From: Devosia lucknowensis
Lineage (GTDB): Bacteria; Pseudomonadota; Alphaproteobacteria; Rhizobiales; Devosiaceae
Reading direction: 5' to 3'
NCBI RefSeq assembly: GCF_900177655.1
Contig: NZ_FXWK01000001.1
Location: 558,001 to 622,000, forward strand
Length of the DNA: 64,000 nt
Positions 1 through 64,000 of the stretch are shown piece by piece (the first letter of the stretch is position 1; each line of letters opens with the position of its first letter). The translations under genes were made by a program, and so were the position numbers. Below the pieces are notes generated by a model. The model was given only the letters and a program-made list of their open reading frames with translations, did not search any database and was not told the DNA's origin.

Positions 1-2
1 TT

Positions 3-1559
3 GAGGACAAGATCGCGATCGCACGCATGCTCGACGATTTGGGTGTCGACTACATCGAGGGCGGTTATCCCGGAGCCAATCCGGTTGACACCACCTTTTT
101 CGAAAGCCGGCGGACGCGCAAAGCGACGTTCACGGCCTTTGGCATGACCAAGCGGGCAGGGCGCTCAGCTGCCAACGATCCCGGGGTGCAGGGGCTGGTC
201 AATTCTGCCGCCGACGCCACCTGTTTCGTGGCCAAGGCCTGGGACTACCAGGTCGAGCTGGCACTGTCCTCGACCACCGGGGAGCATCTCGAGGGCCTTG
301 CCGATACGGTGCGTACCGCCGCCGCGGCCGGCAAGGAAGTGCTGATCGATCTCGAGCATTTCTTCGATGGCTTCAAGGCCAACCGCGACTATGCGCTGGC
401 CTGCGTGGAGACGGCGCTCGAGGCCGGCGCCCGCTGGATCGTGCTCTGCGACACCAATGGCGGCAGCATGCCCTCGGAGATCCGGCAGATCGTGGGCGAG
501 GTCATGACCGTGGCCCCGGGCGACCGGCTGGGCATCCACCCCCATGACGATACGGGCCAGGCTGTGGCCAATGCACTTGCGGCCATCGAGGCCGGGGTGC
601 GCCAGATCCAGGGCACGCTCAACGGCCTTGGCGAGCGCTGTGGCAATGCCAACCTCGTCACCCTTATCCCCACGCTGGTGCTCAAGCCGTATTACGCCGA
701 TCGCTTCGAAACCGGCGTTTCGGCGGAGCAGCTCGAGCGGCTCACGCACATCTCGCGGGCCTTCGACGATCGCCTCAACCGGGCGCCGGCCCGGCAGGCA
801 CCCTATGTCGGCGCCTCTGCCTTCGCCACCAAGGCGGGTATCCACGCGTCGGCGCTGCTCAAGGACTTTTCGACCTACGAGCACGTGCCGCCTGAAAGCG
901 TCGGCAACGAGCGCGCCATCATGGTCAGCCAGCAGGCCGGCAAGTCCAACCTGCTGACGGCCCTCGCGCGCCATGACATCCGGCTCGAAAAGGATGATCC
1001 GCGCCTCGAACGGCTGCTCGCCACCGTCAAGGAGCGCGAGTCACGGGGCTATTCCTATGATGGCGCCGATGCGTCCTTCGGGGTGCTCGCCCGTCGCGTG
1101 CTCGGCACGCTGCCCGACTATTTCGACGTCGAGCACTACCGCACCATGGTCGAGCGCCGCCACAACGCTTCGGGCGAGGAGATCACCGTCACCGAAGCGG
1201 TGGTGAAGATCCGCGTCGACGGCGAATTGCTGATGTCGGTGGCCGAGGGCAATGGTCCCGTCAACGCGCTCGATTCCGCACTGCGCAAGGATCTGGGCAA
1301 GTATTCGTCCCGCATCGAAGACCTTGAACTGGCCGATTTCAAGGTGCGTATCCTGGACGGCGGCACGGGCGCGGTCACCCGTGTACTGGTCGAAAGCCGG
1401 GACGCCAGCGGCGAGCGCTGGGTTACCATTGGCGTCTCCCCCAATATCATTGATGCCTCGTTTGAAGCTCTGTATGAATCAATCACATACAAGCTGTTGA
1501 AAACTGAAGCGGCTCAGGATTCGACACTGGGGGCAAACAATGGCCGGGCAACCGGCTGA
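3..1559 (+). CDS. cimA: (R)-citramalate synthase, 5' end cut by window edge
   Basis: This is a citramalate synthase of the LeuA/HMG-CoA lyase-like superfamily. It condenses pyruvate and acetyl-CoA to (R)-citramalate, the first step of the threonine-independent route to isoleucine. The frame is open from base 3 (EDKIAIARMLDDLG), so the ATG at 27 is internal and only a short N-terminal piece is missing. The TIM-barrel part carries the metal-binding GIHPHDD motif followed by the GLGERCGNANL stretch. The last ~130 residues look like the LeuA-type allosteric dimer domain (VTIGVSPNIIDASFEALYESI). The visible 518 residues are close to the family length of about 530. The 3' end overlaps the next gene by 20 bases, which suggests co-transcription. 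Recognition is firm. The choice of citramalate synthase over isopropylmalate synthase rests on the EGGYPGANP start region and the C-terminal pattern. Confidence 0.93.
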   Translation, partial: EDKIAIARMLDDLGVDYIEGGYPGANPVDTTFFESRRTRKATFTAFGMTKRAGRSAANDPGVQGLVNSAADATCFVAKAWDYQVELALSSTTGEHLEGLADTVRTAAAAGKEVLIDLEHFFDGFKANRDYALACVETALEAGARWIVLCDTNGGSMPSEIRQIVGEVMTVAPGDRLGIHPHDDTGQAVANALAAIEAGVRQIQGTLNGLGERCGNANLVTLIPTLVLKPYYADRFETGVSAEQLERLTHISRAFDDRLNRAPARQAPYVGASAFATKAGIHASALLKDFSTYEHVPPESVGNERAIMVSQQAGKSNLLTALARHDIRLEKDDPRLERLLATVKERESRGYSYDGADASFGVLARRVLGTLPDYFDVEHYRTMVERRHNASGEEITVTEAVVKIRVDGELLMSVAEGNGPVNALDSALRKDLGKYSSRIEDLELADFKVRILDGGTGAVTRVLVESRDASGERWVTIGVSPNIIDASFEALYESITYKLLKTEAAQDSTLGANNGRATG

Positions 1560-3537
1560 GCGACACCATCGGGAGGGCAAACTGGCCGAAACCGCTCCGA
1601 AACGACCTCTGGCTCTGACAATCGGGGCAGCGGCAGCTACTCTTCTCGTTATTCTCGGCGTCCTCAGCGGACCGTCGATCGTATCCTGCTTCAACAGCAG
1701 CGACGGCATGGGACAATGCCTGCGCGGCAAGATGGCCGATGTCGGCCTCGTGCCGGCCGCGCCGCCGGTGGCGACGGCCGAGGCCGAGCAGCCGGCCGCT
1801 GAGGCGACCGCCGCTGCTGTCGAGGAGGCTGTTCCAGACGAGCCCGCGCTCGATGTCACGCCGCCCGCCGATGCCGTTGCCGATGTTGCCGATGTTGATG
1901 GCGTTGTCGCCGCCACCTTCGGCCTCTTGCGCGCCGAGCCCGATGGATCGGTGGTCATCGCCGGTTCGGGCACACCTGGAAGCAAGGTCGAGGTTTTCGC
2001 CAATGGCGAATTGTTGGGCAGCGTCGAGGTCGAACCGAGCGGCGATTGGGTCTTCGTGCCCGATGCGCCCCTGTCGCCCGGTGGGCTCGAAATCACACTC
2101 GGCGAAGAAGGCAAGGACGGCACCGCTCCGGACAGTTTCATCGTCGTGATCGACGAGGACAAGACCAGTCAGCCGCTCGTCGTGGCCAGCAAGCCCGGCG
2201 AAGCCAGCGAAGTGCTTCAGGGCCTGACGGCGCCGACCCAGGTTGCCACCGCGCCTGTCGCCGACACGCCAGCCGTGCCGTCAGGTACGCCCGCTCCCGC
2301 AGCACCCGCGGCGGAACCTGCTGTTCCGGAAGAACCTTCGACGGATGTGGCCTCCGCACCCGAGACTGCCGCCCCGGCCGCCGAGCGTGGTGCACCAGCA
2401 TCGGCACCCTCCGCACAACCGGCTCCTGCCGCGGCTCCCTCCGCTCCGGCTCCGGCGACACCGGCGCCTGCACCCACGGCGACTGCTGCGGCACCGGCGA
2501 CCCCGGTCCCCGCAGAACAGCCCGCCGAGCCTGCGCCTGCGGACGAGGCAACTGCGGTTCCATCGGCCGTCCCCGCCCAGCCCGCGGCTCCATCCCAGGC
2601 CGCCCCTGCTGTGCCCGCAACACCTGCGACGCCTGCGACATCCGCGCCGGCCGTGGCGGACGCTCCGCCCAGCATCGATGCCATCGAGATCGAAAACGAC
2701 CGCACCTTCTTTGCCGGCGCGGGTCCCGATGGCGGTATCATCCGCCTCTATGTGGACGACACAGTCGTGGCCGATACGACGGTGGAGGGTGGTCGCTGGC
2801 TGATCGAGGCTGGTGACGTACTCGACAAGCCCAGCCAGCGCGTCCGCGCCGACCTGTTGACGCCTGGAGCCGCCGATGTGGTGGCCCGTGCCGAAGTGGA
2901 TTTCGTTGTCGACATGCCCGCCGGCGATGCCCCGATCGCGGTGGCGGAGGCTCCCGAGCCTGCGGCCCCAGCCGCACCGGCGCCCGCTGCTCCGACCGCG
3001 CAGCCGTCGCTGGAAACGCCAGCCACGCCAGCAGCACCGCCTGCCGAGCCGGTGGCCGACACACCGGCTCAATCCGCACCGGCTCCTGCGGCGCCGGCCG
3101 CGACCCCAGCCCCGCCCGCCACGCCTGCCCAGCCAGCTGCTCCGGCAGCGCCTGCGCAGCCTGCACCCTCCACACCGCCACCCTCGACACCGCCGGTAGC
3201 GACGCCGTCCGAGCCTGCGCCCGCTGCCCAGGCACCGGCCGCCATACCAGCTCCTGCGGTCGAACCGACAGCAGTGGCAGAAGCGACGACGGATGCAGAG
3301 CCTGCCGTTCCGACCATGGTGGCCGTATCGCTCGGCGATCCGGAGGCACAACGGTTCGCATCGGGCAAGGCCATCATCCGTCGGGGCGACAACCTCTGGA
3401 CGATCGCGCGTCGCGTCTATGGCGAGGGCCTGCGCTACACCACGATCTACCAGGCCAATACCGGCCAGATCCGCGATCCGGACCGCATCTATCCAGGCCA
3501 GGTCTTCGACCTGCCCGAGGATGCTGCCGCGCAATGA
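1540..3537 (+). CDS. LysM-domain protein with long Ala/Pro-rich linkers
   Basis: This is a 665-residue membrane-anchored protein with a C-terminal peptidoglycan-binding LysM domain. A hydrophobic segment lies near residues 24-45 (LTIGAAAATLLVILGVL). Two Ig-like beta segments follow, near 125-205 and 380-465, each with the AGSGTPGSKVEVFANG or AGAGPDGGIIRLYVDD type of core. They are separated by two Ala/Pro-rich linkers (about 225-375 and 470-600). The LysM domain is at about 610-660 (IIRRGDNLWTIARRVYGEG). The protein probably anchors in the inner membrane and spans the periplasm to the wall. The start at 1540 has GGGGGC six bases upstream and overlaps cimA by 20 bases. LysM proteins with this layout are common in Hyphomicrobiales but have no assigned function that I know of. 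The linker composition produces long spurious ORFs on the other strand. Confidence 0.85.
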   Translation: MAGQPAERHHREGKLAETAPKRPLALTIGAAAATLLVILGVLSGPSIVSCFNSSDGMGQCLRGKMADVGLVPAAPPVATAEAEQPAAEATAAAVEEAVPDEPALDVTPPADAVADVADVDGVVAATFGLLRAEPDGSVVIAGSGTPGSKVEVFANGELLGSVEVEPSGDWVFVPDAPLSPGGLEITLGEEGKDGTAPDSFIVVIDEDKTSQPLVVASKPGEASEVLQGLTAPTQVATAPVADTPAVPSGTPAPAAPAAEPAVPEEPSTDVASAPETAAPAAERGAPASAPSAQPAPAAAPSAPAPATPAPAPTATAAAPATPVPAEQPAEPAPADEATAVPSAVPAQPAAPSQAAPAVPATPATPATSAPAVADAPPSIDAIEIENDRTFFAGAGPDGGIIRLYVDDTVVADTTVEGGRWLIEAGDVLDKPSQRVRADLLTPGAADVVARAEVDFVVDMPAGDAPIAVAEAPEPAAPAAPAPAAPTAQPSLETPATPAAPPAEPVADTPAQSAPAPAAPAATPAPPATPAQPAAPAAPAQPAPSTPPPSTPPVATPSEPAPAAQAPAAIPAPAVEPTAVAEATTDAEPAVPTMVAVSLGDPEAQRFASGKAIIRRGDNLWTIARRVYGEGLRYTTIYQANTGQIRDPDRIYPGQVFDLPEDAAAQ

Positions 3538-3546
3538 CAACAAAGG

Positions 3547-3569
3547 ACGGCGCCTTCGGGCGCCGTTTT
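3547..3569 (+). terminator. Rho-independent terminator after the LysM gene
   Basis: An 8-bp GC-rich stem (ACGGCGCC / GGCGCCGT) with a TTCG tetraloop is followed by TTTT. It starts ten bases after the stop codon. It should end the cimA-LysM transcript and separate it from the arsR-exporter pair. Confidence 0.85.
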
Positions 3570-3683
3570 GCTGCGCCTATTGATTTTCCCCTGCATAAGC
3601 CCCATCTTCCATCGCAATTCACCGATAAACATGGTTGAGCATGCCGGCAGTGCCGGAGCGGTGACGAGCGAAGAGTTTGCCCC

Positions 3684-4004
3684 ATGCATGACGACGACAT
3701 TGCCAACATCATGCGCGCCCTGGGCCACCCGGTAAGGCTTGAAATCCTGCGCATCATGGCGTCCCAGCGCGAAGGGCAGTGCTGCTGCGGTGACGTCACC
3801 GACAGCCTGCCGCTGGCCCAGTCCACCGTCAGCCAGCACATCAAGGTGCTGCACGATGCCGGCCTCATCGAGCGCAAGCCGCATGGCACGCGCAACCGCT
3901 ACTGCATCCGTCAGGATCGCTTCGCCGAACTCGGCACCGCCTTCGGCGGTCTCCTCAAGGGGCTGGCGCCGGTCGCCGCCAACAAGGAAACGGAACTCGC
4001 CTGA
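3684..4004 (+). CDS. ArsR/SmtB-family regulator with a Cys cluster
   Basis: This is a 106-residue winged-helix ArsR-family repressor. The family signature is visible: LGHPVRLEIL at residues ~12-21, then the recognition helix region PLAQSTVSQHIKVLHDAGLI. Just before the recognition helix it carries QCCCGD, at the place where metal-sensing ArsR proteins have ELCVCDL. A thiolate metal or redox sensor is therefore a reasonable inference. Its stop codon overlaps the ATG of the downstream Atm1-type exporter by one base (TGATG), so the two are translationally coupled. The likely job is to repress the exporter until the ligand (metal, persulfide or oxidant) binds. I found no clear palindromic operator in the 146 bases upstream. 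The start codon is uncertain by a few codons because the ribosome site is weak. Confidence 0.85.
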   Translation: MHDDDIANIMRALGHPVRLEILRIMASQREGQCCCGDVTDSLPLAQSTVSQHIKVLHDAGLIERKPHGTRNRYCIRQDRFAELGTAFGGLLKGLAPVAANKETELA

Positions 4005-5899
4005 TGGCAAAAAACAACGCTGGAAAATCCCCGTCCGTTAGCGCGGACGAGGGATCGGTATTCTCCACGGTCCGCAATCTGTGGTCCTATATGTGGCCCG
4101 AGGACCGGCCGGACCTCAGAATGCGCGTGGTGCTGGCCATTGCGGCTCTGCTCGCCAGCAAGGTCGCCACCACGCTCGTGCCGTTTGCCTACAAGGGCAT
4201 TATCGACAGCCTCGACGGTACCAGCCCGGATCAGACCCTGATCCTGGGCCTTGCCGTGCCCATCGTGCTGGTCATTGCCTATGTGCTGGGCAATGTCATC
4301 GACGCCGGTTTCCAGCAGTTGCGCGACGTTCTGTTCGCCAGCGTCGGCCAGCACGCCGTGCGCAAGCTCGCGCTGCAAACCTTCCACCACATGCACCGCC
4401 TGTCGCTGCGCTTCCACCTGCAGCGTCGCACCGGCGGGCTGTCGCGCGTCATCGAGCGCGGCACCAAGGGCATCGAAACGGTGGTCCGTTTCGCCATGCT
4501 CAACATCGCGCCGACGCTCGTGGAGTTCGTGGTCGTCGCCGTGATCTTCGTCTGGCTTTTCGGCGTCAGCTACCTCGGCGTTCTGGTGGTGATGATCTGG
4601 GCCTATCTCTATTTCACCATCAAGGCCTCGAACTGGCGCATTGCCATCCGTCGCGACATGAACAACAGCGACACCGATGCCAATGGCAAGGCGATCGACA
4701 GCCTCCTCAACTTCGAGACGGTGAAGTATTTCGCCAACGAGCCGATGGAAGCCAGGCGCTTCGATGCGGCGATGGCCGGCTACGAGCGCTCCGCCATCCG
4801 CATATGGACCTCGCTGGGTTTCCTCAATTTCGGTCAGGCGCTGATCTTCTACGGCGGTTTCCTGATCATCTCGATCATGTCGATCGTCGGGGTGATGAAC
4901 CGCACGCTGACGCTGGGCGACTTCGTGCTGCTCAACACGTTCCTGATGCAGATTTACCGGCCGCTGAATTTCATCGGTTTCGTCTATCGCGAACTGCGCC
5001 AGGGGCTGACCGACATCGAGGAAATGTTCAAGCTGCTCGACCAGAATCCCGAGATCGAAGACAGCCCGACCGCAAAGCCTCTGGCCGTGACCGGCCCGGT
5101 TGTGCGCTTCGAGGACGTCACCTTCCACTACGATCCGGATCGTCCGATCCTCAAGGGGGTCAGCTTCGAGGTGCCTGCCGGCAAGACCGTTGCCATCGTC
5201 GGGCCAACAGGTGCGGGCAAGTCCACGATTTCGCGCCTGCTGTTCCGCTTCTACGATGTCACCGGCGGCCGCATCACCATCGATGGACAGGACCTGCGCG
5301 ACGTCACCCAGGAAAGCCTGCGCTCGGCCATCGGCATGGTTCCGCAGGATACGGTGCTGTTCAACGATACCATCGGCTACAACATCCAGTACGGACGCCC
5401 CGACGCATCGATGGAAGCGGTGCGCGAGGCTGCCAGCATGGCGCAGGTCGCCGGCTTCATCGACACCCTGCCCAAGGGTTACGAAACGCCGGTGGGCGAG
5501 CGTGGCCTCAAACTGTCGGGTGGCGAGAAGCAGCGCGTCGCCATCGCGCGCACCATCCTCAAGTCGCCATCGATCCTCATTCTCGACGAGGCGACTTCGG
5601 CGCTCGACACCAAGACCGAACGCGACATCCAGCAGGCGCTGGACGAAGTGTCCCGCAACCGCACCACTGTCGTCATCGCTCACCGCCTGTCCACGGTGGT
5701 CAACGCCGATGAAATCCTCGTGCTGCGCGACGGGCTCGTGGCCGAACGCGGCAGCCATATGGAGCTGCTGCGCCAGGACGGGCTCTACGCCCAGATGTGG
5801 AACCGCCAGCGCGAGGCCAACGAGGCGGCGGAGCTCCTGGCCCGGACGCAGGACGACCCCGACGGCTTCGTCAAGCGCGGTGCGCCCGCGGCGGAGTAA
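4004..5899 (+). CDS. Atm1/HMT1-type ABC half-transporter (exporter)
   Basis: This is a 631-residue fused membrane and ATPase half-transporter of the Atm1/HMT1 (ABCB) family, which exports glutathione-linked sulfur or metal compounds. About six transmembrane helices fill residues ~40-340, including a helix around 270-295 (NFGQALIFYGGFLI). The nucleotide-binding domain has Walker A GPTGAGKST at ~400-408, the signature LSGGEKQR at ~503, Walker B ILILDEATSALD at ~523 and the switch His in VIAHRLS. All catalytic elements are intact, so a homodimer should be active. The region around YFANEPMEARRFDAAM is typical of Atm1 proteins. It overlaps the ArsR gene by one base, which points to inducible detoxification rather than the housekeeping Fe-S role of mitochondrial Atm1. 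The substrate is unknown. Confidence 0.92.
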   Translation: MAKNNAGKSPSVSADEGSVFSTVRNLWSYMWPEDRPDLRMRVVLAIAALLASKVATTLVPFAYKGIIDSLDGTSPDQTLILGLAVPIVLVIAYVLGNVIDAGFQQLRDVLFASVGQHAVRKLALQTFHHMHRLSLRFHLQRRTGGLSRVIERGTKGIETVVRFAMLNIAPTLVEFVVVAVIFVWLFGVSYLGVLVVMIWAYLYFTIKASNWRIAIRRDMNNSDTDANGKAIDSLLNFETVKYFANEPMEARRFDAAMAGYERSAIRIWTSLGFLNFGQALIFYGGFLIISIMSIVGVMNRTLTLGDFVLLNTFLMQIYRPLNFIGFVYRELRQGLTDIEEMFKLLDQNPEIEDSPTAKPLAVTGPVVRFEDVTFHYDPDRPILKGVSFEVPAGKTVAIVGPTGAGKSTISRLLFRFYDVTGGRITIDGQDLRDVTQESLRSAIGMVPQDTVLFNDTIGYNIQYGRPDASMEAVREAASMAQVAGFIDTLPKGYETPVGERGLKLSGGEKQRVAIARTILKSPSILILDEATSALDTKTERDIQQALDEVSRNRTTVVIAHRLSTVVNADEILVLRDGLVAERGSHMELLRQDGLYAQMWNRQREANEAAELLARTQDDPDGFVKRGAPAAE

Positions 5900-5911
5900 G
5901 CTGCTCTTCGC

Positions 5912-5932
5912 CTTCTCCCCTTGCGGGAGAAG
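5912..5932. terminator. Hairpin in an intergenic repeat after the exporter
   Basis: CTTCTCCC and GGGAGAAG form an 8-bp stem with a 5-base loop, 12 bases after the exporter stop codon. The next ~90 bases, up to the acetyltransferase, are non-coding and look like the mosaic intergenic repeats common in Hyphomicrobiales (ttgcgggaga...gtgcccgaagggt...gggatgagggg). The hairpin has no T-run, so it may act more as an RNA-stabilising element than as a terminator. Confidence 0.5.
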
Positions 5933-6023
5933 AGCCTGCCCTGGGGCTTGACCCGGGGGTGCCCGAAGGGTCACCGAATTCGCGAATGCGAATTTCGGTT
6001 GGGATGAGGGGTAACCTTCCCTC

Positions 6024-6500
6024 ATGAACGAGATTCGCCTTCGACCCGCTACCCCAGCCGACAAACCCACCATCGCCAGTCTCGTCCAGCTCTACCTCTA
6101 CGACATGACCGAGTTCATGCCGTTTCCGGTGGGGCCGGATGGCCTGTTCGAATACTGCTATCTCGACCGCTTCTGGCGTTCGCCCTACCTCATCATGAGC
6201 GGTGACGAGATTGCCGGCTTCGCGCTGGTCGTGGACGAATGCCCGCTGACCAGCCGCGCGCCCTGCTGGTTCACGGCCGAGTTCTTTGTGCTGAAGGCCT
6301 ATCGGAAGAGGGGAGTGGGCTTGGCCGCGCTCGAATTAGCGCTCAAGGCCCACCCCGGCGACTGGCACATCGCCGTCCCCCACGCCAACCTCGCCGCGCA
6401 AGGCTTCTGGGGCAGGGCGCTGGCCAGCCGTACCAGCTCACTCCGCGACATCCATTTCGATGGGGATGATTGGGCGCTCTATGCGTTTGGCAGTGACTAG
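6024..6500 (+). CDS. GNAT-family N-acetyltransferase
   Basis: This is a 158-residue GCN5-related acetyltransferase. The beginning, IRLRPATPADKPTIASLVQLY, is the usual first strand and helix. The acetyl-CoA binding motif A is seen as AEFFVLKAYRKRGVGLAAL near residues 87-105, with the R-K-R-G-V-G pyrophosphate loop. The protein covers one complete domain with no extension. The substrate cannot be told from sequence. It stands alone between a repeat and a converging efflux operon, so context gives no help. The ATG is preceded by a weak ggggtaacc sequence, and no better start is available. Confidence 0.85.
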   Translation: MNEIRLRPATPADKPTIASLVQLYLYDMTEFMPFPVGPDGLFEYCYLDRFWRSPYLIMSGDEIAGFALVVDECPLTSRAPCWFTAEFFVLKAYRKRGVGLAALELALKAHPGDWHIAVPHANLAAQGFWGRALASRTSSLRDIHFDGDDWALYAFGSD

Positions 6501-6544
6501 GCGTCCTGACCGCGAGCGCCGATCTCACGTTCCCTTCGTTACCA

Positions 6545-6606
6545 CCGGGCTTGTCCAGGTGGTCCACGCGATACATCCACAAGGTGGATTGCCGGGACAA
6601 GCCCGG
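6545..6606. repeat. REP-like nested inverted repeat
   Basis: The perfect 12-base inverted arms CCGGGCTTGTCC (6545-6556) and GGACAAGCCCGG (6595-6606) enclose a second perfect hairpin, ATCCAC-AAG-GTGGAT (6575-6589). The unit is non-coding and lies between two converging genes. It resembles the extragenic palindromes scattered through rhizobial and Devosia genomes. I see no second full copy in this window. Confidence 0.7.
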
Positions 6607-6639
6607 CAATGACGAGGTGAGGAGCATTGAAACAAGAGA

Positions 6640-6659
6640 GGCCCGCGTTTACGCGGGCC
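6640..6659 (-). terminator. Terminator of the RND efflux operon
   Basis: GGCCCGCG and CGCGGGCC form a perfect 8-bp stem with a TTTA loop, 28 bases past the stop codon of the RND pump gene. Read on the minus strand it is followed by a pyrimidine-rich, T-containing tail (CTCTCTTGTTTC). It should end the PadR-MFP-RND transcript. Confidence 0.75.
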
Positions 6660-6687
6660 CCTGTCAACTCACTCGGTTGCAGAGTTT

Positions 6688-9600
6688 CTACTCCGCCGCA
6701 TCCCTGCGGCTAACGACCGTGACGCCGTTGGCTTCCTTCTCCTGCAAGCCGACGTCCTTCGAGACGATGTAGCGCTTGGAGCTGTCGGCATCGTCGGGAA
6801 CTTCCACGGCCATGCCGTCGAAGCCGGCCGGCGCTGCCACCGGCTTGCGACCGAAGAGCCCGCCAATCCAGCCGCCCAGCGCCGCGAAGAGCCCGCCGAC
6901 CCACTTGATCTGGTTCCACATCACGCTCGGCGCGGTGATCATGACCGGCACCATGATGAGTGTGAGGGCGGTGGAGAAGAACAGGCCCGAGACCAGCGCT
7001 GCCGAGAGGTGGATGAACCACGATCCGGCAAGGCCGCCGATGACGATTTCACGGCGGATGAAGTCAAACTCCACATTCGCCCACATCGGGATAACGCCCA
7101 GCGCCGTGAGGAACGCGGTCAGCAACACCGGACGCACGCGCTGGCTCACGGTCAGCAGCATGGCCTTCACGGCTTCCACGTTCTGGTGACGATGGTAGTC
7201 GTTATAGGTGTCGATCAGGACGATGCCGTTCTTCACCACGATACCCGCCAGCGCCACAATGCCGAGGCCGGTCATGATCGCCGAGAAGGTCATCCCGGTG
7301 ATCAGCATGCCCAAAAGCACGCCGGCCACCGACATCACCACGGTCGTGAGCGTCACCATCACCTGGTAGAAGCTGTTGTACTCGAGCAGCAGCACGAAGA
7401 AGATGATGGCCATGGCCATGATCAGCGCCTGGCCGATGAACGCATTGGCGTCGCCCATCTGCTCTTCGGCACCGCCGAATGCCACCGAAACGGTGTCGGG
7501 GAAGTTCTGCTCGCCGATCCAGGTCTGCAGTTCCGCTACCTTGTCGGCGGCATAGACGCCTTCGGGCAGGTTGGTGAGACCGGCCGCCACAGCCATGGTG
7601 TAGACCTGGTTGCGGCGCTGGATGTTGGCCACTTTCGGCACGGCAGTGCGCTCGATGAAGTTGGAGACCGGAACCAGGCCTTGGCTGGTGGCGATGCGCA
7701 TGCTGTCGAGCGCGTCGAAGCTGCGCTCTTCCTTGGGCAGGCGAACGCGGATGTCGAGTTCGTCGCCGGTCTGCGCATCGCGGTAGGTGCCCAGCTTCAC
7801 GCCCGAGGTGACGAGCTGGACATAAGGCGCCAGCTCGCGCACGCCGATGCCATATTTGCCCGCTTCGGCGCGATCGATGGTGATCTGCCAGTCGATACCG
7901 GGCGAGGGGCGACCGTCTTCGATGTCGACGGCTTCAGGCCAGGTCGCGATATGGTTGCGGATCGCGGTCACCACAGGCACGAGATCGTCGTAATTGGTGC
8001 TGTCGACGCGCAGGTTGATGTCCTTGCCCGCCGGCGGACCGTTTTCGGCCGCCAGCACCTGGATATCGAGACCGGCGAAGCCGGCGACACGCTCGCGGAT
8101 TTCGGCAAAGATCTGCGACGCCGGAACGCGGTGGTTCCAGTTGGTGAGCTGCAGCTGGAAGTTGCCGATCGTGTCCGGTGGCGTGGTCGAGAACGATCCG
8201 GTCGAACCGAACTGCATGATCACGTCCTGGACGCCCTGGACCTGGATCAGCTCGTTCTCGATCTCCCTGAGCATGTCACGGATTTCTTCGGGCGAGTAAT
8301 TGCCCCGTCCCACGACGGCGACGGTGGCGAATTCCGGTTCGGACGCCGGGAAGGCCTCCGAGCCCGTCGGGTTCATTGCATAGGCCACGAAGATGGTGAC
8401 GATGGCGCCGAAACCGACGGCCAGCGTCGGCAGCGGCCAGTGCAGCAACTTGTCCATCAGCCGCACATAAAGCCCGGTCAGTCCGCCGACCTTCTTCACG
8501 TCGAACTTGTCGGGATACATGACGATGTCAGCCTTGGCCTTCTCCTTCTCGTCCACATGCGTGGACGCGATGATGGAGCCGATGACCGGCATGAAGATCA
8601 GGGCCGAGATGAACGAGGCGACCATGACGATGATCACGATCATCGGCAGATAGCTCATGAACTTGCCGATGATGCCCGGCCAGAACAGCAATGGGATGAA
8701 GGCGCCGAGTGTTGTCGCAGTGGCGCCGACCACGGGCACGAACATCTTGCGCATGGCCATGATGAAGGCTTCCTTTTTCGGAATGCCCTCCATCAGCTTT
8801 CGCTCGGCATACTCGACCACCACGACAGGGTCGTCCACGAGCACGCCCACCGCGATCACGAGGCCGAACATCACCATCATGTTGATGGTCATGCCCAGGC
8901 CCTGCGCGACGAGGAAGGCCATCATGAACGAGAGCGGGATCGACATGCCGATCATGATCGCGGGACGAACGCCGAGCGTCGCCACGCAGGTGATCAGCAC
9001 CAGTGCCACGGCGGTCAGCACCGCAGCTTCCAGCGAGCGGAACAGCGCGGTCGTGGTTTCGGCCTGATCGAGGAAGAACGAATAGGTGACGCCCGAAGGC
9101 CAGTCCTTCGCCGTCTCCTCGGTCACCTGCCGAACTTTGTCCGACACATCGATGATGTTGGTGCCGAGCTTCTTGGCGACGCCGAGGATCAGGGCAGGGG
9201 AGCCATTGACCTGGGTATATTCGGTCGCATCGGCAAGCGTGCGGGTGATGGTCGCGACATCGCCGAAGGTGACGACCGTATTGCCGTCGGTCTTGAGCGG
9301 CAGGCTGTAGACGTCTTCCGCGGTGGTGATGAGGCCGGGCACCTCGATGTTGAACGAGCCCTGTCCGGTATTGAGCGTGCCGCCCGGCACGACCATGTTG
9401 TTGCGCGCAAGCGCGTCGAACAGCTGGTTGGCGGTGAGGCCGTAGGCTTCGAGGCGCAGAAGATCGACCCGAACCTCGAGCTGTTCATCGCGCGAGCCGG
9501 AGAGCGTGGCCTCGCGGACTTCGGGAATGCCCTCGATGGCGTCCTGCAGCAACTCGGCGCGGCGCACGAGTTCCTTCTCCGGGGCAGAGCCGTAGACGGC

Positions 9601-10026
9601 CACCGAAATGATCGGCATGCCGACCAGGTCGATCTCGCTCACCGTCGGATCGTTGGCATCCGTCGGCAGCTTGGCCTTCACCGCGTCCATGCGGGCGCGG
9701 GTGTCGGCCAGGGCCTGGTCCTTGTCGGTATTGATGTCGAACTCGAGGAAGACCGAGGCATGGCCCGTGGTCGAGGTCGAACTGATGTTGTTCAGCCCCG
9801 GCAGGTTGGCCAGTTCTTCTTCGGTCGGCTTGGCCAGCAGGTTTTCGGCATCGCGTGGCGACACGCCGGTCTGGCTGATCGACACGTAGAGATAGGGCAC
9901 GTCGATGGCCGGGAAGCTTTCCTTCGGCATCGAGGTATAGGCGCCGGCGCCTGCCGCCAGCACGATAACCATGATCGTCAGGACGACACGCGGCATCCTG
10001 AGGATTTTTTCGATGAAATCGAGCAT
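6688..10026 (-). CDS. RND-family efflux pump, inner-membrane transporter
   Basis: This is a 1112-residue resistance-nodulation-division transporter of the HAE1 type, which expels hydrophobic or amphiphilic compounds using the proton gradient. The first helix is at ~12-30 (VVLTIMVIVLAAGAGAY), followed by the porter signature MPKESFPAIDVPYLYVSISQ. Two porter halves alternate with two six-helix bundles. Helix 4 carries the paired Asp of proton relay in VGVLVDDPVVVVEY (about residues 390-403). The last helix bundle is followed by a ~60-residue cytoplasmic tail rich in charged residues. Length fits the family (about 1020-1100). It lies 11 bases after the membrane fusion gene and shares the PadR-controlled operon. 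No outer-membrane channel gene is present, so a TolC-like protein from elsewhere would be needed. The substrate is unknown. Confidence 0.93.
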   Translation of the reverse strand: MLDFIEKILRMPRVVLTIMVIVLAAGAGAYTSMPKESFPAIDVPYLYVSISQTGVSPRDAENLLAKPTEEELANLPGLNNISSTSTTGHASVFLEFDINTDKDQALADTRARMDAVKAKLPTDANDPTVSEIDLVGMPIISVAVYGSAPEKELVRRAELLQDAIEGIPEVREATLSGSRDEQLEVRVDLLRLEAYGLTANQLFDALARNNMVVPGGTLNTGQGSFNIEVPGLITTAEDVYSLPLKTDGNTVVTFGDVATITRTLADATEYTQVNGSPALILGVAKKLGTNIIDVSDKVRQVTEETAKDWPSGVTYSFFLDQAETTTALFRSLEAAVLTAVALVLITCVATLGVRPAIMIGMSIPLSFMMAFLVAQGLGMTINMMVMFGLVIAVGVLVDDPVVVVEYAERKLMEGIPKKEAFIMAMRKMFVPVVGATATTLGAFIPLLFWPGIIGKFMSYLPMIVIIVMVASFISALIFMPVIGSIIASTHVDEKEKAKADIVMYPDKFDVKKVGGLTGLYVRLMDKLLHWPLPTLAVGFGAIVTIFVAYAMNPTGSEAFPASEPEFATVAVVGRGNYSPEEIRDMLREIENELIQVQGVQDVIMQFGSTGSFSTTPPDTIGNFQLQLTNWNHRVPASQIFAEIRERVAGFAGLDIQVLAAENGPPAGKDINLRVDSTNYDDLVPVVTAIRNHIATWPEAVDIEDGRPSPGIDWQITIDRAEAGKYGIGVRELAPYVQLVTSGVKLGTYRDAQTGDELDIRVRLPKEERSFDALDSMRIATSQGLVPVSNFIERTAVPKVANIQRRNQVYTMAVAAGLTNLPEGVYAADKVAELQTWIGEQNFPDTVSVAFGGAEEQMGDANAFIGQALIMAMAIIFFVLLLEYNSFYQVMVTLTTVVMSVAGVLLGMLITGMTFSAIMTGLGIVALAGIVVKNGIVLIDTYNDYHRHQNVEAVKAMLLTVSQRVRPVLLTAFLTALGVIPMWANVEFDFIRREIVIGGLAGSWFIHLSAALVSGLFFSTALTLIMVPVMITAPSVMWNQIKWVGGLFAALGGWIGGLFGRKPVAAPAGFDGMAVEVPDDADSSKRYIVSKDVGLQEKEANGVTVVSRRDAAE

Positions 10027-10037
10027 GGTCTGCGTCC

Positions 10038-11261
10038 TCAGCTGGCGGTTGTTTCGGCGGCTTCAGTCGCCGGGCTGGCCTGTACGGCCTGTCCGGAAGT
10101 CACGTTTTCCTGGCCGACCGTGATGACATCGGCAACGGCAGGAAGGCCCGTTACCCAAACGCCCTCGCGTGTGTCGCTCACGATGGTGACCGGATGGAAA
10201 GCGACCTTGCCGTCCTCGACAGTCCGCACGCCGAGCACGCCCTCGTCATCGAGCGTCAGCACGGACTGCGGCAGCAGATGACCGGGCGCGGTGCCCAGAT
10301 TGACGGTGGCTTCGGCGGTGACGCCGTCACGGATCGCGAAGTCCTCGTTCGGAATCTCGATTTCGGCGGGGAAGGAACGGGTGGCATTGTCGGCGACAGC
10401 CGAGATGTAGCTCACAGTGCCCTCGACGGTCTGACCGGTCACGGTCTTGATCGTGGCTTCGAGGCCGGTGCGGGCGAGGCCAATATGGGCCTCGGGCACC
10501 ATACCGGTAAAGACGATCGGATTGAGCTGAACGATGGTAGCGCAGGGGGCGCCCGCCGCCAGCATCGAACCGGCTACGGCCAGCGGATCCTGGACGAGGC
10601 CGGCCACCTTGGCGGTGATTTCGGTGCGGTCGAGTTCGGCCTTTGCATTGTCGAGGCCGGCCTTGGCCTGCGCCAGGGCAACCTCGGCAGCAGTGGCCGT
10701 GTTGACGGCAGCCAGTCCACGGTTGCGGAGGTCGGCATTGGTGTCGAAGGCAAGCTGCGCCTGGGCGAGGGCGGCTTCGGCCTGAGCGACGGCAGCGGCG
10801 CGCGTACCCTGGTCGAGCGTGCACAGGGCATCGCCCACATTGACGCGCTGCCCCTTGGTCACATGGACGGTGTCGACCGTGCCTGCAGTCTCGGCGACGG
10901 CAGTCACCGTGGCCTTGGCCTGGGTGCGGCCACGCAGCGGTACCTGCAACGGCATGGCCTGCGCGGTGAAGCGCTCGACCCGCACGCTCTGCAGCGGTGC
11001 GTTGGCGCCGGTCGTTTCCTCGTTGCGCTGTGCAATGGTCTTGGTAGGGTCGACTTCGGGCTGGTGGTGCTCGGCCAGAAGGCCTGCATTGCCCAGCGTC
11101 GTTGCGATCGGACCATGCTCTTCGCCCTCGATCACCGCAATGATCGGCTTCTCGCCATTGCCGGCACCCTGTCCACCCTGGACAAGAGTTCCGGTCGCAA
11201 GCCAGCCGCCTGCCAGAAGCAGGATCGCAAAGGCCAGACCATAGGAAAACAGTGCACGCAT
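10038..11261 (-). CDS. RND efflux periplasmic adaptor (membrane fusion protein)
   Basis: This is a 407-residue HlyD/AcrA-type adaptor that links the RND pump to an outer-membrane channel. An N-terminal hydrophobic segment at ~6-26 (YGLAFAILLLAGGWLATG) anchors or exports it. A lipoyl-like half-motif (VHVTKGQRVNVGDALCTLD) precedes an alpha-helical hairpin rich in Ala and Gln (~150-215). The second lipoyl half and beta-barrel follow (ITAKVAGLVQDPLAVAGSML). Residues 27-100 are an unusually long spacer before the barrel. It is the middle gene of a three-gene operon, with 13 bases to the PadR gene and 11 bases to the pump gene. Confidence 0.92.
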   Translation of the reverse strand: MRALFSYGLAFAILLLAGGWLATGTLVQGGQGAGNGEKPIIAVIEGEEHGPIATTLGNAGLLAEHHQPEVDPTKTIAQRNEETTGANAPLQSVRVERFTAQAMPLQVPLRGRTQAKATVTAVAETAGTVDTVHVTKGQRVNVGDALCTLDQGTRAAAVAQAEAALAQAQLAFDTNADLRNRGLAAVNTATAAEVALAQAKAGLDNAKAELDRTEITAKVAGLVQDPLAVAGSMLAAGAPCATIVQLNPIVFTGMVPEAHIGLARTGLEATIKTVTGQTVEGTVSYISAVADNATRSFPAEIEIPNEDFAIRDGVTAEATVNLGTAPGHLLPQSVLTLDDEGVLGVRTVEDGKVAFHPVTIVSDTREGVWVTGLPAVADVITVGQENVTSGQAVQASPATEAAETTAS

Positions 11262-11274
11262 TCGAATTCGCCCC

Positions 11275-11823
11275 TTATTCAGCCGCGTCTTTTTGTGGCT
11301 CGGCTCGCGCCATTGTGATCAGTTCGTGCATATGGGTGCGGAAATGTTGTTCCGCAACCTGCAATACTGCACGTCCATAGTTGATGACCCACATATCTGC
11401 GGGTGTACAATTGTGTTCATCCGGCGCGCCGTCGAGCTGCTTGAGCCCATCCTGGCTGCGCTGCAGGAATTCGTTGCACCGCTGCTCCACCAGGTCGCGC
11501 GGCAGGATATGCGCGAACCGCGCGAACAGCAGGAAAGGGCTGCGGAACATGTCCTCGCCCAGTGGTTCGCTCAGTTCGGCAGCAAAGGCACTGCGTCCGG
11601 CGTCGGTGATGGAGTAGACCTTGCGGGCCGGCTTCCCCTCTTGCAACTCGGTGCGGCTGGCGACCAGGCCATCGTCCTCGAGCTTGGCCAGGGCAGGGTA
11701 GATCGAGCCATAGCTGGCCTCCACGAAATAGGCGAAATTGCCCTCCGTGCACATCCTGCGAATGTCATATCCGCTCGCTTCACTGTCATAGAGAATCGAG
11801 AGGCAAAGGGTTCTGACGTTCAT
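11275..11823 (-). CDS. PadR-family transcriptional regulator
   Basis: This is a 182-residue PadR-type winged-helix repressor. The N-terminal domain shows the PadR pattern LCLSILYDSEASGYDIRR, then SYGSIYPALAKLEDDGLV (wing and recognition helix, about residues 35-60) and GKPARKVYSITDAGR. The second half is the helical Vir_C_2-like dimerisation region. I placed the start at the ATG at 11823 because PadR proteins begin right at this strand. The open frame continues 26 codons further upstream but would run over the likely operator. It is the first gene of the efflux operon, so it probably represses itself together with the MFP and RND genes and releases when a pump substrate binds. Confidence 0.9.
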   Translation of the reverse strand: MNVRTLCLSILYDSEASGYDIRRMCTEGNFAYFVEASYGSIYPALAKLEDDGLVASRTELQEGKPARKVYSITDAGRSAFAAELSEPLGEDMFRSPFLLFARFAHILPRDLVEQRCNEFLQRSQDGLKQLDGAPDEHNCTPADMWVINYGRAVLQVAEQHFRTHMHELITMARAEPQKDAAE

Positions 11824-11856
11824 GGGTCTCCGGTCCCGTGACCATATTCTGGTCCG

Positions 11857-11877
11857 ATATATGCCGGGCGTATATAT
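11857..11877. promoter_or_regulatory. Candidate PadR operator
   Basis: ATATAT and ATATAT arms sit nine bases apart (11857-11862 and 11872-11877) around a GC core, 33 bases before the PadR start. PadR proteins bind dyads of the ATAT/ATGT type upstream of their own gene. The site lies where the operon promoter should be, so it would suit autorepression. The assignment is inferred from position and symmetry. Confidence 0.55.
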
Positions 11878-12012
11878 GTCTTGATGCCGAACCGCAAGCA
11901 TTACGGGGTGCCGTAGCCCGCAGATCAGTTAACCGCTACTTGCATGACAGGCGCCGAAGCCAGCCCGTGTCAGTAGAGTCTACCCCGTCTGCGACGCCTA
12001 CGTGACCAAACG

Positions 12013-12843
12013 TCACTCCGGCAGCAACCGGCGCATTTCGGCAGCGCCGATCTCGGCCAGTTCACGTGTTGCCGCCGCGATGAAATACGGGTTGAGGAAC
12101 CGCAACTCGCCCTTCCCGTAGCGCATCGGTGCGCCATCCAGCGTCAGCACCGCGCCGCCTGCTGCTTCAAGCACGGCCTGCCCGGCGGCGGTATCCCATT
12201 CGCAAGTCGGGGTAAAGCGCGGGTAAAGCTGGGCATCGCCGCGGGCCAGGAGGCAGAACTTCAGCGACGAACCGACCGAGACATCGCTCTCGACATCGAG
12301 CGTGCGGCAGAGCCGTTCGAGCGCCGCGTGCCCATGACTGCGGCTGGCGACGATCCGCGGCCGGGCAAGGAGCGCGACGCTGATCGGCCGCCGCTCGGTC
12401 ACGGAATTCCCCACGACCTTACCGGTCCAGGCGCCGGTCTCGTCGCCGACGAAAATCTCGCCGCTGGCCGGCGCCAGGACCACGCCCAGCGTCGGCCGAC
12501 CGTCCTCGATCAATGCAATATTGACCGTGAACTCGCCGTTTCGCTTGATGAATTCCTTGGTGCCATCGAGCGGATCGACGACGAAATATCGCGCGCCCAG
12601 CCGCGGGATGATGCCCGCTGCCACGCTTTCCTCCCCCAGCACCGGCAGGCCGGTGGGTTCGAGATGCGCGATGATCACCGCCTCCGCAGCCGCATCGGCC
12701 TCGGTGACCGGCGACCCATCGTCCTTGGTCACCACATGGATTGGGCGGTGATAGACTGAGCAGATCACCTCGGCCGCAGCGATGGCGGCCTCGACCATGA
12801 CCTCGACGAGACTGGCAGCGACGACCTCGCTGGAAACGCTCAT
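12013..12843 (-). CDS. cysQ: 3'(2'),5'-bisphosphate nucleotidase CysQ
   Basis: This is a 276-residue inositol-monophosphatase-fold phosphatase that dephosphorylates 3'-phosphoadenosine 5'-phosphate, the by-product of sulfate assimilation. The metal-binding signatures are complete: GEES near residue 75, DPLDGTKEF near 93-101 and EWDTAAGQAVLEAAGG near 213-228. The DGTKEF form of the motif is typical of CysQ rather than SuhB. The 5' end overlaps nadC by four bases (ATGA), so the two are translationally coupled, with nadC first. No other sulfur genes are nearby. An inositol or other sugar phosphatase is possible but less likely. Confidence 0.9.
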   Translation of the reverse strand: MSVSSEVVAASLVEVMVEAAIAAAEVICSVYHRPIHVVTKDDGSPVTEADAAAEAVIIAHLEPTGLPVLGEESVAAGIIPRLGARYFVVDPLDGTKEFIKRNGEFTVNIALIEDGRPTLGVVLAPASGEIFVGDETGAWTGKVVGNSVTERRPISVALLARPRIVASRSHGHAALERLCRTLDVESDVSVGSSLKFCLLARGDAQLYPRFTPTCEWDTAAGQAVLEAAGGAVLTLDGAPMRYGKGELRFLNPYFIAAATRELAEIGAAEMRRLLPE

Positions 12844-13709
12844 CGCGCAGCCCCCAGGGTCACGTCTAGTCCCAGGTCCAGCGGCTTGGCGCCCATCGTG
12901 ATCTGGCTGGTCGAGATGTAGTCGACCCCCGTCTCGGCGATGGATCGCACGCGCTCGAGCTTGACGCCTCCCGATGCCTCGAGCCTGGCGCGACCGGCAT
13001 TGATGGCCACCGCCTGGCGCAGGAGAGCGTTGTCCATGTTGTCGAGCATGATGACGCGCGCCCCGGCCGCAAGCGCTTCCTCGAGCTCGGCCAGGGTGGT
13101 CACCTCGATCTCGATGGCAACGAGATGTCCCGCAAAGGCTACGGCCGTCTTGTAGGCCGCCGTTACGCTGCCGGCCACGGCGATATGATTGTCCTTGATG
13201 AGGATGGCGTCATCGAGTGCGTAGCGATGGTTCGAGCCGCCGCCGCAACGAACAGCATATTTCTGGAAGGCCCGCAGTCCCGGCGTGGTTTTGCGGGTGT
13301 CGCAGATGCGCGCGCCCGTGCCCTCGATGGCATCCACATAGGTCCGTGTCAGTGTGGCGATGCCGCTGAGGTGATTGAGAAAATTGAGCGCCACCCGTTC
13401 GCCCGACATCACCAGCCGCGCCGGTCCCGAAATCTCGGCAATGATCCCGCCGGCCGCGACTTGATCACCGTCCCCGAGCCGGCGTTCGAAGCGCACGCCA
13501 TCGCCGATCAGCCGGAACGCGGCCTCGGCGAGGTCGAGGCCGGCAATGATCCCGGCTTCGCGCGCGGCGAGAACCGCCGTCGCATGCATGTCTGGCGCCA
13601 GCGTCGCCTGGCTCGTCAGGTCTCCGGCGAGCCCCAGATCCTCTTCCAGCGCCGCCGCGACGGCTCGATCGACCAGAAGGCGCGGCAGGTGGGCGGGCAG
13701 GGCGGTCAT
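12840..13709 (-). CDS. nadC: Nicotinate-nucleotide pyrophosphorylase (quinolinate PRTase)
   Basis: NadC converts quinolinate and PRPP to nicotinate mononucleotide, CO2 and pyrophosphate in NAD biosynthesis. Type II PRTase features are clear: EEDLGLAGDLTS near the N terminus, ERVALNFLNHLSGIAT near residue 105, CDTRKTTPGLRAFQKYAVRCGG around 135-157, and LIKDNHIA. The last barrel strands read IMLDNMD and SGGV. At 289 residues it has the usual length. I chose the ATG at 13709, but a GTG three codons upstream (13718) is equally possible, and neither has a clear ribosome site. nadA and nadB are not in this window, so the nad genes are at least partly dispersed or lie beyond it. Confidence 0.93.
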   Translation of the reverse strand: MTALPAHLPRLLVDRAVAAALEEDLGLAGDLTSQATLAPDMHATAVLAAREAGIIAGLDLAEAAFRLIGDGVRFERRLGDGDQVAAGGIIAEISGPARLVMSGERVALNFLNHLSGIATLTRTYVDAIEGTGARICDTRKTTPGLRAFQKYAVRCGGGSNHRYALDDAILIKDNHIAVAGSVTAAYKTAVAFAGHLVAIEIEVTTLAELEEALAAGARVIMLDNMDNALLRQAVAINAGRARLEASGGVKLERVRSIAETGVDYISTSQITMGAKPLDLGLDVTLGAAR

Positions 13710-13750
13710 GGTGGGCACCGGTGATGAAGCGTCCCCGTGCTTTACGATGC

Positions 13751-13783
13751 ATGCTCGGGCCTGGCAACCGAGGCCCGGAGCAT
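13751..13783. terminator. Hairpin between the SDR gene and nadC
   Basis: ATGCTCGGGCCT (13751-13762) pairs with AGGCCCGGAGCAT (13771-13783) through a long stem with a single bulged G. It lies 20 bases after the SDR stop codon on the minus strand and before the nadC start. It probably separates the two transcripts, though there is no T-run on the minus side. Confidence 0.5.
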
Positions 13784-13802
13784 GGTTTTGTCCGTGTGCC
13801 GA

Positions 13803-14585
13803 CTAGCGCAGCAAACTCTGCCCCCCGTCGATCCACACCGGCGTGCCGGTCACATGACGGGACGCATCGGAAACGAGGAAGGCAATGACATCGGCCACGT
13901 CCTCGGCCTTGCCGGGCTTGCCATCGGTCAGGGGGATGTCGCCCTCGGGAAACTCGACCGGGATTTCCACCTCATCCGCGCGGCGGTCGGTATTGTCGTC
14001 GATTTCGCTTTCGATGGCACCGGGACAGACCGCATTGATGCGGATCTTGCGCTGGCCCAGCTCCAGCGCCAGCTGCTGGACCATCGCGACCTGTCCTGCC
14101 TTGGTCACCGAATAGGCGCTGGCGCCCGCCGTGGTGAAAGTTCGTGTGCCGTTGATGGATGAAACCACGACGATAGCCCCGCCACCGGCCTTTTCCAGCG
14201 CCGGCACCGCGTGATGCAACGTCAGATAAGTCCCCTTGAGGTTGACGGTGATGGTCTTGTCCCACTCGTCCGGCGTGAGCTTTTCGATCGGGGCCCAGAC
14301 GCCGTTGATGCCAGCATTGGCGACGACGATATCGAGCTTGCCGAAGGTCTGGATCGCCGTGTCGACCACCGCCTTCATCCCGGCATCATCAGTCGTGTCG
14401 CCTTCTATGGCCAGGGCCCTGCCGCCGGCCTTCTCGATTTCGGCTGCGGTCGCATCGATTTCCTCTTTCGTGCGGCTGATCACCACGACTGCAGCGCCCT
14501 CACGGGCCAGCTTCAGTGCCGTAGCCTTGCCGATACCCGATCCTGCGCCGGTAACCAGTGCGACCTTGCCGTCCAGAAATGCCAT
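13803..14585 (-). CDS. SDR-family NAD(P)-dependent oxidoreductase
   Basis: This is a 260-residue classical short-chain dehydrogenase/reductase. It has the cofactor loop TGAGSGIG (12-19), the NAG motif (90-92), the catalytic Ser in VVSSING (142/143) and Tyr158-xxx-Lys162 (YSVTK). The C terminus ends in DGGQSLLR, like 3-oxoacyl-ACP reductase and glucose-1-dehydrogenase relatives. An acidic insert at about 196-222 (DDNTDRRADEVEIPVEFPEG) just after the substrate-binding loop is longer than in FabG and probably shapes the substrate pocket. All catalytic residues are present. The substrate cannot be assigned. It is transcribed alone, flanked by a hairpin downstream. Confidence 0.9.
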   Translation of the reverse strand: MAFLDGKVALVTGAGSGIGKATALKLAREGAAVVVISRTKEEIDATAAEIEKAGGRALAIEGDTTDDAGMKAVVDTAIQTFGKLDIVVANAGINGVWAPIEKLTPDEWDKTITVNLKGTYLTLHHAVPALEKAGGGAIVVVSSINGTRTFTTAGASAYSVTKAGQVAMVQQLALELGQRKIRINAVCPGAIESEIDDNTDRRADEVEIPVEFPEGDIPLTDGKPGKAEDVADVIAFLVSDASRHVTGTPVWIDGGQSLLR

Positions 14586-14656
14586 TGCTCGTTCTCCGTG
14601 TCGTTCCTTTCGGCAACGCGGAAAACGGGCAATGGTTGTCCTGATGGGCGCCGGCG

Positions 14657-15922
14657 TCAGTACCGCTTGGGGTGATCCGCCTCGATAATGCCGTGCGTCA
14701 GGCTCCCGGTCACCGGATAGAGCGGGATGAGGCAGGCCTGGAGCGCGTGGTAAAGATCGGGCTTACCCACGAACAGGCGCGATGTCGGCACCAACTGCTC
14801 GGTCAGTTCGCTGTGCCAGCCGCCGCGATCGTGGTCGATCAGGTGGTTCTCGGCGAAATCCCAGAACCGGCGATACCAGATCTGGAAATAGTCGTCGTGA
14901 TCGTGCCCGCCGATATAAGCGGCGGCGCCGATGGCTTCGGCCACCGGCCACCACAGCTTTTCGCGCATGATCGGCTTGTTGTCCCAGTCGAGCGTGTAGA
15001 AGAAGCCGCCATGCTGCTTGTCCCAGCCGAGCTCGACTGCCTGGCGGAACAGGTTGCGTGCGCCCTCGGTCATCCAGCTGTGCTCCTTGCGGCCGAGCAC
15101 GAACAGCTGGAACAGCAGGCGCGACCATTCGAGCGCGTGTCCGGGCGTCGTCCCGGATGGGCGGAACATCTCCGAGCCGACGAATTCCTTGTCGAGCGTC
15201 CAGTCCTCGTGGAAATGCTCGGCGACGCGATAGTCGAGCTTGGCGGCATTGCGATTGATGATGAGGTCGGCGATGCGCGTCGCCTTCTTGAGATACTCCC
15301 GGTCGCCCGTGGCTTCGTAGGCCGCCATGAGCGCTTCGGTCAGGTGCATGTTGGAATTCTGGCCGCGATACGAGCTGATCTGGCTCCAGTCATTGCCGAA
15401 CTCTTCGCGCACGGCGCCGATCTTCTTGTCCCAAAAGCGCGTCTCGATGATCTCGGTAACGTCAGCGATGACCTGGTCGGCCAGTGGATGACCCACCAGC
15501 TTGGCGCTCGCCCCCGCCAGCAGAACAAAGGCATGCCCGTAGGCCTGCTTGCTCGCATCCGCGTGGCCGTTGTCGTCCAGCGACCACACATAGCCACCAT
15601 GGCGCTGGTCACGATGCTTGTTCCAGAGGTAGCGCATGCCGTGGTCGATGATTTCGTCGGACCCTGGCCGCCCGATCAGGCTGCCGATGGTGGCGCAATG
15701 GATTAGGCGGGTCGTGACATGGATCTGCCGCAACCCATTCTCTGGGGAGAGCGGCTGACCCTCGTCGCTCAACTCGAAAAAGCCCCCCTTGGGGTTGATC
15801 GAGGCCGCCTCGAAGAAATCGAACAGCCGGCTCGCCTGCGTCATCAGATACTGGCGGTGGAACTGGCGCTGCTGCCACGCTCCCCGATTGGTTGCAGGCA
15901 GGTGATTGGCGTCGATCGTCAT
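14657..15922 (-). CDS. AGE-family N-acylglucosamine 2-epimerase / mannose isomerase
   Basis: This is a 421-residue (alpha/alpha)6-barrel sugar isomerase of the AGE/YihS family. Members interconvert N-acylglucosamine and N-acylmannosamine, or aldose and ketose sugars such as mannose and fructose. The conserved stretches are RHGGYVWSLD, KQAYGHAFVLLAGA with its His, HLTEALMAAYEATGD, GHALEWSRLL and QHGGFFYTLDWDNKP, ending in GGWHSELTEQ. These supply the usual active-site His and Glu residues. I use the ATG at 15922 (MTIDANHL), and another ATG four codons earlier is possible. Mannose isomerase seems more likely than acylglucosamine epimerase because of the YihS-like ending, but this is a guess. 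The next gene upstream is fructose-bisphosphatase, consistent with sugar metabolism. Confidence 0.82.
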   Translation of the reverse strand: MTIDANHLPATNRGAWQQRQFHRQYLMTQASRLFDFFEAASINPKGGFFELSDEGQPLSPENGLRQIHVTTRLIHCATIGSLIGRPGSDEIIDHGMRYLWNKHRDQRHGGYVWSLDDNGHADASKQAYGHAFVLLAGASAKLVGHPLADQVIADVTEIIETRFWDKKIGAVREEFGNDWSQISSYRGQNSNMHLTEALMAAYEATGDREYLKKATRIADLIINRNAAKLDYRVAEHFHEDWTLDKEFVGSEMFRPSGTTPGHALEWSRLLFQLFVLGRKEHSWMTEGARNLFRQAVELGWDKQHGGFFYTLDWDNKPIMREKLWWPVAEAIGAAAYIGGHDHDDYFQIWYRRFWDFAENHLIDHDRGGWHSELTEQLVPTSRLFVGKPDLYHALQACLIPLYPVTGSLTHGIIEADHPKRY

Positions 15923-16003
15923 GCTGGCTCCCATCCGGCAAACCCGCCGGTCTGTCTCGGCAGGGTTTTAGCCAATGGGCGGAAACGATGCAAACCGAAG
16001 CAA

Positions 16004-16951
16004 TCAGCTCCTGGCGTACCAGTCTTCGACACGTCGAACTTCGTCGGCCGAGCCCAGGATCACCGGCACACGCTGGTGAATGCCTGTTGGCGTGACGTCG
16101 AGAATGCCCTCGTGCCCCGTTGTCGACCGGCCACCGGCGCCTTCCACCAGCCATGCCATCGGGTTGGCCTCGTAAAGCAGGCGCAGCCGGCCGCCCTTGC
16201 TGACGGTCTCACTATCGAGCGGATAGAGAAAGATGCCGCCCCGCATCAGGATGCGATGGATATCGGCGACCATGGAGCCCACCCAGCGCATGTTGTAGCG
16301 CTTGCCAGCCGGCCCGGTTTCGCCGGCCACGCTCTCTTGGACATACCCGGTCGTCGCTTCGTCCCAGAAACGCTCGCGCGCCGTATTGATGGCGAATTCG
16401 CCACTGGCTGTGGGCACCTTCGCGGCAGCCACCGTCAGCAGCCACGCGCCCTTGTCATCAAGGGTAAAGACGCTGGTGTCGCCAGTGACGCGCACCACGA
16501 GGCTGGTTGCGGGGCCATAGGCAACGTACCCGGCGGCGAGCTGCGCTGTTCCCTTCTGCAGCAGGCCACCGGCTTTCGCCAGGATCGAGAAAATCGTGCC
16601 GACGGTCACGTTGACGTCGAGATTGCTCGAACCGTCCAGCGGATCGGTGGCGACTATGAAAGCGCCCTGACTCGATAGATGAACGGCTTCATCCAGCTCT
16701 TCCGAGATCAGAATCGAAATCGCCGGATTGGCCCGCAAGTGATTCAAAACAATATCGTTCGAGATCACGTCGAGCGCCTTCTGCGCTTCGCCCTGCACAT
16801 TCTCCGATCCAGCCAGACCGGTTTGCCCGGCAATCGGAGCTTGCCGCAACACGGCAGCCAGTTCCGCCCCCGCCGCCGCCATCGAAAGGATCGCGCCGGC
16901 AAGCGCCTGGTCACTCGTCTGCGTCGTCAGCCACTGGGCAAGCTCGGTCAT
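16004..16951 (-). CDS. fbp: Fructose-1,6-bisphosphatase, class I
   Basis: This 315-residue class I enzyme hydrolyses fructose-1,6-bisphosphate to fructose-6-phosphate in gluconeogenesis. Metal and phosphate sites are seen as SEELDEA near residue 82, DPLDGSSNLDVN near residue 105 and RYNMRWVGSMVADIHRIL in the second half. The AMP-site region near the N terminus is poorly conserved, which is common in bacterial forms. I chose the ATG at 16951 (MTELAQWL), and the frame runs nine codons further up. At ~315-330 residues the length is normal. Gluconeogenic need fits the malic enzyme and TctCBA (organic acid uptake) elsewhere in the window, though they are not linked. No Calvin-cycle genes are adjacent, so cbbF is unlikely. 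Confidence 0.93.
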   Translation of the reverse strand: MTELAQWLTTQTSDQALAGAILSMAAAGAELAAVLRQAPIAGQTGLAGSENVQGEAQKALDVISNDIVLNHLRANPAISILISEELDEAVHLSSQGAFIVATDPLDGSSNLDVNVTVGTIFSILAKAGGLLQKGTAQLAAGYVAYGPATSLVVRVTGDTSVFTLDDKGAWLLTVAAAKVPTASGEFAINTARERFWDEATTGYVQESVAGETGPAGKRYNMRWVGSMVADIHRILMRGGIFLYPLDSETVSKGGRLRLLYEANPMAWLVEGAGGRSTTGHEGILDVTPTGIHQRVPVILGSADEVRRVEDWYARS

Positions 16952-17114
16952 GCACGATCTCCATTGCTGGTCCCACAATCCCCAATCGGCTCAGGCAGAC
17001 AAGGCCGACTTTCGGGTGAGGTGGTGAACGTACCCCTCTCTCGTCTCGGCCTGCGCCCGATCCACCCTCTCCCACAAGTGGCGAGCGGTACCATGCCGTG
17101 GGCCGGAAGAGCGG

Positions 17115-20100
17115 CTACTCCCGCGCCAGATCCGCCAGAAGGCCGGCGGCCACGCTGAGACGGGACACCGTTATCGCGCCTTCTGTCAGGTCCTTGACCG
17201 ACGCGACGGTTCTCGCCACGGCCACCGGCTTCTGATCCACGAACAGGTCGATGCTGCCTGCCTTGATCACGTCGCCGGTGAGGTCGCGCAAGGCGCGCAT
17301 CACGTTTGCCAGCGCCCGGTCCAGCGCCATGCGGTCGAATCGGTCGGCCAGCACGATAGCGCGTCCATCCTCGATGATGCGGAACAGTCCGAACAATCCG
17401 GCAACGCCGAAAAAGGCGCGCGCTGCAGCGGGAACGTCGACACCGCTTCGCTCGGCTACCAGCACGATATCGCTGGCATGGCTGATGAACGGCAGTTCGC
17501 CGATCCGCCGCGCCAGGTCCTCGGGCACGCCGTGAGCCACCAGTCCGCTGACCCGTCCGTCGAGCGCGACGCGCTGCGCATCGGGAAGCAGCCCTTGTGC
17601 AGCCGCCAGTTCGACTACGCCTGCGCGATGACGCTCGACAAGGCCCGCAAGCCCCTCGGCGACCGATCCATTGCGCAGGAACCACAGGGTTTCCTGACGC
17701 AACAGCGTCTCTACCTGCGCATAGAGCGCCAGTTGCACCGCACCAGGCACCGACCCGTCCAGCGCGTCGATGGCCGTATTGAGTGCGGTCAGGCCATAGG
17801 TGTCGCGCACTGCCGCATAGGCGAGGGCCACTTCGCCCGCGCTGGCGGAGGTCGCAGCCGTCAGCTCCGAGACAAACGCCGGCCCGCCGCGATTGATCAT
17901 CGCATTGGCGAGGACCGTCGCGATGACCTCGCGTTTCAGCCGGTGGTGCTGGACCGCATCGCCATACGTCTGGTGCAGTGTTTCGGGGAAATAGCGGAAC
18001 AGCTCACCTGCCAGGTATGGCTCGTCGATTGCGGTGCCATCCATGAGGTCGTCGAACAGCGTCAGCTTGGCATAGGCAAGGATCACGGCCAGTTCCGGAC
18101 GGGTCAGCGCCGTGCCCTCGGCGCTGCGCGCATCGAGTTGCGCATCGCTGGGGAGAAACTCGACGTCCCGGTTGAGCAGGCCGCGCTCTTCGAGGCTCTC
18201 GATCAGCACACGATGATCGGGAAGGTCGGCAAGGCCTGCGCGCTCGGCGAGCGACAGCGCCAGCGTCTGCAGGTAGTTGTTCCGCAGGCAGAGGGCCGCC
18301 ACCTCGTCGGTCATCGAGGCGAGGAAGGTGTTTCGTCGCTCCATGTCGAGTTGACCTGATGCCACGACCGATGCCAGCGCGATTTTGATGTTGACCTCGA
18401 GGTCCGACGAATTGACGCCTGCCGAATTGTCGATAGCGTCGGTGTTGATGCGGCCGCCGCCCAGTGCGTAGGCGATGCGACCACGCTGGGTCACGCCCAG
18501 GTTCGCGCCTTCCCCGACCACGCGGGCCCTGACCTGATCGGCGGTCAATCGGATCGCGTCATTGGCCCTGTCGCCGACCCGTGCATCGTCCTCGTCGGCG
18601 GCCTTGATATAGGTGCCGATGCCGCCGAACCAGAGCAGGTCTACCTGCGCTCCCAGGATCGCCCGCATCACGGCGTTTGGCGTGGCTGCGTCCCCGTCGA
18701 GTCCCAGCAGCGCCTTCATCTCCGGGCTGAGTGGGATGGACTTGAGCGCGCGCGAGAACACCCCGCCGCCACGCGAGATCAGCGCCTTGTCATAGTCCTG
18801 CCAGCTCGACCGCGGCAGCGCAAACAGCCGCTGCCGCTCGACAAAACTGGAGGCTGCGTCCGGTTCGGGATCGATGAAGATGTCGCGATGGTCGAAGGCC
18901 GCAACGAGCCGGATTGCCTTCGACAGCAGCATGCCGTTGCCGAACACGTCGCCGCTCATGTCGCCGACACCCACGACGGTGAAGGGCTCGCGCTGGATGT
19001 CGCGGTTGAGTTCGCGGAAGTGCCGTTTGACAGCCTCCCAGCCGCCGCGCGCCGTAATGCCCATTTTCTTGTGGTCGTAACCCGCCGACCCACCTGAGGC
19101 GAAGGCATCGCCCAGCCAGAAGTTGCGCGCCGTGGCAATGGAGTTGGCGATGTCCGAGAAACTCGCGGTACCCTTGTCCGCAGCGACAACGAGATAGGGA
19201 TCGTCGCCATCGCGGCGCACGACATCGACTGGCGGCACTACCTGGCCCTCGACCAGGTTGTCGGTCACATCAAGCAGAGCACCGATGAAGATGCGATAGC
19301 TTTCGGTGCCTTCCGCCATGAACGCCTCGCGGGCCATGCCTGTGGTCAGGCGTTTGGGAACGAACCCGCCCTTGGCCCCGACCGGCACGATGACGGCATT
19401 CTTGACTTGCTGCGCCTTGACCAGTCCCAGCACTTCGGTACGGAAATCTTCCGGCCGGTCCGACCAGCGGATGCCGCCGCGAGCGATGGCGCCGAACCGC
19501 AGATGCACGCCCTCGACGCGTGGCGAATAGACCGAGATCTCGCGATAGGGGCGGGGCGCGACCATGCCCTCGATCTTGGAACTGTCGAACTTGATCGCCA
19601 GCGCCGGCCGTCGCTGTCCGTCCGCGTCACGCTGCCAGGCATTTGTGCGCAGCGACGCTTCGATGAGGTTCTGAAACCGCCGGACGATCGTGTCCTCGTC
19701 GAGCGAGGAGATGGTTTCGAGCTCCGACGCAATGGCGGCCCGGGCAGCCTCAGCCGCCGCCTCGCGGTTCTCGAGACCGGGAGCGTGCAGCGCCGCAAAA
19801 AGTTCGGTCAGCGCCCGCGCGGCGCCGCTCTGCGTCACCATCACCTGCGCGATATAGCGCTGCGAATAGGACGTTCCCACCTGCCGCAGATAGCGCGAGA
19901 GTGCCCGCAGCAGCGCCGCCTCGCGCCAGTCGACCCCGGCCAGGGTGACCAGTGAATTCAGCTGGTCGCTCTCCGCTTCCCCGGCCCAGACGGCCAGCAG
20001 CCCTGCCTCGATCGCCGGCGCGCGCGCCAGTGGATCGCTCGCGCGGTCGTCCGCAAGCTCGAGCACCATGTCGTGGAGATAACGCTCCACCCCGTCGCGT

Positions 20101-21785
20101 GGCACGATCGTATACGTGCGCTCGTCGATCACCCGGAAGCCGAAATGCTCCAGCATCGGCACGCGGTCGCTCAGCGGAATGGCCGTTCCCTCGTGGTAGA
20201 ACTTGAGGCCCAGGGCCCCATCCGTGCCGCTTCTCCGTGCCAGCCGGATGGCGATCCCGTCGTCGCCCAGTCCCTGGAACACGGCAATGTCGCGCAGCGC
20301 GTCCTCCGTGCCGTTGCGGCTCTGATAGGCGCCCGAGAAGGCCTGCTTCCAGTCGCTGACCGCCCCGGGTTCATCCGATGCCGCCAGCAGCATGTCCGAG
20401 AAATCATGCGTCAGCGTTTCGACGCCGGCCTCCAGCTCTCTCCGCTCGGGCTGCGGCGTCGGTCCGCCATTGCGCCCGATGATCACGTGCAGCCTTACGA
20501 GCTCTCCCTCCGGGAAATGCGGGTAAAAGGCCGAAACCCGGCCATCATAGGCCTCGGCGAGATAGCGCGTGATACGCGCGCGCACCGCACCGTCATAGCG
20601 GTCGCGCGGCACATAGACGAGGATGGAAACGAAATTGTCGAACCGGTCGATGCGTGGCAGCACCCGCACCCGGGGTCGATCGTAGAGCCCGGCGATCGCC
20701 TCGGCAAATTCGGCCAGCTGCTCGGTATCCACTTGGAACAGCTCGTCGCGCGGATAGCTGTCGAGTGCCCCAAGCAGCGTGCGCCCCGCATGTCCCAGCG
20801 GATCGACCCCGGACTGCCGCATCACTTCGGCGATCTTGCGCCGGATCAGCGGTACGTCGGTATGCGGCGTTGCCAGCGCCTGGGCGGTATAAAGGCCGAC
20901 CACGCGCAACTCGCCACAGGCCTCGCCGGCTGCATCGAACAGCTTGATGCCGACATAGTCCATGTGCGCGCGACGATGCACTCGCGAGCGCAGGTTCGCC
21001 TTTGTTACCAGCACCGGATCGGGCCCTTCGACGAAGTCGACCAGCTGCCGCGTGCTTTCCACGAAGTCCGGGCCGCTCCGAAGGACACGCAGGTCGTCGT
21101 TCCGCATGATTCCCAGCCCGCTGCCTGCGACCGGTTCCAGCGCGTGCCCCGCGAGCCGATATTCGCGCATGCCCAGGAAGGTGAAATTGTGCTCTGTCAG
21201 CCATTCCACGAAGTGGGCGGCTTCGTCGCGCTGCGCCGGGCGCAGCACGCCCAATCCGGACACCGCTTTTCTCACCCGCTCCAGCATCGGCTGCCAGTCG
21301 GCAACGGCCCGCGCCACGTCGCGCAGGGTCGCCTCGAGTTCGGCGACAAGGCCATCCACGTCGGCCACCGGGTCCGACTGGATATGGAGCATGCTGACGG
21401 CCGCGCCGCCTTCGCTGACCACCTGCCCGCGAGAAACGTGCAGCACCGGATGGGCAAAAAGCCTGATCACCCCGCCGGCCGCGCGCAGGGCGGCGAGGGC
21501 GCTGTCGACGATAAAGGGCATGTCCGGCCCGATGATGTCGATGACCAGCGGCTCTCCCGGCGTTGCCGGGCGCGTGGCGAGCACCCGTGTCGTTTCCACC
21601 GGCGCTGCGATGAGGCGGGCATGCGTGGTGGTCAACGCGCCGATCAGGGTCGTGGGGTCCTGCCGCGCCAGGTCATCGGGATCGATAGCCGCAATGGCCC
21701 GTGTCAGCATCAGCCTGAGACTGGAATCGTCGATCGCGCTCGAATTCGCCTGCGCTAGGATGTGCGCTTCGATTGCATTCGACAT
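17115..21785 (-). CDS. NAD-specific glutamate dehydrogenase, large (GDH_180 class)
   Basis: This is a 1556-residue L-glutamate dehydrogenase of the large class known from Streptomyces, Pseudomonas and Caulobacter. It oxidises glutamate to 2-oxoglutarate and ammonia. The N-terminal ~700 residues are the regulatory ACT-like and helical region. The catalytic domain is near 750-1250, with GGIRWSDRPEDFRTEVLGLVK, GAKGGFVPKR (substrate Lys), VGVGDMSGDVFGNGMLLS and VGEGANLGVTQ, where the dinucleotide-binding region lies. The C-terminal helical domain follows. I placed the start at the ATG at 21785 (MSNAIEAHILAQ), because GGGGAG lies seven bases upstream and the extra 36 codons of open frame are not family-like. 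It is monocistronic. Its role is catabolic: glutamate as carbon and nitrogen source. Confidence 0.95.
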   Translation of the reverse strand: MSNAIEAHILAQANSSAIDDSSLRLMLTRAIAAIDPDDLARQDPTTLIGALTTTHARLIAAPVETTRVLATRPATPGEPLVIDIIGPDMPFIVDSALAALRAAGGVIRLFAHPVLHVSRGQVVSEGGAAVSMLHIQSDPVADVDGLVAELEATLRDVARAVADWQPMLERVRKAVSGLGVLRPAQRDEAAHFVEWLTEHNFTFLGMREYRLAGHALEPVAGSGLGIMRNDDLRVLRSGPDFVESTRQLVDFVEGPDPVLVTKANLRSRVHRRAHMDYVGIKLFDAAGEACGELRVVGLYTAQALATPHTDVPLIRRKIAEVMRQSGVDPLGHAGRTLLGALDSYPRDELFQVDTEQLAEFAEAIAGLYDRPRVRVLPRIDRFDNFVSILVYVPRDRYDGAVRARITRYLAEAYDGRVSAFYPHFPEGELVRLHVIIGRNGGPTPQPERRELEAGVETLTHDFSDMLLAASDEPGAVSDWKQAFSGAYQSRNGTEDALRDIAVFQGLGDDGIAIRLARRSGTDGALGLKFYHEGTAIPLSDRVPMLEHFGFRVIDERTYTIVPRDGVERYLHDMVLELADDRASDPLARAPAIEAGLLAVWAGEAESDQLNSLVTLAGVDWREAALLRALSRYLRQVGTSYSQRYIAQVMVTQSGAARALTELFAALHAPGLENREAAAEAARAAIASELETISSLDEDTIVRRFQNLIEASLRTNAWQRDADGQRRPALAIKFDSSKIEGMVAPRPYREISVYSPRVEGVHLRFGAIARGGIRWSDRPEDFRTEVLGLVKAQQVKNAVIVPVGAKGGFVPKRLTTGMAREAFMAEGTESYRIFIGALLDVTDNLVEGQVVPPVDVVRRDGDDPYLVVAADKGTASFSDIANSIATARNFWLGDAFASGGSAGYDHKKMGITARGGWEAVKRHFRELNRDIQREPFTVVGVGDMSGDVFGNGMLLSKAIRLVAAFDHRDIFIDPEPDAASSFVERQRLFALPRSSWQDYDKALISRGGGVFSRALKSIPLSPEMKALLGLDGDAATPNAVMRAILGAQVDLLWFGGIGTYIKAADEDDARVGDRANDAIRLTADQVRARVVGEGANLGVTQRGRIAYALGGGRINTDAIDNSAGVNSSDLEVNIKIALASVVASGQLDMERRNTFLASMTDEVAALCLRNNYLQTLALSLAERAGLADLPDHRVLIESLEERGLLNRDVEFLPSDAQLDARSAEGTALTRPELAVILAYAKLTLFDDLMDGTAIDEPYLAGELFRYFPETLHQTYGDAVQHHRLKREVIATVLANAMINRGGPAFVSELTAATSASAGEVALAYAAVRDTYGLTALNTAIDALDGSVPGAVQLALYAQVETLLRQETLWFLRNGSVAEGLAGLVERHRAGVVELAAAQGLLPDAQRVALDGRVSGLVAHGVPEDLARRIGELPFISHASDIVLVAERSGVDVPAAARAFFGVAGLFGLFRIIEDGRAIVLADRFDRMALDRALANVMRALRDLTGDVIKAGSIDLFVDQKPVAVARTVASVKDLTEGAITVSRLSVAAGLLADLARE

Positions 21786-22019
21786 GCCGTGCTCCCCGGT
21801 GACTCGCGCGCCCACCTTAGGCAATGGAGATGACAGTGTCTGCATGGCCGTTTGGCTCAGGCCAGCCGGGCCATTCCTCCGATCGCGCGCCAAGCCGTTT
21901 CACAAAACGGTCACATTTGGGCAAAGCGTTTCCCGCTTTCGCCTGCATCGGCAGGGTTAGTATCTTGTTAAAGTCTATCAAGCTGGTAGTGTTTGCCCCG
22001 GTTCAACCGCAGGTGCCCG

Positions 22020-22109
22020 ATGCCCAAGCTGTCGCATTACGTGTCCTACGCCGCTCTCGTCGCCGCATTGGGCTTTGCCCTGACCGTCATGGTCGGTTTC
22101 CACTTCTGA
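22020..22109 (+). CDS. Putative 29-residue single-pass membrane peptide
   Basis: An ATG at 22020 opens a 29-codon frame: MPKLSHYVSYAALVAALGFA, then LTVMVGFHF. About 19 central residues are hydrophobic and would form one membrane helix, with a positive N terminus. Upstream is a weak AGGTG. Downstream is a strong bidirectional hairpin terminator 24 bases past the stop. A frame this short could arise by chance. The clean membrane profile and the position between a divergent gene and a terminator make a real small protein plausible. Function unknown. Confidence 0.45.
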   Translation: MPKLSHYVSYAALVAALGFALTVMVGFHF

Positions 22110-22132
22110 TCTGCCATCTATGGTGAAACAAA

Positions 22133-22158
22133 AAAAGGCAGCCCGAGAGCTGCCTTTT
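22133..22158. terminator. Bidirectional terminator
   Basis: AAAAGGCAGC and GCTGCCTTTT form a perfect 10-bp stem with a 6-base loop. A-rich sequence lies on one side and T-rich on the other, so it can stop transcription from both directions. It lies between the small plus-strand frame and the end of the DUF6894 gene on the minus strand. Confidence 0.85.
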
Positions 22159-22194
22159 GTCCGTTTCTGCAATGGCTTACGCGCCAAATCTGAC

Positions 22195-22473
22195 TCAGTG
22201 CACCGTTGCCGGAACTATCGGCGTTGCCGACCCGTCGTCGATCTGCGGCCCTGCCCAGAACACCACGTAGAGCAGGTCTTCGCCGCTGGCATCGGTAATC
22301 TCGATCGAACGCGGCTCGTCCATTTCCCCGCCTTCGCCGGCGATCTTTTCGATGATTGCGCGCCCCATTTCCGCCGCCATGTGCTCGGCGTCTTCCAGGC
22401 TCGCGTGCTCGCTCCCCGCCTCGTCGCGGATCAGCGCACTCTCGGTTCGATAGTGGAAATAATAGCGCGGCAT
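22195..22473 (-). CDS. DUF6894 family protein
   Basis: This is a 92-residue soluble acidic protein beginning MPRYYFHYRTES and containing RDEAGSEHASLEDAEHMAAEM. That is the characteristic opening of the DUF6894 family (MPRYFF...D.EG....L..A...A). The family is abundant in multiple copies in Hyphomicrobiales and has no known biochemical role. A motif close to the general-stress (EcfG) promoter lies 23 bases upstream, so stress induction is possible. It sits in its own transcription unit, closed by the bidirectional terminator downstream. Confidence 0.8.
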   Translation of the reverse strand: MPRYYFHYRTESALIRDEAGSEHASLEDAEHMAAEMGRAIIEKIAGEGGEMDEPRSIEITDASGEDLLYVVFWAGPQIDDGSATPIVPATVH

Positions 22474-22496
22474 GTGTCTCTCCCGTCGCCCGGGAC

Positions 22497-22522
22497 AACG
22501 CTTGAACCCCGCGCGCGTTGCC
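22497..22522 (-). promoter_or_regulatory. Possible EcfG-type promoter of the DUF6894 gene
   Basis: Read on the minus strand, GGCAAC is followed after exactly 16 bases by CGTT. The alphaproteobacterial general stress sigma factor EcfG recognises GGAAC-N16/17-CGTT, so the -35 differs at one position. The -10 lies 23 bases before the start codon. No EcfG gene is in the window. Confidence 0.4.
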
Positions 22523-22564
22523 GACGCAGGCGTGTCACCGGCAAGACTGTCACGTCACACGCGA

Positions 22565-23116
22565 TCAGTCGATCCCTGCAAGCTCACGATATCCATGACG
22601 CTGCCAGATCAGCGGCGCGCGGCCCGGGTCGCTTTCCGCTTCCACGATTGCGCCCGCGAACAGCACATGTGTTCCCGTTTCCATCGCGCCAATCACCTCG
22701 CAGTCGAGCGAAGTGACGGTTCCACGCAGCTGCGGTTGGCCTGACGGCCATGCGCCCCAGTCGCCGATTGCGAACCGCTGTTCCGCCGGAACCTGTCCGG
22801 CAAACGCATCGGCGACATCGGTCTGCTCCGTGCTCAGCATGGCCAGCGAGAAGCCGCCCGTCTTGGCGATCAGGTCGGCCAGCCGGCTGACGATATCGAT
22901 GGAAACGAGCAGCGCTGGCGGCTGCGCCGAAAGCGACATCACCGATGTGGCGGTCCGCCCGACACGCTCGTCGCCGCGCCGTGCCGTCACCACCGTCACG
23001 CCAGACGCCAGTCCGGACATCGCCGTGCGAAATTCCCCGTCGCTCACCGTCGGTCGGCGCAGCGGCCGCAGGGCCATGGTGTCGGGAAGTTCGAAATCGG
23101 GCATGAGGATAGTCAT
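22565..23116 (-). CDS. Flavin reductase-like protein (FMN-binding split barrel)
   Basis: This is a 183-residue protein of the flavin reductase domain family (HpaC/ActVB-like). Members reduce FMN or FAD with NAD(P)H, often for a two-component monooxygenase. The pattern is typical: FRTAMSGLASGVTVVTAR near residue 29, GRTATSVMSLSAQPPALLVSID near 53-74, FSLAMLSTEQTDVADAFAG near 90, and LDCEVIGAMETGTHVLFAGAI near 140-160. All core elements are present. No monooxygenase gene is adjacent, so the partner is unknown. The upstream neighbour on the same strand is sodB, separated by 145 bases with a hairpin. The start lacks a clear ribosome site, and an ATG four codons in is an alternative. Confidence 0.87.
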   Translation of the reverse strand: MTILMPDFELPDTMALRPLRRPTVSDGEFRTAMSGLASGVTVVTARRGDERVGRTATSVMSLSAQPPALLVSIDIVSRLADLIAKTGGFSLAMLSTEQTDVADAFAGQVPAEQRFAIGDWGAWPSGQPQLRGTVTSLDCEVIGAMETGTHVLFAGAIVEAESDPGRAPLIWQRHGYRELAGID

Positions 23117-23210
23117 CGCGGAAAGTCACTATGAGTGCAATGCGGCCTCGGCCTTCAAGGGGAGGCTGCCCCGGAAAGAAGGCTGGGGGAACGGCCGGGT
23201 TCCCGCCATT

Positions 23211-23239
23211 GTCACCGCCAGGTCAACCCCGGCGGTGAC
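23211..23239 (-). terminator. Hairpin after sodB
   Basis: GTCACCGCC and GGCGGTGAC form a perfect 9-bp stem around an 11-base loop, 22 bases past the sodB stop codon on the minus strand. It lacks a strong T-run. It probably marks the 3' end of the sodB message. Confidence 0.55.
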
Positions 23240-23261
23240 GATATGGGATTGCGCGGACCGG

Positions 23262-23864
23262 TCAGCCCAGGTTGGCTTCCGCGAATTCGTAGTTCGCGAG
23301 CTTGTCGAGGAAATTGCTGACATAGTCTGGACGACGATTGCGGAAGTCCACGTAGTAGGAGTGCTCCCACACGTCGAGACCGAGCAGCACCTTGCCCTCA
23401 CCGGTCGCCAGTGGGTTGGAGCCGTTCGGAGTCTTGGTGGTCTTGAGCTTGCCGTCCTGGCCAAGCACCAGCCAGGCCCAGCCCGATCCGAACTGGGTCG
23501 TGGCGGCGGTCTTGAAGCTCTCCTTGAAGGCATCGACCGAGCCGAAGTCTTCGACGATCTTGGCTTCCAGCTTGCCCGGCAGCTTGCCGCCAGTGGGAGA
23601 CAGCGCATTCCAGAAATGGATGTGATTCCAGTGCTGACCGGCATTGTTGAAAACCGGAGCCATGTCGGCCTTGCCGTTTGCGAAAGCGACGATCTCTTCC
23701 AGCGACTTGCCCTGCAGGTCAGGGTTCTTCTCGACGAAACCGTTGAGCGCCGTCACGTAGGCCTGGTGATGTTTGCCATGGTGCAGCTCGAGCGTTTCCT
23801 GGCTCATGCCGCGCTCGCCGAGGGCCGCCGGGGAATAGGGAAGGGCGGGAAGCGTAAAGGTCAT
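23262..23864 (-). CDS. sodB: Superoxide dismutase, iron type
   Basis: This is a 200-residue Fe/Mn superoxide dismutase converting superoxide to hydrogen peroxide and oxygen. The four metal ligands are visible as His28 (LELHHGKHH), His81 (WNHIHFWN), Asp164 and His168 (DVWEHSYY). Gln77 in NNAGQHWNH sits where iron enzymes carry their outer-sphere Gln (Gln69 of E. coli SodB). I therefore read it as iron-type, although many alphaproteobacterial enzymes accept either metal. There is no signal peptide, so it is cytoplasmic. It is transcribed divergently from a probable Fe-S-binding regulator and a truncated haemoglobin, a neighbourhood that suggests oxidative or nitrosative stress. Confidence 0.95.
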   Translation of the reverse strand: MTFTLPALPYSPAALGERGMSQETLELHHGKHHQAYVTALNGFVEKNPDLQGKSLEEIVAFANGKADMAPVFNNAGQHWNHIHFWNALSPTGGKLPGKLEAKIVEDFGSVDAFKESFKTAATTQFGSGWAWLVLGQDGKLKTTKTPNGSNPLATGEGKVLLGLDVWEHSYYVDFRNRRPDYVSNFLDKLANYEFAEANLG

Positions 23865-23950
23865 GTCGAAGCTCCGTTCACTTCGGCTTGCATGTTTTTG
23901 CAGGCCGGGTTAATTTCCAAGCAATGGCTTTGAAAACCCTTTCCAGTGAT

Positions 23951-24625
23951 ATGTCAAGCTCAGGCTTGGAAAACACCGCGTGGTCTCCGCGCAACCCGGC
24001 AGAGCGTGTCCTTATGGCGCTCAAGATGCATGGCGCGCTCTCGGCGACTGCATTGGGTGCCATGCTCGGTACGACGAGCGAAGCTGCACGGCAGCAGCTC
24101 CTTCGGCTTGCAGATGAGGGCCTGGTGGAGGCGCGCAGCGCCTCGGCAGGCGTGGGTCGGCCGACGCAGCTCTGGACGCTCACCCCAGCCGCACAGGCGC
24201 GTTTTCCCGATACCCATGCCGCACTCACCGTCCAGCTGCTCGACATTGTCCGCACGCGGCTCGGCGATGACGCGCTCGATGCCATCATCGCGGTGCGCGA
24301 AGCCGATACACGCAACAGCTATGAGGCGGTCATGGTCCCGGCCGCGGATCTCGAGGGGCGTGTTGCGACCCTAGCAGCCATGCGCAGCCAGGAGGGCTAC
24401 ATGGCCGCCTGGAGCAAGGAGGCGGACGGCTCCTTCCTGCTAGTCGAAAATCACTGTCCGATTTGTGCCGCTGCAACGGCCTGCCAGGGCTTCTGTCGCG
24501 CCGAACTGGAAGTTTTCCGTTCGGTATTGGGCACCGGTGTCACCGTCGAGCGCACCGAACATATCGTCTCGGGCGGCCGCCGCTGCTCCTATGTCATCAA
24601 GGCCCAGACCGATGCCGCCGTCTGA
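23951..24625 (+). CDS. SufR-like regulator with a four-Cys cluster motif
   Basis: This is a DeoR/ArsR-like winged-helix regulator of about 224 residues, similar in layout to SufR. The HTH is in the N-terminal ~70 residues (ALSATALGAMLGTTSEAARQ, then LADEGLVEA and GVGRPTQLWTLT). The C-terminal half carries HCPICAAATACQGFC, i.e. C-x2-C-x5-C-x3-C, which suits binding an Fe-S cluster. SufR proteins use a similar Cys set to sense cluster status. The start is uncertain: ATGs at 23924 and 23951 and a TTG at 23888 are all in frame. I prefer 23951 because TTGCAT-N17-TTAATT (23888-23916) looks like its promoter. It overlaps the haemoglobin gene by 14 bases. I infer sensing of NO or iron-sulfur stress. 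Confidence 0.8.
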   Translation: MSSSGLENTAWSPRNPAERVLMALKMHGALSATALGAMLGTTSEAARQQLLRLADEGLVEARSASAGVGRPTQLWTLTPAAQARFPDTHAALTVQLLDIVRTRLGDDALDAIIAVREADTRNSYEAVMVPAADLEGRVATLAAMRSQEGYMAAWSKEADGSFLLVENHCPICAAATACQGFCRAELEVFRSVLGTGVTVERTEHIVSGGRRCSYVIKAQTDAAV

Positions 24626-25100
24626 TCGTCCCCCTGTCGGCACGCAGCTGCATCGTATCGGCTGGGAAACGCCCGAGGGTCTCGACGAGACCATGATCCG
24701 TGCCGTTGTCGACGAATTCTATACCCGTGCAAGGCGCGACGATGTTGTCGGCCCCATCTTCAATTCCGTTATTCCCGACGCCGAGTGGCCGGGCCATCTC
24801 GACAAGATTTCCGATTTCTGGAGCTCCATGCTGCTCGGCTCCGGGCGCTATGCGGGCCGCCCGATGCCCAAGCACATGGCAATCCCCAATCTTGGCGATG
24901 CGCATTTCATGCGCTGGCTGCGCTTGTTCCGTGAAACCGTCGAGGAACTTTGCCCGCCTGATATAGCGGCACTTTTCATCGAACGCTCCGAGCGGATCGG
25001 CAATTCGTTCCGCATGAACATTTCCATGCGCCGCGGCGACGACATCACGCTCATGGGGCCGCTCAAGCGCGAAGCGCCACCGACCTGGAAACCGGAATAG
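24612..25100 (+). CDS. Truncated haemoglobin (group III-like)
   Basis: This is a 162-residue truncated globin that binds haem and reacts with oxygen or nitric oxide. The likely B10 Tyr is residue 37 in VDEFYTRARRDDVVGPIF. The haem-facing segment is DFWSSMLLGSGRYAGRPM. The proximal His is residue 98 in GDAHFMRWLRLF. The sequence pattern and slightly longer E-F region resemble group III (P) globins. The ATG at 24612 lies inside the end of the regulator gene (14-base overlap), so both are made from one message. NO detoxification or oxygen handling is the likely role, under control of the Fe-S regulator. The open frame upstream of 24612 is a shadow of that regulator. Confidence 0.87.
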   Translation: MPPSDRPPVGTQLHRIGWETPEGLDETMIRAVVDEFYTRARRDDVVGPIFNSVIPDAEWPGHLDKISDFWSSMLLGSGRYAGRPMPKHMAIPNLGDAHFMRWLRLFRETVEELCPPDIAALFIERSERIGNSFRMNISMRRGDDITLMGPLKREAPPTWKPE

Positions 25101-25116
25101 GGCAGGCGATCGTCAC

Positions 25117-25143
25117 ACCAAGGTCTGCCGCGTCTGGTTCGTC
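25117..25143 (+). promoter_or_regulatory. Putative ECF promoter, site A
   Basis: ACCAAGGT (25117-25124), 15 bases, then CGTC (25140-25143), ending 26 bases before the start of the exported protein gene at 25170. Its extended form ACCAAGGTCTG...CGTCCAATCT recurs at site B (33685). Part of the shared motif set of the ECF sigma island. Confidence 0.75.
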
Positions 25144-25169
25144 CAATCTCCAGACAATGGAGATTTGCG

Positions 25170-26114
25170 ATGAAACTTTTGGTGACCCTGGCACTGGCCG
25201 CATCGACCACCGGCGCAGCGCTGGCTCAGGATATTGAAGCTGGTTCGGAGCGTGTGCTCGTCGATGCCGATTTCGGTCTCACCCTTGAAACGCCCGAAGG
25301 TTTCGACGCCCAACTGTTAGGGCAGATGCCCGAGGGCCACGTTCTGATCAAGGTGAGTGCCGACGATCCGGACTTACCGCCGCTCGATGGTGCCGATCAT
25401 CTCTGCGACCTCACCTTCAACTACGATCCAAACTTCGGGCAGGGCGATCAGCAATGGGTGAATAGCCTCGCTGACGGAACCGGGTTCTACGAACGCATGG
25501 CTGAGGAAACGGCGGTTCCGGGCACGGTGGAAAGCGGCGAGCATTTCACCCATCGCGGCTCCTCGTCCCACATCTTCTTCGGCCGTCACGATCTGGGCGG
25601 CGCGTTTGCGGTCGCGGCTATTCCCACCACCCAGGGTTACGCCCTGCTCACCTGCGCCACCAGCGCAGCCGAGGTCGATTGGGACGCCATTTCGCCCTTG
25701 ATCGACGCCATAACCGTTCCGGGTCAGCCACGCGATCATCTCGCAGGCACAGGCACGTGCGAGGCGGAGCTGGATGTCGCGGAAGACGATCTCGACACCT
25801 TCCTTGGCGGCAGCGCAGACCGGACGCTCGTCGCTGCGCTGGACGCGGAACGTGGTCGGATCGCGGATGCGTGCGGCGGTGACGAGGCCGACGCCGTCAT
25901 GGATGCTGCCCTCGAGCAGCTGGGCGCCACCGAAACTTACCGCGCCATGCGTTACGACGCGCTGGCCCGGATCGGCTCCGACCTTCTCACCCCCGAGCAG
26001 CATGAGGCTCTCGACGATGGCCGCCAGCAAGTGGTCGCTGCCAGCGACGAGCCAACGGGCGAGCGCTACCTCGACTACATGCATTTCACCGTCGGATTGC
26101 GCGGCGGAGTTTGA
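25170..26114 (+). CDS. Exported protein of unknown function
   Basis: I do not recognise this 314-residue protein. It begins with a standard signal peptide (MKLLVTLALAASTTGAALAQ, cleavage before Asp21), so it is periplasmic or secreted. The mature chain is acidic. Residues ~60-180 alternate short beta-like stretches (HVLIKVSADDPDLPP, AFAVAAIPTTQGYALLTC). The C-terminal ~120 residues are mostly helical and acidic (AELDVAEDDLDTFLGG, DEADAVMDAALEQLG). A few Cys (DHLCDLTF, LLTCAT, GTCEAELD, DACGG) could form disulfides. It is preceded by site A of the ECF motif and followed by a bidirectional hairpin. It is the first gene of the ECF-linked island, so a role in envelope stress is an inference from context only. 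Confidence 0.8.
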   Translation: MKLLVTLALAASTTGAALAQDIEAGSERVLVDADFGLTLETPEGFDAQLLGQMPEGHVLIKVSADDPDLPPLDGADHLCDLTFNYDPNFGQGDQQWVNSLADGTGFYERMAEETAVPGTVESGEHFTHRGSSSHIFFGRHDLGGAFAVAAIPTTQGYALLTCATSAAEVDWDAISPLIDAITVPGQPRDHLAGTGTCEAELDVAEDDLDTFLGGSADRTLVAALDAERGRIADACGGDEADAVMDAALEQLGATETYRAMRYDALARIGSDLLTPEQHEALDDGRQQVVAASDEPTGERYLDYMHFTVGLRGGV

Positions 26115-26124
26115 TGCAGGACCA

Positions 26125-26152
26125 GCAGGCCGGATGCAGAAGTCCGGCCTGC
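26125..26152. terminator. Bidirectional hairpin between converging genes
   Basis: GCAGGCCGGA and TCCGGCCTGC form a perfect 10-bp stem with an 8-base loop. It sits between the converging genes ending at 26114 and 26166 and should stop both transcripts. Confidence 0.75.
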
Positions 26153-26165
26153 GCGCTTCTTCACT

Positions 26166-26762
26166 TTACCAGATCTCGCGCTCGATCAGCACAACGGGGT
26201 TGTCCTCGCGGTCGAAGGTGGCGTCCACGGCGAAGTAGGTGATCTCGAACTTGCCATTCTTGAATCCCCACCGCGTCTCCGCATAGGCATCGTCGAGCCC
26301 CCGCATTTTGTTGCGCTCGGTCATTGTGCGGCTTGATGGGTCGTATTGCGGGTTCACGACCTCGCGCAAATCAGGAGTGTCGATGATGGTGATGTCGTCG
26401 ACGGGCGCGCCTTCGCCTTCTCCCTGGTAGCTGATGTCAACCTGCGGAGAAGGAAAGAGGATCTCCGAGACCGTCCCATGCTGATCCGAGAGGAGATAGA
26501 CCGACGTCTGATTGTAGGCGCCGATCTGGCATGGGAATTCCACGATCAGCGCTTGCCGCGCTGCCGTGTCCTCACCGATCTGGAGCTCAAAACTGGCTGG
26601 CTCCAATTGCGAGGCCTCCGCCGGAACGCACACCTCCGGGCGGTTTGCCTGATGATGGGAGATGGCCTTCTCGATTGCAGAGGTCTTCCACTCGCCCTCC
26701 TGGGCGGTGCTCGGCAGGCTCACCAGCACGAGGCTGGCAGCAAGGACGAAATGTATGCGCAT
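26166..26762 (-). CDS. Exported protein of unknown function
   Basis: I do not recognise this 198-residue protein. A signal peptide opens it (MRIHFVLAASLVLVSLPSTA, then QEGEWK). I start at the ATG at 26762 because it gives a proper signal peptide; the longer frame would run into the promoter. The mature part is probably mostly beta (FELQIGEDTAARQALIVEFPC, SVYLLSDQHGTVSEILFPSP) and ends in RWGFKNGKFEITYFAVDATFD. That ending resembles the common DUF1176-like or lysozyme-inhibitor-like periplasmic folds, in which a short chain describes a charged residue surface, but the match is not strong enough to name. It is driven by site D of the ECF motif and is divergent from the gene at 26904. Confidence 0.78.
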   Translation of the reverse strand: MRIHFVLAASLVLVSLPSTAQEGEWKTSAIEKAISHHQANRPEVCVPAEASQLEPASFELQIGEDTAARQALIVEFPCQIGAYNQTSVYLLSDQHGTVSEILFPSPQVDISYQGEGEGAPVDDITIIDTPDLREVVNPQYDPSSRTMTERNKMRGLDDAYAETRWGFKNGKFEITYFAVDATFDREDNPVVLIEREIW

Positions 26763-26789
26763 CACGGTCTCCATCAGGCTCGACCATAT

Positions 26790-26816
26790 GACGACCCGGG
26801 AGCGCCGCACCTTGGT
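26790..26816 (-). promoter_or_regulatory. Putative ECF promoter, site D
   Basis: On the minus strand ACCAAGGT (26816-26809) is followed after 15 bases by CGTC (26793-26790), ending 27 bases before the ATG at 26762. It faces site C, whose -35 starts 19 bases away, so the two form a compact divergent promoter. Confidence 0.75.
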
Positions 26817-26835
26817 TTGTCAAAATTGCCTTGGG

Positions 26836-26862
26836 ACCAAGGTTCGGCTGCGTTCGCACGTC
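26836..26862 (+). promoter_or_regulatory. Putative ECF promoter, site C
   Basis: ACCAAGGT (26836-26843), 15 bases, then CGTC (26859-26862), 41 bases before the start codon at 26904. It is divergent from site D. Confidence 0.75.
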
Positions 26863-26903
26863 TGATGGACAAGACCAGATGATCCCTGTCGAAAGGTGCA
26901 GCC

Positions 26904-27488
26904 ATGTTCCGCCATTCAGTCGCCGCCGCCGCCATTCTGGCGGTCTTATCCACCGCCGCCACCGCCCAGGAGCCGACCGACTTCCTAGGCGTGGCCGGGC
27001 CGATTTCACTCGGCGACACGCAATACGTGCTTGCGTGGTCGTCCAACCCCCAACCGGGCTACATCAAGCAGGAATACATCCCCGCGGGCGACACGCTCGA
27101 AACCTACAACAGCATGGTGATGGTCGAGTTCGTCGCCACCGATGCGCCGATCGCCGATGTGGTGGCCGGGCAGGCGGCCGCAATCGACCAGCGCAAGGCG
27201 ACGGACCCCATCGCCAACATGGCCATGTTCAGCAATCCCGATACGGGCGAAGTGCTGCTGGATTTTCTCCGCTCCGCCAAGGATGAGGCCGGTGAATACA
27301 TCATCGAATGGAACGGGTATCGCTATGCCGAGGCCGAGTTCGATGGCGAGGAAGGGGTGCTCCTCTTCGCGGTCAGCGACCGCAGCTATGGCAACGCCGC
27401 CGCCGAACCGTTTCTGCGTGGCCTCGCGGACTTCAAGGCAGCTCGGCTCGAGGCCCTGACATCGGCCGCTCTGCCGGCGCTCGACTGA
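26904..27488 (+). CDS. Exported protein of unknown function
   Basis: I do not recognise this 194-residue protein. It begins with a signal peptide (MFRHSVAAAAILAVLSTAAT, cleavage after AQ). The mature part is acidic and appears alpha/beta, with SLGDTQYVLAWSSNPQPGY near residue 35 and a stretch in the middle rich in short side chains (ATDAPIADVVAGQAAAIDQR). An ending rich in helix follows (FLRGLADFKAARLEALT). There are no Cys in the mature chain. A ribosome site GAAAGG lies ten bases upstream of the ATG. It is preceded by site C of the ECF motif. Its stop codon lies in a 20-base perfect palindrome shared with the converging gene. Function unknown; membership of the ECF regulon is inferred. Confidence 0.8.
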   Translation: MFRHSVAAAAILAVLSTAATAQEPTDFLGVAGPISLGDTQYVLAWSSNPQPGYIKQEYIPAGDTLETYNSMVMVEFVATDAPIADVVAGQAAAIDQRKATDPIANMAMFSNPDTGEVLLDFLRSAKDEAGEYIIEWNGYRYAEAEFDGEEGVLLFAVSDRSYGNAAAEPFLRGLADFKAARLEALTSAALPALD

Positions 27489-27502
27489 TCGCGATCAGTC
27501 GT
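27483..27502. repeat. Perfect 20-base palindrome over two converging stop codons
   Basis: CGACTGATCGCGATCAGTCG is its own reverse complement. The plus-strand gene stops at 27486-27488 (TGA) and the minus-strand gene stops at 27497-27495 (TGA), both inside it. It has no loop as DNA, so as RNA it would fold only with a strained turn. It may act as a meeting point for the two converging transcripts. Confidence 0.7.
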
Positions 27503-29108
27503 CCAGCCAGTACGCGGTGCCCTCGATCAGCACCGTGTCTGGCTGGGTATCGTCCGCTGACGCCGGAAGCGCGAAAAACCGTCGCTCGCTGGTTCCGTCC
27601 ACGTCGATGATGAGCGCGAAGTCCTCGATCCGGTAGCGCGCTTCCGTCGCGGGATCCTCGGAGCCGCTCACGATGATGTAGCTCGTCCCCACATTGCCCG
27701 CGACAAAGCCGCTGCGGCTGTAGGTGAGGGCGCCATCACGCGAAAACGCATACCGCCTGTCCTGTCGCGACCCGCCCATCCCGATCTGGAGATAGTCATA
27801 GGCTCCGTCCAGCGTCGCGTGGGTAAACGGCACGAGGCGCTGCGCCCCTTCGACCAGCGTTTCCGTACCCGCCTGCCAGCCGCCGCTCATGGTCAGGCGC
27901 ACGCTGTCGCCGTCCGCCTGCCAGGTGAACCAGCGTCCCGGCTCACGCTGCCGCGACAGCGCGACGTCGAGGTCGGTGAACGGAAAGCTCCACTCGTGCA
28001 GGTACGCGCTGCCATCGTCGAGCAACACGTAGATGTCCTCCTGCCGGTCCACATAGCCATTGCCGAAGCCATCGAGCCGATTGTCGAACCGGGCGTCGTA
28101 GATCACGCGATCCACGTCATCGAGGGCGATCCCGGCATTGGGACCGGCAAAGGCCTCGTCAAACTCGAGCGGCCGGATCATGAGACCGGCGCTGTCCTCT
28201 TCCTCCACCATCGGCCGCGCGGTTTCCGCGACCGTAAAGAGGCTGCAGCGATCGAGCCGGACGACACCGCCCTCCATGCCGTCGCTGACGCTGCGCGACG
28301 TCCCGACAACCACCATGTCTCGGCCGATCGCGCTTTCCATGCGGGCCTCGTGCGCCGCCTCGCTGAAGGAGCTGCAGCGCACGGCAAAGCTCGATTGCAT
28401 GTCCTCGCGCCATTCGCGCAGTTCGTCCTCGCCGGTGACGCGGCCATAAAGCACCTGCACGCCATCGGCTTCGAGCCAGTCCTCGGCATGCGCCTCGCGC
28501 GCCGCCCGCAAACCGCGCAGCTCCCGCGCCCCCGCCTTGCTGCCGATCTCGGCCATCTTGGCCTCGATCCGCGCCGAAAGCGCCGCCAGCGGCAGGATCT
28601 GCGTCTCCTCCACCGTCCGTGTCGCCGGCACGATATCAGGCACGTCAGGCACGGCGATGTCGAGCGCCCGCGTCAGCGACATGAGCCGCCTCACGCTCGA
28701 TTTCACGTCGAACTGGTCCGCCGCCAGCACCTCCGCAAACTTCCCGCAGGTCTGCGGCGCGGCATCGAGTTCTCTCGCGATCTCTGTGGCAAGCGCCGAC
28801 CGCTGCGGCCCGATCTGTGCCTCCAGTTCGGGAATGCGCGCACCAATGCCCGTCATCACCCGGGAGTAATCGCCGAAGTCGTTGTCGTGCCGCCAGGCCG
28901 CGACGAGGTCGCGTCGCGCCTGCACGCCCTCCGGGTCGCGTTCGGCGCAGGCATCGAGGTAAAGCGCTGCCGCTTCGAACGCACCCACGGTCTGCCCGAT
29001 GCGCTGGCTCAGTTCCTCGACCTCGTCAGCCGTGACGGTCATGGGAAGGCCGGCGGTGACCATCACCGCCAGCACCACCCCTCTCAGGCCATCCGTTCCC
29101 GCGGACAT
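27495..29108 (-). CDS. Large exported protein of unknown function
   Basis: I do not recognise this 537-residue protein. A signal-like segment lies at the start (GVVLAVMVTAGLPMTVTA, then DEVEELSQ). Residues ~35-200 look helical, with regularly spaced acidic and basic residues and few Cys. The second half looks beta-rich, with repeated strands ending in aromatic residues (YVLLDDGSAYLHEWSFPF, RYAFSRDGALTYSRSGF). I take the ATG at 29108 as start; it lies seven bases after the stop codon of the gene upstream, so the two form one operon behind site F. The C-terminal part ends at a palindrome shared with the converging gene. A two-domain periplasmic protein is likely. No enzymatic motif is visible. 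Confidence 0.75.
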   Translation of the reverse strand: MSAGTDGLRGVVLAVMVTAGLPMTVTADEVEELSQRIGQTVGAFEAAALYLDACAERDPEGVQARRDLVAAWRHDNDFGDYSRVMTGIGARIPELEAQIGPQRSALATEIARELDAAPQTCGKFAEVLAADQFDVKSSVRRLMSLTRALDIAVPDVPDIVPATRTVEETQILPLAALSARIEAKMAEIGSKAGARELRGLRAAREAHAEDWLEADGVQVLYGRVTGEDELREWREDMQSSFAVRCSSFSEAAHEARMESAIGRDMVVVGTSRSVSDGMEGGVVRLDRCSLFTVAETARPMVEEEDSAGLMIRPLEFDEAFAGPNAGIALDDVDRVIYDARFDNRLDGFGNGYVDRQEDIYVLLDDGSAYLHEWSFPFTDLDVALSRQREPGRWFTWQADGDSVRLTMSGGWQAGTETLVEGAQRLVPFTHATLDGAYDYLQIGMGGSRQDRRYAFSRDGALTYSRSGFVAGNVGTSYIIVSGSEDPATEARYRIEDFALIIDVDGTSERRFFALPASADDTQPDTVLIEGTAYWLDD

Positions 29109-29115
29109 CCGGGCC

Positions 29116-30231
29116 TCACTCGCTGCCGATCTGCAGCACACTCGCCTCGCGTCGCATATGGGCGTTCAGCACCGCCGCATACGCCGGGTTCTGGACCGTC
29201 TCGCTTTCGTCGATCAGCACCGTCACCACCGCGGCGCAGAGGCCATCGACGCCCTCGGCCGTGCCGGTCTCGATTTCGCCCTGGGCCGTGTCGGGCGCCA
29301 TGTCGCTCCAGCGGCCGGCAATGGCATCCGCTGCAGCCTGCGCGACCGTGCAATCGGGGTAGGCGAGGGCGATGGCGGCCCCCATCTTGTCTGTCTGGAT
29401 ATCGGCGACGATGCCGCCCATATAGGCCGGAATGCCCTTGCCGAGCGCTTCCATCTGCGCCTCGATCTTCGCCCGGGTTTCCGCGATATCGGCGGTCGGC
29501 GACAGCACCGCGGCCGGATCGAGGCCCGCAAGCCCGAATAGCGGCGAGATCACCACCGCCTGCACCACATGGGCCTCCCCAGCCGACTGCTCCAGCCCGG
29601 CCAGCGCCGTCGCGATGATCGGGTTCTGTCCGAGGCGCGGCTGATCGCTCGCCGCCGTCATTGCTGCCTGCGGCGTCTGCGCCTGCACCACATTGGTGCC
29701 CGTTGCCGCAGCGAACTGCGCCGCGCCGACCCGGGTGCGCCATGGATTGGCCGGGTCCCTGTCCTGCGGGTTGAACTGCATCGGCTCGCCATTGCCGACC
29801 ACGCCAGGCATGCCGGCACTTTCGAAGCCGATGGTCTCCAGCGTGCTGACCAGTTCGGTCGCCGACGCTTCGTCGACCAGTCCCCAGAATGTGTGCGTAT
29901 TGGGTGGAACGCCGAAGCTGGTGAAATAGCGCACCTTGTCCCGTGTCGTGCCCGCCTTCGTTTCCCACTCGGATTGCTCGGAGGATGCCAGGCTCTGCAG
30001 CGGCGTGAAATCGGCTGCCGCAAACAGCCGGACGAAGGAATTGGCGGGTCCGCTTTCACCCTGTGCCGACATCACGTCAACATCCGCGAAATAGGCCACG
30101 TCGCCTTTCTCCTGCACGAAGACGCTTTCGGGCAGGTGATCGAGGCCCTCACGCAACGCATCGACATTGGCGGCCAGGGCCGGGGCGGATGCGGTCAGCA
30201 TCAGGGCGATGGAGATAACGCTGCGGCGCAT
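29116..30231 (-). CDS. Exported protein of unknown function
   Basis: I do not recognise this 371-residue protein. It has a signal peptide (MRRSVISIALMLTASAPALA, then ANVDALREG). The mature part opens with LDHLPESVFVQEKGDVAYFAD and has an Ala-rich middle (VVQAQTPQAAMTAASDQP), so two domains joined by a linker seem likely. Residues 250-300 (TRAKIEAQMEALGKGIPAYMGGIVADI) are probably helical. One Cys pair (PDCTVAQ and GLCAAVV) could form a disulfide. The ATG at 30231 has AGAGGA upstream and gives a good signal peptide, so I prefer it to the longer open frame. Site F of the ECF motif precedes it. It is the first gene of a two-gene operon with the 537-residue protein. Confidence 0.78.
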   Translation of the reverse strand: MRRSVISIALMLTASAPALAANVDALREGLDHLPESVFVQEKGDVAYFADVDVMSAQGESGPANSFVRLFAAADFTPLQSLASSEQSEWETKAGTTRDKVRYFTSFGVPPNTHTFWGLVDEASATELVSTLETIGFESAGMPGVVGNGEPMQFNPQDRDPANPWRTRVGAAQFAAATGTNVVQAQTPQAAMTAASDQPRLGQNPIIATALAGLEQSAGEAHVVQAVVISPLFGLAGLDPAAVLSPTADIAETRAKIEAQMEALGKGIPAYMGGIVADIQTDKMGAAIALAYPDCTVAQAAADAIAGRWSDMAPDTAQGEIETGTAEGVDGLCAAVVTVLIDESETVQNPAYAAVLNAHMRREASVLQIGSE

Positions 30232-30262
30232 GGGCAATCCTCTTCTGTGTCGTTTGCTTTGT

Positions 30263-30289
30263 GACGTCCTGCGAATGCATGACCTTGGT
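30263..30289 (-). promoter_or_regulatory. Putative ECF promoter, site F
   Basis: On the minus strand ACCAAGGT (30289-30282) is followed after 15 bases by CGTC (30266-30263), ending 31 bases before the ATG at 30231. It is divergent from site E. Confidence 0.75.
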
Positions 30290-30329
30290 GCGATTGGAGA
30301 ACTTTTTCTCGGCAGATTTGGTCTCGTGG

Positions 30330-30356
30330 GCCAAGCTTCCACCTGCCTGCGGCGTC
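30330..30356 (+). promoter_or_regulatory. Putative ECF promoter, site E
   Basis: GCCAAGCT (30330-30337), 15 bases, then CGTC (30353-30356), 29 bases before the GTG start at 30386. Two -35 positions differ from the consensus, but spacing is exact and the -10 CGTCATATGG equals that of site D. The same transcript could continue through the sigma factor gene. Confidence 0.65.
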
Positions 30357-30385
30357 ATATGGATCAAACGGAAAGGATCACCGCC

Positions 30386-30910
30386 GTGAAAAGATTGATG
30401 ATGTCCCTTTTGATCGTGACCGCCATGGCCTCCGGAACGCCTGCAATGGACAAGCCGAACCTCGAGGCCATGAGCAATAGCGAAATCCGGGAACAGGCGA
30501 GCTCGCTCCATCCTGCGGCGCTCTACATCCTCTCGGCGCGCCTTCTGGCCGAGGGCAGGGGGCAGGAGGCGGCCAACTGGATGTATGCGGGCCAGTTGCG
30601 CTACCGCTTTCTCATTGAAGCCGGTGGTGACGCTGCGCGCGACGAGAACGTGCTTTTCAGTGCCCTGACGGAGCAGGTCGGTCGACCCGTCAACGAATAC
30701 ATTGCCGGCAATGTCGACGAATGGCTTGCGGCCATGCAGTGGGCGCTCGATTGGGACGAGGCCAATGCCAACGGCCTGACCTCCAAGACCCAACATGCCG
30801 CCGTCCTCAAGGATGTTCGCGACGGTCTCGAAAGGCTGATGGCCGATGTCGAAGCCAATCGCGCCGAAATCCCGGCCCAGCGCGAAGCCAATGGTCTCGA
30901 AAACCGCTGA
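30386..30910 (+). CDS. Exported helical protein of unknown function, GTG start
   Basis: I do not recognise this 174-residue protein. I start it at the GTG at 30386 because GAAAGGA lies eight bases upstream and the result is a good signal peptide (MKRLMMSLLIVTAMASGTPA). The longer open frame is only read-through. The mature chain looks wholly helical (SSLHPAALYILSARLLAEGR, EAANWMYAGQLRYRFLIEAGG). It contains short A/G-x-W-M-Y repeats like a tetratricopeptide or Sel1-type solenoid, so a protein-binding scaffold is possible. Site E of the ECF motif is upstream. The small secreted protein gene follows after ten bases, and the sigma gene comes next on the same strand. Confidence 0.77.
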   Translation: MKRLMMSLLIVTAMASGTPAMDKPNLEAMSNSEIREQASSLHPAALYILSARLLAEGRGQEAANWMYAGQLRYRFLIEAGGDAARDENVLFSALTEQVGRPVNEYIAGNVDEWLAAMQWALDWDEANANGLTSKTQHAAVLKDVRDGLERLMADVEANRAEIPAQREANGLENR

Positions 30911-30920
30911 GGAGAGAACC

Positions 30921-31256
30921 ATGCGTGCTTTCGTTCTCGCGTCGCTGGCCGTCATTGCTTCTGTCGCACCGGCGATCGCCGATGGTGCCACGGAGGAAAC
31001 TGTCTTCCTGGTCGGTCGCACCAATATCTTCTGCGTCAAGGCGCCGTGTCCTTGGCGCGGCATCGCTCCTGCCGGCGGCGCGGCGGGTCCTCACGCGCTC
31101 ATCTGGTCCGGTGACGCTCTTCCCGAGGTCGACGGAGACCCTGCCGACGTCGCCAGCATTTCCCAGGCGTGGAACAACGGCGACTGTCTGGTGGTCAGGG
31201 GACAGTTTACTGCGGAGGTCCTGACCGTCGATGCCGTTGTTGGCCCTTGCCCCTGA
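30921..31256 (+). CDS. Small exported Cys-containing protein of unknown function
   Basis: I do not recognise this 111-residue protein. It has a signal peptide (MRAFVLASLAVIASVAPAIA, then DGATEE) and a ribosome site GGAGAG eight bases upstream. The mature part of ~90 residues has four Cys, including FCVKAPCPWRG near residue 40 and an ending VVGPCP, which would suit two disulfides. A central acidic piece (LPEVDGDPADVASISQ) precedes NGDCLVVRGQF. The pattern reminds me of small secreted beta folds but I cannot name a family. It lies ten bases after the helical protein gene in the site E operon, just upstream of the ECF sigma factor. Confidence 0.77.
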   Translation: MRAFVLASLAVIASVAPAIADGATEETVFLVGRTNIFCVKAPCPWRGIAPAGGAAGPHALIWSGDALPEVDGDPADVASISQAWNNGDCLVVRGQFTAEVLTVDAVVGPCP

Positions 31257-31381
31257 AGTCTATCGACGGTGTTTCGATGAATAGCGGGGCAGTTGCGCGG
31301 CATCTTTCCTCTAAGAGGTTCGCGCCAAACAAGGAAATCTCATTTTCGCCACAACCATTTTGCTTTTCTGGCATTATTGCC

Positions 31382-31960
31382 ATGGGCAGGCGGGGAGTTG
31401 ATGGCGCAGTGCGATTTGTGGAAGGGACGATTTCCGAGCCGTCTGACGCGACGGCCCAGCTCATAAGGCTGGCCAAAAGTGGCGACGCCCGGGCCTTCGA
31501 ACGCCTGATCTCCGAACATTATCTCTTCATCTACAAGACCGCGTTCCGCTGGCTCGGACACAAGAGCGACGCCGAAGATGTCACGCAGTCGGTATGTATG
31601 CGTCTTGCCGACGCGATTTCCGGCTTTGACGGACGGTCCAAGTTCACCAGCTGGCTCTACACAATCACTCTCAATACCGTTCGGGACCTTCAACGCAGCC
31701 ACAAGCGGCGCGGCCGGCAGATCGATGCCGTCGCCGCAGTCGCACGAGAAGAAATCGCGCCCAGTCAGGAAGACCAACTGCGCGTCAATGATATCTGGCG
31801 TATAGTGCGCCAATTGCCGGACAAGCAGCGCGATGCCGTGCTGCTGGTCTTCGGCGAACAACTCTCTCAGGCGGAAGCCGCCGCCATCATGGGATGCAAG
31901 GAAGTGACCGTGTCCTGGCACATCCACAATGCGCGCAAGTCGCTCAAGGACCTGCTATGA
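31382..31960 (+). CDS. ECF-family RNA polymerase sigma factor
   Basis: This is an extracytoplasmic-function sigma factor of about 192 residues. Region 2 covers ~40-105 (FERLISEHYLFIYKTAFRWLG, then DAEDVTQSVCMRLADAI, and FTSWLYTITLNTVRDL, which binds the -10). Region 4 covers ~138-188 (LPDKQRDAVLLVFGEQLSQA, then GCKEVTVSWHIHNARKSL, the -35-binding HTH). No region 3 is present, as usual for ECFs. I use the ATG at 31382; a GTG at 31409 behind GGGGAG is a real alternative. The next gene, a single-pass membrane protein, overlaps it by four bases (ATGA), the usual arrangement of a sigma/anti-sigma pair. Eight motif sites with ECF-like geometry surround it, all within 9 kb. Confidence 0.9.
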   Translation: MGRRGVDGAVRFVEGTISEPSDATAQLIRLAKSGDARAFERLISEHYLFIYKTAFRWLGHKSDAEDVTQSVCMRLADAISGFDGRSKFTSWLYTITLNTVRDLQRSHKRRGRQIDAVAAVAREEIAPSQEDQLRVNDIWRIVRQLPDKQRDAVLLVFGEQLSQAEAAAIMGCKEVTVSWHIHNARKSLKDLL

Positions 31961-32709
31961 GCCAGGATCGCGACCCGTTCGAACTGCTGCCGCGCTTCGT
32001 TGATCCCGAGCCAGATCCCGTTGTGATGAACGCTACCATCGCCCAGAGCCGGGAGGCTTTCCTGCGCCGCGCTGGCAAGGCCGGTCCCGTCGCATCGCCC
32101 GGTTTGGGCACGTGGTTCGGCAAGTCTCTCAACTGGATAATTCCGGCGACAGCAGGCGCGGTTGCCCTCGTCGTTGCCATTCTTGTTGTGCCCGGTCTCA
32201 TGCCCGACGCACCGGCGCCGAACCGCGAAACGGACCTGGTCGCCGACCGGCCGACGCCCATGCCGTCGGCCGCGCCCTCCACATCCCTGTCGCGCAGCCC
32301 TGAGGCCGCGTCCGACGCCGTGTCCGGGACGTCGTCCATGGGTGTACGGCCGCTTCCGGGCCAGCCTGCGCCAGCGCCACAAGCCGTCGATACGATATTC
32401 GAAGGCGATGGCGTGCGGGTCGGGGTTCTCACCACCCCGTCCCAGGTCGAGCTTTATCTCCCCGATCTTTCTGGCCGGACGGTCATCGACACGCAGGCTG
32501 TTTTCGCCGGCGAGGATCTCGAAATTCTTGAAGCCGCCCTCGTCCCGGCGGGTAACCTCGTCGCCGTCCGCTTCCGGGTCAACGACGAACGCTTCTGGCG
32601 CATCTACGCCCAGGCCAGCGGCACCTACACGCGCGATGCAGACCTTTCGGCGACAGTTTCTGATGCGTCGGATGTGGCAGAGGTCGAACGGCGCCTCGCC
32701 GCACCGTAA
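31957..32709 (+). CDS. Single-pass membrane protein, putative anti-sigma factor
   Basis: This is a 250-residue protein with a cytoplasmic head (~1-58), one transmembrane helix (~59-82, LNWIIPATAGAVALVVAILV), a Pro/Ser-rich stretch (~83-140) and a C-terminal periplasmic domain (~140-250) with DTIFEGDGVRVGVLTTPSQV and FWRIYAQASGTY. It overlaps the ECF sigma gene by four bases. Short head, one helix and a periplasmic sensor part are what one expects of an ECF anti-sigma factor that is released by a signal in the periplasm. I see no zinc-binding HxxxCxxC motif, so it is not of the ZAS type. The anti-sigma role is inferred from gene order and topology. I do not recognise the C-terminal domain. Confidence 0.75.
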   Translation: MSQDRDPFELLPRFVDPEPDPVVMNATIAQSREAFLRRAGKAGPVASPGLGTWFGKSLNWIIPATAGAVALVVAILVVPGLMPDAPAPNRETDLVADRPTPMPSAAPSTSLSRSPEAASDAVSGTSSMGVRPLPGQPAPAPQAVDTIFEGDGVRVGVLTTPSQVELYLPDLSGRTVIDTQAVFAGEDLEILEAALVPAGNLVAVRFRVNDERFWRIYAQASGTYTRDADLSATVSDASDVAEVERRLAAP

Positions 32710-32711
32710 GC

Positions 32712-33176
32712 CTATCGCTGTTGCGCCCGATAACGCTCCAGCAGATCCGACAGCGGGCTATGCAGCAGATCGCCATTCAGCCGTGGTGGCGGGCCATAGC
32801 TGAATGCGAAATTGTACGTTCCGCTCCGCTCGATGATGAGGTCGACAATGGTCCACGGGCCCTCGCCCGGAAGTGTCATGTCGTCCCGCAGCGCGAGCAG
32901 CTTCGCCTTGGTCTCCATGCTGAGGCGGAACCCCAGCGCCTCGAGATCGGCATCCCCTCGATGGGCGATGACCTTGGCCTGCGTGCTTGAGCGCATGCCT
33001 TCCTCGGCAAGGATCTCGTGATTGACGCCGATCATCACCCAGTCCCGGTCATCCCATTCGCCGTCCTGCAGATCGACGATGTCGGCTACGACGTGGCGCA
33101 CGGCGTCCTCCTGGCGCGACGCGATATCGGGCAGGGGAGGTTTTTTGCCAAAGCGGTCGATCAGGCCCTTGAACAT
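32712..33176 (-). CDS. YezG/DUF600-like (immunity-type) protein
   Basis: This is a 154-residue soluble protein with no signal peptide. The ending, YNFAFSYGPPPRLNGDLLHS followed by PLSDLLERYRA, resembles the DUF600/YezG immunity family, whose members neutralise secreted polymorphic toxins. Before it come DGEWDDRDWVMIGVNHEIL and a helical middle region, LEALGFRLSMETKAKLLAL. I chose the ATG at 33176 (MFKGLIDRFGKK) since further upstream the frame crosses the promoter. Site G of the ECF motif precedes it. It converges on the anti-sigma gene with only two bases between stop codons. No toxin gene is next to it. The family match is by eye, so it could instead be a general stress protein of similar fold. 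Confidence 0.65.
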   Translation of the reverse strand: MFKGLIDRFGKKPPLPDIASRQEDAVRHVVADIVDLQDGEWDDRDWVMIGVNHEILAEEGMRSSTQAKVIAHRGDADLEALGFRLSMETKAKLLALRDDMTLPGEGPWTIVDLIIERSGTYNFAFSYGPPPRLNGDLLHSPLSDLLERYRAQQR

Positions 33177-33213
33177 GGGTGTGGTCCTTGGTTCGAAACA
33201 GTATCGTCTATAG

Positions 33214-33240
33214 GACGTCCTTGATCCGACCGACCTTGGC
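33214..33240 (-). promoter_or_regulatory. Putative ECF promoter, site G
   Basis: On the minus strand GCCAAGGT (33240-33233) is followed after 15 bases by CGTC (33217-33214), ending 37 bases before the ATG at 33176. It is divergent from the weak site H. Confidence 0.7.
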
Positions 33241-33270
33241 GCCTGCTTCTGTCTGCGCCATGCGACGCCC

Positions 33271-33297
33271 GCAAAGCTTTGCTTCATGTCAGGCGTC
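33271..33297 (+). promoter_or_regulatory. Putative ECF promoter, site H (weak)
   Basis: GCAAAGCT (33271-33278) is 15 bases from CGTC (33294-33297), 38 bases before the ATG at 33336. Only five of eight -35 bases match the consensus, but spacing and position fit the set. Confidence 0.45.
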
Positions 33298-33335
33298 TAA
33301 TGTTCGAGCTTCGGAAATGAAGGAAGGACTGGATC

Positions 33336-33656
33336 ATGTGGCGCGGGATCATTGTGCATGGGGTGCCCCTGGTCATTGCTGTGGGCGCGGCTCTGCTGCT
33401 GCTGCCGTGGATCATGGGAGCCTCCGCCATCGAGGGTGACTCAGGCTCCCGAGGCTACAGCGTCGGCATGGCGGCGCTTTTCCTTTACCCGGCCAGTTAT
33501 CAGGTGCTGATCATCGGCTGGCTGGTGTGCCGCTGGCAGCGGTGGTCGCTACAAGCCGTCTTCATCCAGCTCATCTGGTGCTGTCTCGTCCTCTTTGCCG
33601 CCGCCATGGCCTATGCTCTGGTTTCGCTTCAGGAATACCTTCTGCTTCAGTCATAA
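33336..33656 (+). CDS. Small inner-membrane protein, three predicted helices
   Basis: I do not recognise this 106-residue protein. Three hydrophobic segments are visible at about 8-29 (HGVPLVIAVGAALLLLPWIM), 45-66 (VGMAALFLYPASYQVLIIGW) and 75-97 (VFIQLIWCCLVLFAAAMAYA), joined by short charged loops. A ribosome site GGAAGGA lies nine bases before the ATG. It is preceded by the weak site H and followed by site B and the exported protein at 33741. Its likely home is the inner membrane. Nothing indicates transport or enzymatic motifs, and its role is unknown. Confidence 0.75.
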   Translation: MWRGIIVHGVPLVIAVGAALLLLPWIMGASAIEGDSGSRGYSVGMAALFLYPASYQVLIIGWLVCRWQRWSLQAVFIQLIWCCLVLFAAAMAYALVSLQEYLLLQS

Positions 33657-33684
33657 GCGAATTCCACAAATCGGGTGCTTGCGC

Positions 33685-33711
33685 ACCAAGGTCTGTCCCG
33701 TTGCCGCCGTC
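33685..33711 (+). promoter_or_regulatory. Putative ECF promoter, site B
   Basis: ACCAAGGT (33685-33692), 15 bases, then CGTC (33708-33711), 29 bases before the ATG at 33741. It shares its extended form with site A (ACCAAGGTCTG and CGTCCAATCT). Confidence 0.75.
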
Positions 33712-33740
33712 CAATCTGCACAACATGGAAAGGACGGACC

Positions 33741-34283
33741 ATGCGCCTGAAAATTGCTGCTCTGATCGCCCTCCTCCTCGCCGCGCCGGCTCACGCCCAG
33801 GTCGAGCAGGATTTCGCATTGGCCAACAAGGTTTTCGGCCAGCTTTCGGCCACGGCGGTTACCGACGGTATCGATGGCGAATGGCTGCCGCTAACCGTAT
33901 TGGCCAACCTGCGCGGCGGCGATCCTGACCCGGGGCTGATTGACAGCCTGCTCGAGCGCATATGTGGCAACGATCCCATTCGTGGCGCTGTCTTCACCGC
34001 CATCGACGACACAAGCTTTGAAATGCTGGGCGCCAACACGCGAGGAGAAATGCGCTACCGCTTCGATTGGATCGACGGTGCGGAGTTCTACCGAAGCTTT
34101 GATCCGGCGCAGCTCTTCAGCGTGCTCAAGTTCGACGCGATCGAGGGGGAGAGCGGCGTCAAGATGCGCGCTGACGCCATGGACGCATATTCCGGCACCG
34201 TCCACTTCTACCGTGTGTCGCCGGACGTGCTGACCATGGTGAGCAAGCACGGTGCCGAGGTCTATGGCCGCTGCCCGAACTGA
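33741..34283 (+). CDS. Exported protein of unknown function
   Basis: I do not recognise this 180-residue protein. A short signal peptide opens it (MRLKIAALIALLLAAPAHAQ). The mature chain has a helical first part (DFALANKVFGQLSATAV) and then strands with a repeated aromatic pattern (SFEMLGANTRGEMRYRFDWI, GTVHFYRVSPDVLTMV). Two Cys (ERICGNDP and YGRCPN) may form a disulfide linking the N-terminal region to the very end of the protein. AAAGGA lies nine bases upstream of the ATG. The gene is monocistronic behind ECF site B and is followed by a strong cruciform hairpin. It is the last member of the ECF-linked island. Confidence 0.78.
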   Translation: MRLKIAALIALLLAAPAHAQVEQDFALANKVFGQLSATAVTDGIDGEWLPLTVLANLRGGDPDPGLIDSLLERICGNDPIRGAVFTAIDDTSFEMLGANTRGEMRYRFDWIDGAEFYRSFDPAQLFSVLKFDAIEGESGVKMRADAMDAYSGTVHFYRVSPDVLTMVSKHGAEVYGRCPN

Positions 34284-34289
34284 GCAGAC

Positions 34290-34321
34290 GTGACCGGTTG
34301 CGAATAACCGCAGCCGGTCAC
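34290..34321. terminator. Bidirectional hairpin at the SRPBCC stop codon
   Basis: GTGACCGG (34290-34297) and CCGGTCAC (34314-34321) are perfect arms. The stem continues inward with GGTT/AACC. It lies between two converging genes and covers the stop codon of the SRPBCC gene. Confidence 0.7.
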
Positions 34322-34833
34322 CCTTGGCCTTGGTGGAGCTCCACCAGCAACCCGTCCAGCTCATCAAACTGTTCAGGGTAGGCGCCCGTGCTGCCCGAGG
34401 CGATGGCCTCGTCCAGCGCTTCCTTGCTTGGGTAAAGGTCGGACAGCACCAGGTGCGTCTTGCCGTCCTTCTCCGTGAGCGTCATCGTCGTCACGGACCC
34501 CGCCTCGCCCTCTTCATTGGTCCAGACGATCCTGGCGTCCTGGACAACCTCGAGATACTTGCCGAAGAACGCCATCGGTTGTTCGGATTGAGGGGGCCCA
34601 AAAACGAAGCGATACGTACCGCCGGTCCGCACGTCGGCTTCGCACGAGATGAACGTGATGCCGAACGATTTTGGCGCCCACCAGCGCATCAGCAATTCCG
34701 GGGTGCTCCAGGCCCTGAAAACCAGGCGCGCCGGACTGTCGAAGGTTCTCGTAATGCGCAATTCGCGGTCCGAATGACGGACCACATCGGTCCCGTGTGC
34801 CTGCACGACGTCATTGGTCGTTCTGTCGTCCAT
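34318..34833 (-). CDS. SRPBCC (AHSA1-like) domain protein
   Basis: This is a 171-residue START/AHSA1-fold protein. The AHSA1 hallmark is ELRITRTFDSPARLVFRAWS followed by MRWWAPKSFGI, with a long N-terminal arm of ~22 residues. Further on come GGTYRFVFGPP, the strand VTTMTLTEKDGKTHLVL and the closing C-terminal helix. These small helix-grip proteins bind hydrophobic ligands in a central cavity. The ligand is not predictable. It overlaps the ArsR-family gene upstream by 23 bases. ArsR-SRPBCC pairs are widespread and the regulator normally controls the pair. There are no membrane or signal segments, so it is cytoplasmic. Confidence 0.88.
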   Translation of the reverse strand: MDDRTTNDVVQAHGTDVVRHSDRELRITRTFDSPARLVFRAWSTPELLMRWWAPKSFGITFISCEADVRTGGTYRFVFGPPQSEQPMAFFGKYLEVVQDARIVWTNEEGEAGSVTTMTLTEKDGKTHLVLSDLYPSKEALDEAIASGSTGAYPEQFDELDGLLVELHQGQG

Positions 34834-35176
34834 CGCATTTCTCCTGTTGTTTCAAGTCCTCGATGACCGCATCCAGCCCGTCGAAGCGCGCAGCCCAGAG
34901 CTGCCGGTAGTTCTCGATCCACGCCATTTCGTCTTCGAGCCGGGCCGCGCCGAGCCGGCAGGTGCGCACGCGGCCCACCTTCTCGGTCGTCACGAGGCCC
35001 GCCCGCACCAGCACGTCGACATGCTTCTTCATGCCCGTGAGGGTCATATCGAAGCGTTCGGCGAGGTCGCTGACCGAAGCGTCCGACCGGCCGAGCTGTT
35101 CGAGCACGCCACGACGGGTCGCGTCCGAAAGGGCAGCGAAGGAAGCATCGAAACGGGCATCTAAATACTGAACCAT
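34811..35176 (-). CDS. ArsR-family regulator of the SRPBCC gene
   Basis: This is a 121-residue winged-helix repressor with the ArsR pattern FAALSDATRRGVLEQLGRSD, then VSDLAERFDMTLTGMKKHVDVL (recognition helix, residues ~34-55) and GLVTTEKVGRVRTCRL (wing). The tail is helical and charged. No metal-binding Cys motif precedes the recognition helix, so the ligand is probably not a metal. A perfect 9-base inverted repeat covers the start codon and is the likely operator (35165-35188). It is transcribed with the SRPBCC gene (23-base overlap). Autorepression of the two-gene operon is the likely mode. Confidence 0.88.
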   Translation of the reverse strand: MVQYLDARFDASFAALSDATRRGVLEQLGRSDASVSDLAERFDMTLTGMKKHVDVLVRAGLVTTEKVGRVRTCRLGAARLEDEMAWIENYRQLWAARFDGLDAVIEDLKQQEKCDGRQNDQ

Positions 35177-35188
35177 GTAGTTCAGTAT
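35165..35188. promoter_or_regulatory. Perfect operator-like palindrome over the ArsR start codon
   Basis: ATACTGAAC (35165-35173) and GTTCAGTAT (35180-35188) are perfect arms around six bases. The ArsR start codon (35176-35174) lies in the centre, so binding would block translation initiation and perhaps transcription. ArsR-family repressors usually bind dyads of this size near their own promoter. Confidence 0.75.
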
Positions 35189-35215
35189 AGGCTCTTGCCG
35201 CGCAGATGCAAGGGT

Positions 35216-36013
35216 CTAGAAGGCTAGCGCGTCCAGGAAGTCGAGCACCGCGGCATTGAACTGTGCGGGCCTCTGCACGGGCGCGAAATGCGTGACGTCG
35301 GGGAGTTCCACCAGCCGTGCGCCGGGGATGGTCCGGGCGATGTACCGCGCGTGGTCGGGCAGGATGAACTCGTCCGCTTCCGCCCATGCGACGGTGACCG
35401 GAACATCGATCGCCGCAAGGTCAGCCCTTGAGTAGTCCGGCTGCGTCCTCTGCATCACCTGCAGCGCCGCGCTCATCGCCTCGAACCGCGCCGGGTAGGG
35501 CGAGAGGGCGGCATAGTCCTTCTTGTGCCGCTCGAGGCATCGACCGATCGTGTCGGTCATGACGAACGGTCGTGACCCGCTCGCATCCACATTGCACGCG
35601 AAATAGAACACACCCGCCACCCGCTCCGGATGCGCTTTCGCCAGCGCCAGTCCCGTGCAGGCGCCGTCGCTCCAGCCCACCAGCGCTGCCCGCTCGATGC
35701 CCAGATGGTCGAGTATCGCCAGCGCATCGTCCGCGAATTGTGCGTAGGAGAAGGCGCCCCCGTCCCAGTCGCTGCGGCCATGCCCGCGGCTGTCGATCGC
35801 GATCACCCGGTACCCGGCATCGAGGAGCGCGGGCACCTGGTGCCCGAAATTTCCTGCATTCCCCATGCCGCCATGCGCAAGGATCACGGCCGGTCCGCGC
35901 CCGTAGTCCCCGAACCACACACGAACCCCGTCACGGTCCAGGTAAGCGCCATCAGGCGGCAGTGCCGGCGGTCCGTTGGCGGCGAAGTCGAACAATGCGT
36001 CGTCCTGGAACAC
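35216..36013 (-). CDS. Alpha/beta hydrolase
   Basis: This is a 265-residue alpha/beta hydrolase. I start it at a GTG at 36013, because AGGAGG lies seven bases upstream. The longer frame to 36040 would put that ribosome site inside the coding region. The oxyanion strand reads VILAHGGMGNAG, the nucleophile elbow is GWSDG with Ser115, the acid probably lies in the AWAEADEF region, and the catalytic His is in LPDVTHFAPVQ near residue 242. The three catalytic positions are all present. A short core without a lid insertion suggests a small ester or lactone substrate. It follows the GH43-like gene by 70 bases on the same strand and may deacylate a sugar there. That link is inferred. Confidence 0.85.
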   Translation of the reverse strand: MFQDDALFDFAANGPPALPPDGAYLDRDGVRVWFGDYGRGPAVILAHGGMGNAGNFGHQVPALLDAGYRVIAIDSRGHGRSDWDGGAFSYAQFADDALAILDHLGIERAALVGWSDGACTGLALAKAHPERVAGVFYFACNVDASGSRPFVMTDTIGRCLERHKKDYAALSPYPARFEAMSAALQVMQRTQPDYSRADLAAIDVPVTVAWAEADEFILPDHARYIARTIPGARLVELPDVTHFAPVQRPAQFNAAVLDFLDALAF

Positions 36014-36083
36014 GATCCATCCTCCTGGGTTCGCCACCACGACGAAGAACGACGTCCGTTTTCGACACCCGGGGTGCGCCGGG

Positions 36084-37031
36084 TCAGCCCAGGAGCCCGA
36101 CGCCGGCGGGCACGTCGCGGTCGCAAAGGAGCACGCCGTCCACGACCGTCAGCCGCGCCTGGTGGATGGCGGTGCGGCGCGCCGCGACATCGGGCGGTCC
36201 TTCGGCCTGGCTGCGCTCGTCCCATTCGGGATGCGTGAAGTAGAACATCGCCGCGTGGTCCCTGAAGGCCAACACGTCCGCATGCCGCATGTAGCGCTGG
36301 TCCGCTTCATGTGCGCCGGGATCAGCCCCGATCAGGCCCTGCCGCTTCCACAGCCGCGTATCGTCCGAACGGAACACGCCCTGGCCGTGCCACTCGTCCA
36401 CGATCAGCCAGTAGTAGCCGCCCAGAGCGAAAACGTTCGGCCCCTCATGCGGATCGCCATAGGGCGAGCCGGCAAGCACGCGGCCCTCGAGCTGCCAGTC
36501 GAACAGATCCGCGCTCGACGCACTCCAGGTGCTCGATCCCGCCGCCTCATCCTTGTACCACATGCGCCAGCGCCCGTCGGGGCACTTGAACACGCACGCG
36601 TCGATCACCCGTCGGCTCGACAGGTTGATCGGCCCGACCCGGGTCCAGCGCACCAGATCGGGGCTCGTGAAATGCGTCATCGTCCGCGGGATGCCCCGCC
36701 AGTCGTCCGGCACCCCGGAAATATAGCTCAGGAACATGTGATACTGTCCCTCGGCGAACAGGATTTCCGGCGCCCAGTGCGTATTGCCGCCGGGCGTGTC
36801 GGCCGGATCGTCGAGCCCCGCCACCGTGCCGCGATAGTGCCAGCTCGCCCCGCCGTCGATGCTCATCGCCAGCCCGATGGCCGAGCCGTGGATCCAGCTG
36901 AATTTCGGCCCCTCCGCACCGGCCCGCCGGTTGGTGTAGAACATCCACCATTCGTCGGTGCCCTCGCGGCGCACCACGACAGGGTCCGCCGCGCCATCCT
37001 CGATCGGATCACGAAAGATCGGTGCGCTCAT
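36084..37031 (-). CDS. GH43-like five-bladed beta-propeller glycosidase
   Basis: This is a 315-residue putative glycoside hydrolase of the five-bladed beta-propeller fold (GH43/32/117 clan). The opening, IEDGAADPVVVRREGTDEWW, places an Asp where propeller glycosidases keep their base. Later come THWAPEILFAEGQYHMFLSYI, RVIDACVFKCPDGRWRMWYKD and HEGPNVFALGGYYWLIVDEW, the latter with the Glu expected to act as acid. There is no signal peptide, so the substrate is presumably imported first. It is the last sugar-active gene of the arabinoside operon, 37 bases after the second Dpp-type ATPase. An intracellular arabinosidase or xylosidase is likely, but its exact family needs a search. Confidence 0.78.
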   Translation of the reverse strand: MSAPIFRDPIEDGAADPVVVRREGTDEWWMFYTNRRAGAEGPKFSWIHGSAIGLAMSIDGGASWHYRGTVAGLDDPADTPGGNTHWAPEILFAEGQYHMFLSYISGVPDDWRGIPRTMTHFTSPDLVRWTRVGPINLSSRRVIDACVFKCPDGRWRMWYKDEAAGSSTWSASSADLFDWQLEGRVLAGSPYGDPHEGPNVFALGGYYWLIVDEWHGQGVFRSDDTRLWKRQGLIGADPGAHEADQRYMRHADVLAFRDHAAMFYFTHPEWDERSQAEGPPDVAARRTAIHQARLTVVDGVLLCDRDVPAGVGLLG

Positions 37032-37068
37032 TGTCTCGTCAATCGCTGCCGCCGGTCACGCGACCGGC

Positions 37069-37989
37069 TCACGCTCCTTCATAGACCCGAACGCTGCGTC
37101 CGTCAGCCCGGGCAACCAGCCGTCCGGCCCGACCCATGCTGTCATTGGCCCTGCGCAGCATGTCCGGGTCGGTCCCGAGCTTGCCCGCGCCCGCATCATC
37201 GGTGGACAGCACCGATGCCTTGAGCAGCTGCGAATAGGGGTGCTCGGGCCTCTCGAGCACGGTCCGCGCGTCGCCCATCTCCACGATCCGGCCGCGCTGC
37301 ATGATGATCAGCCGGTTCGAAATGTAATAGGCCGTCGCCAGGTCGTGCGTGATGTAGATCACCGAAACCCCGAGGTCGTCGCGCAGGCTCTTGAGCAGGT
37401 TGACGATGCTCATGCGCAGGCTCGCATCCACCATCGACACCGGCTCGTCGGCGATCAGCAGCGGCGGGCTCGGAATCAGCGCCCGCGCAATGGCGCAGCG
37501 CTGCAACTGGCCACCGCTCATCTCATGCGGAAACCGGCCCCGGACTTCCTTGAGGCTGAGCCCCACCTTTTGCAGCGCTTCGTCCATGGCCTTGTCGATC
37601 GCCGCCCTGTCGGACGTATCGAGAAACCGCCGCGCCGTGCTTTCCAGGTAGCGCTCGATCTTCTTGAGCGGGTTGAATGCCTCGAACGGGTTCTGGAACA
37701 CCGGCTGCACATTGGCCATGAACTTGAGGCGCGCCTCCCGCCCGGCATGCCGGTCCACCTTCTGCCCCTGGAACAGGATCTCGCCCGAACTGGGGTCCTC
37801 CAGTCCGAGGATCATGCGCGCCAGCGTGGTCTTGCCCGATCCGGACTCGCCGATGATCGTGAAGATTTCGGGCTTTTCCGCCGAGAGCGAGAAGCTGGCA
37901 TCCGACACGGCCTCCACCACCTTGCGGCCCAGCAGGCCCCCCATGGTGAAGCGCTTGGAAACGTCGCGAACGTCGAGAAGTGTCGTCAT
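37069..37989 (-). CDS. Oligopeptide/oligosaccharide-type ABC ATPase (DppF-like)
   Basis: This is a 306-residue ATPase subunit of a Dpp/Opp-type importer. Walker A is GESGSGKT near residue 45, the signature is MSGGQLQRCAIARAL near residue 155, Walker B is LLIADEPVSMVD, and the His switch is YITHDLATAYY. Like other DppF/OppF subunits it has the C-terminal extension, ending ERPEHPYSQLL plus about 50 residues. I start it at the ATG at 37989, which overlaps the end of the DppD-like gene by four bases. It pairs with that subunit to power the permeases encoded upstream. In this context it most likely drives uptake of arabino-oligosaccharides rather than peptides. Confidence 0.92.
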   Translation of the reverse strand: MTTLLDVRDVSKRFTMGGLLGRKVVEAVSDASFSLSAEKPEIFTIIGESGSGKTTLARMILGLEDPSSGEILFQGQKVDRHAGREARLKFMANVQPVFQNPFEAFNPLKKIERYLESTARRFLDTSDRAAIDKAMDEALQKVGLSLKEVRGRFPHEMSGGQLQRCAIARALIPSPPLLIADEPVSMVDASLRMSIVNLLKSLRDDLGVSVIYITHDLATAYYISNRLIIMQRGRIVEMGDARTVLERPEHPYSQLLKASVLSTDDAGAGKLGTDPDMLRRANDSMGRAGRLVARADGRSVRVYEGA

Positions 37990-39026
37990 GCCATCACTCC
38001 CGCAGGCTTGGTCGCATTCACCAGCGGCTCCACGTCGCGCCAGCGCCAGCACGCCGTGCGATGATCGGGTCCCACCACTTCCATCGGCGGCACCTCCTTT
38101 CGGCACTTGTCGATCGCCAGCGGGCAGCGGGGATTGAAACGACAGCCCTGCGGCGGATCGGCCAGGTTCGGCGGCCGGCCCTCGAGGGCAGGGCGCTGCT
38201 GCGTGTCGCCTATGCGCGGCAGGCTCGCGACCAGATGCGCCGTATAGGGATGCTTGGGCGCGAAGAACATGTCGCGCGTCCGCCCTTCTTCCACGAGGCG
38301 TCCCGCATAGATGATGCCCACGCGGTCGGCGACATTGGCGTGCACGCTCATGTCGTGGGTCACGAACACCACCGAGGCGCCCATTTCCGTCTGGATGTCG
38401 CGAATGAGGCTGAGCACTTCCTTTTGCACCACGACGTCGAGGGCCGTGGTCGGCTCGTCGGCGATGATGAATTCAGGATGACACACGGTCGCCAGCCCGA
38501 TCGTCACGCGTTGCCGCATGCCGCCGGACAACTCGTGCGGATAGGCCCGCAGTACGTCGGGCGGCAGTTTGAGCCGCGCCAGGTGGTTGACCACGCGCTC
38601 TTCGAATGCCGTGCCTTTGAGGCCCAGCGGACGCTGCGCGAAATCCTTGAAGGTCTTGCCGATCCGCCGTACCGGATTGAGCACGCTCATCGAGCCCTGC
38701 ATGATGTAGGAGAGGTGCTTCCAGCGGATCGCCTCGATCTCCTGTTTGCTGGCATGCGCCACGTCGATCGGCCCGTTGGCGAAACTGTACTTGGCCGTGC
38801 CGCTCACCACCCGCAGGGGCGGGCGGATGGCCGCGGCCAGCACCTTGATGAAGCTTGTCTTGCCCGACGAGCTTTCCCCGGCAATGCCGTAGACCTCGTT
38901 TTTGCGCATGGTCACGGTGATGTCGTCGACGGCCCGAACTTCCCGGCTCACGCCGAAATAGTTCATCTGGTAGTAAGCCTTGAGGTTCTCGACCTTGAGA
39001 ATTTCGGGGTTGTTTTCCAGGGTCAT
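37986..39026 (-). CDS. Oligopeptide/oligosaccharide-type ABC ATPase (DppD-like)
   Basis: This is a 346-residue ATPase subunit. Walker A reads GESSSGKTS (near residue 50), the signature LSGGMRQRVTIGLA, Walker B FIIADEPTTALD, and the His switch VTHDMSVHANVADR. The C-terminal domain has the Cys-containing motif CRFNPRCPLAIDKC, typical of DppD/OppD proteins. I use the ATG at 39026; six more codons upstream are open. It overlaps the second ATPase gene by four bases. The non-coding stretch before it (39027-39153) contains a repeat-type hairpin. Like its partner it belongs to the arabinoside transporter. Confidence 0.92.
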   Translation of the reverse strand: MTLENNPEILKVENLKAYYQMNYFGVSREVRAVDDITVTMRKNEVYGIAGESSSGKTSFIKVLAAAIRPPLRVVSGTAKYSFANGPIDVAHASKQEIEAIRWKHLSYIMQGSMSVLNPVRRIGKTFKDFAQRPLGLKGTAFEERVVNHLARLKLPPDVLRAYPHELSGGMRQRVTIGLATVCHPEFIIADEPTTALDVVVQKEVLSLIRDIQTEMGASVVFVTHDMSVHANVADRVGIIYAGRLVEEGRTRDMFFAPKHPYTAHLVASLPRIGDTQQRPALEGRPPNLADPPQGCRFNPRCPLAIDKCRKEVPPMEVVGPDHRTACWRWRDVEPLVNATKPAGVMA

Positions 39027-39057
39027 TCGCTGGATTCTCCACAAACTCGGAGCGCCA

Positions 39058-39078
39058 CCTCCCCCCTCGCGGGGGAGG
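39058..39078. repeat. Intergenic hairpin repeat between permease and ATPase
   Basis: CCTCCCCC and GGGGGAGG form an 8-bp stem with a 5-base loop. The surrounding ~125 bases (39027-39153) are non-coding and look like a mosaic intergenic repeat inserted within the transporter operon. Confidence 0.6.
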
Positions 39079-39153
39079 CAAGCATAGCTTGGCGCGTAGC
39101 GCCTAGCGGCGCTCGGAGGGGGGCGTGCGGGGCACGTTGATAGCCGATCCCCC

Positions 39154-40011
39154 TCATGCGCCCATCCTCCGCAGCCGGCTGCGCGGATCGATATATTCGT
39201 TCATCGACACGGCCAGCAGGAACAGTCCGAGGAAGGTCATGACGATCAGCACCACGGGGATGGCCAGCCACCACCACACGCCCACCACGATCGCCGAATG
39301 CGAGTTGGCCCAGTAGAGCACCGTGCCGATGGTGGGGTTGTTGAGGTTGGTAAAGCCGAGCACGGCCAGCGTCACCTCGAGGCCGATCGACCACAGCATG
39401 TTGTTCATGAAGGTGGAGAACACGATCGGCATCACATAGGGCAGGTGCTCCTCGAGCAGCACCTTGCGGGTACTCATGCCGGCGAACACGGCATGGCGGG
39501 TAAACTCGCGATGCTTGAGGCCCAGCGCCACCGAGCGGATCAGCCGCGCGTCGAACGGCCAGCCGAAGCAGGCCATGATCAGCGCCAGGGTGAAGCTGTC
39601 CATGCTGTTGCGCAGGACGAAATAGAACAGCACGAGGATCGGGAAAATCGGCACGGCGACGAAGATGTCGTTGATGAACATCAGCACCCGGTCGACCCAG
39701 CCACCGACATATCCCGACAGCAGCCCCACCGTGATTGAAATGATGCGCGACAGCACCGCCACCGTCACCCCGAAGATCAGGCTGTTCCGGAACGCAGCCG
39801 AAAGCTGCCAGAACAGGTCCTGCCCGCGCGAATTGGTGCCGAACCAGTATTGCGCCGAGGGCGGCTGGTCGGGGACGGCCATGTAGATCAGTGTCGGATC
39901 GACCGGCGACACGAAGCTGAGGAGGGCGAAGATCACCACGATGCTGACGAGGATCAGGCCGATGGTGAATTCGAGGTTGTAGCGAACGAGGTCGCGGAAA
40001 ACGGCAAACAT
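39154..40011 (-). CDS. ABC transporter permease (DppC-like)
   Basis: This is a 285-residue inner-membrane permease of the DppC/OppC type. It has one N-terminal helix (IGLILVSIVVIFALLSFV near residue 20), then HWFGTNSRGQDLF-like sequence (YWFGTNSRGQDLFWQ) and five further helices. The EAA loop that contacts the ATPase is seen around RHAVFAGMSTRKVLLEEHL. I start at the ATG at 40011 (MFAVFRDL), since the longer frame is arginine- and serine-rich shadow sequence. The DppB-like gene ends five bases upstream, so the two are coupled. Confidence 0.9.
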   Translation of the reverse strand: MFAVFRDLVRYNLEFTIGLILVSIVVIFALLSFVSPVDPTLIYMAVPDQPPSAQYWFGTNSRGQDLFWQLSAAFRNSLIFGVTVAVLSRIISITVGLLSGYVGGWVDRVLMFINDIFVAVPIFPILVLFYFVLRNSMDSFTLALIMACFGWPFDARLIRSVALGLKHREFTRHAVFAGMSTRKVLLEEHLPYVMPIVFSTFMNNMLWSIGLEVTLAVLGFTNLNNPTIGTVLYWANSHSAIVVGVWWWLAIPVVLIVMTFLGLFLLAVSMNEYIDPRSRLRRMGA

Positions 40012-40015
40012 GGCG

Positions 40016-41020
40016 CTACTCCGCACGCACGCGAGGATCGAGCAGGGGGTGCAGCATGTCGACGATGAAGATCGCGCCCGCCACTGCGGTGATGGAGACG
40101 GTGGATACCGCCAGGACCAGGGAGTAATCGCCATAGTTCACCGCATCGATCAGCAGTGACCCAAGGCCCGGATAATTGAACACTTCCTCGGTGATGACCG
40201 TCCCCGAAAACACCCCGCCCAGCGCCATTGCAAGGGCCGTCAGTTGCGGCACGACGGCGTTGCGGATCACGTAGCTGCCCGCGATCGTTTCGCGTTTCAG
40301 GCCCGCCAGTTCGGCATAGGTCACGTAGTCGTCGTTGATGACATTGCTGACCAGCGCCCGCATGCCGAGGAACCAGCCGCCGAAACCGACCAGCACCAGC
40401 GACACCGCCGGAAGAATGGAATGCTGGATGATCGAGCCGGCAAAGGCCCAGCTCCAGCCCGGTCGGACATCCATCGCAAAACCACCCGAAATCGGCAGCA
40501 GCGGAATGAAGTAGCCGAAGATGATCAGGAGGATGAAGGCCACGATATAGTAGGGGATCGGCTGGATGCCCATGGCGACGATGCCGAAGGCCTTGAGGAA
40601 CCGGTTGTTGGGGTTATAGCCGGCCAGCGCGCCGAACAGGTTGCCGATCACAAAGGTGAAGAGGGTGGAGGTGACCAGAAGCCCCAGCGTCCAGGGCATG
40701 GCCCGGCCCACGAGGTCCATGGAAGGGGTCGGAAACGCCAGCAGCGAGGGGCCCAGGTCGCCGCGCAACAGTCGGGTCCAGAAGTTGAAGTACTGCTCGA
40801 GGATGGGCTGGTTCGTGCCGTACATTTCGGACAGCGCCACGCGGGTCGCCTCGATCGCCTCGGGTGAAAGATTGGACCGGGCGGAGAGACGGCCCAGCAC
40901 CTGTTCCACCGGGTCGATCGGCGACAGGTGTGTCACGAGGAACGTGGCGGATATTGCGCAGAAGATCACCGCGAACAATTGCAGCAATCTTTTGCCGACG
41001 AACCAGAAATAGGCCTGCAT
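40016..41020 (-). CDS. ABC transporter permease (DppB-like)
   Basis: This is a 334-residue permease of the DppB/OppB type. It begins with a helix (GKRLLQLFAVIFCAISATFLV) and the THLSPIDPVEQVLG motif. A large periplasmic loop (~45-110) follows, then five more helices from ~118. The EAA-like loop is at YAELAGLKRETIAGSYVIRN. It forms the membrane channel with the DppC-like subunit. It lies 177 bases downstream of the binding-protein gene; that gap carries two strong hairpins, which probably lower permease expression relative to the binding protein. Confidence 0.9.
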   Translation of the reverse strand: MQAYFWFVGKRLLQLFAVIFCAISATFLVTHLSPIDPVEQVLGRLSARSNLSPEAIEATRVALSEMYGTNQPILEQYFNFWTRLLRGDLGPSLLAFPTPSMDLVGRAMPWTLGLLVTSTLFTFVIGNLFGALAGYNPNNRFLKAFGIVAMGIQPIPYYIVAFILLIIFGYFIPLLPISGGFAMDVRPGWSWAFAGSIIQHSILPAVSLVLVGFGGWFLGMRALVSNVINDDYVTYAELAGLKRETIAGSYVIRNAVVPQLTALAMALGGVFSGTVITEEVFNYPGLGSLLIDAVNYGDYSLVLAVSTVSITAVAGAIFIVDMLHPLLDPRVRAE

Positions 41021-41130
41021 CAGGACTCCTTCACCTTACCGGTCGCGTCTGCAGCTGACACTGGCATGCAGGAAACCGGACCCTTCCCGTTGCGTCCACG
41101 CTGCAGTTCTGCAGCGCCGGCGGAACGGGA

Positions 41131-41181
41131 AGGGGCGTGCCGGAGGGCACGCCCCTCCATGGCGCCCGGCTTGCGCCGGGC
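41131..41181 (-). other. Two tandem hairpins between binding-protein and permease genes
   Basis: AGGGGCGTGC/GCACGCCCCT (41131-41140, 41147-41156) and GCCCGGC/GCCGGGC (41164-41170, 41175-41181) form two strong stem-loops without T-runs. They lie just after the binding-protein stop codon on the minus strand. Such structures typically protect the upstream message and attenuate the downstream genes. Confidence 0.65.
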
Positions 41182-41197
41182 ACCTGGGAGGACCTCG

Positions 41198-43129
41198 TCA
41201 GGAAGCGCCTTCGACAGGCGTGATCTGGGTGAAGATGTAGCGACCGTTCGACCAGTTGGTGACCGGGTTCGCATAGGGCTTTTCGATGTTCGGCCAGCCG
41301 GTCCAGAAGCGGTTCGACTGCACGGAGAACACGTTGTAGGACATGATCGGAATGTTCGGCATCTCCTCGAGATGCAGCTTCACGAAATCATGGCCGTATT
41401 CGATGCCGACGGGATCGTTGAAGTCGCTCGCGCGGACCTTCTCGATGATCTCGTCGAGCCGTGGATCCTGCCAGCGCATCCAGTTGCGGTCCGGTTGGGA
41501 TTCGCCCAGCGGCTTGATGTATTCGGAGTGGTAGCTGTCGAGGAAGAAGCTGAGGTCGGGGTGACCGCCCCAGGTTTCCACGGCCCAGGCGATGTTGACG
41601 TCGAAATTGCCGACGCGCTGGCGATCCCAGGTGTCGGAAGCCGCCTCCATCTCCGCGCCGATCCCGTGCTGCGCCCAGGTCTGGGCAATGATGCCGCCGA
41701 GGCGGTTGACCACGCCGTCGGTGGGCACCATCACCGAGAAGGCGAATGGCTGGCCATCAGGCATCGTCCACTGGTTGCCGTTCTTGGTGAAGCCGGCTTC
41801 GGTGAGCAGGGCTTCTGCCGTGGCGATATCCTGCTTCCACCAGCCATAGCCGAAGGCGTTGCGGACGGCATCCTCGTCGGTCGGGGCGTCGGGGAATTGG
41901 CCGCGCACCATGTCTGCGATCTGCATGCCGATGGTCGGATCGTACGGCTTGACCGTGTTGCCGCCGGCCGTGATCTCGTAATTGGTCAGGAATTCCTGCA
42001 GCGGCGCATGGTAGTCGCGCGGATGCGTGCCGGTTGGGGGCACCGAGATGGCCGAAAGCGTTGCGGCGCCTCGGTACGAGGCCATCGACATGGCGCGGGC
42101 GTCCAGCATCAGCGCCAGGGCCCAGCGGACGCGCTTGTCCTGGAACAGGGGCTTCTGCAGGTTGAAGATCGCCATCACCAGCGTCGGATCGGGATGGGCA
42201 TAGGGGAAGCCGGGGAACCAGCCCTGGATTTGCGGATCTTCCTTGATGATCGAGAAGGTCGCTTCCGGTGACAGGTCGTGCACCATGTCGAGATTGCCGT
42301 TGCGCATCTCGATCAGGCGGTTATCCGGGTTGATATTGTTGCGGTAGATGATGAACTTAGGTTTCGGCTCGCCGATCATGCCCAGGGCGGTGCGCTGCCA
42401 GTCTTCTCGACGTTGCCAGATGTACCAGGTGCCGTTCGGGTCATAGGAGTGCAGCGTATAGGGCCCGATGCTGACCGGCGGATCGTTCGGGAAGCTCAGG
42501 ATATCCTCGACGCCTTCGAAATGGGCCTTGGACATGATCCAGGCACCCGTCCAGCGCACCGAGAATAGCGTGTGGAAGCGCGAATTGGGGCCCTTGAGGG
42601 TGAACTTGACGGTATAGGGGTCGACGGCCTCGACGGTTTCGACCTGCGCATTGAAGGCGCCGTTCTGCGACAGGCCGGGTGTTGCCTTGTGCTTCTCGAC
42701 GGTGAAGACGACGTCATCAGCCGTGAACTCGTTGCCGTCGCTCCAGAAGATGCCCTGCTTGAGCTTCACGGTCATTTCCGTGAAGTCCTCGTTGTACTGC
42801 CACAGGTCGTCGGCCAGCGAATTGTAGATGGCGTTCTCGCTCGAGCCCTCGATACCGGCATCGGGATCGATGAACCAGAATGTGTCCGTGGTCAGCTGGT
42901 GCAGGCCGTTCGAGATACCTGAACCTGCGCCCACGACCCAGTTGTTGAACCAGGCGGGATTGCGGATGACCCCTTCGGGGTTGTGGATGATCAGCGTCTC
43001 ATTTCGCGGAAACTGCGCCAGGTCGGGTGCCGTCCCTGCGGCGGCATCCTGGGCGAAGGCCATGCCTTTGCCGGCGATCATCAGCGCGCCGATTGCGGTC
43101 GAGCCGATCAGAAAACTGCGTCTGTCCAT
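41198..43129 (-). CDS. Family 5 ABC solute-binding protein, Tat-exported
   Basis: This is a 643-residue periplasmic binding protein of the family 5 (DppA/OppA) type. The start MDRRSFLIGSTAIGALMIAG is a twin-arginine signal (RRSFL), so it is probably folded before export. The ORF upstream of the ATG at 43129 is promoter DNA. Typical family features are TVKLKQGIFWSDGNEFTADD near residue 115 and FNLQKPLFQDKRVRWALALMLD near residue 340. Family 5 proteins can bind oligosaccharides as well as peptides. Here the neighbours are GH51 and GH43-like enzymes, so arabino-oligosaccharides are the likely ligand. A TTGACA/AAGTAT promoter and an operator motif lie directly upstream. Confidence 0.9.
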   Translation of the reverse strand: MDRRSFLIGSTAIGALMIAGKGMAFAQDAAAGTAPDLAQFPRNETLIIHNPEGVIRNPAWFNNWVVGAGSGISNGLHQLTTDTFWFIDPDAGIEGSSENAIYNSLADDLWQYNEDFTEMTVKLKQGIFWSDGNEFTADDVVFTVEKHKATPGLSQNGAFNAQVETVEAVDPYTVKFTLKGPNSRFHTLFSVRWTGAWIMSKAHFEGVEDILSFPNDPPVSIGPYTLHSYDPNGTWYIWQRREDWQRTALGMIGEPKPKFIIYRNNINPDNRLIEMRNGNLDMVHDLSPEATFSIIKEDPQIQGWFPGFPYAHPDPTLVMAIFNLQKPLFQDKRVRWALALMLDARAMSMASYRGAATLSAISVPPTGTHPRDYHAPLQEFLTNYEITAGGNTVKPYDPTIGMQIADMVRGQFPDAPTDEDAVRNAFGYGWWKQDIATAEALLTEAGFTKNGNQWTMPDGQPFAFSVMVPTDGVVNRLGGIIAQTWAQHGIGAEMEAASDTWDRQRVGNFDVNIAWAVETWGGHPDLSFFLDSYHSEYIKPLGESQPDRNWMRWQDPRLDEIIEKVRASDFNDPVGIEYGHDFVKLHLEEMPNIPIMSYNVFSVQSNRFWTGWPNIEKPYANPVTNWSNGRYIFTQITPVEGAS

Positions 43130-43196
43130 TGAGTTCCTCCCTTTGCGGTTACGCCCTTCGGGCGGCCTGTTGCACGGCTTTGCCGGGCGATAAGTC

Positions 43197-43225
43197 ATAC
43201 TTAACCAGGGGTATGGGGGTGTCAA
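43197..43225 (-). promoter_or_regulatory. Promoter of the binding-protein/transporter operon
   Basis: On the minus strand TTGACA (43225-43220) and AAGTAT (43202-43197) are separated by exactly 17 bases. It lies 67 bases before the binding-protein ATG. The match to the vegetative sigma consensus is good. Confidence 0.75.
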
Positions 43226-43231
43226 TGTGTT

Positions 43232-43245
43232 TTCTGATGTAAATC
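43232..43245. promoter_or_regulatory. Putative operator of the arabinoside regulator, transporter side
   Basis: TTCTGATGTAAATC lies seven bases upstream of the -35 box of the transporter promoter. A 12-of-14 match (TTCTGATTTATATC) lies before the GH51 gene, and a partial copy (TTCTGAT) precedes the regulator gene itself (46013-46007 on the minus strand). Confidence 0.55.
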
Positions 43246-43269
43246 CGAAACTATGATATTAAATTGAAA

Positions 43270-43295
43270 GAGGCACATCGCTTCCGATGTGCCTC
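43270..43295 (-). terminator. Terminator of the GH51 gene
   Basis: GAGGCACATCG and CGATGTGCCTC form a perfect 11-bp stem with a 4-base loop. On the minus strand it is followed by CTTTCAATTT. It lies ~80 bases after the GH51 stop codon, so GH51 and the transporter are separate transcripts. Confidence 0.8.
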
Positions 43296-43374
43296 CGGGC
43301 TGCACGCCATGGTCATCGCAAATGCTAACCATGTGCTAGCGAATTGCGTTCTGGCGTTACGATTGGACGATCCG

Positions 43375-44886
43375 TCACGCCTTCAGGCGGATCATTTGAT
43401 ACGAATAGGGCGGCAGCGAGACCGTCAGCCGGCCGTCCGCGACCTTTGCTCCCGAACCTGCGCGCGGCTTCACTTCGTCCTGCTTCCGTGCCGTGTTGAC
43501 GGCCTTGAGGTCGGCGTGTGTCATCACCTGGTGATCGATAACCGATGCATTATCAAAGCCTTGCAGGCTCACTTCGGAATCGATGCTTTCGGTCGGATGC
43601 CGGTTGACCAGGAAGAAGGTCAGTGTCCCATCCTCGTCGTTGCGGACACCCGAGACGTCCACATACGCAGTCTTGGGCGAATGGGTCGTTTCATAGTCCG
43701 GTGAACTGGTAACCAGGTCCAGCGCCGTGCCACGGCCATAAACCGAGGCAAAATAGTAGGGGTAGTAGATGGTCTGAGCCCATGCCGGGCCGCCCTTTTC
43801 GGTCATGATCGGCGCGATCACGTTTACGAGCTGGGCGATACAGGCGATCTTCACCACGTCCGAGCGGCGGATGAAGGTGTTGAGGATGAGGCCCACCATC
43901 AGCACGTCTTCGAAATTGTAGATGTCTTCCAGGAGGCCCGGCGCGTGCGGCCAGCCGCCATTGCCGTCGAGGATTTCGCGATCCTTCTTGTTGGAATGGT
44001 ACCAGACGTTCCATTCGTCGAAGGAGATGTAGATGTCCTTCTTGCTCTTCTTCTTGGCCTTCACCTGCTTGATCGTCGCCGCGACGGTCTCGATGTAGCG
44101 ATCGAGTTTTTCGCTCAGGCCCAGGTAGTTAGGCGTGTTGTCGTCGCGATTGGCGAAGTACATGTGGAGCGAGATATGGTCCACGTGGTCATAGGTGTGT
44201 TCGAGCACGATGCGTTCCCAATCCGGGAACGTCGGCATGTCCATGTGCGAGGAGCCGCAGACCACCAGTTCGAGCTTGTTGTCGAACATGCGCATGGCGC
44301 GTGCAGTGTTGGCGGCCAGCTTGCCATACTCGTCGGCATCCTTGTGGCCGACCTGCCAGGGGCCGTCCATCTCGTTGCCGAGGCACCAGAGCTTGACGTT
44401 CCAGGGCTCCTTGCGACCGTTCTTGATGCGTAGGTCCGACCAGTAGGAACCGCCTGGATGGTTCACATATTCGAGGAAGTTGCGGGCATCGTCGACGCCG
44501 CGCGACCCCAGGTTCACGGCCAGCATCATCTCCGTGCCGACGGTGGCGCACCAGTCGGCGAATTCGTGGATGCCGACCTTGTTGCTCTCGGAAGTGTGCC
44601 AGGCGAGGTCGAGCCGGGTGGGGCGCTCCTCGCGCGGCCCGATGCCGTCTTCCCAGTTATACGCCGACACGAAATTGCCGCCTGGATAGCGCACCACCGG
44701 CACGTTGAGGTCCTTCACCAGCTTGGCGACGTCTCCCCGCATCCCGTCCTTGTCGGCCGTCGGATGGTCGGGCTCGTAGATGCCCTCATAAACCGCCCGG
44801 CCCAGATGCTCCAGAAAGGCCCCATAGACACGATCGTCGATTTTGGCGATCGTAAAATCCTTGTTCGCGATAACGGACGCTTTCAT
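43375..44886 (-). CDS. Alpha-L-arabinofuranosidase, GH51
   Basis: This is a 503-residue family 51 arabinofuranosidase that removes terminal L-arabinofuranosyl groups from arabinan or arabinoxylan pieces. The acid/base Glu lies in CLGNEMDGPW (about residue 171) and the nucleophile Glu in SFDEWNVWY (about residue 292). Early features VYGAFLEHLGRAVYEGIY and VVRYPGGNFVSAYNWEDG are the family's hallmark substrate-loop sequences. No signal peptide is present, so it works on sugars already imported. Length is typical (about 500). It lies between the regulator and the transporter operon and carries its own operator motif and terminator. L-arabinose-forming activity is a firm family call. Confidence 0.95.
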   Translation of the reverse strand: MKASVIANKDFTIAKIDDRVYGAFLEHLGRAVYEGIYEPDHPTADKDGMRGDVAKLVKDLNVPVVRYPGGNFVSAYNWEDGIGPREERPTRLDLAWHTSESNKVGIHEFADWCATVGTEMMLAVNLGSRGVDDARNFLEYVNHPGGSYWSDLRIKNGRKEPWNVKLWCLGNEMDGPWQVGHKDADEYGKLAANTARAMRMFDNKLELVVCGSSHMDMPTFPDWERIVLEHTYDHVDHISLHMYFANRDDNTPNYLGLSEKLDRYIETVAATIKQVKAKKKSKKDIYISFDEWNVWYHSNKKDREILDGNGGWPHAPGLLEDIYNFEDVLMVGLILNTFIRRSDVVKIACIAQLVNVIAPIMTEKGGPAWAQTIYYPYYFASVYGRGTALDLVTSSPDYETTHSPKTAYVDVSGVRNDEDGTLTFFLVNRHPTESIDSEVSLQGFDNASVIDHQVMTHADLKAVNTARKQDEVKPRAGSGAKVADGRLTVSLPPYSYQMIRLKA

Positions 44887-44902
44887 GGCCCCTCCACTTA
44901 TT

Positions 44903-44932
44903 CCGAAATTCTGATTTATATCATTATTTCGG
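44903..44932. promoter_or_regulatory. Putative operator upstream of GH51
   Basis: CCGAAAT (44903-44909) and ATTTCGG (44926-44932) are inverted arms 16 bases apart. They enclose TTCTGATTTATATC (44909-44922), which matches the transporter-side motif at 12 of 14 positions. The site starts 17 bases before the GH51 start codon. Confidence 0.6.
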
Positions 44933-45038
44933 TTTTAGCGGTGACGAGCTGACCGCGCAAGGCCTTTTGTATGATTTTTGCCGTGATGCCATCCCTGTCG
45001 CGCATTCCGGCTTAAGTCACGGAAATGGCATGAACAAT

Positions 45039-45968
45039 TCAGCGATCCGTATGCAGGCGCAGGATAATGTCCTGATCGTAATTCCCAAAACCGCGTCCGA
45101 AAATATTGATCCCGCCAGGGTGCTTCGCGTCAGGCTTCACCGCGATGCGCAGCCGGATAGAGTGGTGGTTCGCTAGGTCGAGGTCGTGCAGGGACACCGG
45201 CGAGATTTTCATCCCGTCGACGTAAGTGCCATCGGGCGTGACGCGCCAGCTCTTGAGTTTGCCATATTGGCTGCCCTTGAGCTTCCACCAGTCCGGCGTG
45301 TAGACGCCGCGCTTGTCCCCATAATCTCCGGTAGAAAGCCAGGTGCCGATTTCGGTGCCGTTGACCGAAAGGGTGATGTCGCTCGGCCAGTCCGCCGAGG
45401 TTCCCGGTACTTCCGAACTGAGCTCCATGACGAATTCCATGGTCTCGATCGTGTGCTGTGCCAGCTTCGCATTGTTGGGAAACTGGTATTCGAGGTATCC
45501 CCGCGTGAACCAGATCAGACCGGCCTTCATGCGGTCCGGGTCGAGAAAAGTGTCCGGCACGTCCAGAAGGCCGATTATGCCTTCAGTAGAGCAGAGCCCG
45601 CAGGGCGCCGTGACGTCACAACTTGTGTAGAGCCCCAGCGGCATCGAGACTTCGATCGTGTTCGACTTGAGCGGCTTGATGTCGTCTTTGAACATCACCA
45701 GCACTTCATCGAACGTCGAGTGGCAGATCTTCTGGTTACCCTTACGGGCTTTCTGCGTCTCGGTGCGGATAAGGCCTGCTGACTCAAGGATCTGCAGGTT
45801 GGTCGACACGGTCGATTGCGGCAAGCTCAGGCGCTCGGCGATGTCGTTGCCATTGAGCGGGCCTTCGACATGCAGCAGTTTCAGCATCTTGACCCGCACG
45901 GGGGAGGCAAGGCCCTTAAGCACCTCGATGCCCTCTTCGGGATCAATCACCAGGAAGTTCTTGCTCAT
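45039..45968 (-). CDS. ArsR-type regulator with a C-terminal ligand domain, of the arabinoside locus
   Basis: This is a 309-residue protein. The first ~95 residues are an ArsR-like winged helix (GLASPVRVKMLKLLHVEG, then LSLPQSTVSTNLQILESAGL). Residues ~95-305 look mainly beta and contain the Cys-rich stretch YTSCDVTAPCGLC, with PDWWKLKGSQYGKLKSW further on, and an ending in NIFGRGFGNYDQDI. I read this part as a ligand- or sugar-binding sensor. I use the ATG at 45968 (MSKNFLVIDPEEG). It is transcribed toward GH51 and the transporter, with 152 bases between. By position it should respond to an arabinoside or a metabolite of it and bind the shared 14-mer. It might be an activator or a repressor. 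Confidence 0.85.
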   Translation of the reverse strand: MSKNFLVIDPEEGIEVLKGLASPVRVKMLKLLHVEGPLNGNDIAERLSLPQSTVSTNLQILESAGLIRTETQKARKGNQKICHSTFDEVLVMFKDDIKPLKSNTIEVSMPLGLYTSCDVTAPCGLCSTEGIIGLLDVPDTFLDPDRMKAGLIWFTRGYLEYQFPNNAKLAQHTIETMEFVMELSSEVPGTSADWPSDITLSVNGTEIGTWLSTGDYGDKRGVYTPDWWKLKGSQYGKLKSWRVTPDGTYVDGMKISPVSLHDLDLANHHSIRLRIAVKPDAKHPGGINIFGRGFGNYDQDIILRLHTDR

Positions 45969-46209
45969 GAAACCGCAATTCTCCACATCGATTGCAATTC
46001 GTACGTATCAGAAATACTGAATTGGTCAAATGCCGGTATTCTCGCTGCTTTTGCCTGTCGTCGGGTTTGAAACTGAAAATCAGATTCCGTCGGTGACGAC
46101 CGCACGGCGCCGAGCGCAATTCGACTAAGGCATAACTTCCCCTTGCCGCCGCGACCTGCTGAGGAACAGGCTCGGCCGGTGCTCAAGAAGACCGGCAAGG
46201 GAGAGAACC

Positions 46210-48477
46210 ATGTCCGACGATAAGGCGCAGAGCCTGCGCGACGCAGCGCTGCATTTCCATGAACATCCGCGCCCAGGCAAGCTCGAGATTGTGGCGACGA
46301 AACCGCTCGCCAATACCCGAGACCTGTCGCTGGCCTATTCGCCGGGCGTAGCCATTCCATGCGAGGAGATCGCGGCCGATCCTCAGGCGGCCTATAAATA
46401 TACGTCCAAGGGTAACCTTGTCGCGGTGATTTCTAACGGCACGGCCGTGCTCGGACTGGGCAATATCGGCGCGCTGGCGTCCAAGCCCGTGATGGAAGGC
46501 AAGGCGGTCCTCTTCAAGAAATTTGCCGGCATCGACAGCATCGATCTCGAGGTCAACGAGCAGGACCCTAAACGCTTCATCGAGATCGTGGCGCCGCTCG
46601 AGCCGAGCTTCGGCGGCATCAATCTCGAGGACATCAAGGCGCCCGAGTGCTTCGAGATCGAAGAAGCGCTGCGCGAACGCATGAATATCCCGGTCTTCCA
46701 CGACGACCAGCACGGCACTGCCATCATCGTTGCCGCGGCGGTCATCAACGCCATGCGCCTCGTCAAGAAGGACATCGGCGCGGTCAAGATCGTGACCTCG
46801 GGGGCGGGGGCCGCGGCCATTGCGTGCATGAACATGCTGATCGCCGTCGGTGCAAAACGCGAGAACATCTGGATTGCTGACTCCAAGGGTCTGGTGACGA
46901 AAAAGCGCGACAACTCCGTTGATCGCTGGCGCGGCGCCTTCGCTCAGGACACCGACGCGACAGAGCTTGGCGACGTCATGGCGGGGGCGGATATCTATGT
47001 CGGTTTGTCCAAGGCCGGCGCGCTTAAGCCCGAGATGATGAAGGACATGGCGCCCAATCCGCTGATCCTGGCGCTGTCCAACCCCATTCCCGAAATCATG
47101 CCCGAACTGGCCAAGGCCACGCGCCCCGATGCCCTGGTGTGCACCGGCCGATCCGACTACCCTAACCAGGTCAACAACGTCCTCTGCTTTCCCTTCCTGT
47201 TCCGTGGGGCGCTCGACTGCGGTGCAACCACGATCAACGAAGAGATGAAGGCTGCAGCCGCCCATGCCATCGCCAAGCTGGCGCACGAGCCCGGCCTCGA
47301 AGCCACTGCCCACGGGGTGCCGGCGATTTTTGGGCCCGAATACCTGATCCCGAACCCATTCGATCAGCGCCTGATCCTGCGCATCGCTCCTTCAGTCGCA
47401 AAGGCCGCGATGGAGTCCGGCGTGGCCCAGCGGCCTATCGTCGATTTCGATGCCTATCGTGACCAACTGCGCCGCTTCGTGTTCCGGTCCGGCCTGGTGA
47501 TGAAGCCGATGATCGAGCGCGCCCAGGCGGCAGCCCAGCGTATAGCCTTCGCCGATGGCGAGGACGAGCGCGTTTTGCGCGCGGCCCAGGTGATCCTCGA
47601 GGACGGCATCGGCAAGCCGATCCTCATCGGGCGACCGTCGGTCATTGAATCACGTTTGGAGCGTTTCGGGCTAACGATCCGTGCCGGCAGCGATTTCGAA
47701 ATCATCAACCCCGAGGACGACCCGCGTTATCGTGACTATGTCGCCGATTTCCATGCCCTGGTGGGTCGTAAGGGCGTGACGCCCGACACCGCGCGCACCA
47801 TCGTCCGCACCAACACAACCGTCATCGGGGCGCTGGCCGTTCGGCGCGGTGAGGCCGATGCACTGATCTGTGGGCTGCAGGGCCGTTTCATCAAGCACGC
47901 CCGCGACATCCATTCGGTAATCGGCGTTGCCCCTGGCGCACAGCAGCTGTCGGCGCTGTCCATGTTGATCCTCAACCGGGGCGTGTTCTTCCTGGCCGAC
48001 ACCTACGCCAACATCGATCCCAGCGAGGACGAACTGGTCTCGATTGCGCTGCAGGCCCGCGACCACCTCAAGCGGTTCAACATCGATGCCCGTGCCGCGC
48101 TTCTGAGCTATTCCAACTTCGGCTCGCGCGATGGCGACACGTCCATCAAGATGCGCGCCGTCTACGAAAAGCTCAAATCGGTGGCCCCGGACCTGGTGGT
48201 GGAGGGGGAAATGCAGGGCGATCTGGCCGTCAATGCCGAATTGCGCGAGCGCTACATCCCCGATTCTGTGCTGAGGGGTGAAGCCAATCTGCTGATCTTC
48301 CCGAACCTCGAAGCGGCCAACCTGTCCATGACCCTGCTCAAGGAACTCAATAACGGTCTCCATATCGGTCCCATCCTCATGGGTACGGCCAAGCCGGCAC
48401 ATATCCTGGCGCCCTCGGTCACCAGCCGCGGTATCGTCAACATGGCCGCGATTGCCGCGACCGAAGCGGCGGGCTGA
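46210..48477 (+). CDS. maeB: NADP-dependent malic enzyme, MaeB type
   Basis: This 755-residue fusion decarboxylates malate to pyruvate and CO2 with NADP. The N-terminal ~430 residues are the malic enzyme part, with [13 protein letters not shown] near residue 41, HDDQHGTAI at 164-172 and [15 protein letters not shown] in the Rossmann region. The C-terminal ~320 residues look like a phosphotransacetylase domain ([50 protein letters not shown]). In MaeB-type proteins this domain is regulatory (acetyl-CoA control) and not a working transacetylase. A good ribosome site GGGAGAG precedes the ATG. The gene is monocistronic. It fits a bacterium that feeds gluconeogenesis from organic acids. Confidence 0.95.
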
Positions 48478-48695
48478 GCCTTCCAGCGGGCCGCTAAGGA
48501 GGGCTTGTCCTGAGTAGGTGGCTCGCGAATGGCCAACAGCCCGTCCGATACAAGTGGAACGATCTGGGGCCGTGTGGATGACGGCGATGGACAGGGCATG
48601 GCCGCTGTTGCACAGCCCCGGATAAGTCGGCACTCTGGCCACAACAAAACGGCCCCACTGCCCTTCGGGTGATCAACGAACGAGGAGAAAAGCCC

Positions 48696-49688
48696 ATGAC
48701 TTTCCGCGCCTTGCTGACCGAGAAAGCCGAGGATGGGGCCGTATCGTCAACCGTCCAGGCGATCGACGAGATCAGGCTGCCGGAAGGCGATGTCACGGTC
48801 GATGTGGAATGGGCCGGGCTCAACTACAAGGATGGATTGTGCCTCACGGGGCAGGGAGGGCTGGTTCGGACCTATCCCCATGTCGCCGGCATAGATTTCT
48901 CGGGACGCGTCCGCGAAAGCAGCGATGTTCGCTACCGCATCGGGGACCCGGTGGTGCTCACGGGCTGGCGCGTGGGCGAAACGCAATGGGGCGGCTATGC
49001 CGAACGCGCCCGGGTCAAGGGAGATTGGCTCGTGCCGCTTCCCGCCAATCTTTCAACCCGCGACGCCATGGTGATGGGCACCGCCGGGCTCACGGCCATG
49101 CTGGCTATCAACAAACTCGAATTTCTCGGCATCACCCCGTCCACCGGCGAGATACTGGTGACGGGCGCAGCCGGCGGTGTCGGCTCCATCGCAGTGGCCC
49201 TGCTCAAGCGGTTGGGTTACGCAGTCGCTGCACTTTCTGGTCGTCCCCAGCATGCTGACATGCTCAAGACCCTCGGCGCGGTGAGCGTGATCGACAGGTC
49301 CGAGTTCCTGGCTCAGCCCGACAAGCCGCTCGAATCTGCGCGCTTCGCCGGCGTGGTCGATTGCGTCGGCGGCGACATCCTGGGGAAAGTGCTGCGCCAG
49401 GTCGCCTACGGCGGGGCGGTGGCCAGCCTAGGCAATGCTGCTGGCATCGGCCTCTCCACCAACGTCCTGCCATTCCTATTGCGGGGGGTGACCCTGGCCG
49501 GCATCGACAGCGTGATGCAGCCATTCGACGCCCGCGTTGCCGCATGGACGCGTTTGACAAACGTGTTCGACTTCCCCGCCTATGAGGGCAATGTCTCGGA
49601 AGTGGGCCTCGCTGCCTTGCCGGAGCAGGCCCAGGCCATCCTCAAGGGCGAGGTGAAGGGGCGCGTCCTTGTCGATCCGCGCGCCTAG
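48696..49688 (+). CDS. acuI: Acrylyl-CoA reductase-like MDR oxidoreductase (YhdH/AcuI)
   Basis: This is a 330-residue medium-chain dehydrogenase/reductase of the YhdH/AcuI group, which reduces acrylyl-CoA to propionyl-CoA with NADPH. The hallmark features are VEWAGLNYKDGLCLTG near residue 43, HVAGIDFSGRV, the cofactor loop VTGAAGGVGSIAVALLKRLG near residue 150, and the closing LPEQAQAILKGEVKGRVLV. No zinc ligands are visible, as usual for this group. I start at the ATG at 48696, because GAGGAGA lies eight bases upstream and the earlier frame is short. The 3' end overlaps the converging LacI-type gene by four bases. No DMSP lyase is nearby, so its role is probably general acrylyl-CoA detoxification. 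Confidence 0.9.
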   Translation: MTFRALLTEKAEDGAVSSTVQAIDEIRLPEGDVTVDVEWAGLNYKDGLCLTGQGGLVRTYPHVAGIDFSGRVRESSDVRYRIGDPVVLTGWRVGETQWGGYAERARVKGDWLVPLPANLSTRDAMVMGTAGLTAMLAINKLEFLGITPSTGEILVTGAAGGVGSIAVALLKRLGYAVAALSGRPQHADMLKTLGAVSVIDRSEFLAQPDKPLESARFAGVVDCVGGDILGKVLRQVAYGGAVASLGNAAGIGLSTNVLPFLLRGVTLAGIDSVMQPFDARVAAWTRLTNVFDFPAYEGNVSEVGLAALPEQAQAILKGEVKGRVLVDPRA

Positions 49689-50722
49689 ACCCGAAGCGGC
49701 TGGTCGCTATTGCCTTCGATGAGATCAAGCGGAACGACCCGCCGCACGACGCCCTGCGGATAATGCGCCGCATAGGCCGGCATGGTGGCCAGCAGGCCCT
49801 CCGCCAGCTCGATCCCGAGGTCGCGCAGGGAAAGGTGGAAGCAGGTCAGCTTGGGGTTGAGATACTGGGAGTTGGTGCTGTGCCGTCCGATGATGGCGCA
49901 GTCGGCGCCCGGCTTGATGCCGCAGTCATAGAGCCCGCGATAAAGGCCCACGGTCAGCATTTCGTTGGTGAGCAGGAAGCCCGTAGGTCGCTCGTCACCA
50001 GGCATGGCCGCGATCCGCTCGCCGATTTCGTGCCCACCCCGATCATTGGGATAGGCCCGGAACACCAGATCCGGATCGAAGGCGATGCCGTTCCGTGCCA
50101 ATGCTTCCTGGTAGCTGTCCACGAACACATGGCCCAGGTTGATGTCGTCGAGGGGGGCAAAGACACCGATCCGCCGGTGGCCCTTGGCTACCAGCCTGTC
50201 CACACCCTCATGCGCCATGCCCTCGAAGTCGAGGTCGAGCCAGGGGTGTCCGACATCGGTCAGGCTGCGGCCCAGCGCGATGAACGGGATGTTGCGATCG
50301 GCAAGGTAGGTGATGCGATGGTCGTGGCGCTTGGTCGCGGAAATGATCAATCCATCCACGAAGCCCCGCGCGACGACGCGCTGCAGGTAGGCATCCGGAT
50401 CTTCCTCGGATGAACACAGCAGCACCACGAGATCGAGCTGGTGACGCGCACACACCGTTTGCACCCCGTCAAAGACGCTCATGAAGAACACGTCGCCGTC
50501 GCCGGTGATTTCCGAGCCCGACTGCATCATGAACCCGACGACTCCGGTCGAGCCTTTTCGCAGCGAACGACCGGCCTGGTTCGGGACGTAGCCGATCGCC
50601 GCAGCAGCGTCGAGCACGCGCTTGCGAGTCTCCTCACTGACGTCGGGCTTGCCGTTGAGGGCGCGCGACACGGTTCCGATCGAGACGTTGAGCTCTTGTG
50701 CCAACCGCCTGATGCCATTCAT
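49685..50722 (-). CDS. LacI-family transcriptional regulator
   Basis: This is a 345-residue LacI/GalR repressor. The N-terminal HTH is IRRLAQELNVSIGTVSRALNG with the hinge helix ending GYVPNQAGRSLRKGS near residue 50-60. The ligand domain (~62-335) is of the periplasmic-binding-protein fold (VVGFMMQSGSEI, FVDGLIISATKRHD, GHRRIGVFAPLDD). It is divergent from the sugar operon starting at 50887. Two 14-base operator-like sites lie in the 164-base gap between them. It probably represses that operon until a sugar or its derivative binds. The specific ligand is unknown. Confidence 0.93.
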   Translation of the reverse strand: MNGIRRLAQELNVSIGTVSRALNGKPDVSEETRKRVLDAAAAIGYVPNQAGRSLRKGSTGVVGFMMQSGSEITGDGDVFFMSVFDGVQTVCARHQLDLVVLLCSSEEDPDAYLQRVVARGFVDGLIISATKRHDHRITYLADRNIPFIALGRSLTDVGHPWLDLDFEGMAHEGVDRLVAKGHRRIGVFAPLDDINLGHVFVDSYQEALARNGIAFDPDLVFRAYPNDRGGHEIGERIAAMPGDERPTGFLLTNEMLTVGLYRGLYDCGIKPGADCAIIGRHSTNSQYLNPKLTCFHLSLRDLGIELAEGLLATMPAYAAHYPQGVVRRVVPLDLIEGNSDQPLRV

Positions 50723-50756
50723 TTTTCGGTATTCCTAGACCCCACAACGCTTCGGC

Positions 50757-50770
50757 CAGAAACGTTTACG
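50757..50770. promoter_or_regulatory. LacI-type operator O2
   Basis: CAGAAACGTTTACG matches the perfect palindrome CGTAAACGTTTACG (O1) at 12 of 14 positions. It lies 35 bases upstream of the LacI-family start codon, so it could serve autoregulation, and 38 bases from O1. Confidence 0.7.
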
Positions 50771-50778
50771 ATTTCCCA

Positions 50779-50805
50779 TTGACAGCCAACCCATCCCAAT
50801 AATAG
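50779..50805 (+). promoter_or_regulatory. Promoter of the sugar operon
   Basis: A perfect TTGACA (50779-50784) is followed by an A/T-rich -10-like stretch (TAATAG at 50800-50805, spacer 15). Spacing is a little short of 17. It lies between the two LacI-type operators, with O1 just downstream. Confidence 0.6.
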
Positions 50806-50808
50806 CGT

Positions 50809-50822
50809 CGTAAACGTTTACG
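50809..50822. promoter_or_regulatory. LacI-type operator O1
   Basis: CGTAAACGTTTACG is a perfect 14-base palindrome with the central CG of LacI/GalR-family operators. It lies just downstream of the promoter, where a bound repressor would block the start of transcription of the operon at 50887. Confidence 0.8.
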
Positions 50823-50886
50823 GGACAGTATTCAGCGATGCCGCACAAGACGGTACGACCGAGCGAAAGTCCATAGGGAGGTTACC

Positions 50887-51921
50887 TTGGCATTCACGGC
50901 AGTGCTCGTCGGTTGCGGCGGCATGTCCAAAGGCTGGCTGACGGCCATCACCACGCATCCACTGCTGTCGGGCAGGGTGCAGGTGGTCGGTCTCGTCGAT
51001 CTCGATCGCGCCACCGCCGAAGCGCGTGCCACCGAGTTCGGACTTTCCGACGCGGTGATCGGTACCGATCTCGACGCGGTCCTGGCCCAGACCAAGCCCG
51101 ACCTCCTGTTCGACGTCGTGGTGCCGATAGCACGCGCCGGGGTCGTCGAGGCCGGCCTTCGCCACGGCTGCAACGTGCTCAGCGAAAAGCCGATGGCCAC
51201 GAGCCTCGCCGAGGGCAGAGCCATGATCGAACAGGCCCGCGCGGCCGGGCGCGTCCACGCCGTGGTGCAGAACCGCCGCTTCATTTCCGGCGTGCGCCGG
51301 CTTCGCGCCCTGATTGAAAGTGGCGCCATCGGACGGCTGACCAGCCTCAACTGCGATTTCTTCATCGGCGCCCACTTCGGTGGTTTCCGCGAGGACATGG
51401 ACAATGTCCTGCTTCTCGATATGGCGATCCATACGCTCGACGCCGCCCGCTTCATGTCGGGTAAGGCCGCACGCGCCGTCTACTGCCTCGAGACCAATCC
51501 GCCCGGCTCCTGGTATCGGCATGGCGCTGCCGCCAACGCCATCTTCGAATTCGAGGACGAGGTGGTGTTCAACTATCGCGGATCGTGGGCGGCCGAGGGG
51601 GCGACGACGAGCTGGGAAAGCGCTTGGCGCATCGTCGGCACGGAAGGCACCGTGCTCTGGGACGGTGCCGACCGGTTCGAGGCCCGCGTCGTCGATGGCG
51701 ACGACGGTTTCCTGCGTCCGCTGCGGGAAATCGAGGTTCCCGAACTCCCCAGTCTCGACCAGACGCACGGCCATGCCAGCGTCGTCGCCGAGTTCCTCGA
51801 CGCCATCGAGACCGGCCGCCGCCCGGAGACCGACGGCACCGACAACATCAAAAGCCTCGCCATGGTCTTCGCCGCCATCGACAGCGCCAAGACCCATCAG
51901 TGCGTGACCATTTCTGTTTAA
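50887..51921 (+). CDS. Gfo/Idh/MocA-family dehydrogenase, TTG start
   Basis: This is a 344-residue NAD(P)-dependent sugar or cyclitol dehydrogenase. The cofactor site VLVGCGGMSKGWLTA is at residues ~6-20 and the catalytic-type Lys is in VLSEKPMATSL near residue 99. The second domain has LDMAIHTLDAARF, with the usual His. The start is a TTG at 50887; AGGGAGG lies six bases upstream and no ATG or GTG is well placed. It is the first gene of the LacI-controlled operon and is followed after 12 bases by a TIM-barrel isomerase. Such pairs often oxidise an imported glycoside or inositol-like compound at C3 or C2 before further breakdown. The exact substrate is unknown. Confidence 0.9.
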   Translation: MAFTAVLVGCGGMSKGWLTAITTHPLLSGRVQVVGLVDLDRATAEARATEFGLSDAVIGTDLDAVLAQTKPDLLFDVVVPIARAGVVEAGLRHGCNVLSEKPMATSLAEGRAMIEQARAAGRVHAVVQNRRFISGVRRLRALIESGAIGRLTSLNCDFFIGAHFGGFREDMDNVLLLDMAIHTLDAARFMSGKAARAVYCLETNPPGSWYRHGAAANAIFEFEDEVVFNYRGSWAAEGATTSWESAWRIVGTEGTVLWDGADRFEARVVDGDDGFLRPLREIEVPELPSLDQTHGHASVVAEFLDAIETGRRPETDGTDNIKSLAMVFAAIDSAKTHQCVTISV

Positions 51922-51933
51922 AGGACTTTCTTC

Positions 51934-52836
51934 GTGACCGACCCCGCAAAAGCCATCCGCATCGGCACCATGATCAGCGCCTCGGGCGGTACGGCTGCGC
52001 AGCGCATTGCGACCATTGCCGATATGGGATTCGAGAGCTTCGAGCCCTTCTTCTGGCAGACCACCAACGGTCAGGACATTGCCGAGCTTGGCAAGCGCTG
52101 CAAGGACGCTATCGGAGAGCGCGACATCACCATGTCCACCATCGGCATGTTCGGCAATCCGCTGGAAGACCAGGACATGGACCGCCAGACCCTGCAGGGC
52201 TGGAAGGACTGCATCGACAACGCCCATCATTTCGGTGCCGACACGGTGGCCGGCTTCACGGGTCGCATCCGTAACAAGCCGCTGACCGATAGCCTTCCGC
52301 AATACAAGAAAGTGTGGTCCGAGCTGGCCCGGCGCGCCGCCGACAAAGGCGTCCGCATCGCTTTCGAGAATTGTGCCATGGATGGCAACTGGCAGACCGG
52401 CGACTGGAACATCGCCCACAATCCAGACGCCTGGGAGCTGATGTTCAACGAAACCCCGGACGACAATATCGGGCTCGAATGGGAGCCCTGTCACCAGATG
52501 GTCTACCTGATCGACCCGCTCCCGCAGATCCGCAAGTGGGCCAAGAAGATCTTCCACGTGCACGGCAAGGACGCCACGATCCGCTGGGACGTGATCCGCG
52601 AGCACGGCATCTTCGGCAAGGAGAAGTTCGTCTTCATGCGCACGCCCGGCTTCGGCGACAGCAACTGGACGGACGTCATCTCCGAGCTGCGGCTCGCCGG
52701 CTGGTCCGGCTCCATCGACATCGAGGGCTGGCATGACCCGGTCTATCGCGATGCGCTCGAAATGACCGGGCAGGTCCGGGCGCTCAACTACCTCAAGGAC
52801 TGCCGCGGCGGCGACTACGTCGACAACCGCAACTGA
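51934..52836 (+). CDS. Sugar phosphate isomerase/epimerase-like TIM-barrel protein, GTG start
   Basis: This is a 300-residue protein of the AP endonuclease 2/xylose isomerase-like family. The metal-binding positions expected of the family are visible: Glu in [11 protein letters not shown], then the stretch [10 protein letters not shown], His in [10 protein letters not shown] and Glu in [10 protein letters not shown] near the end. The start is a GTG at 51934 with AAAGGA upstream. Close relatives are found beside Gfo/Idh/MocA dehydrogenases and take part in glycoside or inositol breakdown. No signal peptide is present, so it is cytoplasmic. It is the second gene of the operon and is followed by a long hairpin and the transporter's binding protein. 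Confidence 0.88.
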
Positions 52837-52843
52837 CGAGTTT

Positions 52844-52875
52844 CCCATCCGGCGTCGAGGAGGGCGCCGGATGGG
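52844..52875 (+). other. Long hairpin between the enzymes and the transporter genes
   Basis: CCCATCCGGCG (52844-52854) pairs perfectly with CGCCGGATGGG (52865-52875) with a 10-base loop. There is no T-run. It can serve as an attenuator or as the 3' end of a processed enzyme message inside the operon. Confidence 0.65.
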
Positions 52876-52922
52876 ATGTGAACGGCGGGCGAAATGCCCG
52901 TCACCATTGGGAGGAGAGAACC

Positions 52923-54155
52923 ATGACTAACCGTTTCGGCCTTTTGGGCGCGATCGCCCTGGCATCCACTGCGCTGGTATCGCTGGCCCCCGCCATCGCC
53001 CAGGACGAGGTCACCATCACCATCTGGTCGCTTGACGATGCCAATCAGCCGGCGCTGAACCTGGCGCGCGAATTCGACGAGCTCGAGCCCGGCATCAAGG
53101 TGGAATACCGCGAAATCCAGTTCGACGACGTCGTCAGCGAGGCCATGCGCGCCTTCGCCACCGGCCAGGCGCCCGACATCATCGCGGTCGACAATCCTGA
53201 GCACGCCCTGTTCGCTGCGCGGGGCGCTTTCCTCGACATCACCGACATGGTGGCCAATTCCGAGGTCATCGATCCGGCCAACTATTTCCCCGGTCCGCTG
53301 AATTCCGTCACCTGGGATGGCAAGCTGTTCGGCGTGCCCAAGGCTACCAACACCATCGCGCTCTATTACAACAAGGATCTCTACGCCAAGGCCGGCATCA
53401 CCGAGCCGCCCCAGACCTGGGACGAACTGGTGGAGGTCTCGCGCAAGCTCACCGACCCGGCCAACAATGTCTACGGCCTCGCCTTTTCGGCCAAGGCCAG
53501 CGAAGAAGGCACCTTCCAATTCCTGCCCTGGGCCCAGATGGGCGGCGGCGGCTACGACAACATCAATGCCCCGGGCGCTGTGAAGGCCCTTGGCATCTGG
53601 AAGACCATCATGGACGAGAAACTGGCCTCGCCTGATACGCTGACCCGCGGCCAGTGGGATTCCACCGGCACCTTCAACTCCGGCAATGCCGCACAGGTCA
53701 TTTCGGGTCCGTGGGAACTCAACCGCATGCTCGAAGAAGCCAAGTTCGACTGGGGCGTGGCGCTGCTGCCGACCGAAACTGAGGGCGGTACGCGCTCATC
53801 GGCCATGGGCGACTTCAACTGGGCGATCTTCGCCTCGACCCAGCACCCCGAAGAAGCCTTCAAGGCGCTGGAATACTTCGCCAGCCAGGACGATCGCCTG
53901 TTCCCCGAATTCGGCCAGCTTCCGGCCCGTTCGGATATCGAACTGCCTGAAACCGGCGAGCCTCTGAAAGATGCGGCGCTCAAGGTCTTCCTCGAGCAGC
54001 TTCAGTACGCCCAGGCTCGCGGCCCGCATCCGGAATGGCCCAAGATCTCGAAGGCTATCCAGGACGCCATCCAGCAGGCCCTGACCGGCCAGGCTGAGCC
54101 TCAGGCTGCACTCGACACCGCCGCTGCAACAATCAGCGGCATACTGGGGAACTGA
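52923..54155 (+). CDS. Sugar ABC transporter substrate-binding protein (family 1)
   Basis: This is a 410-residue periplasmic binding protein of the CUT1 class. The signal peptide is at the start ([19 protein letters not shown], then [10 protein letters not shown]). The mature protein starts with the family pattern [20 protein letters not shown]. Later come [40 protein letters not shown] and [13 protein letters not shown] start at the ATG at 52923, with GGAGAG nine bases upstream. Together with the two permeases and the ATPase that follow it forms a full importer. The ligand is presumably the substrate of the dehydrogenase/isomerase pair, perhaps a glycoside or inositol derivative. Confidence 0.93.
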
Positions 54156-54172
54156 CCTCCTCCCGACGACTG

Positions 54173-54194
54173 GCTGCCCGGGCAACCGGGCAGC
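54173..54194 (+). other. Strong hairpin after the binding-protein gene
   Basis: GCTGCCCGG and CCGGGCAGC form a perfect 9-bp stem with a GCAA tetraloop, 17 bases past the binding-protein stop. No T-run follows, so it should stabilise the binding-protein message rather than end transcription completely. Confidence 0.7.
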
Positions 54195-54232
54195 ATCTTC
54201 TACAGCCTGGGACGAATTGAGGGGAGGGCGCC

Positions 54233-55135
54233 TTGAGCCGCCTGCTTTCCAGCCTGCGCGACGGCAAGGGCTTCGACATCGTGCTGGTCGCGGTGCCGCT
54301 GCTGTTCCTGATTGCGCTCTCCGGACTGCCACTGATCTACAACGTGGTGATGAGCTTCCAGGAGGTCGACATGTTCAGCCTCGGGACCTTTGCCCGCCCC
54401 TGGGTCGGATTCAAGAACTACATCGCCGTGTTCAGCGCGCCGGAAACCTGGCCCATCATGCGCAACACCGCCGTGTTCGTCGTCTGCTCTATCGCCGGGC
54501 AGTTCGCCATCGGCTTTGGCCTCGCCCTGTTCTTCACCCAGAATTTTCCCGGCGCGTCATATATCCGCGGCCTGTTCCTCGCCTCCTGGGTCATGCCGGG
54601 CCTGGTTGTAGGCGCCATCTGGAACTGGATCCTGGCCGGCGATTTCGGCGTGCTCAACTATGCCCTCAAGTCGCTCGGCATCATCTCCGAAAACATCTTC
54701 TGGCGCTCAGATACCGCATGGTCGCTCTGGGGCGTAGTGATCGCCAATATCTGGAACGGCATATCCTTCAACATGATCCTGCTCGCCGTGGGTCTCGCTG
54801 GCATACCGCGCGACCTCTACGAAGCAGCGGCTCTCGACGGTGCAACCGCGTGGCAGCGCTTCTGGACCATTACCCTGCCCATGATGCGGTCCACGATCGG
54901 CGCCGTGATTTCGCTCGGCCTGATCTTCACGCTGCAGCAGTTCGATCTGTTCGCCGCCATCACGTCGGGCGGACCGGCCAATTCATCCAATGTCGCCCAG
55001 TACTGGGCGTGGGAGCAGTCCTTCCGGCAATACGACTTCGCCAAGGGCTCCACCATATCCGTGGTCATGATCGCCGTCGTGATGATCGCCTCGATCATCT
55101 ATGTGCGCTCGACCCGTCACGAGGTGCGCGGATGA
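54233..55135 (+). CDS. Sugar ABC transporter permease (MalF/UgpA-like), TTG start
   Basis: This is a 300-residue inner-membrane permease of the CUT1 class with six helices, the first at ~20-42 (VAVPLLFLIALSGLPLIYNVV). The EAA loop that docks on the ATPase reads DLYEAAALDGATAWQRFWTITLP. The start is a TTG at 54233 with GGGGAGGG upstream. The stop overlaps the next permease by four bases (ATGA). It forms the first half of the transmembrane channel of the LacI-controlled importer. Confidence 0.92.
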   Translation: MSRLLSSLRDGKGFDIVLVAVPLLFLIALSGLPLIYNVVMSFQEVDMFSLGTFARPWVGFKNYIAVFSAPETWPIMRNTAVFVVCSIAGQFAIGFGLALFFTQNFPGASYIRGLFLASWVMPGLVVGAIWNWILAGDFGVLNYALKSLGIISENIFWRSDTAWSLWGVVIANIWNGISFNMILLAVGLAGIPRDLYEAAALDGATAWQRFWTITLPMMRSTIGAVISLGLIFTLQQFDLFAAITSGGPANSSNVAQYWAWEQSFRQYDFAKGSTISVVMIAVVMIASIIYVRSTRHEVRG

Positions 55136-55959
55136 CCGAGACCTGGACCAACCGTATCCTGCTTGTCGTCGCGCTGCTGCTGGCCGCACTCTACCTGTTT
55201 CCGCTCTATTGGATGTATGTCACGAGTCTCAAGACCGGGTCGGAAATCTTTGCGACGCCCCCGGGCCTGGTGCCGAGCAATCCGCAATGGGGCGTCTTCG
55301 CCTATGTCTGGGAGCTGCGAGGCATGGGCCGGTTCCTCTGGAACTCTGTGGTCATCGCCTCCGGAACCATGGTGCTGACGGCTTTGCTCGGCACAGGTTG
55401 CGCCTATGTGCTGGCGCGCTACCGCAACATCTGGATCGACGTGGCCCTGTTCCTGGTGCTTATGCTCCAAGTGTTGCCGGCCTCGCTGATGATCACGCCG
55501 ATCTTCGTCGGCTTCTCGCAGATCGGCCTGCTCGCGCACCCGCAATGGGCGGTAATCCTCGCGATCACCGCGAAATCCATGCCTTTCTTCGTGGTTCTCG
55601 TCCGCGCCAGCTTCATGGCCGTACCGGCCGAACTGGAAGAGGCCGCACTGGTCGACGGCAATTCGCGGGTCGGTGCGTTCTGGTCGATCGTCCTGCCGCT
55701 GGCGCGCAACGGCATTCTCGTCTCGGCCATCCTCATTTTCATGCAGGCCTTCGGTGAGTTCGTCTACTCCAAGTCGATGATTCCCGCCGTCGAACTGCAG
55801 CCGGCCTCGGTAGGCCTCAATGCCTTCATGGGCCCCAATACCACCGAGTGGAACAACATCATGGCCTACGCCACGATCTATGTGACGCCCATCCTCGCCG
55901 TATTCGTCGTCCTGCAGCGCCGCATCGTGTCCGGCCTAACCTCGGGAGCCCTCAAATGA
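55132..55959 (+). CDS. Sugar ABC transporter permease (MalG/UgpE-like)
   Basis: This is a 275-residue partner permease with six helices, the first at ~8-30 (ILLVVALLLAALYLFPLYW). The CUT1 EAA loop is ELEEAALVDGNSRVGAFWSIV. It overlaps both its neighbours by four bases (ATGA at each end), so the permeases and the ATPase are translationally coupled. The ORF reaching far upstream of 55132 is a shadow of the first permease. Confidence 0.92.
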   Translation: MTETWTNRILLVVALLLAALYLFPLYWMYVTSLKTGSEIFATPPGLVPSNPQWGVFAYVWELRGMGRFLWNSVVIASGTMVLTALLGTGCAYVLARYRNIWIDVALFLVLMLQVLPASLMITPIFVGFSQIGLLAHPQWAVILAITAKSMPFFVVLVRASFMAVPAELEEAALVDGNSRVGAFWSIVLPLARNGILVSAILIFMQAFGEFVYSKSMIPAVELQPASVGLNAFMGPNTTEWNNIMAYATIYVTPILAVFVVLQRRIVSGLTSGALK

Positions 55960-57029
55960 GCGCAGAACCGCAGATCGAACTTGTCGGGATCGACAAGCAT
56001 TACGGCAGCTTCCACGCGCTCAAGAACATCAACCTCACCATTCCCAAGGGTCAGTTCGTGGCGCTGGTCGGCCCCTCGGGCTGCGGCAAGTCCACGCTCC
56101 TGCGCTCGCTGGCCGGGCTCGAGACCATTACCGGCGGCACCATGAAAATCGGTGGCGACGTGATGAACGGCGTGCCGCCGCGCAAGCGCGACGTGGCCAT
56201 GGTCTTCCAGTCCTACGCGCTTTATCCGCATATGACGGTCGAGCAGAACCTCACCTACTCGCTCCGGCTCAAGCGCGTGTCCAAGGACGAGATGAAGCGC
56301 GCCACCGAAGAAGTCGCCAAGACCATTGGGCTCTCGCATCTGTTGCACCGCTACCCGCGCGAGCTGTCGGGTGGCCAGCGTCAGCGCGTCGCCATGGGTC
56401 GCGCCATCATTCGCAATCCAAAGGCGTTCCTGTTCGACGAACCGCTCAGCAATCTCGACGCGGCCCTGCGCGTCCACATGCGCAAGGAAATCCGCGCGCT
56501 GCACGACCGGCTCGGCGCGACATCTGTGTATGTGACCCACGATCAGATCGAGGCTATGACTATGGCCGATCATGTGGTCGTCATGCGCGACGGTGTCATC
56601 GAGCAACAGGGCTCCCCGCTCGAGCTTTACGACACGCCTGCGACCCGCTTCGTCGCGGGCTTTATCGGCTCTCCCGCCATGAACTTCGTCGACGGGACCA
56701 CCAGCGCGGACGGCACGAGCGTCACCCTCGACCTGCCCGCATCGCGGACCATCCAGCTCGGGCGCCAGGTCGAGCCAGGTCGCAGGGTCACGGTCGGGCT
56801 GCGTCCGGAACATCTCTCGATCACCGAGGACGAGAACAGCCCGCTCATCGTCGACGTCGCAGTCGTCGAATCTACCGGTTCGCTGACCTATATCACCGCC
56901 GCAGGCGACGCGGGACTGACCATCGTTCTGACGGGCCGCAGCGACTTGAGGGCAGGGGATCGCATCGCGCTCGCCATCGAGCCGGGGCGCGTGCACCTGT
57001 TCGACGCGGACAGCGGCCGCGCCATCTAG
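55956..57029 (+). CDS. Sugar ABC transporter ATPase (MalK/UgpC-like)
   Basis: This is a 357-residue CUT1-type ATPase. Walker A is GPSGCGKSTLLR (39-50), the Q-loop region VFQSYALYPHMTV, the signature LSGGQRQRVAMGRAI near 133, Walker B AFLFDEPLSNLDA and the switch His in VTHDQIEAM. The C-terminal ~120 residues form the OB-like (TOBE) regulatory domain. It overlaps the second permease by four bases and closes the operon. It ends one base before the converging HPP-family gene, so there is no room for a terminator between them. Such ATPases often serve more than one CUT1 transporter. Confidence 0.93.
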   Translation: MSAEPQIELVGIDKHYGSFHALKNINLTIPKGQFVALVGPSGCGKSTLLRSLAGLETITGGTMKIGGDVMNGVPPRKRDVAMVFQSYALYPHMTVEQNLTYSLRLKRVSKDEMKRATEEVAKTIGLSHLLHRYPRELSGGQRQRVAMGRAIIRNPKAFLFDEPLSNLDAALRVHMRKEIRALHDRLGATSVYVTHDQIEAMTMADHVVVMRDGVIEQQGSPLELYDTPATRFVAGFIGSPAMNFVDGTTSADGTSVTLDLPASRTIQLGRQVEPGRRVTVGLRPEHLSITEDENSPLIVDVAVVESTGSLTYITAAGDAGLTIVLTGRSDLRAGDRIALAIEPGRVHLFDADSGRAI

Positions 57030-57030
57030 A

Positions 57031-58206
57031 TCAGGCGATCCTGGCCAGGTCCTCGCTCGCGCTGCCGAGCAGGGCGCCGATCAGGTCCGACTGCGTCACC
57101 ATCCCCACCAGCCGACCATCATCCGACGCGACCGGGATGTGATGATGGCCGCTATGCTGCATCAGCCGCATGACCAGCGCGATCGGCATGGGCTCGGCCA
57201 CCGTCGACACATTGGTCGTCATCACATCGCGCACCTTGCCGCGCAGCGGCCGGTCCGAATTGGACAGCGCCCGCAAGCGCCAGCCCAGGCCTGACGATGC
57301 GTGCACGGGACCCCACTCCGCCTTTTCCAGAAGATCGGTCTGGGTCAGGATGCCGACCACCTGGTTCGCCCCATCCACAACCGGCAGGGCCTTGACCCCC
57401 TGGCTGCGAAGCGTCCGCAGCGCCACGCGCAATGATGTTCCGGGCTGCACCCGCGCGACGTCGCGGCTCATGACCATGCCGGCCGTGATGCCACCCGAGC
57501 GGCGCGAAAACGCCACCAGCGCCGCACGTTCCAGCACGTCCTCGATATCGGCCGGATCGACGCTCAGCACCTCGTCGCGCTCGCGCATGGCCGACCTGAG
57601 GTCATCTACTGAAATGCCGAGGCTTACCTGCGGCGAAAACGGCAGCACTTTTGCGTCCATCGCCGCGCTAGGCGCCGGCTTGTGCGGATATTGCTTGCCG
57701 GTCAGCCGGTTGAACAGCAAGGCCGCAAGCAGCAGGAGGACGGAATTGATCCCCACCGGCCAGACCACGAAGGCATAGCCGAGATCGGCAATGACCGGTC
57801 CACCGACCACTGCCGTCAGCGCCACCGCCCCGCTAGGCGGATGGAGGCACTTGAAGGTGAGCATCAATCCGATGCTGACCGACACCGCCAGCGCCGCAGC
57901 AACCGGTGTGGGCCCCATAAGCTGCGCGCAACTGATCCCGACCAGCGCCGCCAGGCAATTTCCCGCAAGGATCGACCATGGCTGGGCCAGGGGGCTGGAG
58001 GGAACGGCGAACAGCAACACGGCTGACGCGCCGATGGGCGCCATCAGCAGGGGGAATTCAAGGCCGTGGCCCAGCGCCAACGCGGTAACACCCGCCGTCG
58101 CCAATATGCCCACGAATGCACCAACGGCCGCACGCAACCGCTCGAAAGGGCTGACGGACACCATATTCGGCACAAGACGGGCGAAGAAACGGGCAAAGAG
58201 CTTCAT
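57031..58206 (-). CDS. HPP-family membrane protein with two CBS domains
   Basis: This is a 391-residue protein. Residues ~20-170 form a four-helix HPP-domain membrane region with the name-giving motif FKCLHPPSGAVALTAV near residue 119-134. Residues ~240-390 carry a pair of CBS domains (MVMSRDVARVQPGTSLRVAL, VKALPVVDGANQVVGILTQT, then VRDVMTTNVSTVAEPMPIAL and HHIPVASDDGRLVGMVTQSD). CBS pairs bind adenine nucleotides, so activity is probably energy-controlled. HPP proteins have been linked to nitrite and other anion transport, but I would not assign a substrate here. The gene converges on the sugar ATPase gene and is divergent from tctC. Confidence 0.9.
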   Translation of the reverse strand: MKLFARFFARLVPNMVSVSPFERLRAAVGAFVGILATAGVTALALGHGLEFPLLMAPIGASAVLLFAVPSSPLAQPWSILAGNCLAALVGISCAQLMGPTPVAAALAVSVSIGLMLTFKCLHPPSGAVALTAVVGGPVIADLGYAFVVWPVGINSVLLLLAALLFNRLTGKQYPHKPAPSAAMDAKVLPFSPQVSLGISVDDLRSAMRERDEVLSVDPADIEDVLERAALVAFSRRSGGITAGMVMSRDVARVQPGTSLRVALRTLRSQGVKALPVVDGANQVVGILTQTDLLEKAEWGPVHASSGLGWRLRALSNSDRPLRGKVRDVMTTNVSTVAEPMPIALVMRLMQHSGHHHIPVASDDGRLVGMVTQSDLIGALLGSASEDLARIA

Positions 58207-58337
58207 GGCCGCTCACTAGCACCTGGCCGGTTTCGGCTCAAAGCGTGGTGATGCGTTCTTGAGGCCATGCGCGCAATTTCTTGCTGCGGGCGGAAAGAGA
58301 CAGCCGCTTGTCGGCCGTCAGCCAGCGGCGTAGCCTC

Positions 58338-58356
58338 GTGACAGGACAGTGACAGG
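58338..58356 (+). promoter_or_regulatory. Direct repeat upstream of tctC
   Basis: GTGACAGG occurs twice (58338-58345 and 58349-58356) with an 11-base period, i.e. on the same face of the helix. It is 63 bases before the tctC ATG. Response regulators of the OmpR type, such as TctD, bind direct repeats of about this period. Confidence 0.45.
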
Positions 58357-58419
58357 GAGCATGCCTAAACTCCCCGGCACGGATGCAACGACGTCCGCGT
58401 TTTGTTCTAGGGAGGATCT

Positions 58420-59364
58420 ATGAACAAGCTGCTTCTCGCGGCGCTGGTTGCCGGCGCCCTCTCCACGCCCGTCATGGCTGCGGATTACACCATCATGGCT
58501 CCTGCCGGCCCCGGCGGCGGTTGGGACCAGACCGCGCGCACCATGCAGGAAGTCCTGCAGGCCGACGGCATTTCCGGCAACGTCCAGGTGACCAATGTCC
58601 CTGGCGCCGGCGGCACGATCGGCCTCGCGCAGTTCGCGACTCAGGAAAACGGCAATCCCAATGCCCTGATCGTCGGCGGCTATGTGATGGTCGGCGCCAT
58701 TCTCACCAACATGTCGCCTGTTACCCTCGACAACGTGACGCCCATCGCTCGCCTCACCGGTGAAGCCGTGGGTATCGTCGTGCCGGCCGCTTCGGACATC
58801 CAGACGATGGATGATCTCGTTGCCAAGCTCAAAGAGAACACCGGTGCGGTATCGTGGGCCGGCGGTTCGGCCGGCGGCGTCGACCACATCACGGCCGGCC
58901 TTGTTGCCAAGGCGATCGGAGTCGATCCGACCCAGGTCAACTACATTGCCTATTCGGGCGGCGGCGAAGCTCTCGCAGCCATCCTCGGCGGCCAGGTCAC
59001 TGTCGGCATTTCGGGCATTTCCGAATTCGCCAGCCAGATCCAGGCCGGTGAACTGCGTCTTCTGGCGGTTTCGACCGACGCGCGCGTCGAAGGCTTCGAT
59101 GCCCCGACGCTCGAGGAAGCCGGTGTCGATGTCGCCGTGCAGAACTGGCGCATGGTCGCCGCTGCTCCCGGCATCACCGACGAGCAGAAGGCGGCGATTA
59201 CGGCCGACATCAAAAAGATGGCCGAATCCGAAGCCTGGAAGTCCGCCCTTGCGACCAAGGGTTGGGTCGACACCTATCTCGATGGCGACGCTTTTGCCGC
59301 TCAGCTTGCTGCTGACACCGAGGCGACCCAGACCATCCTGAAAGACATCGGCCTCGTCCAATGA
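58420..59364 (+). CDS. tctC: Tripartite tricarboxylate transporter binding protein TctC
   Basis: This is a 314-residue periplasmic binding protein of the TctC family. A signal peptide opens it ([17 protein letters not shown], then [16 protein letters not shown]). [11 protein letters not shown] is the hallmark of this family, whose members wrap carboxylate ligands, such as citrate or other di- and tricarboxylates. Further on come [15 protein letters not shown] and [20 protein letters not shown] lies eight bases before the ATG. The 3' end overlaps tctB by four bases. It is the first gene of a complete tctCBA operon. Confidence 0.93.
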
Positions 59365-59858
59365 CAACTGGCTCCTCCAGCCGCTCGCGCCGCCCCGATG
59401 GGGCGGCGCTTGTCATAGCGGCCATCCTCGCCGGCCTGGCCGTCATCATTTTCTGGCAGACCAGCCAGATGCGCCTGCCACCCGTGCAGCAGCGCGTCGG
59501 CCCGACCGTGTTTCCCTATGTGATTGCCTCCGGCCTCGCGCTCCTCGCCATCGGCACCGTTTTTTCGGCCCTGCGCAACGGCTTTCCAGAGCGCACCAAG
59601 GACGATTACAGGCCCATTTTCTGGATCGTCGCTGGCCTTGTCGCGCAGATCCTGCTGCTCTCGACCGCCGGTTTCTCGATCGCGACGGGCGTGCTCTTCG
59701 CCTTCACCGCAAAGGCCTTCGGCCGCGGTCCGCTGTGGCAGACCATTCCCATCGGCGTCGTCTTCTCCTTCATCGTCTGGTTCATCTTCGCCAAGGGCTT
59801 GCAGCTGTCCTTGCCGGCAGGCGTGCTTGAGCGCCTCCTGACCACGGGGAGCTTGTGA
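59361..59858 (+). CDS. tctB: Tripartite tricarboxylate transporter small subunit TctB
   Basis: This is a 165-residue membrane protein with four predicted helices, near 16-35, 55-72, 88-120 and 130-150 (VIFWQTSQM follows the first). It is poorly conserved, as is usual for TctB. The assignment rests on size, topology and its place between tctC and tctA, each overlapping by four bases. It assists the large TctA channel in secondary uptake of carboxylates. Confidence 0.88.
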
Positions 59859-61405
59859 TGGGTACCTTCGAACTTCTCGGCCAGGGCCTCATCGCCGCTC
59901 TCCAGGTCCACAATCTCATCTATGCGCTGATTGGCGTGACCCTGGGCACGGCCGTGGGCGTCTTGCCCGGCATCGGTCCGGCGCTGACCGTGGCGCTCCT
60001 GCTGCCCGTCACCTACAAGCTCGATCCGGCTGGCTCGCTGATCATGTTCGCCGGCATCTACTACGGCGGCATGTATGGTGGCTCCACCACATCCATCCTG
60101 CTCAACACGCCCGGCGAAAGCGCCTCGATCGTGACGGCGCTCGAGGGCAACAAGATGGCCCGCAAGGGGCGCGGCGGACCGGCGCTCGCAACTGCCGCCA
60201 TCGGGTCTTTCGTTGCGGGACTGATCGCGACCCTCGGGCTCGCCTTCATCGCCCCCTTCGTCGTCCGCTTCGCGCTGTCCTTCGGCCCGTGGGACTACTT
60301 TGCGCTGATGGTTCTCGCCTTCGTCACCGTTTCGGCGGCCTTCGGCGACTCCGCCCTGCGTGGATTGACCGCCCTGTTCATCGGCCTCGGGCTGGGGCTC
60401 ATCGGCATCGATCTCCAGACCGGTCAGACCCGTCTGGCCTTTGGCGTCATGGATCTGCTCGACGGCATCGAAGTCACCACTCTGGCCGTCGCGCTCTTCG
60501 CCATCGGCGAAACTCTCAAGACCGCGTCCGACCGCGACCAGACCAATGCCGAGGTCGTGGCCGTGAAGGGATCGGTGTGGATGACAATCGAGGACTGGAA
60601 ACGCTCCTGGGCGGCGTGGCTGCGCGGAACGTTCATCGGCTTCCCGATCGGCGCCATGCCCGCCGGCGGTGCCGACGTCGCCAGTTTCCTCTCCTATAGC
60701 GCCGAGCGCAGCTTCACCAAGAGGCCCGAAGAATTCGGCCATGGTGCCATCGAGGGCGTTGCGGGTCCTGAAGCTGCCAACAACGCTTCGGCTGCGGGCA
60801 CGCTGGTGCCGCTGCTGACGCTCGGCCTGCCCACGACGGCCACGGCGGCGATCATGCTGGCCGGTTTCCAGCAGTTCGGCCTGCAGCCCGGGCCACTGCT
60901 GTTCACCAACAATGCCTCGCTGGTCTGGGCCCTCATCGCCAGCCTGCTGGTCGCCAATTTCATGCTGCTGGTTCTCAACCTGCCGCTGATCGGGCTCTGG
61001 GTGCGACTGCTGACCATTCCCAAGCCGTGGCTCTATGCCGGTATCCTGGTGTTCGCCACCCTCGGCACTCTGGGTGCAAATGGCGCCATGTCGACGGGCA
61101 TTGGTCCGGTCCGGATCTCGTTCGAACTGGTCTTGCTGCTGGCCTTCGGCATCCTGGGCTACTTGCTGCGGCGCTTCGGCTACCCGATCGCGCCCGTGGT
61201 CGTGGGCCTGATCCTCGGCCCGATGGCTGAGCAGCAGCTGCGCCGCGCCTTGGCCATCAGCCAGGGCGATCCGATGATCCTCTTCACCTCGCCGATTTCC
61301 ATCGTGCTCTATGTGGTGGCGATCATCGCCGTGGCTCTGCCATTCTACATGCGCATGCGCGGCAAGGGCGCCGTCCTCGGCCAACTGGCCACAGACGAGG
61401 ATTGA
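59855..61405 (+). CDS. tctA: Tripartite tricarboxylate transporter large subunit TctA
   Basis: This is a 516-residue protein with about 11-12 membrane helices, which forms the translocation pore driven by the ion gradient. The family signatures [20 protein letters not shown] (near residue 36), [17 protein letters not shown] (near 75) and [20 protein letters not shown] (near 308) are all present. The overlap with tctB is four bases. A strong terminator follows 21 bases after the stop. A sensor kinase fused to a binding domain lies ~500 bases further on, facing this operon, which suggests control by a TctDE-like pair. Confidence 0.94.
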
Positions 61406-61426
61406 TCCTTCCCAAGAGGACAAACA

Positions 61427-61461
61427 AAAGCCCGGCTACCAATCACTGGTAGCCGGGCTTT
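61427..61461. terminator. Terminator after tctA
   Basis: AAAGCCCGGCTACCA and TGGTAGCCGGGCTTT form a perfect 15-bp stem with a 5-base loop, with A-rich sequence before and GTCTTA after. It should terminate tctCBA and also the minus-strand 57-residue gene. Confidence 0.9.
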
Positions 61462-61534
61462 GTCTTATCGGCATCCGGGCGTTTAACCGGGGGCTGGTTC
61501 CACGCCCGCCTCGCTACGACGCGTGAAGCGGAGC

Positions 61535-61708
61535 TCAGATGCGGCCGATATTGCGAAACGCGACCGGGTCGATACCCAGGTTGTTCAGGTGCTTGGCCTT
61601 GGGCGCCCGTCCGGCCTCAACCGCCGTCGAAACAGCAGCGGCGCTGCCGAATACGGTGACGAAAGTGTCGAGGGTCGCAAAGAACTTGTTCTTGCGGGGG
61701 GTGCTCAT
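61535..61708 (-). CDS. 57-residue conserved-looking small protein
   Basis: This short gene is easy to miss. An ATG at 61708, with GGAAGGA seven bases upstream, opens a 57-codon frame that begins MSTPRKNKFFATLDTFVTVF and ends HLNNLGIDPVAFRNIGRI. The middle reads GSAAAVSTAVEAGRAPKAK. Small proteins of this pattern (a helix, then AAAVEAGRxP, then LxxLGID..AF) are common in Hyphomicrobiales and resemble the DUF1127 neighbourhood of small basic proteins. Their function is not known to me. A possible hairpin lies in the leader around 61727-61745. It is oriented toward the tctA terminator. Confidence 0.7.
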   Translation of the reverse strand: MSTPRKNKFFATLDTFVTVFGSAAAVSTAVEAGRAPKAKHLNNLGIDPVAFRNIGRI

Positions 61709-61903
61709 TTTCCAATCCTTCCTGTCGAACCCGGACGATCCGGTTCGTTTTCATGATCTGAAGATGGGCCTCGTGCCCGCTCTTCGGTAGAGCCTGATTG
61801 ATCACGCCAGCCATGCGCCTGCGGAACATCTTCTCAAATGCTCACCGGGTCTTGCCCTGAAATCATGAGTTAATCGAAAGTTACATCCTGCGGCGTTGCG
61901 AGA

Positions 61904-64000
61904 TCAGGGCTTGGGCGAGACGATTTCCTGCCAAGTGTCCAGAAACCTCTGCCGCCGAAGCGTGTCGAGCGCCACGAGCAGCCCGGGACCCAAGGGAATA
62001 GGCTGGATGACGCCACGCCCGCGCGCCGCTATGGCTTCGCTCGTCCACTCGCCCGAGCCTTCCGGGATCACGGAGCCCAGGGCCGTCGGGCCCGATGCCA
62101 CTTCCTGTCCGGCTGGTGACAGCGCGAAGTCCACGAATGCCTTGGCCAGTTCTGCATCCGGCGCATCCCTCGGGATCAGCATCGAGCGCGTGAGCACTAG
62201 CACGTAGTCGTCAGGCACGACGATTTCGATCGGCGCACCCTCGGCCTGGCGTGCAAAGGCGTAGGAGCCCAGGACATTGTAGCCGAGAGCCAGGCTACCG
62301 TCGGCCACGCCATTGAGAATGGCCGGGCTCGACCCCGAGAAGCGGGCATTGACGCGTCCGAAGGCACTGGCAAGCCGCCAGAAGGTCGAGGAGATCGTCT
62401 GGTCCTGCGCCGCAAGCAGATAGCCGACGCCTGAAATGCCGATGTCATACGTGGCGATCTTGCCGCGGAAGCGCTCCGTCTGGGTCTCGAGCATTTCCGC
62501 CAGCGTGAGATGGGTGCGCGGCACCTCGGCGTCGCTGATCAGATCGCGGTTGTAGATGATGACTGCCGGCTCGAACGTGAAACCGAAAACCTCGTTGCGC
62601 CAATGCGCCCAATCCGGCAGGTCGCCGAGGTATGGGCTCTCATAGGCAAGGGCATGGCCATCATTGGCCAGCTTGAGCTGGAGATCCGAAGCCGAGCTGA
62701 TCAACAGGTCCGGATGAATTTCGAGCGTGCCGTCGAGGAAACCTTCGAACAGGGGTCTTGAATCGGTTTCTTCATAGACCACCGTGACGCCTTCGTGCTC
62801 CGCCTGGAAGGCGGCGACGAAATGCGCGAACAGCGGCGTGTCGGTCACGCCCAGAATATTGAGGACTTGTTCCTCACCGCCATCGGGCGCCGGATAGACC
62901 GTCGTTGCCGCCTCGCTGGGGGAGGGGGCGAGCATCACCCCGGCCAGCATCGTGGCGACGACAAGCGCCGCGGTGCCGTTGGGTGCCGAGCGCCGGGGTA
63001 GGGGGAGCGATATCGCCACTGTAAGCCCACCGCCGTCCCGGTCGACCAGCGCCATGGTGCCGCCATGCGCCTCGGCCACCCGGGCGACGATGGAGAGGCC
63101 GAGGCCCGATCCCACCTTGCCGCTGCTGGCCTTGCCGCGCTTGAACCGCTCCATCACCAGCGGTTTTTCCGAGTTGTCGATGCCCGGTCCACGGTCGCTG
63201 ACGGCCACGACGAGCATCCCGTTCCGCACCCGCCCGGATATGTCGACCATGCCGTCCGAATAGACGAGGGCATTGTCCACCACATTGCGCATCATCTCGC
63301 GCAGAGCCACGCGGTCGCCGCGGATCGTGGCGACGGCAGCCTCATCGCTCACATCCACATGCAGGCGCCCAACCTGTTCCGGATCGAGGCGTTGTCGCAC
63401 CTCGTCGATTGCCGCCGATACTGTCGTCATGTCGATTTCCCGGTTTTCCAGGCGGTGCGAGATGGTGGCCTCCATCAGCAGCTGACTGACCAGCTGGCTG
63501 GCCTGCACCGCCCCGGTATGGATGCGACCTACGCGACGGCGCAGCGCCTCGGGGTCGTGTTCGTCCATCGCCACTTCGGCTTGTGCCCGCAGCGAGGCGA
63601 GCGGCGTGCGAACCTCGTGCGCCGCTTCAGCAACGAGCCCGGTCACGCGCTCCATGGAATTGCGCAGCCGCGCCATGAAGCCGTTGAGTGCGATCACCAG
63701 GTGACCGACTTCTTCGGGGACGGGGACCGTGATCGGCGACAGGTCATCGGGTGCCCGCGCGCGCAGTTCATGCTCCAGCTCCGTCAATGGCGCGAACATG
63801 CGGGAAATGCCGAACCAGACGAGACCGACGGCAAGCGCGGTGAGCGCCAGCACGGGAAGCACAGCATTGGAGAGGATTTCCGCGGACAAAGCCTCACGCT
63901 GGTTCTGCGTCTCCGCCACGTGGATGGTCACCCAACCCGTGTCGGTGGGTGTCGAAATCAGGCGTCCCACGCTCGCCACGCGCACCGTTTCACCGCGATA
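61904..64000 (-). CDS. Sensor histidine kinase (TctE-like) fused to a periplasmic binding domain, 5' end cut
   Basis: This is the C-terminal ~698 residues of a two-component sensor; the frame is open to the window edge. Numbering from the codon at 63985, a helix at ~40-62 leads into a HAMP-like linker. The phospho-acceptor His123 is in AAHEVRTPLASLRAQ, and the ATPase domain (~225-335) has NVVDNALVYSDG, DRGPGID and GSGLGLSIV. After the kinase comes a second hydrophobic segment (~342-362, AALVVATMLAGVMLAP, then SEAATT) and a ~320-residue binding domain of the iron/thiamine-like family 1 type (VLNILGVTDTPLFAHFVAAF, DLLISSASDLQ, EPAVIIYNRDL, ADGSLALGYNVLGSYAF). The frame is continuous. TctE kinases normally sit beside tct transporters. 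Confidence 0.85.
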   Translation of the reverse strand, partial: YRGETVRVASVGRLISTPTDTGWVTIHVAETQNQREALSAEILSNAVLPVLALTALAVGLVWFGISRMFAPLTELEHELRARAPDDLSPITVPVPEEVGHLVIALNGFMARLRNSMERVTGLVAEAAHEVRTPLASLRAQAEVAMDEHDPEALRRRVGRIHTGAVQASQLVSQLLMEATISHRLENREIDMTTVSAAIDEVRQRLDPEQVGRLHVDVSDEAAVATIRGDRVALREMMRNVVDNALVYSDGMVDISGRVRNGMLVVAVSDRGPGIDNSEKPLVMERFKRGKASSGKVGSGLGLSIVARVAEAHGGTMALVDRDGGGLTVAISLPLPRRSAPNGTAALVVATMLAGVMLAPSPSEAATTVYPAPDGGEEQVLNILGVTDTPLFAHFVAAFQAEHEGVTVVYEETDSRPLFEGFLDGTLEIHPDLLISSASDLQLKLANDGHALAYESPYLGDLPDWAHWRNEVFGFTFEPAVIIYNRDLISDAEVPRTHLTLAEMLETQTERFRGKIATYDIGISGVGYLLAAQDQTISSTFWRLASAFGRVNARFSGSSPAILNGVADGSLALGYNVLGSYAFARQAEGAPIEIVVPDDYVLVLTRSMLIPRDAPDAELAKAFVDFALSPAGQEVASGPTALGSVIPEGSGEWTSEAIAARGRGVIQPIPLGPGLLVALDTLRRQRFLDTWQEIVSPKP

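Follow-up and report, generated by a model that had tools for sequence, protein, structure and literature searches.

An ECF sigma factor and a recurrent promoter-like motif in an accessory island of Devosia lucknowensis

The window analysed here, a stretch of 64,000 nucleotides from the Devosia lucknowensis genome, contains an island in which eight short sites of one form stand ahead of genes for mostly exported proteins, with an ECF sigma factor gene in their midst. We consider it highly probable, from sequence comparison, that these sites are promoters read by the island sigma factor, and that the sigma factor, its membrane partner and the downstream genes form an autoregulated accessory set. 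The promoter reading and the link to the island sigma factor had been proposed in an initial annotation, and they gain good support from recurrence in relatives, by the co-occurrence of one target family (FAM5) with the sigma factor and by a variant of the motif in a sister sigma clade. Sequence comparison supports the motif, the geometry of the sites and their link to the island sigma factor.

Candidate promoter sites, the sigma factor and its putative targets

A search of the window for RCCAAGST-N15-CGTC returned exactly seven matches, against a mean of 0.01 and a maximum of 1 in 100 dinucleotide shuffles. These are the seven clear sites of the initial annotation, exact in position and strand (Table 1), and no further match lies in the window; the weak eighth site (H) differs from the refined motif at one base. 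The 15-base spacer holds in all eight sites, and the measured distances from CGTC to the start codon reproduce the reported range of 26-41 nt. The third base after CGTC, on which the annotation text is silent, is A in all eight. Each site also carries, within CGTC, the CGT that counts as an earlier -10 hallmark of ECF (group IV) sigma factors. The AAC of the -35 is absent, the sites reading CCAAGG (AAG), and this counts against our explanation; in the available part of a review, AAC is described as an earlier ECF hallmark that is no longer defining (PMC8103513). A co-transcribed cognate anti-sigma factor and positive autoregulation are further earlier hallmarks of ECF sigma factors, on which the gene order described below bears.

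Table 1. Candidate promoter sites and genes of the island, with positions in the window; distances run from CGTC to the start codon.
Feature	Position	Strand	Description
Candidate promoter site A	25117..25147	+	ACCAAGGT-N15-CGTCCAAT; start codon 26 nt downstream
Putative target of A	25170..26114	+	314 aa, exported (signal peptide judged by eye), without a Pfam or NCBIfam family
Putative target of D	26166..26762	-	198 aa, exported; DUF1176-like, just under Pfam cut-off
Candidate promoter site D	26786..26816	-	ACCAAGGT-N15-CGTCATAT; 27 nt, start codon picked to match relatives
Candidate promoter site C	26836..26866	+	ACCAAGGT-N15-CGTCTGAT; 41 nt
Putative target of C	26904..27488	+	194 aa, exported; FAM2
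Second gene behind F	27495..29108	-	537 aa, exported; FAM4 (aligned with homologues)
Putative target of F	29116..30231	-	371 aa, exported; FAM3
Candidate promoter site F	30259..30289	-	ACCAAGGT-N15-CGTCACAA; 31 nt
Candidate promoter site E	30330..30360	+	GCCAAGCT-N15-CGTCATAT; GTG start 29 nt downstream
Putative target of E	30386..30910	+	174 aa, exported, GTG start; FAM8
Second gene behind E	30921..31256	+	111 aa, exported; assigned to FAM7 from its position and by eye
ECF sigma factor (sigma-70 regions 2 and 4)	31382..31960	+	TIGR02937 2.3e-29, PF04542 3.2e-17, PF08281 7e-13
Putative anti-sigma factor	31957..32709	+	overlaps sigma stop by 4 nt
Putative target of G	32712..33176	-	154 aa, no signal peptide; FAM5; predicted EsaG/YezG (DUF600) fold
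Candidate promoter site G	33210..33240	-	GCCAAGGT-N15-CGTCCTAT; 37 nt
Candidate promoter site H (weak)	33271..33301	+	GCAAAGCT-N15-CGTCTAAT; one mismatch; 38 nt
Putative target of H	33336..33656	+	106 aa, membrane protein; FAM6
Candidate promoter site B	33685..33715	+	ACCAAGGT-N15-CGTCCAAT; 29 nt
Putative target of B	33741..34283	+	180 aa, exported; FAM10

Profile matches confirmed the sigma factor that had been placed in the middle of the island. With the translation taken from 31379, PF04542 covers residues 43-111 and PF08281 residues 138-189 of 193 aa; no further domain outside the sigma-70 region 2 and 4 families scored above cut-off, and the best 25 of 104 NCBIfam equivalogs were all far under theirs. 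The protein encoded directly behind it has a short cytoplasmic N-terminus, a hydrophobic helix from about residue 60 and a presumed periplasmic remainder, and a homologue follows the sigma gene in 15 aligned loci. We infer that it is the anti-sigma factor of the island sigma factor. The membrane helix is found in 14 of the 15 homologues; its absence from the Azospirillum locus L059, and the lack of any match above cut-off to known anti-sigma families, count against our explanation.

Two features of gene order were absent from the annotation text: the F run includes the 537-aa gene, separated from the 371-aa gene by 7 nt, and the E run extends into the sigma and partner genes. A site heads the sigma-containing run in the window and in loci L050, L061, L062 and L063, while the 125 nt between the last exported gene and the sigma start in the window are counted on the opposing side. 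The regulon had been described as eight or more proteins, most with signal peptides. Export stands for most of them, but the G product looks cytoplasmic and the H product is a membrane protein, and the set appears somewhat larger, with two likely targets outside the island. For the 371-aa protein, the predicted structure is mixed alpha/beta and gave no confident fold match.

Recurrence in relatives and across the genome

The motif was recovered with no preset pattern. When gapped words were counted in 185 upstream regions from the loci of eight relatives, with the window left out, ACCAAG-N17-CGTC ranked top (33 regions), whereas the top word of the coding control occurred only 5 times in 175 coding stretches. 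A 'reversed' control, in which the top word occurred 24 times, is unclean because divergent gene pairs place mirrored sites in it, and it was set aside in favour of the coding control alone. Across nine loci, 48 sites were tested for a codirectional start 22-47 nt after CGTC, and 41 had one, compared with 184 of 2846 CGTC and 1101 of 20000 random positions; this test omitted sites that lay 400 nt or less from the end of a locus and did not use our crude gene caller, which misplaced several starts in the locus comparison. At six of the seven failing sites a gene nonetheless follows 26-130 nt downstream, and the other (L064:17494) looks intragenic. Bases that played no part in site selection are also conserved among 42 sites: CGTCnn is followed by A in 98% and then by T in 83%, and 97% carry a purine nine bases beyond CGTC; the gene caller had dropped 16 of 58 sites from this count, nine of which precede genes on a separate check.

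Elsewhere in Devosia, and also in Agrobacterium albertimagni, motif, spacing and target families recur together with the sigma factor. Sites precede homologous target families in these and in Ectorhizobium, Azospirillum and Paracoccus. The A-target family is preceded by a site in L061 (ACCAAGGT) and L051 (ACCAAGAA), as are homologues of the D target in the same loci (GCCAAGGT and ACCAAGAT, respectively), the L061 copy of which clears the Pfam cut-off for DUF1176. Matching sites lie further upstream of H-target homologues in L050 (ACCAAGGT, 67 nt) and L051 (ACCAAGCT, 130 nt). Two loci count against our explanation, namely L060, a 61%-identical relative with no site of this form, and L064, the second copy in G016, with one convincing site only.

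The island sigma factor is present in 8 of 75 Devosia genomes, and in all eight the best FAM2 copy has an upstream site with T at base 8. FAM5 occurs in nine of the 75: the eight carriers, one of which (G080) has only a diverged copy, and G096, a 74%-complete genome with four sites on one short contig. The chance of such co-occurrence is 5e-10 if relatedness is ignored. A class-level scan, which was a sample with at most five candidates scored per genome, detected the 371-aa family in a single genome among 384 others; in this distant genome (G246), the 17 kb around the homologue hold no sigma factor of the island-sigma family, and GCCAAGGG-N15-CGTCTGAT is matched once, some 9 kb from it.

The initial annotation had proposed a genome-wide search for the motif. 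Throughout the 3.71-Mb genome, RCCAAGST-N15-CGTC is matched 19 times, with 7 of the matches in the island and 12 elsewhere, against 3 for the reversed-pattern control. Inspection of reading frames placed 11 of the 12 outside matches in open frames of coding appearance, 10 of them in sense and 1 in antisense orientation. These resemble chance hits within genes and count against our explanation. The remaining one stands before a genuine gene that has relatives among the island genes of other species. Adding CGTCNNAW leaves eight exact matches, seven of them the island's. Judging from sequence, two targets outside the island are likely. Behind the site at C1:1643364 lies a family that occurs in 6 of 75 Devosia genomes, five of these being sigma carriers, and the site at C1:1058252 precedes a family in 2 of 75, both carriers, the second copy likewise having a site. 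In G029 and G032, the remote 160-aa family is represented by copies that lack a site directly upstream, a further point against our explanation.

A sister sigma clade and other readings of the sites

The same genome encodes a sister sigma factor (C1:2301381-2301905). Within 320 nt upstream of sister sigma genes, nC[C/A]AAGGA-N15-CGTCnnA was found in 52 of 58 rows, which include some loci twice, and base 8 is A in all 52. Sister and island sigma factors are 50-60% identical in Devosia and have related -35 elements with the same N15-CGTCnnA, but base 8 of the -35 is A in the sister clade and T in the island. The sister clade is present in most Devosia genomes, whereas the island sigma factor is accessory, and the single sister partner that was scanned, from locus L069 of G010, is a VWA/YfbK protein of 693 aa (PF12034, 8e-71). 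An insulation idea, in which the sister promoter is altered only in genomes with the island sigma factor, was not supported; by a count made by eye, CCAAAGGA stands at the sister promoter in 7 of 8 carriers but also in about half of the non-carriers, and the carrier G029 has CCCAAGGA there.

These similarities bear on who reads the sites, and we see a smaller but real chance that they are promoters used partly or wholly by the sister or another sigma factor. Sister promoters share the spacing and -10 and have a very similar -35, and, of the 21 FAM2 loci examined in non-carriers, 3 have an A-type site upstream. In G010, where only the sister sigma factor is present, both a T-type and an A-type site occur, and its membrane-protein gene keeps a perfect ACCAAGGT site in a genome that lacks the island sigma factor, which counts against our explanation; the sister sigma factor may therefore use such sites too. 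However, T at base 8 and the clustering of sites track the island sigma factor, and among the matches listed up to G087 for genomes that lack it, a single pair within 20 kb (G030) was seen by eye.

That the element is a transcription-factor site with CGTC in its second half, and no ECF promoter, seems improbable. ACCAAGGT does form a dyad, ACC-AA-GGT, with ACC/GGT as inverted repeat, but the sister forms CCCAAGGA and CCAAAGGA are not such a dyad and yet keep N15-CGTCnnA before sister sigma genes. The orientation of 41 of the 48 sites toward a nearby start, the conserved A and T after CGTCnn and the purine at a plausible start position suit a promoter better. Remnants of a mobile REP- or MITE-like repeat seeded between genes would fit the several copies seen in the intergenic gaps of this one region; this we regard as barely credible, as only about 14 bases are common, the 15-base spacer and upstream flank are unrelated, and site orientation is fixed relative to the genes. 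The intergenic copies show no longer stretch in common.

Possible function and comparison with known systems

If the sites are promoters of the island sigma factor, the -35 ACCAAGGT, the 15-base spacer and the -10 CGTCnnAT would be recognised by the protein of 31382-31960, which the product of 31957-32709 would hold at the membrane. We infer that an envelope signal would free the sigma factor, that RNA polymerase would then transcribe all island operons, and that transcription from E running through the sigma and partner genes would provide positive feedback; at least two further genes, outside the island, would also be transcribed. The products would be mostly exported proteins of unknown function, joined by a membrane protein and by a cytoplasmic protein whose predicted fold is that of toxin-immunity proteins. 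Protecting the envelope is their most likely purpose, and toxins of other bacteria may be what they guard against.

The hint of toxin defence comes from FAM5, whose predicted structure has the fold of EsaG/YezG (DUF600, PF04634) immunity proteins with clear rank and Z and moderate Foldseek TM-scores (0.42-0.48). The FAM5 protein of the window has no PF04634 hit at E<=1, and the sole member with a hit (L059) reaches E 0.28 and 11.8 bits against a cut-off of 21.7; profile scans of the island proteins found no recognised toxin family and no recognised toxin gene beside FAM5. Defence against bacterial toxins is a tentative suggestion of this modelled fold. More speculatively, and with considerable doubt, the island could be an inducible, horizontally moving anti-toxin defence unit, in which a sigma factor that reads a promoter code of its own would sense damage to the envelope and then induce exported protective proteins and the EsaG-fold immunity protein. 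A single -35 base would hold the two sigma clades of one cell apart, or leave them partly shared.

According to the available part of a 2021 review, 102 of 157 ECF groups are without mechanistic or functional insight (PMC8103513). The island system, with its compact regulon and clear promoter code, offers a test case, and a sister promoter differing at base 8 of the -35 is a natural test of DNA reading by sigma region 4. About ten families of unknown function can now be approached as one response, and the immunity-like fold of the G target points to contact with competing bacteria as a condition to try. In the literature searched, which left aside the bulk of subscription papers and the ECF classification of 2021, none of the papers listed dealt with an ECF regulon in Devosia or with an ECF motif containing CCAAGG; the only paper found with CCAAGG, PMC7509140, has that string within a primer.

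Compared with EsaG/YezG-like immunity proteins, FAM5 differs in its sub-cut-off sequence and in having no recognised toxin gene adjacent. The ECF26 sigma factors of Sinorhizobium meliloti (RpoE1, E3, E4, E6) likewise have sigma regions 2 and 4 and a partner gene directly downstream, and several ECF26 promoters carry CGTC in the -10, some then followed by nnA, in the part of PMC6180224 available. The -35 differs, being CCAAGG in the island and GGAATA-like in the ECF26 promoters of that part. Also unlike ECF26, the island has a partner without a recognised anti-sigma domain, and its sigma factor stands among about ten mostly exported families in an accessory island.

Probable promoter motif in the genome and in relatives

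In the window (C1:558001-622000), the motif RCCAAGST-N15-CGTC has seven matches, compared with 0.01 in shuffles. These coincide exactly with sites A to G, the seven clear promoter-like sites of the initial annotation; site H, called weak there, is one mismatch away. Three pairs are divergent (D/C, F/E and G/H), with site F heading a run of two genes (371 and 537 aa) and site E a run encoding proteins of 174 and 111 aa, the island's ECF sigma factor and its partner, a putative anti-sigma factor. Across the 3.71-Mb genome of two contigs there are 19 matches, compared with 3 for the reversed control. Of the 12 outside the island, 11 lie, by inspection, within coding-looking open frames and the twelfth marks a likely target. 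The motif is thus not equally frequent within genes (11 in 3.7 Mb versus 7 before genes in 9 kb). The extended form RCCAAGST-N15-CGTCNNAW has eight exact matches in the genome, seven of them in the island.

Eight of the 75 Devosia genomes, its own among them, carry the island sigma (nine copies, 77–100% identity) and are hereafter called carriers; Agrobacterium albertimagni has a homolog at 75%. Strict-form sites lie near the sigma in G029 (11; L061), G016 (6; L063), D. equisanguinis (5) and D. crocina (4). With the window left out and no motif preset, the top word in 185 upstream regions from eight sigma-bearing relatives' loci was ACCAAG-N17-CGTC (33 occurrences), compared with a best word of 5 in 175 control coding stretches. 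At nine loci, 41 of 48 sites are followed, 22–47 nt past CGTC, by a start codon in the same orientation that has a Shine-Dalgarno-like sequence, compared with 184/2846 background CGTC and 1101/20000 random positions. In a logo of 42 sites, CGTCnn is followed by A (98%) and T (83%), and a purine (97%) stands nine bases past CGTC before an A-rich leader; these bases played no part in site selection, and the pattern is as expected of a promoter with a start site. The annotated sites, spacing and link to the island sigma hold up; motif and spacing recur together with the sigma in relatives.

Among genera with weaker sigma relatives (61–66%), Ectorhizobium, Azospirillum and Paracoccus carry CCAAG-N17-CGTC upstream of shared-family genes, with bases 7–8 looser. 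Two such sites occur in Aureimonas, ahead of other genes; Pelagibacterium has a single one 112 nt upstream of a gene, and Pseudogemmobacter (L060) has none.

The sister sigma and base 8

A sister sigma, 50–60% identical to the island sigma, is also found in most Devosia. Upstream of it, nC[C/A]AAGGA-N15-CGTCnnA occurs in 52 of 58 rows, a set that counts some loci twice and includes genera of the order beyond Devosia. Base 8, the last of the -35 motif, is A in 52/52 sister sites, with T permitted in the search, versus T in 95% of island-type sites. The sigma clades differ in region 4 at nearly fixed residues (e.g., V175/A and N183/E), which we infer to be linked to base 8, and one-base discrimination between the two promoter types is possible. 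The one sister partner scanned, encoded by the gene that follows the sister sigma in G010 (L069), is a VWA/YfbK protein; a literature search combining YfbK, ECF and sigma factor yielded no paper.

FAM2, the exported family behind site C, is widespread (33/75 genomes). Its best copy has T at base 8 of the site in all eight carriers and G096; among 21 non-carrier loci examined, 3 have an A-type site (G010, G015 and G091) and 18 have no site (T versus A, 9/0 versus 0/3; Fisher P = 0.0045). In G015, the site has no A following CGTCnn. Because G010 has both site types and no island sigma, the two regulons may overlap; its two-gene remnant would be either an orphan mini-regulon or a sister sigma target.

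Separately, G016 holds four sigmas of the family (L063, L064, L066 and L067), two island-clade (82 and 78%) and two others (57 and 54%); the 57% locus, L066, has its own homologous exported protein set with looser CCAAG-N17-CGTC sites.

Co-inheritance, placement and likely remote targets

FAM5, the family behind site G with a predicted EsaG/YezG fold, is shared by nine of the 75 Devosia genomes, namely all eight carriers and G096 (chance 5e-10, relatedness ignored). The sole G080 copy is diverged (E 7e-31) and on a different contig. Since G096 is 74% complete and four sites lie within <5 kb of its contig C31, around a FAM5 and a FAM2 gene, it probably also carries the sigma, in a gene that the assembly missed. 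Eight island-flanking genes have no match in 15 relatives' loci spanning ≤10 kb each side of the sigma, which suggests, without proving, that islands were inserted at different places in different genomes. G+C is similar in the island (63.4%) and its surroundings (64.4 and 63.1%).

Features outside the island
Feature	Location	Strand	Motif	Detail
Remote site	C1:1643364-1643390	(-)		34 nt upstream of GTG start, 160-aa membrane protein
Remote site	C1:1058252		ACCAAGAT-N15-CGTCTCAT	31 nt upstream of 196-aa exported protein gene
Gene like site D target	C1:1061127-1061939 (L131:6128-6940)	(-)		2.2 kb from end of remote target gene
Sister ECF sigma, own genome	G000:C1:2301381-2301905 (L065)		CCAAAGGA-N15-CGTCATAG	motif upstream
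G010 two-gene remnant	L144 (G010:C1:3040000-3058000), 8200-9420	(-)	ACCAAGGT; CCAAAGGA	membrane protein; FAM2
Sites near extra diverged FAM5 copies	G016:C1:2324001; G080:C17:164487		ACCAAGGT	~1.5 kb away, opposite strand

Six of the 75 genomes, five carriers plus G010, have the 160-aa membrane family, whose homologs in G029, G065 and G074 (46–51% identity) sit within the islands. A site precedes the copies in G000 (the own genome), G065, G074 and G010; those in G029 and G032 have none directly before them. The 196-aa exported family occurs in 2/75 genomes, each a carrier, and its G034 copy is preceded by GCCAAGGT-N15-CGTCTCAT. More remote targets are possible near the diverged FAM5 copies of G016 and G080. 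The gene at C1:1061127, whose product resembles the DUF1176-like exported target of site D (E 4e-16), has no motif match listed upstream in the genome scan.

Proposed mechanism

The partner comprises ~55–60 residues, one hydrophobic helix and then ~170 residues. The helix is found in 14/15 homologs; the Azospirillum homolog lacks it, which slightly lowers our confidence in the overall reading. Most likely, the membrane partner would let go of the sigma on an envelope signal, whereupon the freed sigma would transcribe the island, its own gene included. Motif, geometry, sigma association and gene order are the supported steps; we infer the partner's function and the topology, signal, release, read-through and purpose. 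The regulon carries one concrete functional hint. Overall, comparison of sequences supports well the reading of the island as a regulon, probably new, with AAG in the -35 element, of an already known kind, the ECF sigma systems.
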